Below, one piece after another: positions 1 to 64,000 of a stretch of DNA of 64,000 nucleotides. The stretch comes from Dryomyza anilis (lineage: Eukaryota; Arthropoda; Insecta; Diptera; Dryomyzidae). The stretch spans positions 72,670,367 through 72,734,366 of the forward strand of contig OX638133.1 in assembly GCA_951804985.1 (NCBI GenBank). The letters run 5' to 3'. A program made the translations under genes and the position numbers. The stretch's first letter is position 1. Every line of letters starts with the position of its first letter. The notes beneath the pieces are model-generated. The model was not told the origin of the DNA and searched no databases. It worked only from the letters and a program-made list of their open reading frames with translations.

Positions 1-1275
1 TTATCCAAATCTCTTATTTAAAAAAAAAAAAATTAATTTAGCTCAAAAAAAAAATTCAAGTTTTCACTAAAAATTAAAATTTCATCAAAAATGTTCACTC
101 TTATTCCAAATTTTCACTGAAAAAATTAAAATTATCACTCAAAATTCAAATTTTTACTCAAAATTCAATTTTTCCATCAAAATTTCAATTCTCACTCAAA
201 ATTCAAATTTTCACTCAATATTCAGATTTTCACTCAAAAATCAAAATTCAAATTTTCATTTAACATTAAACAATCCAATTCTCACTTAAATTTCAAATTT
301 TCACTTAAAATTCAAATTTTCACTCAAAATTCAAATATCACTGAAAATTCAATTTGTCACTCAAAAATAAAATTTTCACTTAAAATTTACGCTCAAAATT
401 CAATTTGTCACTCAATATTAAATTTATCACTCAAAATTGAAAAATTTACTCAAAATTCAAATTTTCACTCAAAATTCCAATTCTCACTCATAATTCAAAT
501 TTTCAATCTAAATTCAAATTTTCATTTAAAATAAAAATTTTCATTCAACATTCCAATTCTCACTGAAATTTCAAATTTTCACTCAATATTCAAATTATCA
601 CTCAAAAATCAAACTTTCACTCCAAATTCAAATTTTCACCTAAGTTTCAAATTTTCACGCAAAATTCAAATTTTCACTCAGAATTCAAAATTTCACTGAA
701 AATTCAATTTGTCACTCAAAATTAAAATATTCACTTAAAATTTACACTCAAAATTCAATCTGTCACTCAGTATTAAATTTATTACTCAAAATTCAAACAT
801 TCACTCAAAATTAAAATACTCACTCAAAATTCAAAATATCAGTCAAAATTCAAATTTTCACTCAAAAATAAAATTTTGCACTAAAAATTTAAATTTTCGC
901 TCAAAATTCAAATTTTCACTCTAAATACAAATTTTCATTCAACATTAAAATGTTCATTAAAAATTCCAATTCTAATTTTAATTGTTAATTTTCACCCTAA
1001 ATTAAAATTTCACTCAAAATTCAAGTTTTCATTCAAAATTCAATACATCACTCAAATTTAAACTTTCACTAAAAATTAAAATTGTCATTCAAAATTTTCA
1101 TTCAAAATTCCAATTCTCACTCAAAATTTAAATTTTCACTCAAAATTCAAAGTTTCACTCAAAATTCAAATTTTTACACAAAATTCAAATTTGCACTAAA
1201 AATTCCAATTCTCACTAAAAATTCAAATTTTCCCTTAATATAAAATTTTCACTCAAAATTCAAATTTTTATTCAA
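1..1275 (+). repeat. 19-bp-period AT-rich satellite/minisatellite (array 1)
   Basis: About 60 diverged copies of a 19-base unit close to TTCAAATTTTCACTCAAAA, with frequent substitutions and small indels (AAAATTAAAA and TTCACTGAAAA variants). It runs off the left edge of the window and decays at about 1275. The unit is essentially the reverse complement of the array at 53147-54150. Confidence 0.9.
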
Positions 1276-2767
1276 AGTTATATTTATTATTATTTCTGCC
1301 TGATGTTCTATTCAGTACACGTATTACTTGATATGAACATGTCATATTTAATGTCTTTCCAATTTTTGATATTCTTTAACTATTTTTTTATATTATTAAT
1401 AAATAATATTGGAAAATATGTTTTTGAAAAATACACTACTTTGTTTTTAATTGCGATTAAGCTTGAAATATATCTATACCTAAAATCAAAAAATATAATC
1501 AATGGAGTTTTTGAAACGAAATTTATAAGTTTTGGTTTACCAATTTTTGAGCAAAGTGACCCCAACGAATCATTTTATAAGCACACGATTTGTTTTAAGT
1601 TATAAGACGGTAAACTTTACTTGAATTTAGGAATTCCCCAAACAAAATGTTTTTAAAATATTTAAACTTTAACTAAGCAAAGGATATGTTAAATATTCTC
1701 TTGTACCGCGTATTTTGACCTTTGAAATTTGGGTAAAACTGTCAGAAACAGGCATACAGAAGAACACAAAAAGGGCCGTTTAAACTAGAGCCACTATCAC
1801 CAACCATCGCAATTTCACACATACTATTATTTTGTGTATTTTGTGCTGTTTTCGTCGTTTAGTCTAACAAACACCACCTACATATTTATATCGGTTTGTA
1901 TATATGTCTGTCTGCCTGTAAGTCTGTGTGTTTCTATCCACTTATCTTTGTTTCTAAACATTGATAAATTTATTCCGAGTCAAAGTTTAAGCGTCACAAT
2001 TTAACAGAACATTTCCCTCAACCATGTAGATGTTTTACATATTCAACATATTATTTGCTACATAAATATATTAATGTTTGTACACAAATGTTGATGCAAA
2101 TAAATGGTACATACAATAATTAAGTAGTTCCCAACTACATGCTTTATATTGTTTGTTTAAAAAGCAAATGTTGAACCACAGTCAACATTCTTCAGAAACT
2201 GAAAATCACATTTTAGGCTAACCTAGATACTCGTACACTTAAGACAAATACTTAACACACAACACGAGAAACTGAAATTTGGGCTTCATAGTTGTTAATG
2301 GGCATCCTCGAAATTTGCAAATTTCATTTAATGTTTCGTATTAAATGTTTGAGGTTAAATTCTAATTTTCATCATTTCTATCTGACAGTAGCAACAAAAA
2401 GGCATAATTAGTTTCGAAGCAGCTTTTGTAATTTGCTTGGAACTCAGCAAATAGAGAATTTAATGAGTTTGTGGATATATTAAGGCATAAGCAATGTATT
2501 TAAATTAAATTCTTGTAAAATTTTGTGTTACTTAGAATATAGAATGAAAAATGATTTTTTTTTTTTTGGAAGTATTGCGTTGAAAATATAAATTAATTAA
2601 GATTATAATAAATAAATAATTTGAACGAAAAAAAAAATAAAATTTATATAATTTGTATAAAATGGATATTTATTAAATTAAATAAATCAAAAAATATACA
2701 ATGATAAAAATAAATCGAAAGACAAATATATCGATTACTTTTAGATGTACAAGATTATCTTTGTGTA
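1276..2767. other. unassigned AT-rich DNA
   Basis: No supported gene. The 100-codon open frame at 1303-1605 is Phe/Ile/Leu/Tyr-rich and looks like AT-rich noise. A poly(T)/poly(A) stretch lies at 2554-2640. Confidence 0.5.
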
Positions 2768-2791
2768 CACTTACTTACTTACTTACTTACT
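2768..2791 (+). repeat. TTAC tetranucleotide run = TAAG tail of the RTE element
   Basis: Six TTAC copies directly abut the 3' end of the retrotransposon (minus-strand sense ...GGGCCATTTAAGTAAG...). RTE elements typically end in short tandem repeats instead of poly(A), so this is read as the element's tail, not an independent microsatellite. Confidence 0.8.
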
Positions 2792-2801
2792 TAAATGGCC
2801 C

Positions 2802-2891
2802 TTACAACCGTGGATCGGTTTTGGCCGCTGAGATGAAGCCGCGCCAGTCGGATCTGCTTTGCGCACGCTGACGCCAGTTAGAAATACCAAG
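2802..2891 (-). pseudogene. C-terminal end of the same RTE ORF, shifted frame
   Basis: Minus-strand bases from 2891 read LGISNWRQRAQSRSDW, then RGFISAAKTDPRL, then TAA at 2802-2804. This is the usual WRQRAQ...W end of RTE proteins. It is one frame off from the preceding thumb fragment, which places the internal deletion junction at about 2892. With the nonsense codon, this copy cannot make a full protein. Confidence 0.75.
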
Positions 2892-3324
2892 CGTTGCCAA
2901 AGATTTTACGGAGAATCTTTCTCTCGAACGCTCCCAGTACTCTCTCATCGGTGGTGGCCAGCGTCCATGTTTCTGCACCATAAAGTAGGACGGGCATGAT
3001 GAGTGACTTGTAGAGCGTTATTTTTGTCCGGCGAGAGAGGGCTCTGCTTCCCAATTGCCTACTGAGCCCAAAGTAGCACCTGTTGGCAAGAGTTATTCTC
3101 CGTTTGATCTCCAGGCTGACGTCGTTGTTGCTGTTTACGCTGGATCCCAGATAGACGAAGTCCTTCACAATGTCGAACTTGTGGTTGTCAAAATCAGCTT
3201 TTTGTCCAAGACGCACGGACTCTTTTTTGCTTGTTGACACAAGGAACTTCGTCTTGTCCTCGTTCACCGCTAGACCCATTCGACGCGACTCTTTCTCCAA
3301 TCTGGAGAATGCTGCGCTGACTGC
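2878..3324 (-). pseudogene. same RTE ORF downstream of the nonsense codon (RT thumb region)
   Basis: Directly in frame with the segment before the TGA at 3325-3327. It reads through ESRRMGLAVNEDKTKFLVS, FVYLGSSVN, LSRRTKITLYKSL and the diagnostic LLYGAETWTL, then RKIFGN. After RKIFGN, similarity breaks and the frame ends at TAA 2878-2880. The expected ~50-60 residues between RKIFG and the final segment are missing, so a deletion with frameshift has occurred near 2891. Confidence 0.88.
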
Positions 3325-5571
3325 TCATGTGCTCCTGCCAATGATATCAATATCGTCGGCATATGCGAGCAGCATGACACTTTTGTTGAGGATAGTGCCG
3401 CTTTGGCGGAGTTCGGCAGCTCGAACTATTTTCTCCATCAATAAGTTAAAAAAGTCGCACGATAGGGAGTCACCCTGTCTGAAACCTCGTTCTGTATGAA
3501 ATGGCTCGGAGAGGTCTTTTCCTATTCTCACTGAGCAACGTGTGTTGCTCAGGGTCATCCTGCAAAGCCTTATAAGTTTCGCAGGTATACCGAACTCAGA
3601 CATTGCGGCGTATAATCGTTCCCTTATCGGAGTGTCGAAGGCGGCTTTATAGTCGACTAATAGGTGGTAGGTGTCGATCTGTTTTTCTAGGGTCTTTTCC
3701 TGGATTAGGCGCAATGTGAAAATCTGGTCTATGGTGGACTTTCCAGGTCTGAAGCCGCACTGATAAGGTCCAATCAGTCTGTTGACGATGGGCTTCAGTC
3801 TTTCACATAATACGCTCGATAGAACCATGTATGCGATATTGAGTAGGCTGATCCCACGGTAGTTGGCGCAGATAGTGGTATCCCCTTTCTTAAGGATTGG
3901 GCAGAGTACACTGAGGTTCCAGTCACTTGGCATGCTTTCATCCGACCATATTCTGCTTACGAGCTCGTGCATGCTCTCAATTAGCTCTTCGCCTCCGGTC
4001 TTAAACAATTCAGCAGGCAGGCCATCAGCACCTGCGGCTTTGTTGTTTTTCAGCCGAGCAATGGCTGTTCTGACCTCGTCATGGTCGGGTGGCGGAATCT
4101 CAACGTCGTCATCAAGTACTGGGGTTGCCGGGTTTGCTTCTCTATCGGTGGAATTGAGGTCATCATCACCGGTCAGCAGTTTAGAGAAGTGATCCCTCCA
4201 TATTTTCAGTGTGCTCTGGATATCTGTCACTAGATTCCCGTTCTCATCTTTACAGGAAGAGGCTCCGGATTTTGAACCTCCGGCTAGGCGTCTTATTTTC
4301 TCGAAGAATTTTCGAGCCTCATTCCTGTCCCCATGCATCTCAATCTCCTCACACTCACGTCTTTCTGCCTCGCTTTTTTTACGCCTGAAAAGTCGTCTCT
4401 CTTCCCTCCTCTTCTCTTTGTATCGCTCCTTCGCAGCTCGCGTAGCTACTGACTGCAGGGTGGATTTGTACGCAGCGTCTTTCTCTGCAGTGGCCGCGCG
4501 ACACTCTTGGTCATACCACTGATTCCTCAGGGGGCGTTGGAATCCAAGCACCTCTTCGGCAGCCGTACGCATAGAGCAGGAGATATGATTCCACTGCGCG
4601 CTTATATCATCGAGAGGAGGAGTGCTTTGTCTAAGCAGGTGTGAGAGTCGAGTGGAAAAGGCTTGCGTTGTCTGTTGTGATTGCAGCTTTCCGACGTCTA
4701 GCTTTCTCTGCGTTTGGTTCCGTACGTTCTTCGCAGCGCTTAAGCGTGTGCGGACCTTGGCTGCTACAAGGTAATGATCCGAGTCCACATTGGCACCTCG
4801 GATAGTGCGTACGTCCATCACGCTTGAAGCGTGCCTTCCGTCAATCACAACGTGATCAATTTGATTTCGAGTTTTTTGATCGGGCGACAACCATGTGGCC
4901 TTGTGGATATCGAAATGTTCGAATCTAGTGCTACTAACTACCATGTTTCGTGCTGCGGCGAAGTCGATTAGCCTCGTTCCGTTATCGGAAGTGTTGGCAT
5001 GGAGGCTAAATTTTCCGATTGTGGGACAATAGATGGCTTCTCTGCCCACCTTGGCGTTAAAATCGCCTAGCACGATTTTGATATCGTGGCGGGGGCAGCG
5101 CTCGTATGCGTTGTCTAGGCGCTCGTAGAAGCGCTCTTTTGTCTCGTCATCTTTCTCGTTCGTCGGAGCGTGTGCACAAATTAGACTGATATGGAAATAT
5201 TTAGCCTTGATGCGGATTGTTGCCAGCCTTTCGTCCACGGGCGTGAACCTAGAGACAAGATGGCGGAGTCTCTTGCCGACCACAAATCCACATCCAAATT
5301 CGTGTCTCTCCGCATGGCAGCTGTAGTAGATATCACAGGACGCTTGTTTCGAACAGCCCTGTCCCGTCCATCGCATCTCCTGGATAGCGGTGATGTCAGC
5401 CTTATATTTTTCGAGGACATCTGCCAGCTGGATAGAGGCACCTTCCCTATAAAGGGTCCGGACATTCCAGGTGCATATCCGTAAATCATGGTCCTTAAAA
5501 CGTTTGCGTGGGTCGTCATCGTTGTAATCGGTCGTTATCCGAGGCTTCTTTTTTGTTTTCATTGGGCGCAT
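3325..5571 (-). pseudogene. RTE-clade non-LTR retrotransposon ORF, endonuclease and reverse transcriptase part (stops early)
   Basis: Minus-strand frame; I choose the ATG at 5571 (MRPMKTKKK) over the GTG at 5607 that also opens the frame. An N-terminal apurinic-type endonuclease/EEP domain (about 30-290) shows RICTWNVRTL, AIQEMRW, LGDFNAKVG and the terminal DSDHYLV. A basic/coiled linker with RRxxRR clusters follows. The reverse transcriptase (about 510-750) shows NYRGISLLN, QCGFRPGKST, YKAAFD, GFRQGDSLS and the catalytic YADD (bases 3352-3363). The frame stops at TGA 3325-3327, seven residues after YADD, but coding similarity continues in the same frame beyond it, so this is a single nonsense change. 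Domain order, absence of RNase H, short 3' region and TAAG-repeat tail fit RTE elements, which move by target-primed reverse transcription. GC content is much higher than the surrounding DNA, marking it as an insertion. Confidence 0.93.
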
Positions 5572-5654
5572 AGGTTTTTTCCGTGGTGGGACCCAAACCC
5601 AACGCACGAACCCTCACTCTGAGGGAGATGCTCGCCACTCACTTTAGCCGACTT

Positions 5655-5807
5655 CTACACCGGGTGGTGTAGAGCGCCGTTTCCAGGGACTTCCACGAGG
5701 AGGACTTTCACCGATGTGGAGGTGTCACCATTTGAAAATTTGTCAATTCTGGTGACCAGTGAGTTGACTTGAGACGACACCGACAAGGATTGCGCTGGCT
5801 TCGCCAT
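5655..5807 (-). CDS. short ORF upstream of the RTE ORF (possible ORF1 remnant)
   Basis: Minus-strand ATG at 5807 opens 50 codons (MAKPAQSLSVSSQVNSLVTR..., ending in GALHHPV) to TAG at 5655-5657, in a different frame from the main ORF and about 80 bases upstream of its ATG. It has normal amino-acid composition, unlike the AT-rich surroundings. Some RTE elements carry a small poorly conserved first ORF, but I do not recognise this one and it may be chance in a GC-rich 5' region. Confidence 0.35.
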   Translation of the reverse strand: MAKPAQSLSVSSQVNSLVTRIDKFSNGDTSTSVKVLLVEVPGNGALHHPV

Positions 5808-5979
5808 GTTGAAGCACTCAGACACGTTGCCTTGTGATAATCGCCCCCATAGTCCACTAGATTGATTTTAATCTAAAAATTATGAAATGTTATGCCCTAC
5901 GTGGACTTTGTGAAACTAGGACCTCAAAATTATTTTGCCTTAAAATCAAGCAAGAAAATAATCATGTTGCGAATAGAGC

Positions 5980-6590
5980 GTTTTACAAGATATGCAGTTT
6001 TAAAGTCACTACTAAATAAGTATAATTTAGACCCTCTAGGACGCTCCTTTTAGAAGATATGAAGGTTTAAAGAAAAAATATCCAACCAATTCAAATAAAT
6101 TTTTCAGTAAATAAATTCAGACAAAATCACTATAAAATACCCCCTTTCGAACCCCTAGGATACTTCGGGTATATTTTAGACCCTCTAGAACTCTCCGTTT
6201 ATAAAATAAATAAAAACTGTTTTCACCGGTTGTTTTCTCTAAAAGTACTGAACCGATTCAAATAAGTTTTTTAGTAAATAAATTCAGCCAAAATCACTAC
6301 GAAATATCACGCTTACTCCGTTCAGAAGATATGAAGTTTTAAAGAAAAGGTAAAAGGTAACCGGTCGATTTCTCTAAAATAACTAAACTGATTAAAGTCA
6401 CTACTACGCTCCGTATAGAAAATTAAAAGGTTTAAAGACATTTTTTTCATCGGTTGATTTTTCTGAAATTATGGAACCGTTTAAAGTCACTACTAAATGC
6501 ACCTTTAGGAAGCTTCGTTTAGAAGATATTAAGGTTTAAAGAAAATCTATCCTCATCGGTTTATTTCTCTGAACTTCAATATTAAATTTA
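5980..6590. repeat. degenerate tandem repeat region
   Basis: The same word set recurs about five times at 90-190-base intervals: 'TTAGAAGATATGAAGGTTTAA', 'AAAGTCACTACTAAAT', 'CCGGTTGATTTCTCTGAA', 'ACCGATTCAAATAA'. Spacing varies, so these are old, indel-rich copies. No coding or TIR structure seen. Confidence 0.6.
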
Positions 6591-8040
6591 CTACTAAATT
6601 CAATATTCTAAATCTGCTCTATTCAACATTCTAAACGGTTTAATATTCTATAAACATTTATTTGAAAATTTAATTTTCTAAAATAAATTCTAAAGATCAA
6701 ACATTCTATCTATCATAAACATTTTTTAGTTCTATTTAAATAATTTTTTATTTCGAATTTTGAAATAATCTTTATATAATAAGTGAAAGAAAAGTCTTGT
6801 TACGCAAATATGTAATTTGCTGCACTGTTCAAGCAATAAACAAGAGTGAGTGCTGCACATGCATGTAAACGAAATGGAGATAGCATGCGAATTCTAGTAA
6901 AATGTAGAAACTTCTCGAAACGTGTCAATGCGATGAATGCGGTATATGGAGGCACAGTACGTCAGTAGTGATTTGAAAGTGTCGTTTTAAATGTGAACAT
7001 GCCGCGGTTATTCGAATTTCCAATCAGTAAAGTCGTTGGTTAAATTCAATTAATGAAGTTTATTATTATAATTTTAACCAAACATAAATGTATTTTTATT
7101 TTGTACACAATCTAGAGATTTGAACTTGTAAAACAGTCCTATGTAGACTTAGTTTTCGTTACATGCTTAAATAAAATATAATGCTAATACAGAAAAATAT
7201 TTGCAGATTATTTAACTAGAACCAAAAATTATTTAACTAAATACCATATACAAAAACCAATTAGTTCTGATTGGCATAGTGTTATTTTTACGAGCATCGA
7301 AATGTAATTTATCGAAAAAATTGTACAATAAATTATTATATTTCATACCAAGTACTATCCACATACAGTGCATACTTGAAATACCGGACATGACAGCAGA
7401 AGCAGCGGTATCATGTAATAAACCTTAATAGACTAAATTAGGAGACTGCAGAGGAGTCCCGTATTTACGAGACACAGAGTACGGACGAACGACGGCATCC
7501 GTAATAAGTATGTGTTTTTGTGCGTGTCGATCATTAACATTTGACGTAAACAATTTCAATTTAAATACTGCCAAAAACGTGACCTCATGCGCAAAGTTAT
7601 GGCTAAAACAAAAATCCAAAAAGAAAAACCATCCGCATAAATGATTAATAGCACGATTTCCGGCGGAAAGAATCTTTGAGAGAAATATGAATAATAGCGG
7701 TGCGACGCAGCTTCTTTCGTGGGTCAGCAAATTAAGTAGAAAAACGTGCACAAACGATGAAGTGAAAAAAATTCAAAATTAAATTGACCAGCAAACAGCA
7801 GAAAATAAGTAGGTGTTACTACGAAGAAGACGAACAAATTAAACAAAGATAACAAAAGTATAAAACAAGAAGACTGAAATATTATGGTAAACACTCAATA
7901 ATTTATAATAAGCTGGTATCTGTGCCAATTAAACAGCAACGAGAGCAAAGTTTTATATTTTTTTTCAACTACAGCAAAAAAAAGTATTTGTCATAAATTG
8001 TGCTTTCATGAGTTTTATCTTTCTTCCTAATACATTTTTA
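6591..8040. other. unassigned AT-rich DNA
   Basis: No supported gene. The 7425-7751 minus-strand frame (108 codons) is not recognised and has no neighbouring coding signal. The segment around 7440-7760 is somewhat less AT-rich, but I see no motif. Confidence 0.4.
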
Positions 8041-8696
8041 CACAGAAAAAAATAATTATAAATGTTACCAAAAACTTACATCAATGCAATTAAATGTTTA
8101 CTGAAACGGCACCGAATAAATTATTAATTGTATTAACGTACACACCTTCATATTAGCAATAGAATTTGCTGATAACAGCTGTTTGACGCGACGCGCTGGT
8201 GTTGTGTGTATTCGCTTACAGCACGTGGTGTGTGTATTTGATTAAAGCGCTATGTAGCGAATTCGCTCCGAATTGTAATTTTTAGTTGGTGCGCATATAA
8301 TTCATAATTGGTTCATTTCAAAAGAAACACTTATAGAGTTTGATCAGCCTCTATTGCTGTCAGTAAAATTGATGATGATGACAGTGATTGTTCATTTAGT
8401 TATGCTACCCCTTAATAATCAGACAATTATATTTGTTATGTACTTTCACAAGAATTTTTAATAGTATTTTTTATAAACTAAAAGAGAATTATAAATGTAC
8501 TGTGAATATAATAAAAATACTTTCGACCAATTAAATAATTTGCTACTTTATCAAAATCGTCTATTGGTATACTTTTGAACGAAAATAACATTTTTATCGA
8601 TTGTATTTGTTAAATACATGAAAATGTCAAAAATTTTATTGCAAAAATTTTTATTAATTTCGATTGTTATATTTACATCGATTATTTTTATCAGTG
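8041..8696. mobile_element. CAC...GTG MITE (656 bp) with flanking TA
   Basis: The left end CACAGAAAAAAATAAT and the inverted right end CACTGATAAAAATAATCG pair up, and both sides are flanked by TA, consistent with a TA target duplication. An internal 'CATATTAGCAATAGAATTTG' segment resembles the element at 13866-14208. No transposase coding. The class (Tc1/mariner-like from the TA target) is inferred. Confidence 0.6.
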
Positions 8697-9341
8697 TAGC
8701 GTACTGGCAGCATGTATTCCACGCAGTGCTTGCGTTGAGTTTCTTTAATTTTTATCTATTTTCAGACAAAAGTTAGATTTAACGTTTCTCAAGCCCAAGG
8801 CTGTTGTTTTAATACATAAGTTTTTAATGAGATCGTAATAAGATACAGTTTAATAAATTCTTTATTCGTAGAGATCAAAGTGCTCATTTACATTGTAATT
8901 AGTAGCGGAAATGAAGTAACTTAAAACAATTCATTAGTTAAACAATACAATCTTTTTGAAAAACTATGAAATCGGACAAAAGGCAATCAGGCAGGCTGTT
9001 ACGTATTTCATATGCATATTTCAACATAAATTTCACTTAAATCTATTTTTTTAATGGAATACTATACTTTTAATATTTTTTATACATACAATCTAAAAGA
9101 ATGCTTTTATTGTATCATTTTCTATTTATATAATATATCGTCACTATCATACCAAAGGGTCGAATGTGTAATTTTTGATATTTGTGGTTTTTTTATTATT
9201 TTTGAATGTAGTTTTTCCTCAAGTATACTGTGTCAAAATAGTGTGTGCTTTGTTGAATATTTCAAACCAAAAGGGCGACTTAGAAAAAATTAAAAATGTT
9301 GTCATGCCAAAAAGGCGAATAATTTCATTTTTCATTATTGG

Positions 9342-9686
9342 TAAAGGGGTTTTCAATAAGAGCGCTACAAAAGTTTTTTTCAAGGGTTTTGCAACAAGGA
9401 CGCTACAAAAGTAGAGCAACAGGGACAGCAAACGACGTCATATTTCTTGCCGCTCTTTTGATATTTCTCTTCAGTAAAGTTTGCCATTTCATAATGGAAA
9501 GATATACGAGCCAACAACGAGTTGAAATAATTAAAACTTACTACCGAATTTCGAATTCGTTTATCTTTCCATCGTGAAATGGCAAACCTTACTGAAGAGA
9601 AATGTCAAAAGAGCGGCAAGAAATATGGCGTCGTTTGCTGTCCCTGTCGCTCTACTTTTGTAGCGTCCCTGTTAAAAAACCCTTTA
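9342..9686. mobile_element. mariner-derived foldback MITE, copy 1 (nested)
   Basis: Large imperfect palindrome flanked by TA: ends TAAAGGGGTTTTCAATAAG and CCCTTTA. Each arm is the 5' end of a mariner element, ending at the transposase start (CATTTCATAATGG / CCATCGTGAAATG). Subterminal 'GACGCTACAAAAG' words are duplicated in the left end. The centre carries the mini-ORF at 9494-9577. The matching site without the insertion is visible in the relative at 58100-58761. Confidence 0.85.
9494..9577 (+). pseudogene. mariner transposase N-terminal fragment (27 codons)
   Basis: Reads MERYTSQQRVEIIKTYYR and nine more codons to TGA. This is the usual start of mariner-family transposases: the first helix of the DNA-binding helix-turn-helix that contacts the terminal repeats. 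Everything after residue ~22 is palindrome arm, so the fragment cannot have catalytic activity. Confidence 0.85.
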
Positions 9687-9895
9687 CAAGATAAAATAGT
9701 GATTTAAAGGCATTGATTGTGTGTTTTTAACGCACCTATTGATTGGCATAATTATTTTAAATTATTTGTTTTGAATTTTTATCATTTGCAAGAAGAATGT
9801 TTGGAAAATTATTTTTAAATAATGATGCCAATCGATGGGTGCGTTAAAAATTAACAATTAATGCTTTCACATAACTATTTTATCTTTTATCAATA
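9687..9895. repeat. palindromic core segment of element A
   Basis: Left arm 'AAGATAAAATAGTGATTTAAAGGCATTGATTG...GCACCTATTGATTGGCAT' is inverted at the right ('ATGCCAATCGATGGGTGCG...AATGCTTTCACATAACTATTTTATCTT'). The equivalent core in the relative lies at 58345-58560. It would fold into a long hairpin. Confidence 0.7.
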
Positions 9896-10337
9896 AAAAT
9901 GTAGTGCAAAAAAACCAAAAAAAATCGCACTTTTGGCATTAAAAAATTTTTAATTTTTCGAATTCTTTAGTTTTTTCTATAACTCGTTATTGTTTGTTTC
10001 CAAAACACCTGGCGATTGGCATCATTATTACAAAAAATATTTTTCCAATATATCTAACAAATAACAACTTAATGTTTGGCAAATGTTTGACCAATCGATA
10101 GGCACAATTTTATCATGATCAAATAAATAATTCATAATATAGCCACACAAAATCCGTATTTATAATTTCGTAAGTTGTCAAAATCCAAAGATATTTTTTA
10201 TACGTTATGGTAATTAATGAATAAGTCAAAATAAACCAGAAAAAAAATTAAAATATATTTTATACTAATTTTTAAAGCACTTCAAACTTTAAAATTTTTT
10301 AAAAATGTACATTCGTCATATTGGTATGACAATGACG

Positions 10338-10802
10338 ACATCCCTAGTAGAAATTTTGATAGGGCCATGCTCATGAACTGATCATGTCATTATTTGTGAT
10401 GATCGGGATATGACGAGGTCCACGATGTCCTTGTAACGCAGTGTCCTGATCATGTACTCACCTCAGGCAATGATCATGTACTGATCGGGTAATTCCCCAT
10501 ATCATTATTTATCTGACCATTGCCTTGTTAAAGCATGAGCATACGAAAGCACTACAAATACCCGATGAAATAAAATATCATACCTCATTGAAACCTGATC
10601 ATTGCATTGAAAATTTCTTTATGAGGAACAACTAATGTAGCTTTGATCGGGACCATTGGCTGTTTAGATAATGTAAACCCTGCTATAGTGAGCATGATAA
10701 GGGCATGACATGGCAATGATCATATTTGCTCTAATAGGGGTTACCTGACGAAACCCCGATCATTTCCCGATGGCGCATCGGGCAAATTTCCACTAGGGAT
10801 GT
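10338..10802. mobile_element. 465-bp MITE with ACATCCCTAGTAGAAATTT ends
   Basis: The left TIR ACATCCCTAGTAGAAATTT and right AAATTTCCACTAGGGATGT match at 18 of 19 positions. The interior is rich in TGATCATG/CATGATCA words. A 125-bp relative is at 55027-55148 and a single end at 46387-46410. No coding capacity. Class not assigned. Confidence 0.75.
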
Positions 10803-12011
10803 TGTATGCCTTGTTATTTAGGAGTTATGAACGTTCTCAGAATAGTCTGTTATGTTACATTATTTTGACGTAGATTTTAAGTTTACTTAAATTCATGTGG
10901 ACTGTTTGATCGTGGATGCATTATTTATAAGCATTAGAATAAAACCAATAAATAATTTTTAATTACTTTGATAATTTTTTTTTGATTTATATTGGAGCAA
11001 AAATGTTAAAACTCATTATATAAATTTAAAAAATTTACAAAAATAAATATTTCTACTCAAAATACAAATGTTCATTTAATATATATCTTTGCAATTAATA
11101 TAATAAATTTCATTTAAAATTTAAATTGTTCCACTTAATTAAAATTCATCCTCATAACTCATAATTTTAAGAGAAATAAAAACGTTCAGTTGAAATATAA
11201 AGCTTTACTCTTAATTTTAAATGTTCGTTTAAATTATAAATTATCACTAAAAATTTAAATATTCATAAAAAATTAAAATTTCAGTAATATCAGATATGTT
11301 TGCTAAAAAAAAATTTATATTTAATAAAAAACTTAAATATCACCTAAACCAAAATTATCCTTACAAAATCAAATACTCATACAACACACACGTTTTCATG
11401 TAATTACATACTTTACTCAAACTTTCAATAAATAAAATTAATAAAAAATTATATTTGTACAAAAAAAATAGTTGTTCTGATATAAATTCATTAAATTTTT
11501 TGTTTGTGAAAAAAATTCTTTATTAACAACACAAATTACTTAATTGTGGTTTAATGACATGTCGTTTGGATTTCATTTATATCGAGTGCAATAAACAAAC
11601 ATAACTGATGTGTAATTATTTAATTGCTTATAATTGCAAAGAGCAAAACTATGCTATTGAAAACAAATTAATTTTTAAATAACTGAAAATTAAATTGAAT
11701 TTAAATTTATACAAAATATAAATATTATTTTTTATAATATTTAATACATTTAGTTATTGTGATTAATTAATTAATTGTTTTTGCTCTATTGATAATTTCA
11801 AGGTATTGTCTTGACGTGCTCAAGGTATAGTCGGTAAATTTTACAATATTAGGTACTGTGTCATAATCTTTTGTTAAATGATTTTGAGTGTGTAAATGTA
11901 ATGAGATTTTGTTTGATATATGTATGGTTTTTAAAATGGTAACAAAAACTAAAAATCAAAGTTAATCTGCTTATACGGATATTGAGAAACAGGTTACCTT
12001 TGGTAGTTGAG
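10803..12011. other. unassigned AT-rich DNA with decayed 19-bp satellite
   Basis: At 11040-11290, words such as 'ACTCAAAATACAAATGTTCA' and 'ATCACTAAAAATTTAAAT' resemble the satellite at 1-1275 in the same orientation, in degenerate form. The rest shows nothing I can name. Confidence 0.45.
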
Positions 12012-12250
12012 ACGTGATTCTTTTGATATTTCTCTTCAGTAAGGTTTGCCATTTCATGATGGAAAGATATACAAGCCAACAACGAGTCGAAATTATTAAA
12101 ATTTACTACCGAAATTCGAATTCGTATATCTTTCCATCATGAAATGGCAAAACTTACTGAAGAGAAATATCAAAAGAGCGGCAAGAAATATGGCGCGTTT
12201 GCTGTCCCTGTCGCTCTACTTTTTTAGCGTCCCTATTGAACTACCCTTTA
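12012..12250. mobile_element. mariner-derived foldback MITE, copy 2 (left arm truncated)
   Basis: Same arms as copy 1: GATATTTCTCTTCAGTAAGG inverted as CTTACTGAAGAGAAATATC, and the right end ...TAGCGTCCCTATTGAAC...CCCTTTA. The left terminal ~80 bases are missing; similarity starts at about 12018. The centre holds the transposase mini-ORF at 12059-12142. Confidence 0.85.
12059..12142 (+). pseudogene. mariner transposase N-terminal fragment (27 codons)
   Basis: Reads MERYTSQQRVEIIKIYYRNS and ends in TGA at 12140-12142, the same length and stop position as copy 1. It is open because it is recent and short; there is no evidence that it is translated. Confidence 0.85.
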
Positions 12251-12699
12251 TTTTAGTATAGCAGGCAATAAGAACTCCTACTACAACAACACCCACGAGT
12301 TTTCTTTGTTGTACAAAAATATTTCCGCAAAAAATCGAACACAAGCTTATATGTTGTGTTGTTGAATTCGCACTCCTGAAAGGAATGAAGTGAACTCAGT
12401 AGAAAATGTAAAATCTGTGTTTTGTGGTTGCGTTCAATTAACCGCTACTCAATTATTATAAGGAAACAATAACAAAACTCAAACCAAAGGCAGACCAAAG
12501 TCCGTCGTTCTGCAAAATAATGTTTCCCAAAAACAACATGGACATGTTTTTATTTTATGAATTGCAGATATTTATTACTATTTTAAAAAAAAATCTAAAA
12601 TCGATATTAACCCAAACCGATATTTATTTCTAAATTTCATATAACGGTTTCGATTTTAAAAAATGAAATATATATCGCATCTCAGCTGGATTCAAAATA

Positions 12700-12900
12700 T
12701 TGATTTTCATTAGTTTTTGGTAAAGATTGAAGTTTTTTCTTAGCTAAACCAATTAAATAATTCATATACCACAATTTTTTTTACTAAAACTACAACAAAT
12801 ATTTCTGGAATTACGTTTACCACTTTACCCCAGAACATGTTTCCCACTTTACCGCAATATTGCAATTTCAACATAACTTAGCACCATTTTAGTAATGTTA
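12700..12900 (-). repeat. 'GTTTCCCACTTTACC' family fragment
   Basis: Contains TGAAGTTTTTTCTTAGCTAA...AATTAAATAATTCATA followed by two CACTTTACC motifs, as in 19440-19760 and, inverted, in 23990-24150. A possible continuation with TGTCCCACTTTACC lies at 14280-14370, beyond two later insertions (13004-13846 and 13866-14208). Confidence 0.6.
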
Positions 12901-13003
12901 ATTTGTTTACAAACGATATATAAAATGTGATCATTTAAACGATAAAATTCTAACTTGTTGATAGCAAACACCAGCACTCTAAAAAAAACTTTCAAAAACA
13001 TTT

Positions 13004-13846
13004 TTATACCCTACACCTATGAGGTACAGGGTATATTAACTTTGTGCATATATTGTAACGCCCCTTAGGAGGCGTGTCCGGTATGGAAAAGTATATATAT
13101 TCTTGATCAGCATAACTACCCGAGTCCGTTTAGCCATGTCCGTCTGTCTGTCTGTCTGTCCGTCTTGCTGTCTTGCTGTCTTGCTGTCTTGCTGTCCGAA
13201 TACAGAATAACTTGAGAAATACTGATCAGAATACGATGAAATTTCGTCTCAATATATTTTAGCCAAAAGTAGGAACTGAGTTTGAAAATGAGCAAAATCG
13301 GTCAACGGACACGCCCACCTCCCATACAAGTCACTTTTATATAACTCTTTCGAAACTAATATTTCGAAAAGTATTCAAGATATAGTTATAAAATTTAAAA
13401 GGTATTGTTAGAATATACCTAAAAATATGTGGTCCAAAAATGGGCAAGATCCGCCCACTTTTTTTTTTCATTATATCCCGGGTTTTCATAGTAAAAATTT
13501 GATCCGTAAATTATTAAAATCAAATTTATGAAATATTAGCCTTTCAAAATTTTAAATATAGGCGTGGTCCGCCCAATTATATTTTTCATTTTTTTTTTTT
13601 AGTTTTTTATACTTTATAAAATTTTTTTTAATTTATGGGGATATAAGACGTAAATTTCTGATATATGAATAATATTCTGAAGTTCAGCATAATTAAAAAT
13701 TTAAAATTAAGGTATACAATTAAATATTCCTCATTAATATCTCCACCAAAGGTGTAGGGTATTCCATAGTCGGGCCCGACCGACTATAAAAATCCGCCCC
13801 ATGTGACCGAACTTACCCATGTGACCTAACTTTCCCAACTCGTTTT
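13004..13846 (+). mobile_element. mini-me-like dipteran repeat, copy E1 (full)
   Basis: Starts with a small hairpin TATACCCTACACC...AGGTACAGGGTATA. It then carries GGTATGGAAAAGTATATATA, TTCTTGATCAGCAT and a GTCTGTCY/TTGCTGTC microsatellite (13139-13198), and ends in CATAGTCGGGCCCGACCGAC...CTTTCCCAACTCG. This order matches the dipteran mini-me class, which carries TA and GTCY proto-microsatellites around a conserved core. No protein coded. The copy at 52190-52956 is closely similar. Confidence 0.8.
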
Positions 13847-13865
13847 TAATTGTTCTCGAAATGCA

Positions 13866-14208
13866 CACAGAAAAAATAGCCGACGTAAATACATCAACCG
13901 ATATTAATTGCATTCAATCCAACAATAAAATTCACTAATTTAATGAAAACATTTGCTATTCGTTATACAACCAATTGTGTTCGCTAATATGAATATATGT
14001 ACGTCAGTGCAGCAAATAATGTAGTCGGCGCAGTTTCAGCAATTACATTTCAGCAATTATATTCAGCAATTAATTTGCTGCATTGACGTACAAATATTCA
14101 TATTAGCAAACGGAATTACTGATTTAATGAAGAATAGCAAAGGTTTTCATTAAATGAATGCAATTAACATCAGTTGCTATATTTACGTCGATTACTTTTA
14201 TTTTTGTG
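13866..14208. mobile_element. CAC...GTG MITE (343 bp), palindromic
   Basis: Left CACAGAAAAAATA...CGACGTAAATACATC...GTTAATTGCATTC-type arm and an inverted right arm (GAATGCAATTAACATCAG...TTTACGTCGATTAC...TTTTTGTG). The inner arms repeat TTTGCTGCATTGACGTACA-type words. Related to 8041-8696. Confidence 0.7.
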
Positions 14209-14379
14209 TAATAAAAATGTATTAATTTGATTATTATCGTGGATGAAAAAGTTGATTCCATATTAAAAAGCACTTGCAAATTGTTTTTATTTATCTTAGT
14301 ACAAAAACATGTCCACAAATTGCAATTTCACGCATTAACCAATGTCCCACTTTACCATAAGCTCCCTACGAATTTTGGA

Positions 14380-14995
14380 TTTTTTTGTCACCACGCTGTT
14401 TCGTGGGAAGACATTTTTTTATATATTTGAGTATGAAATTAATATATATTTGAGCAATCAAGTTTACTTCAGACGGTATAAACAAAAATTCACCCGTAAA
14501 TGTCAGTTATATGGGGTATTTAAACATAGGTAGTCGGTTCACAGGTCACAATCGACCGGCTATGCTCATTTTCTGTGACAGACAGGGTAGGTAAATATGA
14601 TGCTAAATTATTAGTTTTATTGATCTATTTTTCTGTCATCGCGAAAATTAGATAAATCGACTCAGGAGATCATGGTGATCAACAATATATATCGTCGGTG
14701 ATACTGCATCTAATACCTCTTACAAAATGAATTTTACAGAAGAAACAAAACTATTTTCAGTCTCAATTCTGCACTTACTTCATACAAAATTTAGTATGTA
14801 ATAACTAATAATGGCATTTATCTGATTTATCCGATTAAAAACCCGATTATAACACAAAATTAGGTGTAATTATTTTCATATATAGTTAGGCTGTTTTGCA
14901 GTATCACAAACGATATATACTTTTCCATACCGGAAATGGAGATTTAAGGTGTTACAAAATGACGTACTAAACTAAATGTACCCTAAGTATACCCT
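14380..14995 (-). mobile_element. mini-me-like repeat, truncated/decayed copy
   Basis: Shares TTTGAG...ATTAATATATATTTGA, GGTCACAATCGACCGGC, the CGACTCAGGAGATCATGGTGATCA core and a final TATACCCT-like end with 17698-18428. It lacks the clean CAGA microsatellite. Confidence 0.6.
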
Positions 14996-16260
14996 CTTCG
15001 TTATTTTACAGTTCAGAATGTTTTACAAAATGCAGTTTTTCCAACTCATATTTCTTATTTTTGATGTCATACGTTCTTCTTTTGGACTCCTACAATATGA
15101 ACATCGAAGCATTAGAAATAAGTTACACAGGTACCAATAAATTGTAGTACACAAAACATAATTGATGAATGGTTACATAGAGAACATTAAATTAACAATT
15201 TTAAAATACATTTTATTGTTGCATCAAGTCTGTGCCATATCATTTCATCTTTTATATCTTGTGTATGTTTTTGGAATTATTTTATTATTTTATTTTTTAG
15301 CTTTTTGTACCATTTTGTTTGCTATCTACAGCAATACCGTATGAGTCCGTCTCTACTTCTTCCTGTAGTACTTCATCCTGCTGTACAGAATAAGTTTCGA
15401 TTTTGTAACAAGTTAACAATCGATGCAGCTCACTGTGAATGCAATTCATCGATATCTATGAGACACTTGTTTCGATTTGTAAAGCAAATGAAATATGTAG
15501 TACAAAATCAAAATTGTATAAAACATATAGTATAAAACATTAAAGTGTTGCTGATGTTTCTATTTTGATGACATTGCCATTGTTGTTGAAATATTTTATG
15601 GTTCTTTGTGCTATTTTATATTTTCTTTTTTAATTTATATTTCAAATTTATTCTACAAATATTTGCATTGATTGAAATCTAATTTGTGTGTGGTCAGTTT
15701 ATGGTGAAAAATATAAAATTTTGATTTAAATATTTTTATGCATTCTATGCAAGCTACTCGAAGGGAAATAATCTTCTAAAACAGGAGAGGAATTCGGTTC
15801 AAATGTATAAATTGAAGAATTTCACTAACATCTATGAAATGCTACAAAAATTCTAGATTTCATCATCTGAATATCAAGAAAGCAAATTTCTTAGTTATCA
15901 AAAAAGTAAACAAGAAACATTTTCCCATATATTGAGAAGATAATTTATTGACTACTAAAAACCAAAAAGAACACGCAAAATTGTTGCTGTATTCTTCACA
16001 AAAATAAAACGGTGTGAAGTATCTTTTGGTGTGTTCATCGATCTTGCTTTGTCTGTAATATTCGCTTTTGTTTTACGATGTTCGTTCATCTGTTTGTTTA
16101 TAGTAACTAAGAGCAATTATTCTAGATATTTAGAGCTTATGTTCTTGGGTATCAAACAGGTTAATAAAAGTAAAACAAATGGCGATAACAGATGCACCAC
16201 CCACAGCAAAGCACTAGTTATACGAAAACTTGTTTTTTAAATTTTGAGAAGAAAACCATA
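14996..16260. other. unassigned AT-rich DNA
   Basis: No supported gene. The open frames at 15162-15344, 15305-15535 and 16031-16240 are short, overlap in different frames and are not recognised. Confidence 0.4.
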
Positions 16261-16264
16261 ACAA

Positions 16265-16400
16265 CATTTTTGATACCTAAGACATTACTCTCTCTCTCTG
16301 CATTAACAAGAATAATTGCTCTTAGTTACTGATACCTTATGATACCTTAGACATTACTCTCTCTCTGCATTAACAAGAATAACTGCTCTTAGTTACTTTT
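16265..16400 (+). repeat. tandem duplication of a ~65-bp segment
   Basis: GACATTACTCTCTCTC...TGCATTAACAAGAATAAYTGCTCTTAGTTAC occurs at 16281-16331 and again at 16343-16396. The AATTGCTCTTAGTTA word also occurs inverted at 16104-16124 and 61697-61717. Confidence 0.8.
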
Positions 16401-17697
16401 ATGCCAACTAAGTGGACTATTTCTTAAAATCCAGAATGTTTCTGTTTATTTGCGTATATTTCTTGATTTCTTCTGGATTTTAGAAATTTTTTCACTCCGT
16501 GTTATATCTATGTATGATAATCAATAAATAGAAAAATATATTTTGTATAAAACTTGTTTTAAATTCATTTTTAAATTAACAACGCATGAATATTAATTAA
16601 TTTATTTTTACAAAATACTATAAATTTTTCTTTTTCCATTATCAAAATATTATACCTTAAGTGGTGTGTTTTTTCATTTGCTGTTAATCTTGAGTTTCCT
16701 CAGAGGGTTGATATTCTTAGTAACATAATTATTCATAATTATATCTCTTATCATTAGATTATAGTCATGCCAAACAAACACTTAATTGCTATTATTATAA
16801 ACACACAATAAATGGTTGCTAGCAGCTTCTACTTCTGGCAAACTTGATAAAAACTTTACTTTTAAAGTAATTAATTCAAATGTCCATAACCTAAGGTGAC
16901 AAAGTCGAAATGAATATAAGGGGACACTTTTCGCAAATAACACTTTAAGTTTTAAACTATGCATTAAAGCCTGAAGTTGATATTAGGTTAATTCCTTAAT
17001 AATTAAAACATTTCAGCTACACTCTTTAATTAGCACTCTTTAATTAGCAGCCTAAAGTCGCATTGACTTTGAAGTTTTACAAAGTTATAAGAGTAAAGTT
17101 TGACGCTTTATTTCACATAGGATGATATTGACAGTTTCTTTAACGTAACCTTTGAATCGTTTTGTAAGGCTTGGCTGCAAGGCGTTACCCTTTCAGGTAC
17201 GACGGTACGCCCAATGCTTTAGTAAACTAAATTGTTTACTCAACAGTTTTGGTGGCGAAAACTTCGAACTCACTTTGAGAAAGTTTTGTGGGGTTGCTGT
17301 GGTATGTCTTTGGTATATCTTTGGTGGAAGCTTTGCTAAAACTTAAGCGCTAGGTTGCTGTCAAATACGTGTGTAATTTAGCTTAAAAGCGAACGATAAT
17401 TGTTAGATGGTTTTGGAAGGAAAAGTAAAAAAAACCTAAACTGTTTAGAATTTATAATACAAAGTAAAAGGTTGTTTTAGTCTAATTTATATCCAGAAAA
17501 CAGTTTAAGATAATTGAAAATAAAAAGTCGCTTAAATTTAGATAATATTTTTATAAATATTTTATGCTTGTTTTTATCTTCAAATGTTTCAATATGCGGT
17601 ATTTGGAAAAGTTTTTATAATTACCTCGTGGCAATTATTCAATTGCAATTTGACCGAAGCAAAATATTAGGAAAATCAAAATTTAAATTCGAAACCA
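16401..17697. other. unassigned AT-rich DNA
   Basis: No supported gene. A small direct repeat CACTCTTTAATTAG occurs twice at 17021-17049. The 17152-17346 frame is not recognised. Confidence 0.4.
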
Positions 17698-18228
17698 GTT
17701 GGGAAGGTTAGATCACATGGGAAATTTTAAAGTAGGTGTAATTATGATAGTTAGGAATATCAAAATTATAGTCGGTCAAAGCCAACTATAAATACCCTAC
17801 ACATAAATGTGGTTACCATTCAAAGTGATATATAGGTCACCAGGGTATACGAATCCTGAAAATAACTACAAACATTCAATCGCTGAAGAATTTCCATTCA
17901 TTTGATACCCATATTTACAAATGGGTAGGTGTACCGAACTTCGATTTTTTTTTTTGTGAACCACAAGTCTTTTCGCCGGAAAACATTATTATCATCTATT
18001 TGAGCATGATGTTAATATATATTTGACCAAAAAAGTTTACCTAATCACGTATACATAAAAATTGATCTTTATATGTACATTTTATATGAGGTATTTGAAC
18101 ATAAGTGGTTGGATCATAGGTCACAATAGACCGATCTCGCCAACCACATACAGCGTAGGTATATTAGTAATCTAAGTTATGAGTATCATTTATCTAGCTC
18201 TTCAATTTTAAAAGTAGTAGGGATTTCA

Positions 18229-18270
<42 letters not shown>

Positions 18271-18428
18271 GGACAGACAGACGGACAGACGGACATCGCT
18301 AAATCGACTCAGGAGATCATGCTGATCATGAATATATATACTTTTCCATACCGGAGATGCTTCCTTCTGGGTATTACAAACGGCGCACCAAACTGAATAT
18401 ACCCTTTCACTCTTAGTGTAGGGTATAA
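17698..18428 (-). mobile_element. mini-me-like repeat, copy E4
   Basis: Reverse orientation of E1-type elements: begins GTTGGGAAGGTTAGATCACA and ends CACTCTTAGTGTAGGGTATA. It contains the CAGA/CGGA microsatellite (18230-18292), CGACTCAGGAGATCATGCTG and TATATACTTTTCCATACCGG. Its closest relative is the inverted copy at 40868-41627. Confidence 0.8.
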
Positions 18429-20056
18429 TTAATGAAAACATACCGTTTAATTTAACTTTTAAAATGTTTTAAAGAATTCATCAAAAAAATCCATTATAAC
18501 ACTGTCTGACAAAATTGAAATTTTGACATTATTGATTACATTGTGACTGTTAATTCCGATTAAGACATTAGTTTTGTGAAATTGGCTGTAGGTTTTTATA
18601 TTCCATTTACTCATTACTTTGCATTTCTTTTATTTTTAAGATTTCAACCAAAGAAGAGAATAAAATAATATTTTCGATGTTAGAAACGGAAAACTTTTAA
18701 AATTGTTTAAATTCTCAGTAGATTTTAGGAGTACTTTGGTAATTTATAATGTATTGAAAGAGTCTCTCAAAAATGGTTCCAGAAGTTTGTAATTCGCAGG
18801 CGATGTCTACACGAGCAAGTACTTTTCGTCATCTTCCAAGAGAAGCGAACATAGAAGCATATCTGCATTCGTTTCTACTGCAATGTGTTCTGGAATCACA
18901 TTCGTTATTGACTTTAAATTTGTCTCTATACTGTTGAACAGTCCATATTCCAATTTACGTAGTTTTGGAATAACGTCCCATGGAATGACTTTTGGAACTA
19001 ATTTTTTAAATGGTTCCCATGGATTGACTTTTGAAACTACTTCTGAAAAAGATTCCCATAGAATGACTTTTGAATTTATGGAGTTACTTTTGGCATAATA
19101 ATGTAATAACTTTTAGTTCCCCTGAATACATTTATTAAATAGGTTAATTTATTTAATGAAGCTATTTCAAGGTAATGTTTACTCCCATATTATAAAATTA
19201 ATTAATGAAATTTTTACTAAATATGGATAGAATGGGACATGTTTTGATTTGCCTCTTAAAACGTACATTTAAATATTTTTTAAAAATATTTTAAAGGGTC
19301 TAGTTCATAGAGTGGTCTTCTCAAATATTTTAAGTTTGCAGTTCACTGATTTGTTTAAATTTAATATCTGCGGCATTTTATTCATGAAAATTGTACAAAA
19401 TACTTCTTCTTCTGATGAAGTTAATGTATTTTTTTTTAGGTGAAGTCAAAGTTTTGCTTTTCATTGGTTACTGGCCACGATTGAAGTTTTTTCTTGGCTA
19501 AAGCAATTAAATAATTCATAAAACACAATATTTTCACCAAAATTACAACAAACATTGCTTAAATTACGTTTCCCACTTAACCCCAAAAAAAGTTTTCAAT
19601 TTTACGCCAGAAAACATATCCTAATTTACCCAATATCGCATATATATTGCAAAACCTGTTTGTATTTCAAAAGATATAGAATATGCAATCATTTTGAAAA
19701 TACAGTCAATTTCCCACATTATCTCATGTCTCATTTTACCGCAGGTTCCCCTAATAAAATATTTAAAACACGTTTTATATTCCCAAATAAGTTCCGCAAG
19801 AAATAAATGTTGTTTGACTTTTTATCGGAAACAAAAGTAAAGTTGTTCTGTGCAGTTAGTAGCAGGAGAGAATTTATTGTAAAATCAGATGCTGCAGAAT
19901 TTAATGAAGATACATATGACCGTTTGCTTTTACGCTCTCATTAGATGCTCAAAAACTGTATTTGATTCTCGTGTACGATTGACTGGAGTTGTTCGCTTTG
20001 CTGTGTCATTCGTATTAGAAAAGCTGTTATTTTAGAAAAGGTTGCTATGGAAATGG
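18429..20056. other. unassigned DNA with short tandem repeats and a CACTTTACC-family fragment
   Basis: 18960-19080 holds three diverged copies of a ~48-bp unit (CCCATGGAATGACTTTTGGA, ATGGATTGACTTTTGAAAC, ATAGAATGACTTTTGAATT). 19440-19760 belongs to the GTTTCCCACTTTACC family. No gene supported. Confidence 0.5.
19440..19760 (-). repeat. 'GTTTCCCACTTTACC' family fragment
   Basis: Shares GAAGTTTTTTCTTGGCTAAA...CAATTAAATAATTCATA...CAACAAACATTGCTTAAATTACG with 12700-12900 and, inverted, with 23990-24150. Confidence 0.65.
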
Positions 20057-20064
20057 GTTGAGAT
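20057..20064 (+). repeat. target-site duplication, left copy (GTTGAGAT)
   Basis: An identical 8-mer is found at 20850-20857, immediately outside the hAT-type TIRs. Confidence 0.88.
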
Positions 20065-20849
20065 CAAGAATTGAAACCTAAACGAATAAATGTTTCGATT
20101 TCGGTTTTCTTCCTCGTTTTGGTTTCAGTTTCAGTTACGGTTTCGGTTTTAAGTTTTTAGAACGGAACGGTTTCGGTACACCGGTTCTAGTAACGGTTAC
20201 GGTTTCGTTTTTGTTTTCGGTTTTTGTATTAAGGGTGTGTGCGAGTTCTACAAAATTGATTTTCGTAAGCTTTCGTAAGAAGCAAAAGATAAGAAATTAG
20301 CGTAACAACAGTAACAACACAACTTTGTCGATTTTTCTTTGGAGTTACGTGTCTTTTTTGTAGTTGTACACGATTTACCGCTAAACAAGTGATGGAAGAA
20401 AACAAAAAGAAAAAAACACATGCAAATTCGGACGACGAACTAGTGAAGTGAGGCTTGGAGTTGACAGTGTTTAATTCGATGTACCGCAATACAAATGAAG
20501 GAAGAATAACAAATTTTAGATACATTTCTGGGAAATATTTTGTTTTAAAGAACAACATATTTTTCTACAATAAGAAGGTTTTATTTTGGGAACCTCTTAT
20601 TTTATTAAAAGGCATTTAAACATGTCTTGTACTTTATACCTTTTATATAAAATAAAATAATAGGGTTTCTTTCTGATTTTATACAGTTTACAATCCGTTT
20701 TAAAACCGATACCAAACCCTACCCGTTTATATCGGATTTGGTTATCGGTTTATTTCTGATTTCCATATAACCGTTTCGGTTATGATTTCGGTTTTTAAAA
20801 TGAATCGGTTTTAAACGGATATCGGTTTCGGTGACGTTTTCAATCCTTG
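20065..20849. mobile_element. hAT-type non-autonomous element, copy 1 (785 bp)
   Basis: TIRs CAAGAATTGA and TCAATCCTTG are flanked by a perfect 8-bp direct repeat GTTGAGAT (20057-20064 and 20850-20857), the hallmark of hAT transposition. Both subterminal regions are dense in GGTTTCGG/CGGTTTTAAAACCG words, plausibly transposase binding sites. The interior starts with AAGGGTGTGTGCGAGTTC (20232) and has a 19-codon ORF (20392-20451, MEENKKKKTHANSDDELVK) that could be a leftover first exon; this is speculative. Confidence 0.88.
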
Positions 20850-20857
20850 GTTGAGAT
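20850..20857 (+). repeat. target-site duplication, right copy (GTTGAGAT)
   Basis: Matches 20057-20064 at 8 of 8 bases. Confidence 0.88.
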
Positions 20858-21352
20858 ACAGTTTGCTGTTCCATTCCCCCTCATATACACATATTCAACC
20901 GATAAATTTAAATTTGTGTGTTCTTTATAACTCTCGCAAAAAGTGGTTCCTAAAATCATTTAGCTGGAAGCGAACGTTGCACGAATTTTATTCTTTGCAT
21001 TTAAATAAATGTAGTTCTAGAAGTTGTTCTTTGCAGAACAAATTGCGATAAAATATGCTGGGATATATAAAATACTAGCTGGACCCGTGCACGACTCGTG
21101 CCAAGATTTTGTGAATTCATAGATATAAAGTGCTTCGCTGTGGAAGTTTTTATTGGTTTTATAAATGTAGTAACCAAATAATAATTCTCCGCCAAAACAA
21201 CTTTTCTCAAAGACAATTCAGACAGTAGAATATTTCGCCGTAGAATTCTTTCCAGAAGAAATCTTCGCCGTAAAATTCTTCCCCATAGAACGCTTTACCG
21301 TAGAATTCTTCCCGGTAGAACTCTTCCCCGTAGAGTTTTTCCCAGTAGAAGT

Positions 21353-22020
21353 TTTAGTGTTGTTAGTTTTAATGTGGTAAGTTTTAGTGTGTTGAACTTT
21401 AAGTTTAGTGAATTTTTAGTGTGGTGAGTTTTAGTGTGGTGTGTTTTAGTGTGGTGAGTTTTGGTGTGGTGAGTTTTAGTGTGGTGAGTTTTAGTGTGGT
21501 GAATTTTTAGTGTAGTGAGTTTTAGTGCGGTGAGTTTTAGTGCGGTGAGTTTTAGTGTTGTGAGTTTTAGTGTGGTGAGTTTCAGTGTGGTGAGTTTTAG
21601 TGTGGTGAGTTTTAGTGTGGTGAATTTTTAGTAAGGTGAGTTTTAGTGTGGTGAGCTTTATTGTGTTGATTTTTATTGTGGTGAATTTTTAGTGTGGTGA
21701 GTTTTAGTGTGTTGAGTTTTATTGTGGTAAGTTTTAGTGTGGTGAGTTTTGGTGTGGTGAGTTTTAGTGTGGTGAGTTTTAGTGCGGTGAGTTTTAATGT
21801 GGTGAGTTTTAGTGTGGTGAGTTTCGGTGTGGTGAGTTTTAGTGTGGTGAGTTTTAGTGTGGTGAATTTTTAGTGTGGTGAGTTTTAGTGTGGTGAGCTT
21901 TATTGTGTTGAGTTTTAGTGTGGTGAGTTTTAGTGTGGTGAATTTTGGTGTGGTGAGTTTTAGTGTGGTGAGTTTTGGTGTGGTGAATTTTTAGTGTGGT
22001 GAGTTTTAGCGTGTTGAGTT
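21353..22020 (+). repeat. 15-bp minisatellite GTGTGGTGAGTTTTA
   Basis: About 44 tandem copies with substitutions (GTGCGG, TTGGTGTG, GTGTTG) and a 17-bp TTTTTAG variant (GTGTGGTGAATTTTTA) recurring at intervals, suggesting a higher-order unit of several monomers. It lies inside the element at 21075-22213; about five copies exist at 51085-51160. Confidence 0.9.
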
Positions 22021-22138
22021 TGCCACGCCTCTCTGTCCAATCTCGCCCATATATAGCCTATGACACCATCCGGACTCCATAGTATCCTGGTGCAAAATTT
22101 CAGTTAAATCGGTGCAGCGGTTTAGACGTGATGCTGGA

Positions 22139-22140
<2 letters not shown>

Positions 22141-22180
<40 letters not shown>

Positions 22181-22195
22181 TGACAGACGGACCAA
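22141..22195 (+). repeat. (ACAG)n microsatellite
   Basis: Eleven or more ACAG/GACA units near the 3' end of the 21075-22213 element. Confidence 0.9.
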
Positions 22196-22213
22196 GAGTT
22201 TTATATATATGGA

Positions 22214-23035
22214 TTCAGATATATTTATGAACCTGGAATGTAAAAAAAAATATTAAATGTAATCCTTAATGATATAGCTAATTTTACAAAATATGCTCGT
22301 TTTTAAATCTTTGAGTGAAAATCGTTGCTAAAGTTTATATTTTATGAAAAATTCTTGCAATTTGCGTCAAAGAACTACATCGAAAGTTTTATGTAAGTTT
22401 GAGACAGTGCCGCGCAGTGTTTGCATGCGTGCGTGCGTGAGTGAGTGATTTCGTGAGGGAAATAAAGCATGGTTTGACATAATGAACGTAGGCGTATAAG
22501 AGCAACTACAGCAAACGTCTGATGGAAAATATACAAATTGCATACGGAAGAGAGACACACAAATGTATAAAAGACAAACAAAATACAAACAGAAATTCAT
22601 ACGTGCTGGCACTAATATAAATTGCAGCAAATATGCTGCACAGTATCCTTGCTGCGTGTGCAGTGAAAATCATTTTTATGCATTGCATTCATTATTATCG
22701 CTTTGGGAATTTATTGCTGCAGCAACGCAGTAGCATAATGCAAACAACAAACAAAATAATACAGACAGCAACTAAATAATAATAATAACATCGACGACAA
22801 CAACAGTATCGGTTTCGTGCTCGTGCAACTTGCGGACAAATCACGTCGTCGATAAGAGGAACTTCCAATGACGACAATGCACAGACTGCCATCATGAAAT
22901 TGTTTATGTTCTACGTGATGTATACGAAAAACACCAATTCGTTCCGATTATAATCCGAAAATGAGGAAATTTTTAAACTTTACAAAAAATTGATTGGAGC
23001 AAATAAAAACTTGCATAAAAGTGAAGCAATTTCAA
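22214..23035. other. unassigned DNA, moderately less AT-rich
   Basis: Mixed CAACAA/GCAGCA-rich sequence around 22720-22900. The minus-strand open frames (22367-22895) are short, overlapping and unrecognised. Nothing supportable. Confidence 0.4.
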
Positions 23036-23242
23036 CACCCAGAAAAAAATTCCCTCAAATCCCATTAAAATTGGTCAATAGGACAATTATTAATTTAATA
23101 GTATACAAAAAATAAATCTCAATGGCAATATCATGGTATTTTCTAGTATTTAATGGTATTTTCCGATTAAAATAATAATTTATCCTATTGACTATTTTTA
23201 ATAGTAAACAACTATTATTTATATAGTATTTTTTTCTGGGTG
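23036..23242. mobile_element. 207-bp MITE, CACCCAG...CTGGGTG
   Basis: TIRs CACCCAGAAAAAAAT / ATTTTTTTCTGGGTG, with inverted inner arms (TTGGTCAATAGGACAATTATT against the reversed ATCCTATTGACTATTTTTAATAG...). The interior resembles 23473-23668. Confidence 0.8.
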
Positions 23243-23472
23243 AAGTGAACAAAATTATATCAGTTACAAAAGTAGAAAATATCAATACCACCAAACATAA
23301 ATAATCGATATTGAAACCCCTCTTGAAGTAACTTCCAATGAAATATAACTCTTTTCAATCATTCAGTGGCAATATGAATTAACAACATAACGCAAATTTG
23401 TGGTATTAATAATCCTGATAGTCGTAATTTTGATATACGAATTCATTTGCTTAATATAATTGAGAAAACCTA

Positions 23473-23668
23473 CACTCTATAAAAATTGGTCAATAGGACA
23501 GTCATTGATTCAATAGTATACAAAAAATAAATATTATCATATAAATTAAAAATAATTTAATAGTATTTTGTAGTAATTAATGGTATTTACCTATTAAAAT
23601 AATAATTTATCCTATTGACTAATTTTAATAGCAAAAAACTATTGATTTAATGGTATTTTTGCTGAGTG
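23473..23668. mobile_element. 196-bp MITE, CACTC...GAGTG, flanked by TA
   Basis: Same core as 23036-23242 (AAAATTGGTCAATAGGAC, AATAGTATACAAAAAATAAAT, ATTTATCCTATTGACTA) but different outermost bases. TA on both sides fits a TA target duplication. Confidence 0.75.
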
Positions 23669-23989
23669 TAATAGCATATCTGCTCGCTATTCAATATTTA
23701 TTTTAATTTATTTAGACATAACATAAACATTTTGCAGACATTTACTTTATTTAAGTTTTTCTTAAATTTGAAAAATTAAAAGTATGGTCGAGCTAATATT
23801 TCATTATTTCTTTTATAATATAAAAATTAACATGTAATGAGGGAAAAAAGTAATAACATTAAAAAAGAAATAATAAATTTATATATTTTTCGTCATATTT
23901 TTCACCCGTCGTCTTTTTTATTTAAATTAAAAACTTTTTATTTTAACTTGAAGTAAATACTTTTTTATTACTTAAATAGTGCTAAGTTA

Positions 23990-25145
23990 TTTTCAAATTG
24001 CGATATTGTGGTAAAGTGGGAAACACTTTCCGTGGTAAAGTGGGAAACACTTTAAGGGGTAAAGTGGAAAACATAATTTAAGCAATGATTGTTGTAATTT
24101 CAGTGAAAATATTTTGTTATATGAATTATTTAATTGGTATAGCCAAGAAAAAACCTCATTTGTGCCAGAAACCAATGAAAAGCTACATTTTGACATCACC
24201 TCCGATAAGATTTGAATTACAGAAGAAAGCCGAAAAGCGAATCTTTAAGGGGATCAAAATGAATACATTTAAATTTTGGAGAATTTGCATGAATAAAATA
24301 AAAAAAATAAATTTCAAGAATTCAGTGATATGCAAAAAAAAGGACACGCAGAGAAAAAACATGACTGTAGCAAGATTGTTGCAACAAAAAAAAATGATTG
24401 GAGTAGTCATACAATAATTACTAAGAACATAAATGATTGCAACCATCCTTCCTTTTTTTTAATGATTTTGCTATTCATTTAATGAAGTATATAATCATAT
24501 AATGATTAAATTTAATGATTGGAATAGCTAATGATTGTAGCAGAAATGTTATTTAAATATGAATGATTGCCAGAATAATAGTTTTGATTGTTACAATCAT
24601 GCATTCGTTCCAGAAATCATGTTGCCTTAATAAATGGTTGATATAACCATATTATGATTAAAATTGTGAGACAAATTCTCAATTGTGTCTTACTCGAAAA
24701 TAAGTAAAAGAGACTCCAGAGCGTATTAAGAAAAATACAGAGAGTACCCAAACAGAGAGAGATAGAGCGCTGAGAGGAACTTGATTGCTTCAATCATGGT
24801 ACGATATGATTGCAGTAATATTTATTTCAATCATTGAATGATATCGTCAAAACATGATTGCGATGATCATGTTTTTTCTTGACGACCAGCAACTACACCT
24901 GTGTCCATTGCCATTCAGGATATTTTAGGTGTAAATGCATATTTTTAATTTTATTTTCTACTACTGAGATATTTATGAATTTAATTTTTTTTTTATTTTT
25001 TCTTGCATTACCATTCTTTTTTATTATATATTTTTTATCGTTAAAATGTTTTAATTTTTTTGTATAAAACAAAAAATGCAAAAGGAAGACAAAAATAGCA
25101 TTTTGTTAAAAATTTTTAAGTTTCCCACTTTACCCCAAAACTTTT
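23990..25145 (+). mobile_element. 'GTAAAGTGGGAAAC' family element, interrupted by a MITE
   Basis: Starts TTGCGATATTGTGGTAAAGTGGGAAACAC with the motif three times and ends TTTCCCACTTTACCCCAAAAC...TTCAATAAGTC. A relative at 54480-54965 has the same two ends without the interruption. The inserted MITE is at 24346-24882. The plus-strand 110-codon frame at 24085-24417 is not a recognised protein. Confidence 0.7.
24346..24882. mobile_element. ~537-bp MITE with AGAAAAAACATGA ends (nested)
   Basis: The left CACGCAGAGAAAAAACATGA and right TCATGTTTTTTCTTGACG are inverted. The interior is full of AATGATTG/CAATCATT words, so it folds extensively. Immediately after it the host sequence CGACCAGCAACTACACCTGT resumes, matching CGACCAGCCACTACACCTGT at 54657-54676. 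Confidence 0.75.
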
Positions 25146-25535
25146 CAATAAGTCAAAATAATATAAATAAAATAATATAAAAAAGAATAAATTTTCATTT
25201 AATTACAACTTGATGTTTAACATTGGCATTTTAAAATATTTTAATCATGTAAAGTTAGCAAGATTAGGAAGGGATATTGCTTAAAAATATATAACGATTC
25301 TATTTCATACTGAAAAACTTAATATACCCTTTCTATCATACGTGTAGTGTACAAAAACAAATCAATATATTATTTATTTTTGCTAAAAATTCAACAACAT
25401 CCTAAAAATGTATAATTATTTTTTTTAAATCCCTAAAATGTCCTTTTCAAACTCAAAATATACATAGATATCGGTAATTTCATGTCAAAAGCGGAACTTT
25501 TGGTATATACTAGTTTCGATTTAGTTGAAACATTA

Positions 25536-25775
25536 CACTTCATGATGGAAAGATATACGAATTCGAATTTCGATAGTAAATTTTAATAATTTCAACTCGT
25601 TGTTGGCTCGTATATCTCTCCATCATAAAATGGCAAACCTTACTGAAGAGAAATGTCAAAAGAGCGGCAAGAAATATGGCGTCGTTTGCTGTCCCAGTCG
25701 CTCTACTTTTGTAGCGTCCCTGTTGAAAAACCCTTGAAAAAAACTTTTGTAGCGCTCTTATTGAAAAACCCTTTA
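25536..25775. mobile_element. mariner-derived foldback MITE, copy 3 (centre inverted)
   Basis: The right arm is as in copies 1-2, with a duplicated terminus (GTAGCGTCCCTGTTGAAAAAC then GTAGCGCTCTTATTGAAAAAC, CCCTTTA). The left arm is almost absent. The centre with the transposase start is in the opposite orientation relative to the right arm. Confidence 0.82.
25540..25623 (-). pseudogene. mariner transposase N-terminal fragment (27 codons), minus strand
   Basis: From the ATG at 25623 on the minus strand: MERYTSQQRVEIIKIYYRNS, ending in TGA at 25540-25542. Same length and stop as copies 1 and 2, but inverted. Confidence 0.85.
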
Positions 25776-27119
25776 TTTTACACGTATTTTTTGTTTAATA
25801 AAAATAAATAGTGTTGGTCCATAAAATCATGGTCCGCTTTACGAACTGCGTTATATTTATTTTTTATTTAATGTTTAATTTTTTGATGAAAATAAAGTTC
25901 TGCAATGCACTACTTTCTGTAGTAAATATTTGTATGCTTTTCGTTAAGAGAAACCTATTCAGTATTAACTATAGTATTTAAACAAATGACAACTTAAATA
26001 TTCTCGCTTAAAAAATAATATTTACTGCTTATTAATTATGTCCTGCATGCATGATTTATATGATAATTATTCAAATAATTATATATTTTAACACTTCATT
26101 AATATTATGTACAGCCATTAATAATAAAAATATTTACTACACATAAATAAAAACTGCATCTTTTTAATTGCTTTTAATTTAAATTATTTATACTGCAAAT
26201 TAGTAATGCGCTATTTAATTCAATACGGAATAACATTTTAAATTTAACAATACGTTTTTGATATAAATCATTGAAATTTTTACAAAATAAGCATTGAACA
26301 TATTTACAATAAATGCTTCATATAAATCTATAGGGAGAACAACATTTCTTTATTTTATTGATTTCAATTTAATTTGCAATATTGAGTATTTTCGTTAATT
26401 GCAGTTTTCTCAACTGTTTTTTTTTTTTTAAATACAGCTGGTAATCTCTGTGTTGGCGCCAGTATTAAAAACGAACATGACGATGTAATTTCTCCAGCAC
26501 AGCGAGGATAATTGAGAAATGTAACAAAACAGAACTGCAAAAATATCATACAACGCTTTTGGTCTAATTAGTCATGGAAAATGAAATAAATAAATATTCA
26601 AAGAGTAGATTACATTTCAATCATGAAAATATTAAGAAATAGTTTTTTATTTTATAAATGATTGTCAATTTAATTTAGAAACAACAGAGATTTTTGTTAA
26701 GCAAATATATCTGAATGTGCACTGTTGAGTGGTTCTTATTGGTATGGAAAAAATATCTTCTTTGATTTAAGGTGATACCCGTTCACTTTGTTCATTTATA
26801 CGAAAAATTGTTTTGACCAAAATTTTAAATCGATTGGATAATGGTAACCTGTCCCTCACGAGCCTTTTCTGTTTCATGAATGAAAACCGAACAACGACTC
26901 TCTGTTTTTATGTTTGACTACCACAGCAATACCAAAAAAACGAACATCGACTATATACGTAACAATGTGAAAAATTAAATAGCAGTGAACAGCAGTAGTC
27001 ATATTTCAGAAATGTGCTACTGATTACTGCTGCTGTTGTATTGGAATTCGCGCAGTGATATCAGTAGCAATTTTTGAAAATATAAAAATAGTGATAGCAC
27101 AGCATAGTCATTAGTCATA
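25776..27119. other. unassigned AT-rich DNA
   Basis: No gene supported. A poly(T) run lies at 26419-26430. Nothing recurrent noticed. Confidence 0.4.
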
Positions 27120-27590
27120 GTCAAAAGCTGAAACAATCGCAAATATAAACGCAAAAACAGAATCAAAAAATACAAAATCGAAAACACAAAATCCAAAGAT
27201 AAACTAAAAAAAACTAAAGAAAACCCAAAACCAAAAGAAACAACACCAAAAGTAAAACCACAAACAAAAATGCAAAAAAAACAGAAGCAAAACCGAAAAC
27301 AAAAGCAAAAACCAACGTAAAAACAAAAGGAAAACCATAAAACCAAAACCAATAACATAAAAACGAAAACAGAAAAACACAAAAATTAATGCAAAAACAC
27401 AAACTAATGAAAAACACATAAGTAAAAACGATAGCAAAAGTAAAAGTTAAAACAAAAGCAAAAACACAAATACAAACCAATAGCGAAAACAAAAGCAAAA
27501 ACAAAAAGAAATCAAAACAAAGGCAAAAACACAAAATCAAAAACAAACGAAAAAGCAAAAACAAGACCAAAAAAGGGGAAATGATTTTCT
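27120..27590 (+). repeat. CAAAAA/GCAAAAAC low-complexity array
   Basis: Irregular purine-rich repeat of AAAAC/AAAGC words. It creates long Phe/Leu/Val-rich open frames on the minus strand (27017-27570) that are compositional artefacts. Confidence 0.85.
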
Positions 27591-28012
27591 TGAAAATTTT
27601 ACCACAGAGCTACGGTCTGAAAAGAAAGATAGGTTATATTTTGATTCGCAATTCCACAAATGAATAACTTTCATATCTCATCAACCACAAATCCGATTTG
27701 AACAAAATTTTACACAATGACTCTTTGTGTAAGATAGGCTGAAAAATAGTTCCGAATTTCACCACCAGAAATCGCTCATTTTTACAACTCTGTAATCTCT
27801 GAATTTTATATAGTGCACCGAGTTATTATCCAATATATCTAAACAGCAAGTTAGTTCTAAGTTTTACCACCAGAGGACTTAAAAGCCATATACCATATCT
27901 CTGTAATATTCATATCCATGTAATATTCATAATCCATATTTCTATAATCCATATCACTAACTTTTACAAATCTATAACCTCTGAATCATTAAAGACCGAA
28001 TAAAATCTCAAA

Positions 28013-28350
28013 TTGAAAAAAAAAAAGAAAAGAAGAACAGAAAAAAAAACAAAAAAACAAAAGCAAATCAAAATAATAAAAATAAAAAAAAGAACAAAAG
28101 CTAAAGCCAAAACAAAAATATATAAAGTAAAAATAAATAAAAAATACAAAGTAATGTCAAAATCTAAAGCAAAAACAGAAACAAACAAAATATGCAAACA
28201 GAATAGTGAAAACAAAAACGGGAAAATACAAAAGGCTAACACATAAATAAAAGCAAAAACCAAAACAAAAGATAAAAACAAAAATTAAATCAAAAACAAA
28301 ATTGTCAAAAAATCTAAAAACACAACAACTGAAAAACACTGAAAATACAA
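28013..28350 (+). repeat. CAAAAA/GCAAAAAC low-complexity array, second block
   Basis: Same type as 27120-27590. The two are separated by ~420 bases (27591-28012) of non-repetitive sequence with TGTAATCTCTGAATTTTAT and CTATAACCTCTGAATCATTA echoes near both edges. Confidence 0.8.
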
Positions 28351-28370
28351 TTTTATAAAATTCAACAACC

Positions 28371-28764
28371 CAGTGTGCCATATCTCGGAGACCTTCGATA
28401 CCTCGAAGCTTTCTCGAATAACTTCGATGAAATAGTTCGATATCGTTACATTCTCGATTCTAATTTTTAAAAATGTTCGTACATTCAAATTCTTTGACAA
28501 CATACGACATTTAAACATTAATCAAATCGATATCGCAATATTTTTCGCAGCAATATCGAAATTTGATCATGTTTTTCTTCGATATCGTTCCGATTTCAAA
28601 AATTTTTTCGTATCGAGAAAACTCCGACAGAACGTTCCGATATCTACCTACCATGTAGGTCCAATTTGCCGCTCGATATCGTAACGATAAAGTATCCGAT
28701 ATCGTGTAAATTGTCCTGCATCTCGGATTGATCTCGTAACGATATCGAAACGAATGGCACACTG
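28371..28764. mobile_element. 394-bp hAT-like element, CAGTGTGCCAT...ATGGCACACTG
   Basis: Perfect 11-bp TIRs (13 bp counting flanking CC/GG: CCCAGTGTGCCAT). Subterminal regions are loaded with TCGATATCG/CGATATCG words. CAGTG-type ends are common in hAT elements, but I see no 8-bp duplication (left CAACAACC, right GGAATGAC), so the class is tentative. Confidence 0.7.
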
Positions 28765-29044
28765 GGAATGACCAAAATCAAGCCTCTTCTCGATGAAGAA
28801 CAGCATACAATTTTTTTTATAATTCACATACCTATTATTTTTTTAATTCACTTTCTTTAGTATATAGTAAAAAATGAACAGCTAAGTTTAAAAAATAGTT
28901 TAAAAACAAATAAAAAATCAAAAACAGAAAACCCCTTTTCGCACCCCGTGTACAAAATACAGGTTTATTAGTAGATTCTCTGATTAATCTAAATTGTTTA
29001 TCAATCATTTTATAAACACTTTGATTACTTGATTATTTTTAAAT

Positions 29045-30904
29045 CAAGGATTGACACCTAAACGAATAACGAATTCGATTTCGGTTTTCTTTCTCGTTTC
29101 GGTTTCGGTTTTCAGTTTTTATAACGAAACGGTTTCGGTATACCGGTTCCAAGTTACGGTTTCGGTTTTTGTTTGAAAGTTATTTATTGTCCATATTGTC
29201 TTGAACAATAAAATATATTATACTAATACAAGTACCAAATAAAAAATCACTATAAATCTTGTGATGCGGACGAGACTATTTTAAAAACAATTCAACGAGA
29301 TTGATTTTTTTTAATATATTTTTTGGGCTCTTTTGGTCTGCTAATTTTTTAATGAAATTAAAAGATTTTATTCCATTTTTCTCCGACTTTACGCTGTTTT
29401 TTTTGTCAGCTTTTTCAGGGATTTTGATTGAATAAGTCTAGTTTTACATTTGTCATGTTTTAAATTTTAAATACAAAACATAGTCACGAATTTGTCAAAA
29501 ATTAAAATAAGTAAAATATCCCAGCCTCATAAAGTTTTTATATTTAAACTTGACACTCATAAAAATATATATTGTACAGGCACATATGCAAATTTATCAC
29601 AAAAAAAAGCGATATTTTGTTACTACTTGTGATGTTCAAAAATGGAATGGAACAACAATGGAAAGCGTGCAAAATATTTATGAACGTAAACATGAAGGAA
29701 GATGTGTGTTTTTATTTTTTTTTTGTTTTTCAAGTCTAAAGAATATAAGCATCTTAAAAATAAGGTTTGTGAAGCACTTTTGAAGCGGTAAATAGCTTCA
29801 AAAGTGCTTCAAAAGTCGCATATGCACTGTGTTATCCACATTATTATTTTTGTTTTACTTTTATACATAGTTTTTGTTAATTGTAAAATCATGTAGTTTT
29901 TCTTAAGTTAAGTTCTATGTGCATTATTTCATTTAACTTATAAAACAAACAAAAATTATTATATGATCATTTTCACAGTGTACCTCATTTAGCTGTTATT
30001 GCTTTTTGTGTTTTTTCACAAATCCGTTGTTTCGTTTGAAAGTACAACAACAACAAAAATGCGAATAAAGCAGCATCCATCTTCTGATAGAATTTTTGGC
30101 GGGACATTTTTTCTACCACAAATAAAACTCGTTGTTGTTGCTAACTAGATAGCTGTACTAGATACATACATGTAGTGTGGTGCCATGCGACTGTCTGTTA
30201 TCATGCGTATGTCCATTGTCATTCGTCTGTCTGTTTGTTGCGATGCGATGACACAGGATAACAACGAAGAGTTGTCGTTGTGAAAGTGTGTGTATGTATC
30301 GTAATTCGTTATTGTTGTACTCTTTTCTTTCTGTTACTGTTCGATTTGTTGCGTTTGAATTTGTGTTCGCAAAGATAAATGTTACCCTGCAAGATAGTGT
30401 GTGTGTTCTTTTGACATACGGTACGTATAACGTACGGTTTTTTTAATCTCTGAAGAAAACAGAAATATGCCTATATGATATGTTCCGTATATTATTTAAA
30501 AAATAAAAAAATTTCCCGCCAAAAAATCTATAACAAACATGGATGCTGTGGTCACATTTTTTATAAACATTTTTTTTTTTTAAACAACATGTGAATATTT
30601 TTGTAGCCAGAATTTTTTAATTTTGGAAACCCCAGATTTTATATAATGACATTCAAAAATGTCTTGTACTTTAGAGATTTTCAATAAAATAAAATAATTG
30701 GTTTCTGTCTGTTTTTGTGTTTTTTTTTAAACCGTTTTAAAACCGGTATAAAACCGAAAACGTTTATATCGGTTTTGCATATCGGTTTATATATGATTTG
30801 CGTATAACGGTTTCGGTTTCGGTTACGGTTACGGTTACGGTTTCGGTTTTCAAAATGAATCGGTTTTAAACGAATATCGGTTTCGGTTACGGTTTCAATC
30901 CTTG
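29045..30904. mobile_element. hAT-type element, copy 2 (1860 bp, with nested foldback)
   Basis: The same ends as 20065-20849: CAAGGATTGACACCTAAACG at the left, GGTTACGGTTTCAATCCTTG at the right. The flanking 8-mers TTTTAAAT and ATTTAAAT match at 7 of 8. The outer ~145 and ~250 bp are shared with copy 1; the interior is longer and includes a nested inverted-repeat element (30070-30549). No transposase frame seen. It lies ~140 bp upstream of the putative receptor acceptor. Confidence 0.82.
30070..30549. mobile_element. ~480-bp foldback nested in the hAT copy
   Basis: The left CAGCATCCATCTTCTGATAG-TTTTTGGCGGGA arm is inverted at the right (TTTCCCGCCAAAAAATCTATAACAAACATGGATGCTG): about 45 bp of imperfect TIR. 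No coding. Confidence 0.65.
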
Positions 30905-31045
30905 ATTTAAATACATCTTATTTAATAAAAACAACAAAAAATATAAAAAAAAAACATCATTAATTTAACATGATAAATTTGTCTGTTTAAAATGAATCAA
31001 AAAGTAGTTTTTCTCATGGTATTCTTTCTCTTGTTATACTTGCAG

Positions 31046-31531
31046 TAAAATCACTTACAATTCAATTTGGGAATTTCTGTCTGAATGGAAATGCGACTAA
31101 CGGGAAGCACGCCAAAAATGCGGACAACTTAAAACCAACAACACGAACGAGGTTGGCAACGCAAACAAAGCAATTAAGCGGAGTCAATGTCAGCAGAGTG
31201 ACCAACATCAATCGTAGTAGTAGCAACAGCAGCAGCTGCATAAAATGCGCAAAGTGAGCAGCTGAAAATTTTTCAATTAATTTTGCAGTCTACCACAGCA
31301 GAATAGCAGCGAGGACGACGACAATAACAACATGTTGCAGCAATGACAAATGTTGCTGTCGGTTGAGCAAGATTTGTGACAAAGTGTTTAGCATAACAAC
31401 TAAGTCAGTGGCAACAACAATAAAACCAACAACAGCAGTAACAACAATATCATACACAGCAATAAAAAAAAAACACTAGCAACATTCATAAAATAACACC
31501 AGCAACATAACCACAACAACAAAAAGCAAGT
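31046..31531 (+). other. candidate 5' UTR part of the receptor exon
   Basis: A good acceptor lies just upstream: the pyrimidine-rich run ttctttctcttgttatacttgcag ends at 31045. From there to the ATG at 31532 the sequence is CAA/CAG/GCA-rich, as dipteran 5' UTRs often are. It contains several short upstream ORFs, for example ATG at 31085 running 15 codons to TAA at 31130-31132, and ATGs near 31243 and 31332. If transcribed, these could lower initiation at 31532. The first, non-coding exon would lie upstream, possibly outside the window. This is inference from splice-site shape only; the transcription start could also lie inside this segment. Confidence 0.45.
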
Positions 31532-34500
31532 ATGAGCAATTTTTATAAAATATTGCTGCTGGCAAATATATTGGCAACAACAGCAATTGCAATATGTGGA
31601 GAGCAACAAACAATAGAAAGCGCAAAAAAGCAATTGGTGGCAATTCAAAGTGTTGCACCCGCAATAACAACAAAAATAACACTACAGATAACACCGATAG
31701 TAACAACTACAGTGACAGCAACAATTGCCAGTCTACCAACAAAGCAAAAGTCTTCACAAGAGTCAGAGCTTGTATTGCCAACATTGACAGCAACTCGACC
31801 GCAAGCAACGCCACAAAATGCATTCAATCAGTGGCTCGACAGCAGCAGCAACAGCAATCGCAGCAACAAAAAAGGTCAGAAACTTGCAGAGCAGACTGGC
31901 AACATTCCAACTGGTGCTATAGCAATTGCTAAAGCGGAATTAATGAGTCAACAAAGTAATACGAGCAATAGGAGCAATGGGAGCATTGAAAGTAGCGAGA
32001 GCAACAGCGCAAATAACCACATTCTAAGTTTAAAAACAGCAGCAGTTGCTGCTGAACAACTTCTTCATCGAATTGTTGCACCGAGAAAAAGCGATCAACA
32101 TGAGGCGACCACGGCAAATAACAAACTCATCGAAGACAATGAAAATGAAATGAAGAAAATTGATAGCGAAATTAAATTGTCCGTAGTTGTTGTTGACGAT
32201 GCGTTAAGCAAAGATGATGCTGATAAAAAATTGCTGACCACAAAACAAGTGATTAAAATAGATGAACAGCATGACATTCCTTTGAAGAAGACGACGACGA
32301 CGACGAAAACAAGCAGGAAGCAGAAGGAGTTGTTATTGCGCACCGAAGAGCATTTGCCACAGCAAAGAAGCAACAATGTTTTAATTGGATTGCAATGGAC
32401 GTCGAGTGAAATAGCCGTAGCAAGAGCTATGCAAGAGGCTAAAACTATGCCACAAATGACAGGGAAAGAATTTCATACAACACATTTGGCAGCTAAATTA
32501 GATGGAAGTAAAAAACAGCGGAACGATATGCACAAAAACCCACTGCAAATAGAGCATTTTCCGGAAAACTTGCCAGCAAACATGCGAAACGATGCAAATA
32601 ACCAATCCGAATTCACAAAGAAAGCCACAGAAATTTTAATTGAATTTGGCACAAAGGATGCGTATGAAGTTGGTAAGGATAACAAGCAAAATATTAGCAT
32701 AGTGAACGTGACAGCAACAGCAAATGGGCAACCAAAATCTGATGCTCATCTTGCTGTTGGTGGTGATGTTGATATTGCTGATAATGAAGGAGAAACAAAT
32801 GAAAATATTGTAAATGCACGAGGCAAATTTATGCAGCATATTGCAGAGGAAACTAATCAAATGTATGGCACAGAAAAATCGATAGTGAAGATTGAATACA
32901 AATTAGATGACACACAAAATATGTCAGTTAATAAAGCATTGCTCTTAGACCAAAATGAAATATATGAGAATCAAACACGAGCAAAATATCAACAGAACTG
33001 GTTTTTGAATGGGCAGGTTGTGGGTGCAGAAAATGCAATAAACTCTGTAAATCATACAAATGCAGACTCTGAGAAAAGCACTTCAAAAAACTATGAATAT
33101 AGAGTATTGAAAAACGATTTAGGCAATATTTCCAATGCTAAAATCAATGCAGAAAATGCAGCAGAGTTTAATAAAAATGGGCTTTCTAGGACAGATGCTG
33201 GTCAAAACTTAGTAAAAGTATTGATTTTAAATGTAACAAGGAATTTAAAGGCAGAAGATAACGTTCATATTAAAAGTGCCGAAGTATATGAGATAAATTC
33301 TAGCAAGTCTTCAATGTCACAGAAAACTTCCGACCATAAGAGTAATTTAAAGATTGATGTGCAAAGTAATGAAAATTTGTATTCTGAGAAAGAACCGAAG
33401 GTAAATATGAGTATACCTTTTGAGAATAAAGACAAATTGATTTCCGGAAATATTGCTTTAACTGTTAAACAGAAATCAGATGTTCAGGCAACAGGAAAAG
33501 AAAATACTGAAGAGCAGAAAATCGGAGATCTGACAAAGAAAATAAACAAAACAGATAACCAGAAATATGAAGAACAGGAAACGAAAAAGCAGACAACGAA
33601 AAACTTGAAAATAAGAGATCCAAAGACACAAAATCGTAAAATGGAAGTGCAGCACACAGAAAAGCAAACTATCATAGAGCAAACAACTGAAGAGCAAATA
33701 TTTATAAAAGAGCAGAAAACTAAAGAACTAAAAACGGGAGAAATGGATACCAAACTACAAAAAGCCAAACTACAGAAAACCAAAAATCTAAAACCCCAAG
33801 TGCAGACAACTGTAGAACTCAGAAGGGAAGAGCTGAAACGTAAAGAGCTAAACACCGAAGAGCAGAAAACTTTAAATAAGAAAACGAATAATGAGAATAT
33901 TAAAAATTTAAAAACACAAGATCATATAATGGTATTGCAAAATACAGAAATGCAACCAACCGAAGAGCAAACAACCCAAGAGCAAACAATTAATGAGCTG
34001 ATATCCAATGAACTAATACCCAAAGAGCAGAAAATTAAAGAACTCCCAACGGAAGAAATGGAAATCCAACTGTTGATCACCAAAAAACTGAAACTCAAAG
34101 TGCAGAAAACTAAAACACTCGTAATGGAAGAGCTGAAAAGGGACGAGGCAAAAAACGAAGAGAAAAATGTAGAACTCAAAACGGTAGAGTTGAAAAGAAA
34201 AGAGCTAAACACCGAAGAGCAGACAAATTTAAATAAGAAAACGAATAAACAGCTTATTAAAGATCAAAAAATTAATTACCATAAAATGCAATTGCTAAAT
34301 ACAGAAATGCAAACTACCGAAGAGCAAACAACCGAAGAGCAAACAATCAATGAGCTCAAAAGCAAAATACTAAATCTCGAAGAGCACAAAACTAAAGAGC
34401 ACAAAACTAAAGAGCTCAAAACGGAAGAAATGAAAATCAAACGGTTGAAATCCAAAAAACTAGAACTCGAAATGCAGACAACTAAAGAACACAAAAGGGC

Positions 34501-36302
34501 AGAGCAAAAGAGCAAAGAGCTAAACACCGCAGAGTCCAAAATAATCAGTACGAAAAGGAATGATGGGAAAAGGGAAAGTTATAAAGAGGAAGTTACAAAC
34601 ATCGACCAAAGGCTAATTAATAAATCAATGGAACAAAAACTATATAATGTGAAAAAAGAAGATATTTCATATGCAGAAAATAAAAACTTTAAAACAGAGA
34701 AAGACCTGACAAGAAATTCTGAAAAAGAGAGCCATGAATTTAAGCAGAATTTAAAAGCTAAAATGAATAATTTTGATACAAACAACAAAACTGTGATAAA
34801 TATACCAATGAATTTTACAAAAACTGACCCGATTTTAATTAAAGAAGTCATGGAAAATTTGATGAATTCATCGAACAATAAAATGAGAGCAAAAAATAAA
34901 AGATCCAATGGAGCGCTACGCTATATGAGCGAAACTACAAAGCAAACCAACGAAAACGAAACAAACAATAGAGCAGTTGAAGGAACAGACAACAATTTGC
35001 TTAATTTAGAAAGTTTAAATGAGAATGAATTAAATCGAAATATGAAGGAAATACCTAAAAACAAATTAGAAAAGATTGATGGCATGAGTATTGATGTAGA
35101 GAATATTACAAATGAATCCGAAAGTATTTTAGCATTTCAAGGTACAGATAAATCTACTTTCAATAAAGATGCTGAAGAATTTAAAACCACTAATTACACG
35201 ATTGCTGCTAGTACAGAATCGATAAATTTACCGAGTAAGAAACTCATTAAGGAAGCAAATAGCGTAAATTTAAAATCGCTACAGAATACAAGTAAGGTCT
35301 TGGAAAAAGTAAATCACATTCCAGATATGAGTAGCAACATGACGACTTACAATTTGCGGAATACAACAGCAACACCAGCCATGGAAGCAACAACGGAATT
35401 GCAACAAAATCATGCAGCTGCTGGCAGCAATGCTCAAGATGAAGCAACTAATTTGAAAACCTTGTCGTCACTCACTACAGCAGAAGCAATGCCAAATGAA
35501 ACAAATACCGCAGCAACAACAACACCCGTTGTTTTAGCAACATCTATATTAGTTACAGAAAATCCAACCACAGTTGATATAGCAGAACCACCAATAGTTG
35601 AAACAACCACAATGTTAGTTGAAAAAGCAAAAGTTGCTGCAAATGGCAGAAAAATAACTTTCGACGTGTTGTCAAACACGACAACACAACAGCTGACATT
35701 GAACTACACCAGCAACAACGTAACAACAACATCACTAACCGAAAACAACTACCTGACATTACCGATGCTGTCCTTAGGTTATTTACCAGCAACAACCACT
35801 GAAGCAAACGCAGCAACTGTTGCTACAACTCTCCACTACTTTGACAGCTTCAACTATAAAACGTACTCAACAGCAACAGCAACAACACTGACATTAAACA
35901 CAACACTGTCTGCTTTGGCATCTACAAGTAACCACATTGTTACCACATCCTTCGACAGCAACTCCTTCAGCGCTTCATCCTTCGTCAGTCATTCAAGCTA
36001 CAGCGCCGCCAGCACAACCGCAACACCACCACCACTTCCCTCTTGGCCCGTCAAACATGCGTCTGTCACGGAGGGCGATGTTATTCTGGGCGGTCTGATG
36101 ATGGTCCATTCACGTGAGGACACCATTACCTGCGGTCCTATTATGCCACAGGGTGGTATTCAGGCGCTCGAAGCGATGCTCTACACACTGGATCAGGTGA
36201 ACAAACAACAGCTGTTGCCGAACATCACACTGGGCGCTCACATTCTCGACGACTGTGACAAAGACACGTACGGCTTGGAGATGGCAGTGGATTTTATTAA
36301 AG
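31532..36302 (+). CDS. mtt: metabotropic glutamate receptor-like class C GPCR, first coding exon (partial; mangetout/DmXR-like)
   Basis: Open frame of 1590 codons plus one base before a GTAAGT donor at 36303; read-through would add 12 non-homologous residues and a stop. Residues 1-23 look like a signal peptide (MSNFYKILLLANILATTAIA). Residues ~25-1500 are low complexity: Gln/Ser/Thr/Lys-rich, then Lys/Glu-rich with three ~95-120-residue repeats (~700-1009), then Thr/Ser/Ala-rich (~1290-1500). Residues ~1512-1590 are a conserved class C GPCR ligand-binding-domain start: GDVILGGLMMVH, CGPIMPQGGIQALEAM, then LGAHILDDCDKDTYGLEM. C1534 and C1575 match the first disulphide pair of mGluR domains. 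Known of the family: these are plasma-membrane amino-acid receptors with an extracellular bilobed domain, Cys-rich linker and seven helices; all later parts lie beyond the window. The CGPIMPQGG and DDCDKDTYG wording fits my memory of the divergent insect receptor mangetout (DmXR) better than DmGluRA, but I could not align it. Oddity: the extension is far longer than a normal mGluR N-terminus. Class C GPCR call ~0.92; mtt ~0.65. Confidence 0.85.
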
Positions 36303-36308
36303 GTAAGT
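36303..36308 (+). other. splice donor (phase 1) of the receptor exon
   Basis: The sequence AAAG|GTAAGTG is a near-ideal donor. It splits the codon after Phe-Ile-Lys within the conserved DFIKG stretch, leaving one base of the next codon (phase 1). Conservation stops exactly here: the following residues KCELCVTVSNK have no receptor character and end at TAA 36341-36343. Confidence 0.85.
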
Positions 36309-36806
36309 GTGAGTTATGCGTAACTGTGTCCAATAAATAACAAGGTTCTGTGGTTTTACTATGTGTCCTTTGCAAATTAAGCATGCAGTTGGTAACATCT
36401 TTCGGGTTGGTCAACCACTCTGAATGGTGTTGTTATTTCCTTGAAATATGCGCAAGTTGCTGTTAAGTAATCGCACAAATCTTATAGTCTAGCAAAGTAA
36501 TTTCCGTCTACGGAATACGTGAAATTTTACTCTATATGAATTAAACATTCCTTACGGAAATGGTGTTGCAGAAAGTTCGAATAACCGAATAAGTGAAATC
36601 GGTATAAATATTCGTGGTTTTTTTAAATCTTTATATATTATTTTAGTGTGGGAACTTTTTAAAAAAACTATTTTAATATTATATTGTAGATAGTTATTTT
36701 CTAAAATTAAGTTACTTGTGAAAAAAAAATATTTATATAAAAACTCAATACGTTAAAATTTTTCAAAAATATAACAACGTAAAAAATAAATTAAAATTTA
36801 AATCGT

Positions 36807-37233
36807 AAGGAAGGTTAGATCATTTGGGAAATTGAAACAGAGAAATTGTAATAGTTGGTGTGACGAAGTTAGTAAATCAGTCTGAGCCGACGGTAAATAC
36901 CCTAGACATATGTGATAATGTGTGAAGTTACCATTGTAAGTGATCACCAAAGTACACGAATCCTGATAATAACTACAAACATGCAATCGCTGAAGAATTT
37001 CCTGTCTTTTGATACCCATATTTACAAATGGGTAGGTGTACCGAATTACGATTTTTTTGTTTGGAACCACAAGTCGGTTCGCATGAAAATATTACTTTCA
37101 AATATTTGAAGATTACGTCAATATATATGGGATATTGAAAGTTCACTTAAGCCCGTATAAAGTAACATTCCTTCTGGGTTCTACAAACTGCATACCGAAC
37201 TGAATATGCCCTTTCACTCTTAGTGTAGGACAT
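36807..37233 (-). mobile_element. mini-me-like repeat, deleted copy
   Basis: GGAAGGTTAGATCATTTGGG at the start and CACTCTTAGTGTAGGACATA at the end match 17698-18428. The CAGA microsatellite and core are missing, so about 300 bp have been deleted internally. Confidence 0.72.
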
Positions 37234-40006
37234 AAAAAAGATTTCTACATTGGTGACTACCGAAAATGCCGAATACCGAACCTACGGAGATTCTTTTAGG
37301 CAACACTTTTTCACGAAATTGCTCGTCTTTCAATTAAAGTACCGACTTTCTCGTAGCCTAACCCAAGGTTTTAGTTCAGTCAATTAGAGATCCAGTTTTG
37401 CAACGCCGAAATCACGCAATACCACACTCCCCTGGGTTCAATTGAGAGCAATATCCTCAATGCCGTAAGACACCGTACATGGCTTGAGGAGGAGGTCAAG
37501 CCATGTACGGTACGCTAAAAATAGTATTACTGATAGAATTTTCAGATTCCAAAGTGAAGCGTCTTTGGCAACTTTTAGAAAATGGTATCACCGGTGTCAA
37601 GAAACCTTCAGCGCTGCTATGAGAGATACGTCTGCAAGATGATTACAATTCGCATCTGAACAGCGTGGAAATCCAGATGGAAGACATTTTAAAGCGTATC
37701 GAGGCGCTATTCCTATAGCGGTAATGGAAGTAATACTAGAAATACCACTTCTTAAAGAGTTTTTGCTGGGGGTAGTAACGGGATACATAAAAACTGTGGT
37801 AAGGACTAGCAAAACTACGATAATCAAAAAAATTTATTAGAACCTATAACCTCAATACATAGAAGAATGCTTGCACGAACCGTTTCTATTTTAAAAAGCT
37901 TGGAAATTGAACCGAAACTGTTAATTTAGTACCTGTCAGGAACTGCAAAGAACCGAAATTGGAACATTTTAAATGTTTCGAACCGGAATCGGAACCGTTA
38001 TTAAAAATATGTGAAACCGGAATCGAAATCAGAACATATATAAAATATTTGCTTGAAACCGGAATCGGAACCGTTTTTTTAACAATCTTGGAACCAGCAC
38101 CGATATTCCAATGGATTTTCGTACCTATAAAAAAAAATGCAAATTCCAATGATATAGTTTCAGGCATTAGTATATAAAAGCATTTTCATATAATTTGGAA
38201 CGAAAATAAATATGTTGTAGAAATTTCAAATAAATATATTAAATTTAGTTATTACAAAAAATATTTTCGTTCTTCCAAACAACATTCAATAAAATCAACA
38301 TTACGAATACTTATAGAATATATTCTTCGCATGAACCGAATATATTATTTTTAAAAAAGTGATTTAAAAATTTCTCGTTGAAACACCTTGTACGATTTAC
38401 ACAGAATAAGTTCATCGGAGAATGGGTCGGTTGTCACAACCAATATCTGTTTCAAAAGATTATATTGATTACTTCTGATAGAAGATAAAAAATAAAACAT
38501 CTACTAAATATCTTGTTACTTAAACATTTTGATTGGATCGTATTAATGGAAAATTCTAACAACATTTTGGAAGTTAAATAAATGAAAATATTTGACAAAT
38601 ATATTGTAAATGTTGTCGACACTGAAAGAAGTAATACGCCATATTTTGAAAAATCGAAATTTATTTTCGGCACTTAATATCAACAAATAGACAATAGGAC
38701 AACCATTATAATAAACCTCATAAGTATAATTAACATATATTTCATTTATGTAGTTCAAGTATTAATTTTCTTCATTGTAGCTGTTTCACCTCATCTCATT
38801 TTATTCAATACAATTTCGTTTTCTTACTTTGATATATTTTATTTATAACGTCTGCATTTTTGATCCTTCATAAATTATTAAAATGGTAGCCGCTTCAAAG
38901 TGTTGCCCGCTGGTTCGGCTTTTTTTTCCTTATACGACGTACCATTGTTTCAAGATATAACTTCGTGTATCGTTTATCGTTCTCAGTTTCAGATTCAGTT
39001 TTTCTTTTTATTATTCTCCTGTTATTTCTCCACCTTTGCTACCCTCGTGCTGTCTTATTTATCATGTAATTTATAACGCCTGAAATGACTTTCAATGTGG
39101 CAGAGAGTTGGCCGGCCAGTTTTCCTCAGCTTCCTACCGCAATCTGGCTGCTGTTAAGTGTGCGGTGCCCACTTTTGTATGGGCGTCAACACCGGTTTCA
39201 TATGTATTTCGACTAGATTTCATTTAATGTTTATGCATTTTATTTTTCGTCTTGTTTGGTTTTTTTCGTTTTGTTTCTAAGTTATATATTTTTTTAACAC
39301 TTTTGTTGTTGCAAAACTTATCGATGCAGAAGCATGATATCGGTGGTTGTCCACATGTGCGGCATGTGTTCGAGGTTGGGGTGGTCCTTTGGGAAATATA
39401 CGAAGTGTGAGACATAACTCTATGTGTGCTTGTTGCAAGTTATACCGTAGCTCTCAATGCGTGTATAAAGTGTTAAAAGTTTTAGCCTAATAGACCCGGA
39501 TACAAAGTCGTAATCGCCATCGTCGTCATTTAAGTGTTAGTAATCTTGAATATAGGACCAAGGGCTGGCCTAAAAACTTTTAAGTTTTATAGACTATAAA
39601 AAAAGACATAAAGTTTATGTTCGACTTGTGTTAAGTTGATTTATAGCTTTCGTCAAAGTGCGTTTGAATGTGAAAAGTTGTAAAACTTTATGTATTGAAC
39701 TAATTTAAAGATTTTTAATAATTCTGAAGAAAAGGGATGTGAAATATATCCCTTTAGCGCTATAAAAATATATACAAATATATTCATATTCAACAGTTTT
39801 GTGCTCAAGTATTAAAAGCTGCTGGTTTTTAATAAGATGTAGAGACTTCGATCATAAAAACAGTTGAAATAGTTGATCTATTGTATTTAAAATATGTTTT
39901 TGATATGATCGATTGCATTACAATTTATATGTTTTATAAATCAATTTTTGTTGCCATTGCTTCACTCAAAGTCTCAGTCAGTATGATTTAAAATTTGACA
40001 TTTTTA
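37234..40006. other. unassigned intron DNA
   Basis: 37380-37840 is less AT-rich and may be a decayed element (unrecognised). 37900-38080 has GGAACCGGAATCGG words resembling hAT subterminal repeats. 39070-39400 is relatively GC-rich single-copy-looking sequence. No gene supported. Confidence 0.4.
37472..37511. repeat. perfect 16-bp hairpin
   Basis: ACCGTACATGGCTTGA at 37472-37487 and its exact reverse complement at 37496-37511, separated by GGAGGAGG. GC-richer than its surroundings. Confidence 0.9.
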
Positions 40007-40384
40007 CACTCAAAATAAAAAAAAGTCTGCAACAGTAGCAAAAAAGGTTGTTAAAATATCAAAAATAGTTTGCTGAAAAGAGGAAAACACTGGATTTTGC
40101 TGAAACAGCAAATTACAGTTTACTGTCTATGAATTGGAGTTAACACCAAGAAATTAGTTAAAACAATTAAAATTGTCTGCATAAGAAAAGTGTGCTAATA
40201 CAGCAAACTGCCATTTGCTGTTTCAGCAGAAGACGGCACATTCCTCTCTTCAGCAATTTTTTTGCTATTTTAGCGACCTTTTTTTACTACTGTTGCAGAC
40301 TTTTTATTTTTATTGTAGCGACCTGTATTGCAAAAATTTAGCATTTGGAATTTGATATTAGTAAAAAACTTTTTATTTTTAGTG
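40007..40384. mobile_element. 378-bp MITE, CACTC...AGTG, flanked by TA
   Basis: CACTCAAAATAAAAAAAAGT at the left; the right end ACTTTTTATTTTTAGTG is inverted; TA on both sides. The inner arms GTCTGCAACAGTAGCAAAAA and TTTTACTACTGTTGCAGAC are also inverted, and the right-end motif is duplicated (40300-40320 and 40366-40384). Confidence 0.75.
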
Positions 40385-40867
40385 TAGGTTTCAACATAAT
40401 AAGGTTTCGACATGTAATTATTTGATGCATTATACGTAAACCAAATTTAAAACATATAAACTTTATATATGTTCACTCTTTTTTACAGGAAAAATAATAT
40501 TTTCATAAAAAATATTATGTTAAATGTAAGTACATCACTACGAAGAAACGATTTGGTCCAAACTATACACGTGAGGAACCCCTAGGAGATAGTTAACCGG
40601 TCCTAGTTCTGGATCTTTTATATGAAACCAATCGGTTACTTCAACATGGTGTTCTCCTGGAAATGGGAAAATTATCAACCTCCTACAGACCTTTAGACCT
40701 ATCACAGAACATGTCTTTAAAAATTTATTCTGTGACCGATATCAATGGTACATTTAGTAAAACAAAGTACCTGTTTTTTTCTTTCCTTTTTATATAATTT
40801 AAAGTTTAGTTCTTTTATTTTTTTATTTTATTATATGTATTTTATTTTATACTAGTTTTTCGTATCC

Positions 40868-41627
40868 GGTGCGCAATGGTTTGTAACACCCAGAAGGAAG
40901 CATCTCCGGTATGGAAAAGTATATATATTCTTGATCAGCATGACCTCCTGAGTCGATTTAGCGATGTCCGTCTGTCCGTCTGTCTGTCCGTCTGTCTGTC
41001 TGTCTGTCCGTCTGTCTGTCTGTCTGTCTGTCCGTCTGTCTGTCTGTCCGTCTGTCCGTCTGTCTGTTGAAATCCCTACTACTTTTAAAATTGAAGAACT
41101 AGATAAATGAAACTTATAACTTAGATTACTAATATACCTACGCTGTATGTGCGAAAATCTATCTATCTGTGATCTATTGGCGAGATCGGTCCATTGTGAC
41201 CTATGATCCGACCACTTATGTTCAAATACCTCATATAAAATGTACATATAAAGATCAATTTTTATGTATACGTGCTTAGGTAAACTTTTTTGGTCAAATA
41301 TATATTGATATCATGCTCAAATACATGATAATAATGTTTGCCGGCGAAAAGACTTGTGGTTCACAAAAAAAAAAAAATCAAATTCGGTACACCTACCCAT
41401 TTGTAAATATGGGTATCAAATGAATGGAAATTCTTCAGCGATTGAATGTTTGTAGTTATTTTCAGGATTCGTATACCCTGGTGACCTATATATCACTTTG
41501 AATGGTAACCACACATATGTGTAGGGTATTTATAGTCGGCTTAGACCGACTATAATTTTGATAATCCTAACTATCATAATTACACCTACTTTAAAATTTC
41601 CCATGTGATCTAACCTTCCCAACTGGT
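40868..41627 (+). mobile_element. mini-me-like repeat, copy E5
   Basis: GGTATGGAAAAGTATATATATTC, TTGATCAGCATGACC, a GTCTGTCY microsatellite (40967-41066), TGGTGACCTATATATCAC, and the end CTAACCTTCCCAACTGG. It is the inverted counterpart of 17698-18428. The open frames here on both strands come from the tetranucleotide array. Confidence 0.8.
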
Positions 41628-42077
41628 TTTTTTATTTTTTCCGACCACTACTTCCAGAGATACAGTGGCTCAAAGTTGGAAAAAAAGTGCCAAAAATCAC
41701 TTTTGTACTGTAGTTCATATTTTAATATCTCTTGAACTAGAAACGCTAGAAACTCCGTTAATGGCTCGTTTTAAAGCTAATAGAACAAGATTTTAGAAAA
41801 ATTAAGTTGTAATTTCCAAACGGTAACATGTGGCCCGTGGTCATTATCCTTGCACTTCAAAATTGATGTCCTTAAATAGGACCCTTTTTAAAATTCTGAA
41901 AAAAATCCTAAGTTTTCGTCAATTTATTGTAAATGTTCATACAAAATTTCAAGATGGTATTTTGATGGCATCATATTTTAAAAAATTATTTAAAAGTGAT
42001 TAAAAGTGATTTTTGGCACTTTTTTCCAAATTTGAGCCACTGTATCTCTGGAAGTAGTGGTCGGAAAAAATAAAAAA
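41627..42077. mobile_element. ~450-bp MITE with ~80-bp TIRs
   Basis: The left arm TTTATTTTTTCCGACCACTA...CAGAGATACAGTGGCTCAAA...GTGCCAAAAATCACTTTT is inverted almost exactly at 42000-42077, with about one substitution and one indel in 62 bp. It joins directly onto the end of the preceding mini-me copy. Related sequence (TGGAAATAGTGGTCGGAAAAA...ATCAGTTGCCAAA) appears inside 44200-45206. Confidence 0.85.
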
Positions 42078-42685
42078 GTGCATGTCTCGATACCCTTTAT
42101 CAGTTGCCAAATTTCATTGAAATCGAAGAAGGTGAGTTCCAACCGCTGGTCGATTTGGTGTGGAATGGCCAAATATTCTTGAACAGCATCACAACCCGAG
42201 TCCGTTTAGACATGTCCGTCTGTCTGTCTGTCCGAAAGCATTATAACTTGAAAAATACTAGTCATAATAAGATGAAATTTGGTTTCAATAAGTTTTAGCC
42301 GAAAGTATGAACTGAGTTTGGGAATGTGCCAAATCGGTCAACGGACACGCACACTTCCCATATACGTTACTATTATAGAACTATTTCGGAACCAATAACT
42401 CGAAAAGTATTACATATATATTAATTAAATTTAAAATGTATTCTTAGAATTCGTCTAAAAATATATGGTTCAAAAATGAGCGTTATCCGCCTACATTTGA
42501 ATTTTTCATTATTCTTATGGTGGATATTTAAGTCGTACAGTATTGAAAATTATCCCACCAAATAATGCCACTAATATATCCACCAAGAGTGTAAGGTATT
42601 CTATAGTCGGACCCGACCGACTATAAAAATCCGTCCCATGTGATCGAACTTACCCATGTGACCTAACCTTCCCAGCTCGTTTTTG
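42078..42685 (+). mobile_element. mini-me-like repeat, copy E3 (5' truncated)
   Basis: From TATTCTTGAACAGCATCACA and GTCCGTCTGTCTGTCTGTCCG through GGACACGCACACTTCCCATA to CATAGTCGGACCCGACCGAC...CTTCCCAGCTCG. The first ~90 bases (ATACCCTTTATCAGTTGCCAA...) resemble 44868-44945 instead. Confidence 0.72.
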
Positions 42686-43078
42686 TTTTGTTTTGATTTT
42701 GTGCTTTTGCTTTTATTTTTGTTTTGTGTTTTACTTTTGTTTTTAGTTATGGTGTTTGTTTTAGAATTTTTGTTTTTTGATTTTGTTTTGTAATTTCAAT
42801 TTAGCTTTTTTTATGTTTTTGATTGTGTGTTATTTTTTTGTGTGCTTTTGTTTTTATGTTTTTAATTTTGTATTTTTGCTTGTTTTGTGTTTTTGATTTA
42901 GTATATCTGCTTTTGTTCTTTGTATTTGCATTTGTTTACCATCTGTTTTCTTTATTTTGCTGTTATTTAATTAATTATGTAATTGCTTTAGTTTTGTGCT
43001 TTTGATTTTGTTTTTTCGTTTGATTTTTGCTTTTGTGTATTTGCTTTTGTTATTTTTTTGTATTTGTGTTTTTCTTTT
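42686..43078 (+). repeat. TTTTGCTTTTG low-complexity array
   Basis: Pyrimidine-rich counterpart of 27120-27590. It directly precedes the partial element at 43087. Confidence 0.85.
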
Positions 43079-43086
43079 ATCTTCTC

Positions 43087-43293
43087 AGCTGGTGTAAGTC
43101 CCAAGTTATAACGCGTTAAAAGTTTAGGTTGTATGGGAGGTGCCACGCTTCGTTGTCCAATCCCGCCTATATATAGCCTATGCCAGCTCTCTGACTCCAT
43201 AGTCTCCTGGTACACAATTTTAGTCAAATCGGTTCAGCGGTTTAGACGTGATGCTGGAACAAATATACTGAGAGACTGACAGACGGACAAAGA
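43087..43293 (+). mobile_element. 3' part of the 21075-type element
   Basis: GGGAGGTGCCACGCTTCGTT...GCCTATATATAGCCTATG...GTTTAGACGTGATGCTGGAA...GACTGACAGACGGAC aligns with 22015-22195. Here the ACAG microsatellite is reduced to a few units and the TATATATATGGA end is missing. Confidence 0.75.
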
Positions 43294-44199
43294 GTTTGTT
43301 CCAAGATTTACTTTATATTTTATTTTACCTTCTCCTTAATGCATTCTCATTTTACTAATGATTCCATCCTTGTATGCATGCATTATAATGGATCCAACGG
43401 TACCGGTCGCCTAACATGTAAAAATATTACGAATTGTCTCCTTTCTGCATACCTTGGACTAGAACAAGTCGTCTTTCACAAGTTACGTGATAGGTTATTT
43501 TAGATAAATTGACTCTTTTTCCCGTATAACCCCGCTTTTGAAAGAAAATTGAAGTATCTAAAGCACAAACTCTCACTTTTTATTACTTTGCTGTCGAGCG
43601 AAAGCAAGAGATAGAAAACATTACATAAATATGCTTCGATGGGCCGATATAAACGTTTAAATTCGGGGAAATTTATTAGGTATTTTTTTATATTTATTCG
43701 GGGAAATATATTTATTTAAGAAAATGTGTGATTAAATAAAAATACATGTATTTAAAACGATTTGAACTAAGTATATTAAAAATTGTACGAAAATCAGGCC
43801 TGATTTCGATTTTTACTCTAGATATTAAGAGCATGATTTTTAATTGTAAATGTTACAATATAGTGCTAAATTTTGACATTAACAGTTATGTGCAATATCT
43901 TACTGTCCCCAATTTAATACAGTCCATTCTAATAAACGCTTCAAAACTATTTTTGTTTGTTTTTCTTACTTTTTAAAAATGGAATAAAATTGAAAATTTT
44001 TATATTGGTTTATTTGAGATTGTTGTATAATGGTTTGATTAGTTTCGGTTTTTAAAGTGAAATTAATTTAATGGATATCACTTTGCATATATCCTAAATT
44101 AGGTTAGGTTAGGCTAACAAGGAGATGTACTGATGTTACTTTATCAGCAGCACTCAGGGTACCTAATGGGTGATTGCGTTCCCTTTTACATAAATTAAA
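43294..44199. other. unassigned intron DNA
   Basis: No gene supported. GGTTAGGTTAGG at 44102-44113 is a short isolated repeat, not a telomeric array. Confidence 0.4.
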
Positions 44200-45206
44200 T
44201 AGGGTCTGGTACGATAAGTCGAAATTTAAAATATCGAAACTAAAAATAACGAAGACAAAAATGTAGAAAATAAAAATGCCGAAACCTGAAAATGTCGAAA
44301 ACAAAAATGTCGAAAACAAAAATGTCAAAAAAAAAAATGTTGAAAACTAAAATGTTGAAAAACAAAATGTCGAAAACTAAAAATGTCGAAAGTTAATATG
44401 ACGAAATCATTTTTTGCCGAAAAAATGATGGAAAAAAACTCGATGTCGAAAAAACTCGAAGATAAAGATATTAAAAAAGAACGAATTCTGATTTTTAGCT
44501 ACTCTAGGATTCATGCGGAGATTTTTAAATATGCTGCCTTCAAAATACCATCATGGAATTTAGCTTCAACACTTATAAAAAAACAACAAAAATTTCAATT
44601 TTTTTTTAAATACTTTTTTTAAGGACATGCAATTCGAAGTTCAAGGATAACGACCATTGGTCATATGTTCATGTTAAGAAGAAATTTCCAAAAGATTGTT
44701 TTATTAGTTTTAAAAGGAAACCTTATCAAAGTTTCTGGCATCAAGGGATATTTCAATTGGAACCACCATACAAAAGTTATCATTGACAATTTTTTAACTT
44801 TGGACTGTATCTCTGGAAAAAGTGATATCTTTGGAAATAGTGGTCGGAAAAAATGGTGAATGCAGATCCCGATACCCTTTATCAGTTGCCAAAATATCAT
44901 TGAAATCGAAGAGAGTGAGTTGCAAATCCTACGAGATTTAGTGTGGACTTGCTCATATAGGATTTGAAATTTGTATTTCAACATTTTGATATTTCGGCAT
45001 TTTAATTTTCGACATTTTTTGATCCTTAAAAAAAATGTTTTTGTATTTATAGTTTAAAAAATTTGTCGACATTTTCTAGCTTTAAAATATTTTTCGACAT
45101 TTTGTGATTCGGCCAAATATTGTTTCGGCGTTCTAAGGCTTTTATAATTTCGACATTTTTAGGTTTCGGCATTTTTTTTTTCGATATTTCATACGGATCC
45201 CATTAA
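44200..45206. mobile_element. ~1-kb foldback with AAAATGTCGAAAAC inverted arrays
   Basis: The left TAGGGTCTGGTACGATAAGT and right ATATTTCATACGGATCCCAT are imperfect TIRs. Inside, AAAAATGTCGAAAAC words (44230-44480) face TTTTCGACATTTT/TTTCGGCATTTT words (44980-45185) in inverted order. The centre (44630-44950) resembles 42030-42165. Confidence 0.72.
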
Positions 45207-46386
45207 ATATTACATATTTCTTAAAGACATATAAAGTTTATTCTAAGCAGTGCCATATTTAACATAATTTTTATTGACATATAAAGACATGACTCTAAAT
45301 ACTTATTTAAATCGCCTTTGGCATGAGACGTAAAAGTGAAATAAAATTGTAAATTTATTTGGAATTTTATTTTCATTTCATTTGCAAACAAGGCACGAAA
45401 ACAAAAACACCCACAACCGAACCAATACTAAATATAGAAGTTCAAAAGATTACGCGCGCGCCTTTTTCGCATTAAAGTTGCACGATTTTCTTGTTTTTAT
45501 TGCTGCATATGTGTTTCCAACAAGAAAAAGAAGTAGTATTACCAGAAAAAACAACCACACAAACAAAAACCGAGGCATATCCTTTGGGCAAATATATCTC
45601 TGTATTTGCACAGGACACAGAAACACATACGCGTTGTTGCGTTGTGTGCCGCTAAGCCTTTGGCAAAAATATGGCAACACTGGTGCATATGAAAACAACA
45701 AATAGATTTTACATTTTTAAAAACTTTTTATTTCGTTTGTTTTAAATTCTTTTTAGAAGTTTTATTATTATTACTTTTTGTGCCTTTTCTAAATACTACA
45801 CAATGCAGAACTGCTGACTTTATCCGCTGCATACAAATAGACGCCATCGTTATGGAGATTCATGAAGAATTTTGCATTTTATTGACACTTTTAGCGCAGA
45901 GTTTTGCAAATGAAATTGAATTTAAAATGCACGTCATATGGTGCAGCTGCGCTACAGCCAAAAATTCGATATTTTCTTTGTTTTTTTTTTTTTTTTGTTT
46001 ATTCTTGTTGTTCATATCAACCAAATAAAAATTCATATCGCATGTTTTAGAAAATATAATTGATTTTTCAATTCAAACAGTTGAGTTGTATTTTTGAAAA
46101 ATGGAGCATATAAAAAAAAATAATTGGTTAAAACACATTTAGCAAATATCTGTATTAAGCAAATAATAAGTGTTAATATTTCTAATCATATATTTCAAAA
46201 AAATAGTGTAAATTAAAATATAAGATATAAAGATTTTAATGCAAGATACGTTAAATTTCGTCGGATGCGCAGGCATCAGTTTACCTTTTTTCTTTTTCCC
46301 TTTGCATTTATAAATACCTACAAAGTATTTTGTAAAAATCATCTGAACTTCTCCAAACTTCGGTGATTGCACTTACACCCTCTATC
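45207..46386. other. unassigned intron DNA
   Basis: The 107-codon frame at 45382-45705 is Asn/Arg/Tyr-rich, has no recognisable motif and is overlapped by a minus-strand frame of equal quality. Nothing supported. Confidence 0.4.
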
Positions 46387-46486
46387 CCTAGTAAAAATTT
46401 TACCTATTATGATACACATGATATTAACTGGATCTAATGTACACCGAAAATAATAGTCGAAAAAAATAAAGCAACCGATATCATGC

Positions 46487-46680
46487 AACGAAAAGATTCG
46501 CCCTTTTGGCATGACAAGATTTTCAATTTTTCAAATTCGCCCTTTTGGTTTTGTCTTTTGTGGCTAACCCACCAAAATGACACGCGATTTTGGCACAGCA
46601 TACTACTACATTCAAAAATGTAAAAAAACGCAAATGTCAAAAATTGCACATTCGCCCCTTTGGCATGATAGTGACGATAT
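46487..46680 (+). mobile_element. 'GTCAC-CCAAAGG' TIR element, copy B (right end only)
   Basis: TTTTGGCATGACAAGATTTT...GGTTTTGTCTTTTGTGGCTA...GATTTTGGCACAGCATAC...ATGTCAAAAATTGCACATTC...GATAGTGACGATAT matches 58573-58761 in order. The left half is absent. Confidence 0.78.
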
Positions 46681-46689
46681 GGAAAGAAA

Positions 46690-47265
46690 TAACTACAAAA
46701 ACAATACAGTTTCTGCAATACAGCCATCGATAATATAATATAAGATAATAAAAAGTTGATACAGTTTCTGCAATATGCAGAAATGATTGTCCAATACATT
46801 ATGTAGCAAAATTACGTAAAATACAAATGTATTTAAAAACTAATAAAATGTAGTAAAAATACATTTTTTCGCAACAAAGACATGAATTTAGTATAATTTA
46901 CTACAAATGCTTTGGTCTGCATGGTTATATCTGCTTACTTTCGCAGTCGTTCATCGTGTATTTCTACGTCCAACAACAAATACAGGAAAACGAATTTGTA
47001 GATAATGAAATATAACTGCACGACGAACGTACTTTCGCAGTACGTTCGTTGTGTGTCCTCGAACTTAAAAATTTAAAAGAAATGCAAAAAAACAATAAAA
47101 AATTAAACAGTTTCTGCAATATGTAGAAAATGATATTCCAATACATTGTGTAGCAATATTAAGTAAAATAAATACACATGTATTAAGAATCTTAAAAAAT
47201 GTAGTAAATATACATTATTTCGCAACAATGACATACATTTAGTATAATTTACTACAATAAGTTTG
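46690..47265 (+). repeat. direct repeat pair (~180 bp)
   Basis: ACAGTTTCTGCAATATGCAG...CCAATACATTATGTAGC...TTAGTATAATTTACTACAA at 46757-46908 recurs at 47105-47252 with ~15% differences. The intervening 46915-47085 includes TACTTTCGCAGT(A)CGTTCG twice. Confidence 0.7.
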
Positions 47266-48700
47266 CGTTCTTATTGAAATTATAATTCAATTGGATTATT
47301 GGTACTTAGCTATTGTGTGAGTAAAATTATTTTAAATTGAGTATAATCATTTGATATTGAAGATATTGAAAATATGTACTTAAATAATATTAACTTGTAA
47401 TCGAACCATTTGTAATCGAACCATTACTTTCCATTGAAATTCGAATCGATTTTTAGATGGTAGTGAAAAATTTATGAAATAAGAAAAACTAAGAAAAAGA
47501 ATTGGGTATATTTCAAAAATATTTCCGGTATATTTCGGGCAAACAAACATATAAATGGAAAATTTTGGGAAGTTTATAGCGCAGAAAATAAACAGCTTGT
47601 GACACAAACTTCACTTTTGTCTGCTTGAAATATGTCGAAAACGTGTTTCTACACTGCTTCGACCCTGGGGTGTATATTAAAAATCCTCAAAAAGAGGAAA
47701 AATGCTCAGTTAATGGAGTTGGTAATTTGTACAATATCTTGTGAACGTTGACTATCCGTTGACTCATTCATTCTGTGATATTTTCTTGAAATCGTCTGTG
47801 CTTATCGCCAGTATCTGACGTAGATATCTCACACAGTCGATTTTAAGTTTACTAAAATCGATTTTATACTTTATTTCTACTTTATGTTTTAACATTCACC
47901 AAATTCGAATTTAAAATCAAATATTATTAACAATATCAAATGTATTACTATATTGAATAATGATTGTATACTTTTAGTCTGAGATATATCGCAATTGTGA
48001 ACATTATAATGCGTGTTGTTCTGGTGGTTAATTAAATGGTATTTGTTGCATTGTATTTGCCAGCATTTAGGCATATGTTGTGGTTGTGGCTGTGCTGTAA
48101 ACAGTCGCGATTTAACATTTGCCTAATTGAGGCTTGTAACATTTCGGTTTACAAGCTCTAAAAGGATATGAATTTTGGTGCAAATAGAAGGTCAGATTTT
48201 ATTGAAAATATTTAAATGTACAGTGAATATATTAGATACTTAAATATATGTTAATTATAAAAAATATTGCGAAAATACATTTTATATAAAAACATGCTTA
48301 AATATATTAAATTACAATAAACAGGAAAATAATGTTTAATGAATTAATAACACTTTCTATAATTGCGCAAATATTTAAATTTCAACTTAAATAAAATGAA
48401 AAAATACATTTGTATTCAAACAAGAAAACAATGTATTTATATCTTATAGAAATTGGGGAAAATACATTTGAAACTAACAAAAATACTTCAGCACATAGTT
48501 ATGCAGAAAAACAATAAAATGTATTGAAATACCTCGTATTTACATTTTATTTCAATTTGCCAAATGTATCAAAATTGATTGTATCATCCTTGTGCTGCTT
48601 CTTCAAAACAGGTACCTAATCTATTCGAGAATGTGTTGCCACTGCTACGTTTTCAATTCAATTGTTTGCTATTGATTACACTGTACAACAAACCTACACA
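47266..48700. other. unassigned intron DNA
   Basis: AT-rich. Scattered GAAAATACATTT words at 48270-48560 echo the 46800 repeat. No gene supported. Confidence 0.4.
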
Positions 48701-48714
48701 ACTTACTTCGGATA

Positions 48715-48866
48715 TTATATTGTTTTTAATTTATATTATGGACTAAAAAAAATTATCCAATTATGAAGATTTATTTTTCAGAATCCAGTTGAGCCCCATT
48801 CATATAATATTGTTTTTAATTTATATTATGGACTAAAAAATTATCCAATTATGAAGATTTTAAATT
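48715..48866 (+). repeat. tandem duplication of a ~60-bp segment (period ~90)
   Basis: ATATTGTTTTTAATTTATATTATGGACTAAAAAA..TTATCCAATTATGAAGATTT occurs at 48717-48772 and 48807-48862, near-identical, so recent. Confidence 0.85.
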
Positions 48867-48979
48867 TTCGGAACTCTCCGACTCTTTAAAGGGCAATTTT
48901 TTTTTATTCTAGCGGCCCTTTTTCAATTTTCTCCCAACTAAAGTCTACTTAAAACTAGGGTTAGTGTCTCCAAATGTCT

Positions 48980-49385
48980 CCAACAACAGGGTTCATTATA
49001 TTGATGAATTCATTCTTTGAATTAATATCGTATTTTTAAATGTTTTTTATTTTAAATAATTTTTTTAACATCAAATTTCAAACAAAAAGTGGTCTCCATT
49101 TACACATTTATGTATTTATAATTCTTATAAGATATATAATATTTAATTGCTAATTATGCCATTTCATCATATTAATGAACAAGTGAACATCATATTGATG
49201 AGTTTTGTTCATCAATCTATATTCTTTTAAATTTCATACAATTTATAAGAATTATAAATACTTAAATGTGTAAATGTAGACAAATTTTTGTTTGAAATTT
49301 GATGTTATATAAATATTTAAAATGAAAAACACTGAGAAAATACGGTTTTAGTTCAATGAATAAAATCATCAGTATGATGAATTCT
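48980..49385. mobile_element. ~400-bp palindromic MITE
   Basis: GGGTTCATTATATTGATGAA at the left and CATCAGTATGATGAATTC at the right are inverted. The inner arms TTAACATCAAATTTCAAAC / GTTTGAAATTTGATGTTA and ATTTATAATTCTTATAAG / TTATAAGAATTATAAAT are almost perfect. Confidence 0.75.
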
Positions 49386-49439
49386 GGTTGTTGGTGATTT
49401 TTCCACTCAATATTAGTAAATAATAGGATTGAAATCCAC

Positions 49440-50008
49440 TGGGCATAATAAAGGTTATAAACATAGTATGAACTATGATAGTATTAGTCGGATTAATGTA
49501 AACGGCCATCTACTTAAGTGGTCCAGAGGCCCCAGGGTACACGAATCCTGAAAATCCTGAGTACCCATCCTGAGTACCCATATGTACGAATCGGTAAATA
49601 TACCGAATTCAAATTTTTATTCGGGCACCACAAGTCGTTTCATGGAAAAAAAAAACATACAACATTCAGTTAATTTATTTACTTCGGGCGGTATAAAGGA
49701 AAATTCATCCTTAGATGTCAGTGTTATATTAGGTATTTGATCATAAATGGTCGGTTTATAGGTCACATTCGACCGATCAAACAATTGTCTGTGATAAACA
49801 GCCTATGTATATAAGTAATCTAAATTAGCAGTTTGATTGTTATAGGTTTTTTTGGAATCGTGATATCAATAGATGGACATCAATACTCAGGAGGTCATTT
49901 TGATAAAAAATATATATATTTTTACATACCGGATAAACCTGCTGCTGGTCGTTACAAACGGCGTACCAAATTGAATATACCCTTTCACATTTGGTACAGG
50001 GTATAAAA
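49440..50008 (-). mobile_element. mini-me-like repeat, diverged copy E7
   Basis: GGGTACACGAATCCTGAAAAT, GGTCACATTCGACCGATC, CAGGAGGTCATTTTGATAAA, TTTTTACATACCGGA and the end ATTTGGTACAGGGTATAA. The microsatellite is lost. Confidence 0.72.
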
Positions 50009-50801
50009 AGACGCATCTGTTATTGATAAACAGCTATACTACACTCATCATATCGATAACTTTCAGATTGATATATTTTATACGGATTACAAAATAACTT
50101 ATTTTCACTACAATTGACCGTAAATTACGAGTAACCCAGACCATGTTGGAACAAACCCAAATTGAAATTCTAATATTACTCTTAAAACATTATCAAAACG
50201 GAAAATGGATTTTTTTTTTGTTCCACTGTGTTATTGATTCACTTATTCGTGAGTATAAAATATGCATTGTTGTCGGTGATCTCCTTTATATTGTACACAG
50301 TTGAGGCGTGTATCCTTTGAATCGTTTGGAACATATTGTGACTTAAACTCATACATATGTAACAGAAGCACAATTTGCATTGATTCAGAGCCAGATGAAG
50401 TAAAAGAAGAAGTGGTAGACGAAATAGGTGTCTATGATATGACAGATAAAGTTGCCTTAGCCTAGCATTCGGTCTCAATTACAATTTACACTTTGTCTGG
50501 TTAATTATTTTTTAATGACATTTGACAAGTAATCAATCAATTGCAAATTAGTGTTAATTCAATGGAATTTAAAATCGTATTACAGTAATTATCTCATGTT
50601 TTCAACACAAAGGATGTCACAAACAAGGTTGTCAATCCAAATACTATCAGCAGGTGCATCTGACATAATTCTTCGATTGGGTTCTGTTTAAAATGTCTTC
50701 TCTGTTAGCAGACATGAAATTGTATTTAGCTCTGTTTCTTATTTGTTTATTATGTAATATGTATAGTTGAAAAACCGGTTATTTTAAAATAATATAAATA
50801 A
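50009..50801. other. unassigned intron DNA
   Basis: No gene supported; the 50239-50478 minus-strand frame is unrecognised. Confidence 0.4.
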
Positions 50802-51163
50802 CTAGTTGGACCCGTGCACGACTCGTGCAATGGTTTTGTGAATGCAAGGATATGGAGTGATTTTATTAATATAAAGAATATTTTTATTATTTAAAGCAGG
50901 GATCTGTGCCTTCTGTGGACGTTTTTTTATTGGTGTTAAAAATGAAGAAACCCAAATAAAAATAATTCTCCGCCAATAATTCTTTCTCGGGATGTTCTTC
51001 CCCATAAAATTCTTCCCCGTAGAAATCTTTCCCGTAGAATTCTTCCCGGTTGAATTTTTACCCGTAGAGATTTTCCCAGTAGAAGTTTTAGTGTAGTGAG
51101 TTCTAGTGTGATGAGTTTTAGTGTGGTGAGTTTTAATGTGGTGAGTTTTAGTGTGGTGAATAA
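50802..51163 (+). mobile_element. 5' part of the 21075-type element
   Basis: CTAGTTGGACCCGTGCACGA, ATAATTCTCCGCCAA, CCCGTAGAATTCTTCCCGG, then about five GTGTGGTGAGTTTTA-type units (51085-51160), then an abrupt end. Complements the 3' fragment at 43087-43293. Confidence 0.78.
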
Positions 51164-52189
51164 TTTTGACTTTATAGAAAAATACTCACAGGGAAATATA
51201 TATCTTGTAGCAAACCGATTATGTTATGGTTAAAAAATATTAGAGCTTTAAGCACCATTAAAAGATATTCCGGTCAAACATTTGACACTTTTTGTAAATA
51301 TTAATAGTTTTGCTGCAAAGGTATTGCTATCTGTGGAATAATATTTGTTTTTAATTATTTAATATTATTAACAAATTTATTTTAAAATATTTCCAACATT
51401 CGGTCCTCTGTTTTAAATCGAGTATTCGATTATTGCGCAATTCTTCTCTCTGAATTCATTAAAATGCGTCGTACCACTTTATTCATTTCACTTTCAATGA
51501 TATGCATGCGGGTTCCTTTCTCCGAAGTTGTCAAGCCGTCTGCCAATCGAACAGCCACATATACTACCGAACATATTTATGTCGTATTCCAAACAAAGAC
51601 CGGCACTCATGATGGCAACACTTGAGTTTCGGAAATACACCGTATACACGTCCTTTAACTGGCATCTATACGCAATTCTGTCTTCTTTAATTAATTTCCG
51701 GTTGGTCGAATAAATTTCCTCGTTTGCTGCTGGTGGTTGCGGTTTATATAGAATGCAACACATCGACCACGACCACGATGTTGGTTAAGACGACAACGAC
51801 AGTTTTATGTGCGCTGAAATAAAATTTCAATTTCATTTAATTTCAATTTTAATCGGCAATGTATACAAATGTGTTTGATATTGCAATCGATTGGCGTACG
51901 ATTTAAATAAATTGCTTTAAATAAAACGCATTAATTGTTCCTGTTCATCGTTGAACAATTTATATATTTAAAAAGTGGCGTAGAGTCATTCAAACATTAA
52001 AAATGGTATAGACTGGCAGTAAATGAAATACTTGTTTAAATATGTGCGAACAATTTTATGAATTTTTCGATAAATCGTTATTATTTGGAAAAATATTATA
52101 TATTTTCGAAATAATTGAAATTGTATTTAATATTTATTCCAGCAAAGTATTAAAAATATAAATTGGAGATTATAGCCAGTATTTCTGTT
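51164..52189. other. unassigned intron DNA, locally less AT-rich
   Basis: The minus-strand 89-codon frame at 51494-51763 (MCCILYKPQPPAANEEIYST...) has ordinary composition, Cys-rich CGSICGCS-like wording, and lies in a GC-richer patch, but I do not recognise it. It could be a small unrelated gene on the opposite strand or chance. Confidence 0.3.
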
Positions 52190-52326
52190 TATACCCTACA
52201 CCTATGAGGTACAGGGTATATTAACTTTGTGCATATATTGTAACGCCCCTTAGGAGGCGTATCCGGTATGGAAAAGTATATATATTCTTGGTCAGCATCA
52301 CTACCCGAGTCCGTTTAGCCATGTCC

Positions 52327-52366
<40 letters not shown>

Positions 52367-52956
52367 TGCTGTCTTGCTGTCCGAATACAGAATAACTTGA
52401 GAAATACTAATCAGAATGCGATGAAATTTCGTCTCAATATATTTTAGCCAAAAGTAGGAACTGAGTTTGAAAATGAGCCAAATCGGTCAACGGACACGCG
52501 CACCTTCCATACAAGTCACTTTTATATAACTCTTTCGGAACTAATAACTCGAAAAGTATTCAAGGTATAGTTATAAAATTTAAAATATATTGTTAGAATT
52601 CACCTAAAAATATGTGGTCCAAAAATGGGCGTGATCCGCCCACTTTTTTTTTCATTATTTCCCGGGTTTTCATAGTGGAAATTTGATCCGTAAATTATTA
52701 AAATCAAATCTATGAAATTTTAGCCTTTCAAAATTTTAAATATGGGCATGGTCCGCCCAATTATATTTTTCTTTTTTTTTTTTTTTAGTTTTTTATACTT
52801 TATATAATTTTTTTAATTTATGGGGACATAAGACGTAAATTTCTGATATATGAATAATATTCTGAGGGTTCCCAACCAAAGGTGTAGGGTATTCCATAGT
52901 CGGCCCGACCGACTATAAAAATCCGCCCCATGTGACCTAACTTTCCCAACTCGTTT
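52190..52956 (+). mobile_element. mini-me-like repeat, copy E2 (full)
   Basis: Near-copy of 13004-13846: hairpin start TATACCCTACACCTATGAGG, core TTCTTGGTCAGCATCACTAC, microsatellite 52323-52382, and the end CATAGTCGGCCCGACCGAC...CTTTCCCAACTCG. High similarity over the whole length suggests recent mobility. Confidence 0.85.
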
Positions 52957-53146
52957 TATTATTACCTTGTTTGCAAGTCGGGTATGACAAAATTTGATTC
53001 TTATTGCAAAGTTTTTTCTTTTTTTAATAAATTTTTTTTTTAATTATTTTTAATTAAATTTTTTTTAAATTATTTTTAAAAATATTATTGGTATTAAAAA
53101 ATGTATTTAATGTATAGTGACAAATTGAATATATACTAGTTAATAG

Positions 53147-54150
53147 AATTTTTACTGGAAATTTGAATTTTAAATGATAAATTTATTTATTTAGTGAAAA
53201 ATTTAATTTTTACAAAAAAGTGAATAATTTTATTTTTAGTGAAAATTTTAATTTTTAGTGAAAAACTTAATTTTTAGTCAAAATTTCAATTTTTATTGAA
53301 AAATTTAATTTTTAGTGAAAAATTTAATTTTTAGTGAAAAATTTAATTTTTAGTGAAAATTTTAATTTTTAGTGAAAAATTTAATTTTTAGTGAAAATTT
53401 AATTTTTAGTGAAAAATTTAATTTTTAGTGAAAAATTTAATTTTTAGTGAAAATTTAATTTTTAGTGAAAAATTTAATTTTTAGTGAAAAATTTAATTTT
53501 TAGTGAAAATTTTAATTTTTAGTGAAAATTTTAATTTTTAGTGAAAATTTTAATTTTTAGTGAAAATTTTAATTTTTAGTGAAAAATTTAATTTTTAGTG
53601 AAAAATTTAATTTTTAGTGAAAAATTTAATTTTTATTGAAAAATTTAATTAATATTGAAAAATTTAATTTTTAGTGAAAAATTTAATTAATATTGAAAAT
53701 TTTAATTTTTATTGAAAATTTTAATTTTTATTGAAAAATTTAATTTTTAGTGAAAAATTTAATTTTTAGTGAAAAATTTAATTTTTAGTGAAAAATTTAA
53801 TTTTTAGTGAAAAATCTAATTTTTATTGAAAAATTTAATTTTTAGTGAAAAATTTAATTTTTAGTGAAAAATTTAATTTTCAGTGAAAAATTTAATTTTT
53901 AATAAACATTTTATTTGTACTGAAAATTTTATTTTTAGTGAAAAATTTAATTTTTAGTAAAATTTGAATTTGTAGTGAAAAATTGAAATCTTTAGTGAAA
54001 AATTTAATTTATATTGAAAATTTATATTTTTAGTGAAAATTTGAATTTTTATAAAAATTTCAATTTTTCGTGAAAAATTGAATTTTTATTGAACATATTA
54101 AATTTTTTGTGAAGTATTAAAATTTTTAGTGAAAAATTGAATTTTTATGA
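53147..54150 (+). repeat. 19-bp-period AT-rich satellite (array 2)
   Basis: About 48 copies of GAAAAATTTAATTTTTAGT with few variants in the centre (53220-53900) and more at the edges. It is the reverse complement of the 1-1275 unit (TTTTCACTAAAAATTAAA form) with the same 19-base period, and much more homogeneous than array 1. Confidence 0.92.
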
Positions 54151-54479
54151 ATTTTTTGGAAAAAAATGATTTTTTTTTTAAATTTTTGTCGAGATATAAT
54201 TTTAAAGTAGGATGACCTAGGATAGGGTAGGGTAGGACATGTAGTAATGTGGAAAATTATCAATGCTTCTTAAAATGGCATCAACTTTTTCATCCATGAT
54301 TATAATCAAATGTATACCTTTTTATTGCATTTCGAGAACAAATTTAAAAAAATGCTTTTGAATGTCTTTTTTACAGTGCTACCAAAAAGTGTGAATTTTT
54401 GTAGTTTTTCAGAAGAAAGAAATAGGATGTTGTACATCTTATGAAATACTAATAAGTTTTGCAAATAATCTAACATTGT

Positions 54480-54965
54480 AGAAATGGTGTTAAGTTATAA
54501 TTGCGATATTGGGTTAAAGTGGGAAATACTTTCGGGGGTAAAGTGGGAAACGCAGTTTAAGGAATGTTTGCTGTATTTTCTACTTCATCAGAAGAAGAAG
54601 AATTTTCAACAATTTGCTTGTATGAAATTCCGAAGAATTAAAATTTTAGCAATAACGACCAGCCACTACACCTGTGTCCATTACTACACAGAATATTCTG
54701 ACTAGGAGTAAATGCATGATTTTTTTTTGTATTTACTTAAATTAGCTACTGAGATTTTTATGAATTTTATCATTTTTTCTTCTTATTTTTTTGCATTACC
54801 AATCTAGTTTTTATTACATTATTATATTGTTATCCTCAATATATTTGACTTTGTTTTGAAAAAAAAAAAACAAATCATTATAAAGAAATACTAAAATATA
54901 AATTTGGTAAAATTTTTGAAATTTCCCACTTTACCCCAACCTTTTTCAACAAGTCCGAAATTGAG
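54480..54965 (+). mobile_element. 'GTAAAGTGGGAAAC' family element, uninterrupted copy
   Basis: TTGCGATATTGGGTTAAAGTGGGAAATAC...GGTAAAGTGGGAAACGC at the left; ATTTCCCACTTTACCCCAAC...TTCAACAAGTCC at the right. The middle AACGACCAGCCACTACACCT aligns with the sequence just after the nested MITE at 24882. Confidence 0.7.
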
Positions 54966-55026
54966 CTGTTTTGAAACATCGACCAAAAATCAATTAAAGG
55001 GGATATTGATGGTATTCTGTTCTCTA

Positions 55027-55148
55027 GTAGAAATTTATCATATTAGGGTATACATGATAATGTCTAGATCATGATCGTCATGTAACTGATCGGGTTATGA
55101 CAAGGAAGAAATGCAATGATCAGTTCCCTATTACAAATTCTACTAGGG
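55027..55148. mobile_element. ~122-bp MITE, CTAGTAGAAATTT ends
   Basis: CTAGTAGAAATTTATC and ACAAATTCTACTAG form TIRs. The interior ATCATGATCGTCATG...TGATCGGG words match the 465-bp element at 10338-10802, of which it looks like a deletion derivative. Confidence 0.7.
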
Positions 55149-58099
55149 TTAATGTAAAAGGTAGCTCATGAACCAGTCAGTAGAATAGACCCTTCAAACG
55201 AATTAATAAAAAATTTCAATTGTACTTCTTTGGAAGAAAATTAAAACGTGTCGCACTTAATCAGTCTCCCCTAAAGTTTTTGATGAAATTCAACAGAAAA
55301 TATAAAGTAAAATAAAAATTAATTTAATTTATATAAAAGATAAATACATTTAAAACTGTTCAAGATTATGTTTGTTAGTTTGTCTTCGAACTAAATACTT
55401 AAGAAATAAAAACATGTCTTCGAAAAAAGAATCAGATATCGTCGATTATTTTTTCGTTTTAGTTTTCATGTACTTTTCGACATAACTTCGGTTTAGTAAA
55501 TGAAGTATTCGTAGTCAATACATGAATCCTTCGAAGTGCTTATTAGAAAATGTACAGTTTTTCGATTTCACTCTTAAATTACAGTGGAACGGAATGAATG
55601 TCCTTGATTACTTAACATACATATATTATGCTTCCGTTAACTTCTCTGCAAGCAACAGTGAAAATACTTTACATAGATTACAAGGGTTCGTGTATTGGCT
55701 AATAAACTGTTAGTGTTAACTTTACACATATACCAATATTCAGAATTCTTTTTCGGAATATTGTTTACAGTTGATTTATTCCGAATTGATGTAGCTATGT
55801 TAGAAATTGTATTGGCTAAACCTATTTTGTAGGATGTTAAGGTTAACAGTAGAAAGGATAACATAATACAAGACGTGTTGAACTTGTGGGCTTTTGTGAC
55901 AAATTTTATTCTATTCGATTATTAAGCATTACTGTTCATTGATATTCGAATATTTCATTTTCAAATTATGCTAAATTTAACATTTACCGAAAAAAAATGT
56001 TATATATAAAAAATGTATATACTATTTTTTACATTCACTAAATTCCAATGCATTGTCGAACATTTTTATTATCGAAATATCTTATTGCAGAAATTAATTA
56101 TTTTCGAGTAGTTTATTTTATATTCGATGTAATTTCTATTATCGAATTTTTCTTTAGTGCAAGTTATGATTTATTAATAATATATTTTAAAACAAAGCAA
56201 TTTATTTTCGACATGTTTTTGTTTGGTGTGAAAGTAAAAATATAAAAATGTGTGCGTTTTTTTGTAATTTAAACACATACAAATTTTCGCAGTTATGTAC
56301 ACTTTTGAAATGTTATGTGCATTTGAATATTTTCGAACATTATGAAGCTGTGTTAGTAGGTGTATTGGCTAAGAAAATTCGGAAGTATATTAAGGATAAC
56401 AGTTTAAATGATAACATAATACAAAATATGTGGAAATTGTGGACTTTAATTTTAATTTTTAATTTTTTGTGGACTATGTCATAACTTAGTTGTAAATTAT
56501 AAATATTATATTAAAGAATTATATAGTTAATTTTTAATTTTTATTCCATGTAAATACCTATTTAATAATTTTCGATTTATTTTATTATAATTTTTTTGTT
56601 TTGGAGTAAACCTGAAATTGTGTTTATTGAATTATTCCGAAAATTATGAAGCTTCGCTAGTAGGTGTATTGGCTAGGTAAATTCTGTAAGGATAACAGCA
56701 GAAAGGACAACAGAATACAATACATACTGAAATTCTAAACTCGATGATACATTATATGTTTTTGTAGATTATGTTATAACAATGCGTTATATCATTATAC
56801 AAATATTCCATCATCGAATTACATAGTCTGATTAACGAAATATTTCCATTATCGAAATATTTTATATTCGAAATTTTACATTAACGAAATTAAAACGAAT
56901 TATCGAATATGTTTATTTTCGAACTATTATTTCAATATCGAAATATCTCGATTCTGAATTATCCGAATAATTTTTCTTAATCTTAATTATTTTTCATTAT
57001 CGAAATTTTCATTCTTTTTTTATTATTTGTTTATTTTATAATTTTATTTATGAAATCTTGATTTTACTTTCGAAGTTATTTTTTTTGTATTTGTTTTTTT
57101 TTTAGTTTAAAAATCATAATATTAAAAAAAAAAAGAAAATTAATAATTTAAATAAAAATATTTTATTTTTATTTCACTCAAAATATCAATGAAATAATAA
57201 TCAACAGAAATGTATTACTCTAAAATAAATAAATAACCTCTACTTATAATATTATTGGACAAGTATGTTTTATTTGACCTAAAGACAAACACAAATAATA
57301 TGAAATAACCCCAAACATCCAAAATAAAATGGAAAAAAAAATAACATACAACAAATTTTTCATTAGGGCTTATTTCCATAAAAAATTAAACAATTCCCCA
57401 TGATTTTTTCAATTGAAATAACACCCGAAATCGTGTGAAAAATGTTGGGGGGTTATTTAATTTTATTTTAGGGGCTATTTGGTTTGGGGGTTAATTCATA
57501 GTTGCAGAAATTTTAATTTATATTATATTTATACATATTTTTTTTTTATAATAATAAAACATAAAGATTTAATAAAATTGTAAACATACATAAAACTGAA
57601 ATACAAAATATTGCCTTAATTTTGTATTTTACTTTTATGAATGTGAATTTTTGTGAAAATTTATATGTTGGTGTTGTTTTTAATTTTAGTGCATATTTGA
57701 TTTTTTTTAACTTAATGCCATCATTTAGTCACCCAAAAAAGTGTAACTTTGAATAAAATGGATTTTTTATTTACTGCTTCTTGAACAAAATAATAATTCG
57801 GGGGACTTCTATGTTCTAAATAAATAATTCAAGTACATTTTTATTCGTTACTTTTTTTTTTTGAAATATCAGTTATAAAAAACATAAAACTTGATTGGCG
57901 GAATTAAGTTGAGGTACGTTATTTAAATTTTAGTAAACTTTTGAATTTTAGTTAACTTTTGAATATTAGTCAAAATTAGAATTTCAGTAAAAAATCATTT
58001 TCTAATGAACATTTGAACTGAACAATTGAGAATTGTGTTTACTTTTGTTTGCTTTGGTTTTGGTTTTTGCTTTTTATTTATATTTTTCTCTATTTATTT
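55149..58099. other. unassigned intron DNA with three diverged direct repeats
   Basis: GTATTGGCTAA(G/A)...GGATAACAGYAGAAAGGAYAACATAATACAA occurs at 55807-55873, 56361-56420 and 56665-56722 in the same orientation. TTATCGAAAT/TTCGAA words are dense at 56040-57010. A weak 19-bp-satellite-like patch lies at 57930-58010. No gene supported. Confidence 0.5.
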
Positions 58100-58761
58100 A
58101 TATCGTCACTGTCATTCCAAAGGGGCGAATGTGCATTTTTAAAAACTTTGGGAACTCAAATTTTAAAGTTTGAAGTGCTTTAAAAATTAGAAAAATGTAT
58201 ATTTTTTATTTTTTTTCTGTTATTTTAGTTTGTATGTTTAGTTTATTTAGACAACCTACTGAATTATAAATACGGATTTTGTGAGGCTATATCCAGATCA
58301 AAACGCAAATATTTTTGATTTTTATGCTGTAACTTTATAACTTTATTAGCGCAAGATAAAATAGTGGTTTAAAGGTATTAATTGTTCGTTTTTAAAGTAC
58401 CTATCGAACTGCATCATTATTTAAAAATATTTTGCCAAACATTTTTTCCTGCAAATAACAAATTGCAAATTAATGTTTGGCAAAATATTTTTAATTAATG
58501 ATGCAGAACGACAGGTGCTTTGAATACAAACAATAAATGCCTTTACACCACTATTTCATCTTATTCCAAAAAAAACGAAAACATTCGCCTTTTTGGCATG
58601 ACAAGATTTTTTTTTTTTGGTATTTTGTGGCTAGAAATATCCAACAAAATGATATGCGGTTTTGGCACAGCATACTTGAGGATAAACTCCATACAAAAAT
58701 GTAAAAAAACGCAAATGTCAAAAATTGCACATTCGCCCCTTTGGCATGATAGTGACGATAT
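58100..58761 (+). mobile_element. 'GTCAC-CCAAAGG' TIR element, copy C (complete, 662 bp)
   Basis: The left end ATATCGTCACTGTCATTCC, then AAAGGGGCGAATGTGCA, is matched by the inverted right end (CACATTCGCCCCTTTGG...GATAGTGACGATAT): TIRs of about 37 bp with two mismatches. A palindromic core lies at 58345-58560. No transposase. Copies at 9135-10337 (opposite orientation, with nested insertion) and 46487-46680 (partial). Confidence 0.82.
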
Positions 58762-58859
58762 ATATTCTATAGATATTTTCATTAAAAGATAATAGATATT
58801 TCCATTTATAGATATATCTATTACTGTTTTGCTGTTGAATTTGTTTTTGAGAAAGACTT

Positions 58860-59640
58860 TGTTTTTTTTTTGTTTTTCTTGCCCTTGTTTTTCTATTTTT
58901 TTTTTTGTTCTTGTGTCTTTGCTTCTGTATTTCTAATTTTCCTTTTCCTATTACTTTTCTGTTATTTGCTTTTGCTCTTGGTTTTCTGTTATTTGCTTTT
59001 GCTCTTGGTTTTCTGTTTCTGTTTTTGCTTTTGTGGTTTTGCTTTTTTTAGTTTTTGTGTTTTTTATTTTACTTTTGTTATTTTTTTTTTATTTTGTCTT
59101 GGTTTTTCTGAATTTTGCTTTTGCCCTTGGTTTTCTGTTTCTGTTTTTGCTTTTATTTTAGCATTTGTGTTGTTTTTTGCTTTTGTTACTTTTTTTATTT
59201 TGACTTTACGTTTTTCTTTTTTTTTAATTTTTGTTTTGTGTTCTTGCGTTTTTGATTTTTTACTTGGTTTTTTCTTTTCCTTTTGAGTTTTTGTTTCTTT
59301 TGCGTTCGTGTTTTTCTTTTAGTTTCGATTTTGATTGTGTATTTGTTTCTGTGGTTTTGTTTTTGATTTTGAGTGTTTGCTTATGTTTTTATTTTTGTTT
59401 ATATTTTTACTGTTCTTTTTTGTTTTTGTTTATTTAGTGTTGTTTTTTTTTTTTTTTTTTTTGTTTTTGTGTTCTGCTTTTATGTTTTAGCTTTTACTTA
59501 TGTTTTTTATTTTGATTTAGTATTTTTGATTTTAATCCTCTTTTGTGTTTTTGCTTTTAGTTTTGTGTTTCTCTTTTAGTTTTGTGTTTTTGCTTTTAGT
59601 TTTGTGTTTATGCTTTTGTAGTACATTTTTTGTATTTGAG
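58860..59640 (+). repeat. TTTTTG/CTTTTG low-complexity array
   Basis: Irregular TTTTTGCTTTTG repeat. The 138-codon frame at 58870-59286 and the overlapping plus-strand frames are Phe/Val/Leu/Cys artefacts of this composition. Confidence 0.88.
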
Positions 59641-61935
59641 TTTAAAATTTTAGTCTACATTTTAATTTAAAAAAATATTATAAATTTTCGTGAGCATTTG
59701 AATTGTGCAGAATATTTCATTTTATTTCAAATTTTTTTGAGAATTTTTGGAAAATTTTTCCTATTTCTGGAGTGTGTACAAAATAATAACTTATTCATAT
59801 TTAATTTTAGTTGTAGAAATTATCATAATTAATTTTCTAACAACTTTAGATCTGTTGTATGAGTTTAACATGGAATTGTTCGCTAAGGAAATGTAATCGT
59901 CCAGTCTCAAATCAGCACCGCAATATCTAGTGCTATGTTGCTATTCTTTAATTTCAAATTCGTATTTTTTGTGTTTAATAGCAAAGCAACCAAATCACTG
60001 AAAATGCCTACATAATTTCGTACTTTAAACCAAATTTGGAAAATAACGTAGTTTCCGCTGAATTTCGTGCCTATCATTGCTAGATAATTCACATCACGTC
60101 ACATTGTGACATGTACGCATCTCCTCCCTCCCATTATTTAATCTTTTACGAACTGTGTGTTAAACTTTTTCGTCTGCTACTCTAACATTTCTTCTGCACA
60201 AGACTATGACAACGCGTACGCAACTCAAAACTTTTGACATCCGTTTCATTTGTCATTTCCGTCTCTCTGTCTCTCCATGGGTTTTGCAACACAACAACCC
60301 ATACAAAATGTGCACTCAATTTCATGTCAATTTTCAAAATGCTAAAATTTAAATTGTTCTAATTTAACTCTTACATAAGGGGAACAAAAACAAAAAAAAT
60401 CAAGCACTTTTGCTGTACGTCAAAATCACATAATCACCAAGACGAGTTCATACTTCAAATGCGACGTTGTCATATTTCGCATGGCATTGTCTGAATTTCT
60501 TCCACTCTCTCACTTTACAACTACTCTTCAAGGGACGCTGCATTGCCACATTTCATACGTATCGCATGCATTGACATAGCTTCCAAGTTTCCGTTGTTCC
60601 TCGCCCATACTATGTGCGCAACGTTGCCATATTTCATGCGTATTGTTTGTATTATTGACATGGCATCACTTTCTCTTCAAAAAGGCGGCTTACTTTCAAT
60701 TGTTGTCACACGCACATACTTGAATTAAATTTCTGCCATTTCGTTCTTTAATCTGATTAAAATTTGTGCCTCATAAAGTATTATTCTCGACTGTTTTCTT
60801 TATACGATACGCATAAATATGCTTTATTGTTTTTTTTTTACTGTTTGTCTCTAAGTGTAAAGTTTTATTGTTTTCAGTTGCTGCTGCGCTTTTTATTTTA
60901 TTCATATTACTTTCAAGTGAATTTGTTGTCTCTGTTTTTAATTTGTTTTTGTTTTTATCTGAAGTGCAAAATTTCTTGTGTGTTGTTGCCACTTCTTATC
61001 GTTTGGAAAAATTTAATTGAATTAAAATTCATTGAGTAACTTGGGCTATAAAATCGGGGAGTCTTTGGTTTCTTTTGTAGAAATACAAATAGGTGGGTTG
61101 TGGCATTTCTTTTATGAGCAATTATAGTCAATTTGCACAGTTAATGATTTGCAGACAATTGAAAAGTGTACTCCCATATTTATTGTCTATCCATTTTTAG
61201 TTTAAATCAATTTTTATTTTTATAATTTTAATTGCTTTGGTTTTTATGTTAAATTTAACTTTACTCGTAGGATAAAAATTCCATTAGTGATTTTTAATAT
61301 CATTTTTGTAATGCATTATTTATGACCTTTTTTTTATTAATACAATACACAGTAAAATAAAACTTCATAAATCTATATTACGGAGTGATTTACAGCTAAA
61401 CGAATACATTCTGAATTTTAAGAAACAGATCCACCACTCAAAATAGTAACTAAGATCAATTATTCTTGATAATGCAGAGGTTAGTGTCTGAGGTAAAAAA
61501 ATATTGTTGTTGTTTCTTAGTAAAAGTAAAAAAATACACGTGTTTATGTAACTATTGTTTTGTGCTTTCTCTGTAATATTCGTTATTGTGCTTTGCATTT
61601 TCCAACTGTCATCGCCATCTGTATGTTAGTGTGTCTGTCGATATATTGAAAGTAATTCTTAATATGCAGATATTATGTTCTTAGATATCAAGAATTAACT
61701 AAGAGCAATTATTTTTGTAAACATACAAGATTATACAAATTGTCTATCAATAATCGCCAGTATTCTGCATGCTGTGCAAGGTTCTCAACTCAGTAATTGT
61801 TTTAAAAGTAAATTTCGTTACTAGCAGATAAATACCACGAATAATCTTCTTGAATTTAAGAAGTTAAGTTTGTTGAATAAATTAGGAAACTCTTTAAATC
61901 AAGTATAATATTAGGGACATTCCACAGATAACGTT
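59641..61935. other. unassigned intron DNA
   Basis: 60120-60730 is less AT-rich and holds three diverged direct repeats (TTGTCATATTTCGCATGGCA, TTGCCACATTTCATACGTAT, TTGCCATATTTCATGCGTAT at ~60467, 60543, 60625). No gene supported. Confidence 0.4.
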
Positions 61936-62200
61936 ACGTGTGTGTTTGTCTGTTGAACTTAGTACTACTTAAAAACTTGAAGAGCTAGATCAAGGAAACT
62001 CCTAATTTATATCACTTATGTATACCTGGTATGATAGGTCCATTATGACCTGTATACCGAGGAGTTTTGGTCAAATACCTCATTGAAATCTAACAACTAT
62101 AGATAAATGATACTTTATTCCAGCTTAAGTAAAACTTTTTGGTAAAATATATATTGAATTTATGCTCAAATATATGAAAATAATGTTTTTCCGCGTATAT
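61936..62200 (+). mobile_element. mini-me-like repeat, decayed fragment
   Basis: CTACTTAAAAACTTGAAGAGCTAGAT, GATAGGTCCATTATGACCTGT, AGTAAAACTTTTTGGTAAAATATATATTG and ATATGAAAATAATGTTTTTCCG follow the order in 40868-41627. Both ends are lost. Confidence 0.65.
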
Positions 62201-62329
62201 TTTTTTTCATAATTTTAGAGGTTCTCGTTTCAAAAGTAGATTCAGAATGAAAGAAGTTCGAAATTGTTCCGACAAATTTGAATCAGTCGAAAATACATAT
62301 TTTATGCATTTTTTTTTACATATTTTGCA

Positions 62330-62891
62330 AATTTGTATTATTTAGCATATTTATAATGGTACTCATATTTTGCATATTTGACATATATAGCATATTTAGC
62401 TTATTGAGAATATTGAGTGTATTTAGCATATTTAACATATATAACATAATTAGCATCTTTAGAATATTTATCATATTTAACACATTTAACATATTTTGCA
62501 TATTTTGTATATTTTGTATATTTTGCATATTTTTAAAATTTTTAATATTTTTAATATTTTACATATTTTTAATATATTGCATATATTGCACATATTGCAT
62601 ATTTTACATATTTTGCATACTTTGCTTATTTTGCATATTTTGCATATTTTGCATATTTTGCTTAGTTTGCATATTTTGCATATTTTGCGTATTTTTCATA
62701 TTTTGCATATTTTGTATATTTTGCATATTTTGCATATTTTTCATATATTATATATATTGCATATTTTGCATATTTTGCATATTTTGCATACTTTGCTTAT
62801 TTTGCATATTTTGCATATTTTGCATATTTTGCATTTTTTACATTTTTGACATATTTAGCATATTTTACATATTTAGCATATTATCATATAT
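62330..62891 (+). repeat. 9-bp satellite, TTTTGCATA/TTTAGCATA variant block
   Basis: Mixed 9-base monomers, left block dominated by TTTTGCATA with higher divergence. Because the period is a multiple of three, all frames stay open, giving spurious Ile/Phe/Cys proteins (62278-62994). Confidence 0.92.
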
Positions 62892-63134
62892 AGGGGTGTG
62901 TGCGTGTTCGACTAAATTGCTGACTAAACTTAATTTTGTCGGTAATGCAGCGTTTACTTTTCAATTTAGCAAATTGTCGAGAAAACTAAATTGAACTAAA
63001 TTGGAAGACATCAAAAAGACATTGGTAAGCGATTTATTAGGTACTTTTAAAATTACCGGTTACCGAATAGCGATCGAATCAAAACCCGTACAATTTAGTT
63101 TAGTCAGCAATTTAGTCGAACTCGCACACACCCT
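62892..63134. mobile_element. 243-bp MITE inserted in the 9-bp satellite
   Basis: The left AGGGGTGTGTGCGTGTTCG + ACTAAATTGCTGACTAAAC and the inverted right end form ~40-bp TIRs with about two mismatches. The same terminal word AAGGGTGTGTGCGAGTTC begins the interior of the hAT copy at 20232. TTTAGCATA monomers resume directly after it. Confidence 0.85.
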
Positions 63135-63635
63135 TAGCATATTTTGCGTATTTAGCATATTTAGCATATTTAGCATATTTAGCATATTTAGCATATTTAG
63201 CATATTTAGCATATTTAGCATATTTAGCATATTTAGCATATTTAGCATATTTAGCATATTTAGCATATTTAGCATATTTAGCATATTTAGCATATTTAGC
63301 ATATTTAGCATATTTAGTATATTTAACATATTTAGCATATTTAGCATATTTAGCATATTTAGCATATTTAGCATATTTAGCATATTTAGTATATTTAACA
63401 TATTTAGCATATTTAGCATATTTAGCATATTTAGCATATTTAACATATTTAGCATATTTAGCATATTTAGCATATTTAGCATATTTAGCATATTTAGCAT
63501 ATTTAGCATATTTAGCATATTTAGCATATTTAGCATATTTAGCATATTAAGCATATTTAGTATATTTAGCATATTTAGCATATATAGCATATTTAGCGTA
63601 TTTAGTGTATTTAGCATATTAAGCATATTTATATA
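63135..63635 (+). repeat. 9-bp satellite TTTAGCATA, homogeneous block
   Basis: About 55 copies, nearly all exact. Variants TTTAGTATA TTTAACATA occur as a linked pair at ~63315-63330 and ~63387-63402, a sign of ~72-bp segmental duplication. The 211- and 195-codon frames on the two strands are artefacts. Confidence 0.95.
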
Positions 63636-64000
63636 ATTTACTTTCATTCAAATATTTAAATTTTAAATTAGTTGTATGGGGTCATTTTCAGCCTGTATAC
63701 GTTTCAAATACCAGCATCGATTGTACCTAAAAAGCAATGATAGGACAATAAGCTGTCTATGAAAATATATATTATTTTTACAATTTTTTGTATCAAACTG
63801 TGACAAATATTCATAGGTCTGCTGCCCTTGGCAACTGCGAGAATAACAACGGCATTAAAATGCGCAGAAATTAAAAATGCCAAAAGAAATAAAATATTTA
63901 TCAAGAGACGGACGGTCGTCGATGGCGCTGACGATTGTGTTGCTGCTAATCGGAACTAATTACTTTTGGGTTTACCATTGACCTTGTGAATTTTAAACGT
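63636..64000. other. unassigned DNA at the right edge
   Basis: No repeat or coding signal recognised. Confidence 0.4.

What the first reader, a model, noticed from the sequence alone, without database searches (positions are those of the whole stretch)
31600..36060. Receptor with a ~1490-residue low-complexity extension before its ligand-binding domain
Seen: one uninterrupted frame from a signal peptide to a canonical class C GPCR ligand-binding start, with about 1490 residues of Gln/Ser/Thr, Lys/Glu and Thr/Ala-rich sequence in between. Known: mGluR-family receptors normally begin the ligand-binding domain shortly after the signal peptide. Inference: a huge, fast-evolving, probably disordered extracellular tail in this fly lineage, with many N-glycosylation sequons (NxS/T). 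An unbroken frame of this length in AT-rich DNA argues that it is translated.
Basis: partly seen in the sequence, partly recalled or inferred. Interest (0 to 1): 0.75.

Follow-up and report, generated by a model that had tools for sequence, protein, structure and literature searches.

The report
Insect receptor with giant swappable tail
This DNA is the upstream one of two alternative first coding exons of an insect receptor gene (mangetout/DmXR); it puts about 1,480 fast-evolving residues in front of the ligand-binding domain, and because related insects often keep a likely protease-cutting site there, one receptor may be made with or without a huge, possibly detachable outer arm.

Summary
Observation confirmed: window 31532-36302 (+) is one open exon, from a signal-peptide-like start through ~1,480 cysteine-free residues to the first 86 residues of an mGluR-type ligand-binding domain (LBD). 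The gene is the mtt/DmXR orthologue and has two alternative first coding exons: A (window) and B, 162 kb downstream (546-residue extension), with near-equivalent LBD starts and the same donor position; the 16 downstream matches are single-copy. In 7 of 8 same-species pairs of public models the A and B isoforms are identical after the first exon, and an ant-like A isoform lies whole on a 6,059-base contig, so it is spliced. Long A extensions occur in flies, ants, bees and wasps, keep their length within families and diverge fast. New here: a convertase-like [KR]x[KR]R site lies within 400 residues of the LBD in 10 of 13 families (2.3 expected; 0 of 5,000 shuffles), not in the next 400; it is well kept in 6 of 12 clusters and missing in most tephritids. 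Best reading: first-exon choice decides whether an otherwise unchanged receptor carries a giant, probably cleavable arm. Gene structure well supported; cleavage and function inferred.

The parts
31532..36302 (+). Exon A of mtt: alternative first coding exon, 1,590 codons plus one base (phase 1)
   Evidence: second copy of its LBD start at G000:C4:72,869,929
31532..31597 (+). Signal-peptide-like start (MSNFYKILLLANILATTAIAIC); MSN-x-YK start resembles P0209 (MSNLYK) and Lucilia (MSKIYK)
   Evidence: sequence; relatives' starts; no predictor run
31598..36043 (+). Extension, residues 23-1504: no Cys, T/K/N/E-rich, no Pfam domain
   Evidence: composition; Pfam (E <= 0.1; E <= 0.01)
33482..34579 (+). 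Lys/Glu/Gln/Thr-rich part with in-frame tandem duplications (15- and 357-base periods), predicted as long helices from a single sequence
34892..34903 (+). Convertase-like basic site KNKR (residues 1121-1124), followed by Ser, 380 residues before the LBD
35648..36043 (+). Thr/Ser-rich stalk next to the LBD (residues 1373-1504: 31 Thr and 21 Ser of 132)
36044..36301 (+). First 86 residues of the ligand-binding domain (WPVKHASV...AVDFIK)
36303..36308 (+). Splice donor GTAAGT, same place as the donor of exon B (GTATGT)
31031..31045 (+). Candidate 3' splice site (TTGTTATACTTGCAG) that would start a leader at 31046; a non-coding exon may lie upstream
   Evidence: sequence only; not tested

Best explanation
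Window 31532-36302 is exon A, the upstream of two alternative first coding exons of one gene, the mtt (mangetout/DmXR) class C GPCR. Each brings its own signal peptide, its own extension and a near-equivalent copy of the first 86 LBD residues, and is spliced to the same downstream exons (supported by gene map, selection on both copies and relatives' models; not shown by RNA here). The pocket-side stretch CGPIMPQGGIQALEAMLYT is the same in both, so the choice of first exon changes the N-terminal arm, not the pocket or the G-protein end (inferred). Exon A makes the long form: signal peptide, about 1,100 Cys-free residues, a convertase-like basic site, some 380 residues ending in a Thr/Ser-rich stalk, then the receptor. 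Most likely mechanism: the arm is a pro-region; a furin-like convertase cuts at the basic site in the secretory path or at the surface, releasing the arm and leaving a stalked receptor. Exon B makes a form with a shorter arm and no such site. Cleavage and function are inferences.
For: Two first exons 162 kb apart, same strand and donor position; 16 downstream matches single-copy and in order. LBD starts 71 of 86 identical, dN 0.11, dS 1.4. A and B models identical after exon 1 in 7 of 8 same-species pairs. P0273: 947-residue extension plus whole receptor on a 6,059-base contig. Site [KR]x[KR]R within 400 residues of the LBD in 25 of 40 A clusters (5.7 expected, 0 of 2,000 shuffles) and 10 of 13 families (2.3 expected, 0 of 5,000); kept 14/14 and 3/3 Drosophila rows, 17/19 ants, 5/5 tsetse, 3/3 blowflies, 3/3 in P0040's cluster.
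Against: No RNA or protein data for this species; exon-2 acceptor not read. Site lacking in B. dorsalis, Episyrphus and Microplitis and not kept in 6 of 12 clusters of three or more rows, tephritids 2 of 7. The 40 clusters are not all independent (four are Drosophila). In the family test the reversed control motif is also raised (6 of 13 vs 2.3; 58 of 5,000). B extensions show a slight excess too (8 of 18 vs 3.9; 45 of 2,000). A basic site can serve other purposes.
Confidence: 0.55

Rival explanations
1. Same gene and isoforms, but the arm stays on: a permanent flexible or rod-like glycosylated spacer or brush that sets where the receptor sits or what reaches it, as proposed for the mucin-like stalk of ADGRG4.
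For: Length kept within families while sequence drifts; Thr/Ser-rich next to the LBD; Bactrocera dorsalis and Zeugodacus have long arms with no [KR]x[KR]R site at all; helical prediction of one part; ADGRG4 precedent (passages).
Against: Localized excess of convertase-like sites near the LBD and their retention in several groups.
Confidence: 0.33
2. Messages begin or splice inside the frame, so that only the last few hundred residues or fewer are translated and most of the open frame is not protein.
For: Models of Ceratitis (P0011, 734 residues before the LBD) and B. latifrons (P0017, 581) start inside the frame without a signal peptide; P0209 has only 549 residues.
Against: 1,504 codons without a stop; 70 substitutions between two repeat copies made no stop whereas 4,905 of 5,000 random placements did; in Ceratitis the frame runs on unbroken to 1,684 residues (P0012); the ant-like contig carries the whole extension.
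Confidence: 0.06
3. Exon A is an orphan: a partial duplicate or a separate short secreted protein that is never joined to the receptor.
For: It lies 178 kb from the next shared exon; databases list similar exons as separate genes ('serine-rich adhesin for platelets-like', 'uncharacterized').
Against: Purifying selection on the LBD start, 97-98% LBD-start identity to tephritids and blowflies, a good donor, and joined A isoforms in relatives.
Confidence: 0.03

Closest known systems
DmXR / mangetout (mtt), insect mGluR-like receptor (PMC2695807, PMC3646046, PMC10815649: passages seen)
   Same: Same gene by sequence: LBD, cysteine-rich domain and 7TM; the two Arg of mGluR2 in CGPVNEHRGIQR are Gly and Ala here, in line with the altered pocket described for DmXR.
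   Different: The passages I saw mention no isoforms of the receptor, second first exon or long extension; here there are two first coding exons with 1,482- and about 520-residue arms.
Vertebrate mGluRs (mGluR2 and others, PDB matches)
   Same: LBD start aligned over 86 residues.
   Different: LBD begins near the mature N-terminus; no such arm (PDB constructs and recalled).
ADGRG4 (GPR112), adhesion GPCR with a mucin-like stalk in an extracellular region of over 2,700 residues (PMC10687090, passages)
   Same: Huge, probably disordered extracellular stretch on a GPCR.
   Different: Adhesion class; has a folded domain at the tip; no alternative first exon involved as far as I saw.
GPR37 and BAI1 (ADGRB1): GPCRs with N-terminal cleavage (PMC9000135 passages; PMC13197933 passages and reference titles)
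   Same: N-terminus cut by furin/ADAM10 (GPR37) or a convertase cascade (BAI1), fragment released.
   Different: Not class C; cleavage measured there, only inferred here, and linked here mainly to one of two first exons.

Membership tests
Class C GPCR of the mGluR/DmXR (mtt) kind | LBD, cysteine-rich domain and 7TM encoded by one gene | tested here: met
   Receptor P0072 matches along C4 in order over residues 89-1006; 7tm_3 and ANF_receptor hits there; relative P0022 has ANF_receptor, NCD3G and 7tm_3
Class C GPCR of the mGluR/DmXR (mtt) kind | Pocket residues for the glutamate side chain altered | tested here: met
   mGluR2 CGPVNEHRGIQRLEAM vs CGPIMPQGGIQALEAM here, two Arg lost; that these Arg bind glutamate is recalled
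Class C GPCR of the mGluR/DmXR (mtt) kind | LBD soon after the signal peptide (usual, not defining for mtt) | tested here: not met
   1,482 residues in between in exon A, about 520 in exon B
Class C GPCR of the mGluR/DmXR (mtt) kind | L-canavanine response and Gi/o coupling | not testable with these tools
   needs cells; reported for DmXR (passages)
Gene with alternative first exons | Two first exons, one set of downstream exons | tested here: met
Gene with alternative first exons | Both first exons spliced to the same second exon | tested here: inconclusive
   relatives' models: 7 of 8 same-species pairs identical after exon 1; no RNA for this species
Convertase-processed GPCR | Basic convertase motif in the extracellular N-terminus | tested here: met
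   KNKR at 34892-34903, with the exceptions given
Convertase-processed GPCR | Measured cleavage | not testable with these tools
   needs protein
Adhesion GPCR | GAIN domain and adhesion modules | tested here: not met
   no Pfam domain in the extension; P0022 shows only ANF_receptor, NCD3G, 7tm_3

The most novel reading that the evidence does not exclude
The mtt A message makes two products: a convertase cut releases a secreted, Cys-free polypeptide of about 1,100 residues and leaves a stalked class C receptor. Insects switch this on or off by choosing between two first exons kept as a pair in flies and Hymenoptera (and, less typed, beetles), with the LBD start carried twice so that the arm can be swapped without touching the pocket. 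The released arm would be a fast-evolving extracellular factor of its own (pro-domain, matrix component or ligand).
Probability: 0.28. Interest if true: 0.82.

Novelty: new variant of a known kind. Interest (0 to 1): 0.64.

Why it matters
The natural role of DmXR/mtt is disputed: PMC3646046 supports it as the L-canavanine receptor and notes a conflicting report (passages). If insects make two forms that differ by an arm that can exceed the receptor itself, and one form is cut, then work with one cDNA has tested only part of the gene, and the conflict becomes testable isoform by isoform. It would also be, to my knowledge, the first class C GPCR with a convertase-processed giant pro-region, and a case where the start of a conserved domain is carried twice as a cassette so that an N-terminal arm can be swapped. 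Databases often split or misname the exon, so it is easily overlooked.

Tried and rejected
Rejected: dispersed repeat; chance open frame; sequon enrichment (not significant); a second complete mtt gene. Homology of the window extension to other listed extensions: no hit at E 1e-2 with composition correction, best E 0.34 at a loose setting; without correction long matches at about 20% identity appear, which I take as composition. dN/dS inside the extension as proof of protein-level selection: weak (repeat copies dN 0.27, dS 0.37; 41 amino-acid differences vs 46.5 expected, 218 of 5,000 as low).

One ancient origin of exon A is not shown. In flies A is one clade (100/91), but hymenopteran A and B copies group together; A of both orders held as one clade is 28.6 lnL worse, AU p 0.07. 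Concerted evolution or separate duplications stay open. The H/E residues I used to type A and B do not work everywhere: both Tribolium copies and both Clunio copies are KEA, and the beetle Nicrophorus has an 845-residue extension on a REA type.

Dropped as evidence: barnacle P0010 (its two copies repeat exons 1 and 2 alike; probably a model or assembly artefact); Macrosteles (two diverged genes); Panulirus P0260/P0274 (752 vs 82 residues; the first 118 residues after the joint identical, later blocks not all; unresolved); Anopheles P0070 and P0092 (models fused with INO80). The tree used 100 rows: named rows, the two of this genome and one outgroup; unnamed rows and P0010 were left out. The A set was 114 of 125 H-type rows (extensions of 250 or more, first copies), the B set 64 of 158. 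Homologue lists show only the best 120 of 350, 391 and 401 hits, and each search's length limits bias extension lengths, so counts are of what was listed. Ant AlphaFold model: mean pLDDT 30.5, but the LBD fragment meant as inner control also had block means of only 31-50, so it supports disorder weakly.

Literature: ten searches (open-licence PMC only) showed me nothing on two mtt first exons or a long extension. I saw listings, and passages of six papers; no paper was read whole.
Full report
What is there. Window 31532-36302 on the plus strand is one exon: ATG, a signal-peptide-like start, 1,482 residues without a cysteine, then 86 residues of a class C ligand-binding domain (LBD) ending at a GTAAGT donor. 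The other plus frames hold 130 and 141 stops, and in 3,000 simulated sequences of the same composition the longest open run was 262 codons. The LBD part matches mGluR2 and other mGluR chains by sequence.

One gene, two first coding exons. Searching the 656-Mb assembly with the LBD-start DNA finds a second copy 163.5 kb downstream on the same strand. That copy, exon B (G000:C4:72,868,291-72,870,187; L003:5292-7188), has the same layout: signal-peptide-like start, in all 546 residues before the LBD, rich in His, Gln and Glu, and the same 86-residue LBD start with its donor at the same place. The rest of the receptor is found once: a search with the Anastrepha receptor P0072 gives exon A, exon B and 16 further matches in order on the same strand, 72,884,963 to 72,961,791; the other 5 of 23 matches lie elsewhere at 34-54% identity. 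The gene thus spans about 260 kb and only the first coding exon is doubled. The two LBD starts share 71 of 86 residues, dN 0.11 against dS 1.4, and 39 of 57 nucleotide differences are at third positions: both have been kept as parts of a working domain. Exon B groups with that of Teleopsis (100/96), so the source is probably an acalyptrate fly. A possible 3' splice site at 31045 means that a non-coding exon may precede exon A.

Joined to the receptor in relatives. Public models of Bactrocera dorsalis (2,596 aa), B. neohumeralis (2,579) and Zeugodacus cucurbitae (2,461) carry 1,436-1,582 residues before the LBD and the receptor behind it (domains of P0022). Of 8 same-species A/B pairs compared, 7 are identical to the last residue after the first exon (860-948 residues); in the eighth, B. 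latifrons, the A model is shorter (647 vs 932) with all its residues matching. In Polyergus ants the A isoform has 945 residues before the LBD and the B isoform 104. The unnamed ant-like protein P0273 (82% identical to ant A isoforms) has 947 residues, then the whole receptor: 1,894 codons on a contig of 6,059 bases. The homologous coding sequence here is scattered over at least 17 places, so that contig must be a spliced message. This is the best evidence that such arms are transcribed together with the receptor. There are no RNA data for this species. Some models, Ceratitis P0011 and B. latifrons P0017, start inside the frame.

How it evolves. Within families the arm roughly keeps its length and loses its sequence: 58% identity against 96% for the rest of the receptor between Bactrocera dorsalis and Zeugodacus, 46% against 91% between Polyergus and Linepithema, 35% against 90% between Drosophila santomea and D. 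miranda. The window arm finds no relative among the listed ones at E 1e-2. Among typed same-species pairs exon A has the longer extension in 11 of 12 (exception D. madeirensis, 159 vs 260; the thirteenth pair, Tribolium, cannot be typed). Part of the arm (33482-34579) grew by in-frame duplication with 15- and 357-base periods. Between two 98-codon copies 70 substitutions made no stop, whereas 4,905 of 5,000 random placements of the same substitutions did; constraint on the amino acids themselves is weak. Single-sequence AlphaFold2 draws this part as long helices (mean pLDDT 74.5); for K/E-rich sequence I do not lean on that. An ant arm modelled with 21 sequences stays near pLDDT 30, weak support for disorder.

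A cutting site. Scanning for proprotein-convertase motifs gave the unexpected result. [KR]x[KR]R occurs in the last 400 residues before the LBD in 25 of 40 A-type clusters against 5.7 expected from shuffling the same residues (0 of 2,000 as high); the reversed motif (7 vs 5.7) and [KR]x[KR]K (10 vs 7.9) show no clear excess. Four of those clusters are Drosophila, so they are not all independent. With one representative per family it is 10 of 13 against 2.3 (0 of 5,000), and in the next 400 residues outward 4 of 10 against 3.7, so the excess sits near the LBD; there, however, the reversed motif is raised too (6 of 13 vs 2.3; 58 of 5,000). Of 12 clusters with three or more rows, 6 keep the site in one column: 14 of 14 and 3 of 3 Drosophila rows (KTKR), 17 of 19 ants (RYKR), 5 of 5 tsetse, 3 of 3 blowflies and 3 of 3 in the unnamed P0040 cluster; the other 6 do not, among them tephritids (2 of 7) and a bee cluster (2 of 7). 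B-type extensions show a slight excess (8 of 18 vs 3.9, 45 of 2,000; 5 vs 2.6 in the last 250, 201 of 2,000). In the window the site is KNKR, then Ser, at 34892-34903, 380 residues before the LBD; exon B has none. As the arm has no cysteine, a cut fragment could not stay disulfide-linked.

How it probably works. Supported: two first coding exons, one receptor, long A arms in several insect families, a localized basic site in most of them. Inferred: first-exon choice selects the arm; the stretch CGPIMPQGGIQALEAMLYT is the same in both exons, so pocket and G-protein ends are likely unchanged; a furin-like enzyme removes most of the arm and leaves a Thr/Ser-rich stalk. A permanent spacer is the main rival and may hold at least for Bactrocera dorsalis and Zeugodacus, which lack the site.

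Age. Paired first exons are seen in Diptera and Hymenoptera and, with both copies of one type, in Tribolium (353 vs 68 residues). Of 9 models that contain two LBD starts, 6 clearly have the A type upstream, as here, and Thrips probably. In one search the lepidopteran models listed have extensions of 15-242 residues, chelicerates 31-127 except dust mites (193 and 455), crustaceans 33-135 except Panulirus P0260 (752). Whether A arose once is unresolved.

Against what is known. It is of the DmXR/mtt kind by the sequence features tested. What I did not find described is the doubled first coding exon with a giant, often site-bearing arm; my ten searches (listed in Tried and rejected) cover open-licence papers only, and genome databases may hold notes on it. 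Public gene models already contain long isoforms, under names such as 'uncharacterized protein' or 'serine-rich adhesin for platelets-like'.

Noticed in passing
window 2878-5613 (-): Retrotransposon-like stretch: a 762-codon frame with endonuclease and reverse transcriptase domains (Exo_endo_phos, RVT_1) and a second open frame of 148 codons next to it.
   Followed up: partly
L003 5292-7188 (exon B): Fly B extensions keep motifs near the LBD, such as RSGRHRGR and K-x-FRSLPD/E, seen in tephritids, blowflies, tsetse and Teleopsis and in variant form in Drosophila and here; A extensions showed no such shared motif by eye.
   Followed up: partly
G000 C30:236490-237482 and C6:38541247-38542135: Parts of another mGluR-type receptor: the LBD on contig C30 and 7TM exons on C6; whether they are one gene split by the assembly was not checked.
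   Followed up: no
public models P0014, P0124, P0115, P0070, P0092: First exons of this gene are filed under misleading names: serine-rich adhesin for platelets-like, involucrin-like, DDB_G0286591-like, or fused with INO80.
   Followed up: no
P0260 and P0274 (Panulirus ornatus, same contig): A spiny lobster shows models with 752- and 82-residue extensions whose first 118 residues after the joint are identical; two genes or two first exons is open.
   Followed up: partly
window 63060-63650: Simple tandem repeat open in several frames on both strands (reads as FSIFSI, YLAYLA, NMLNML); a similar repeat (NEFNEF/MNLMNL) lies in L033 near the exon at 72,894,168.
   Followed up: no
window 30780-30900: Tract of CGGTTT/CGGTTA-like repeats upstream of exon A.
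   Followed up: no
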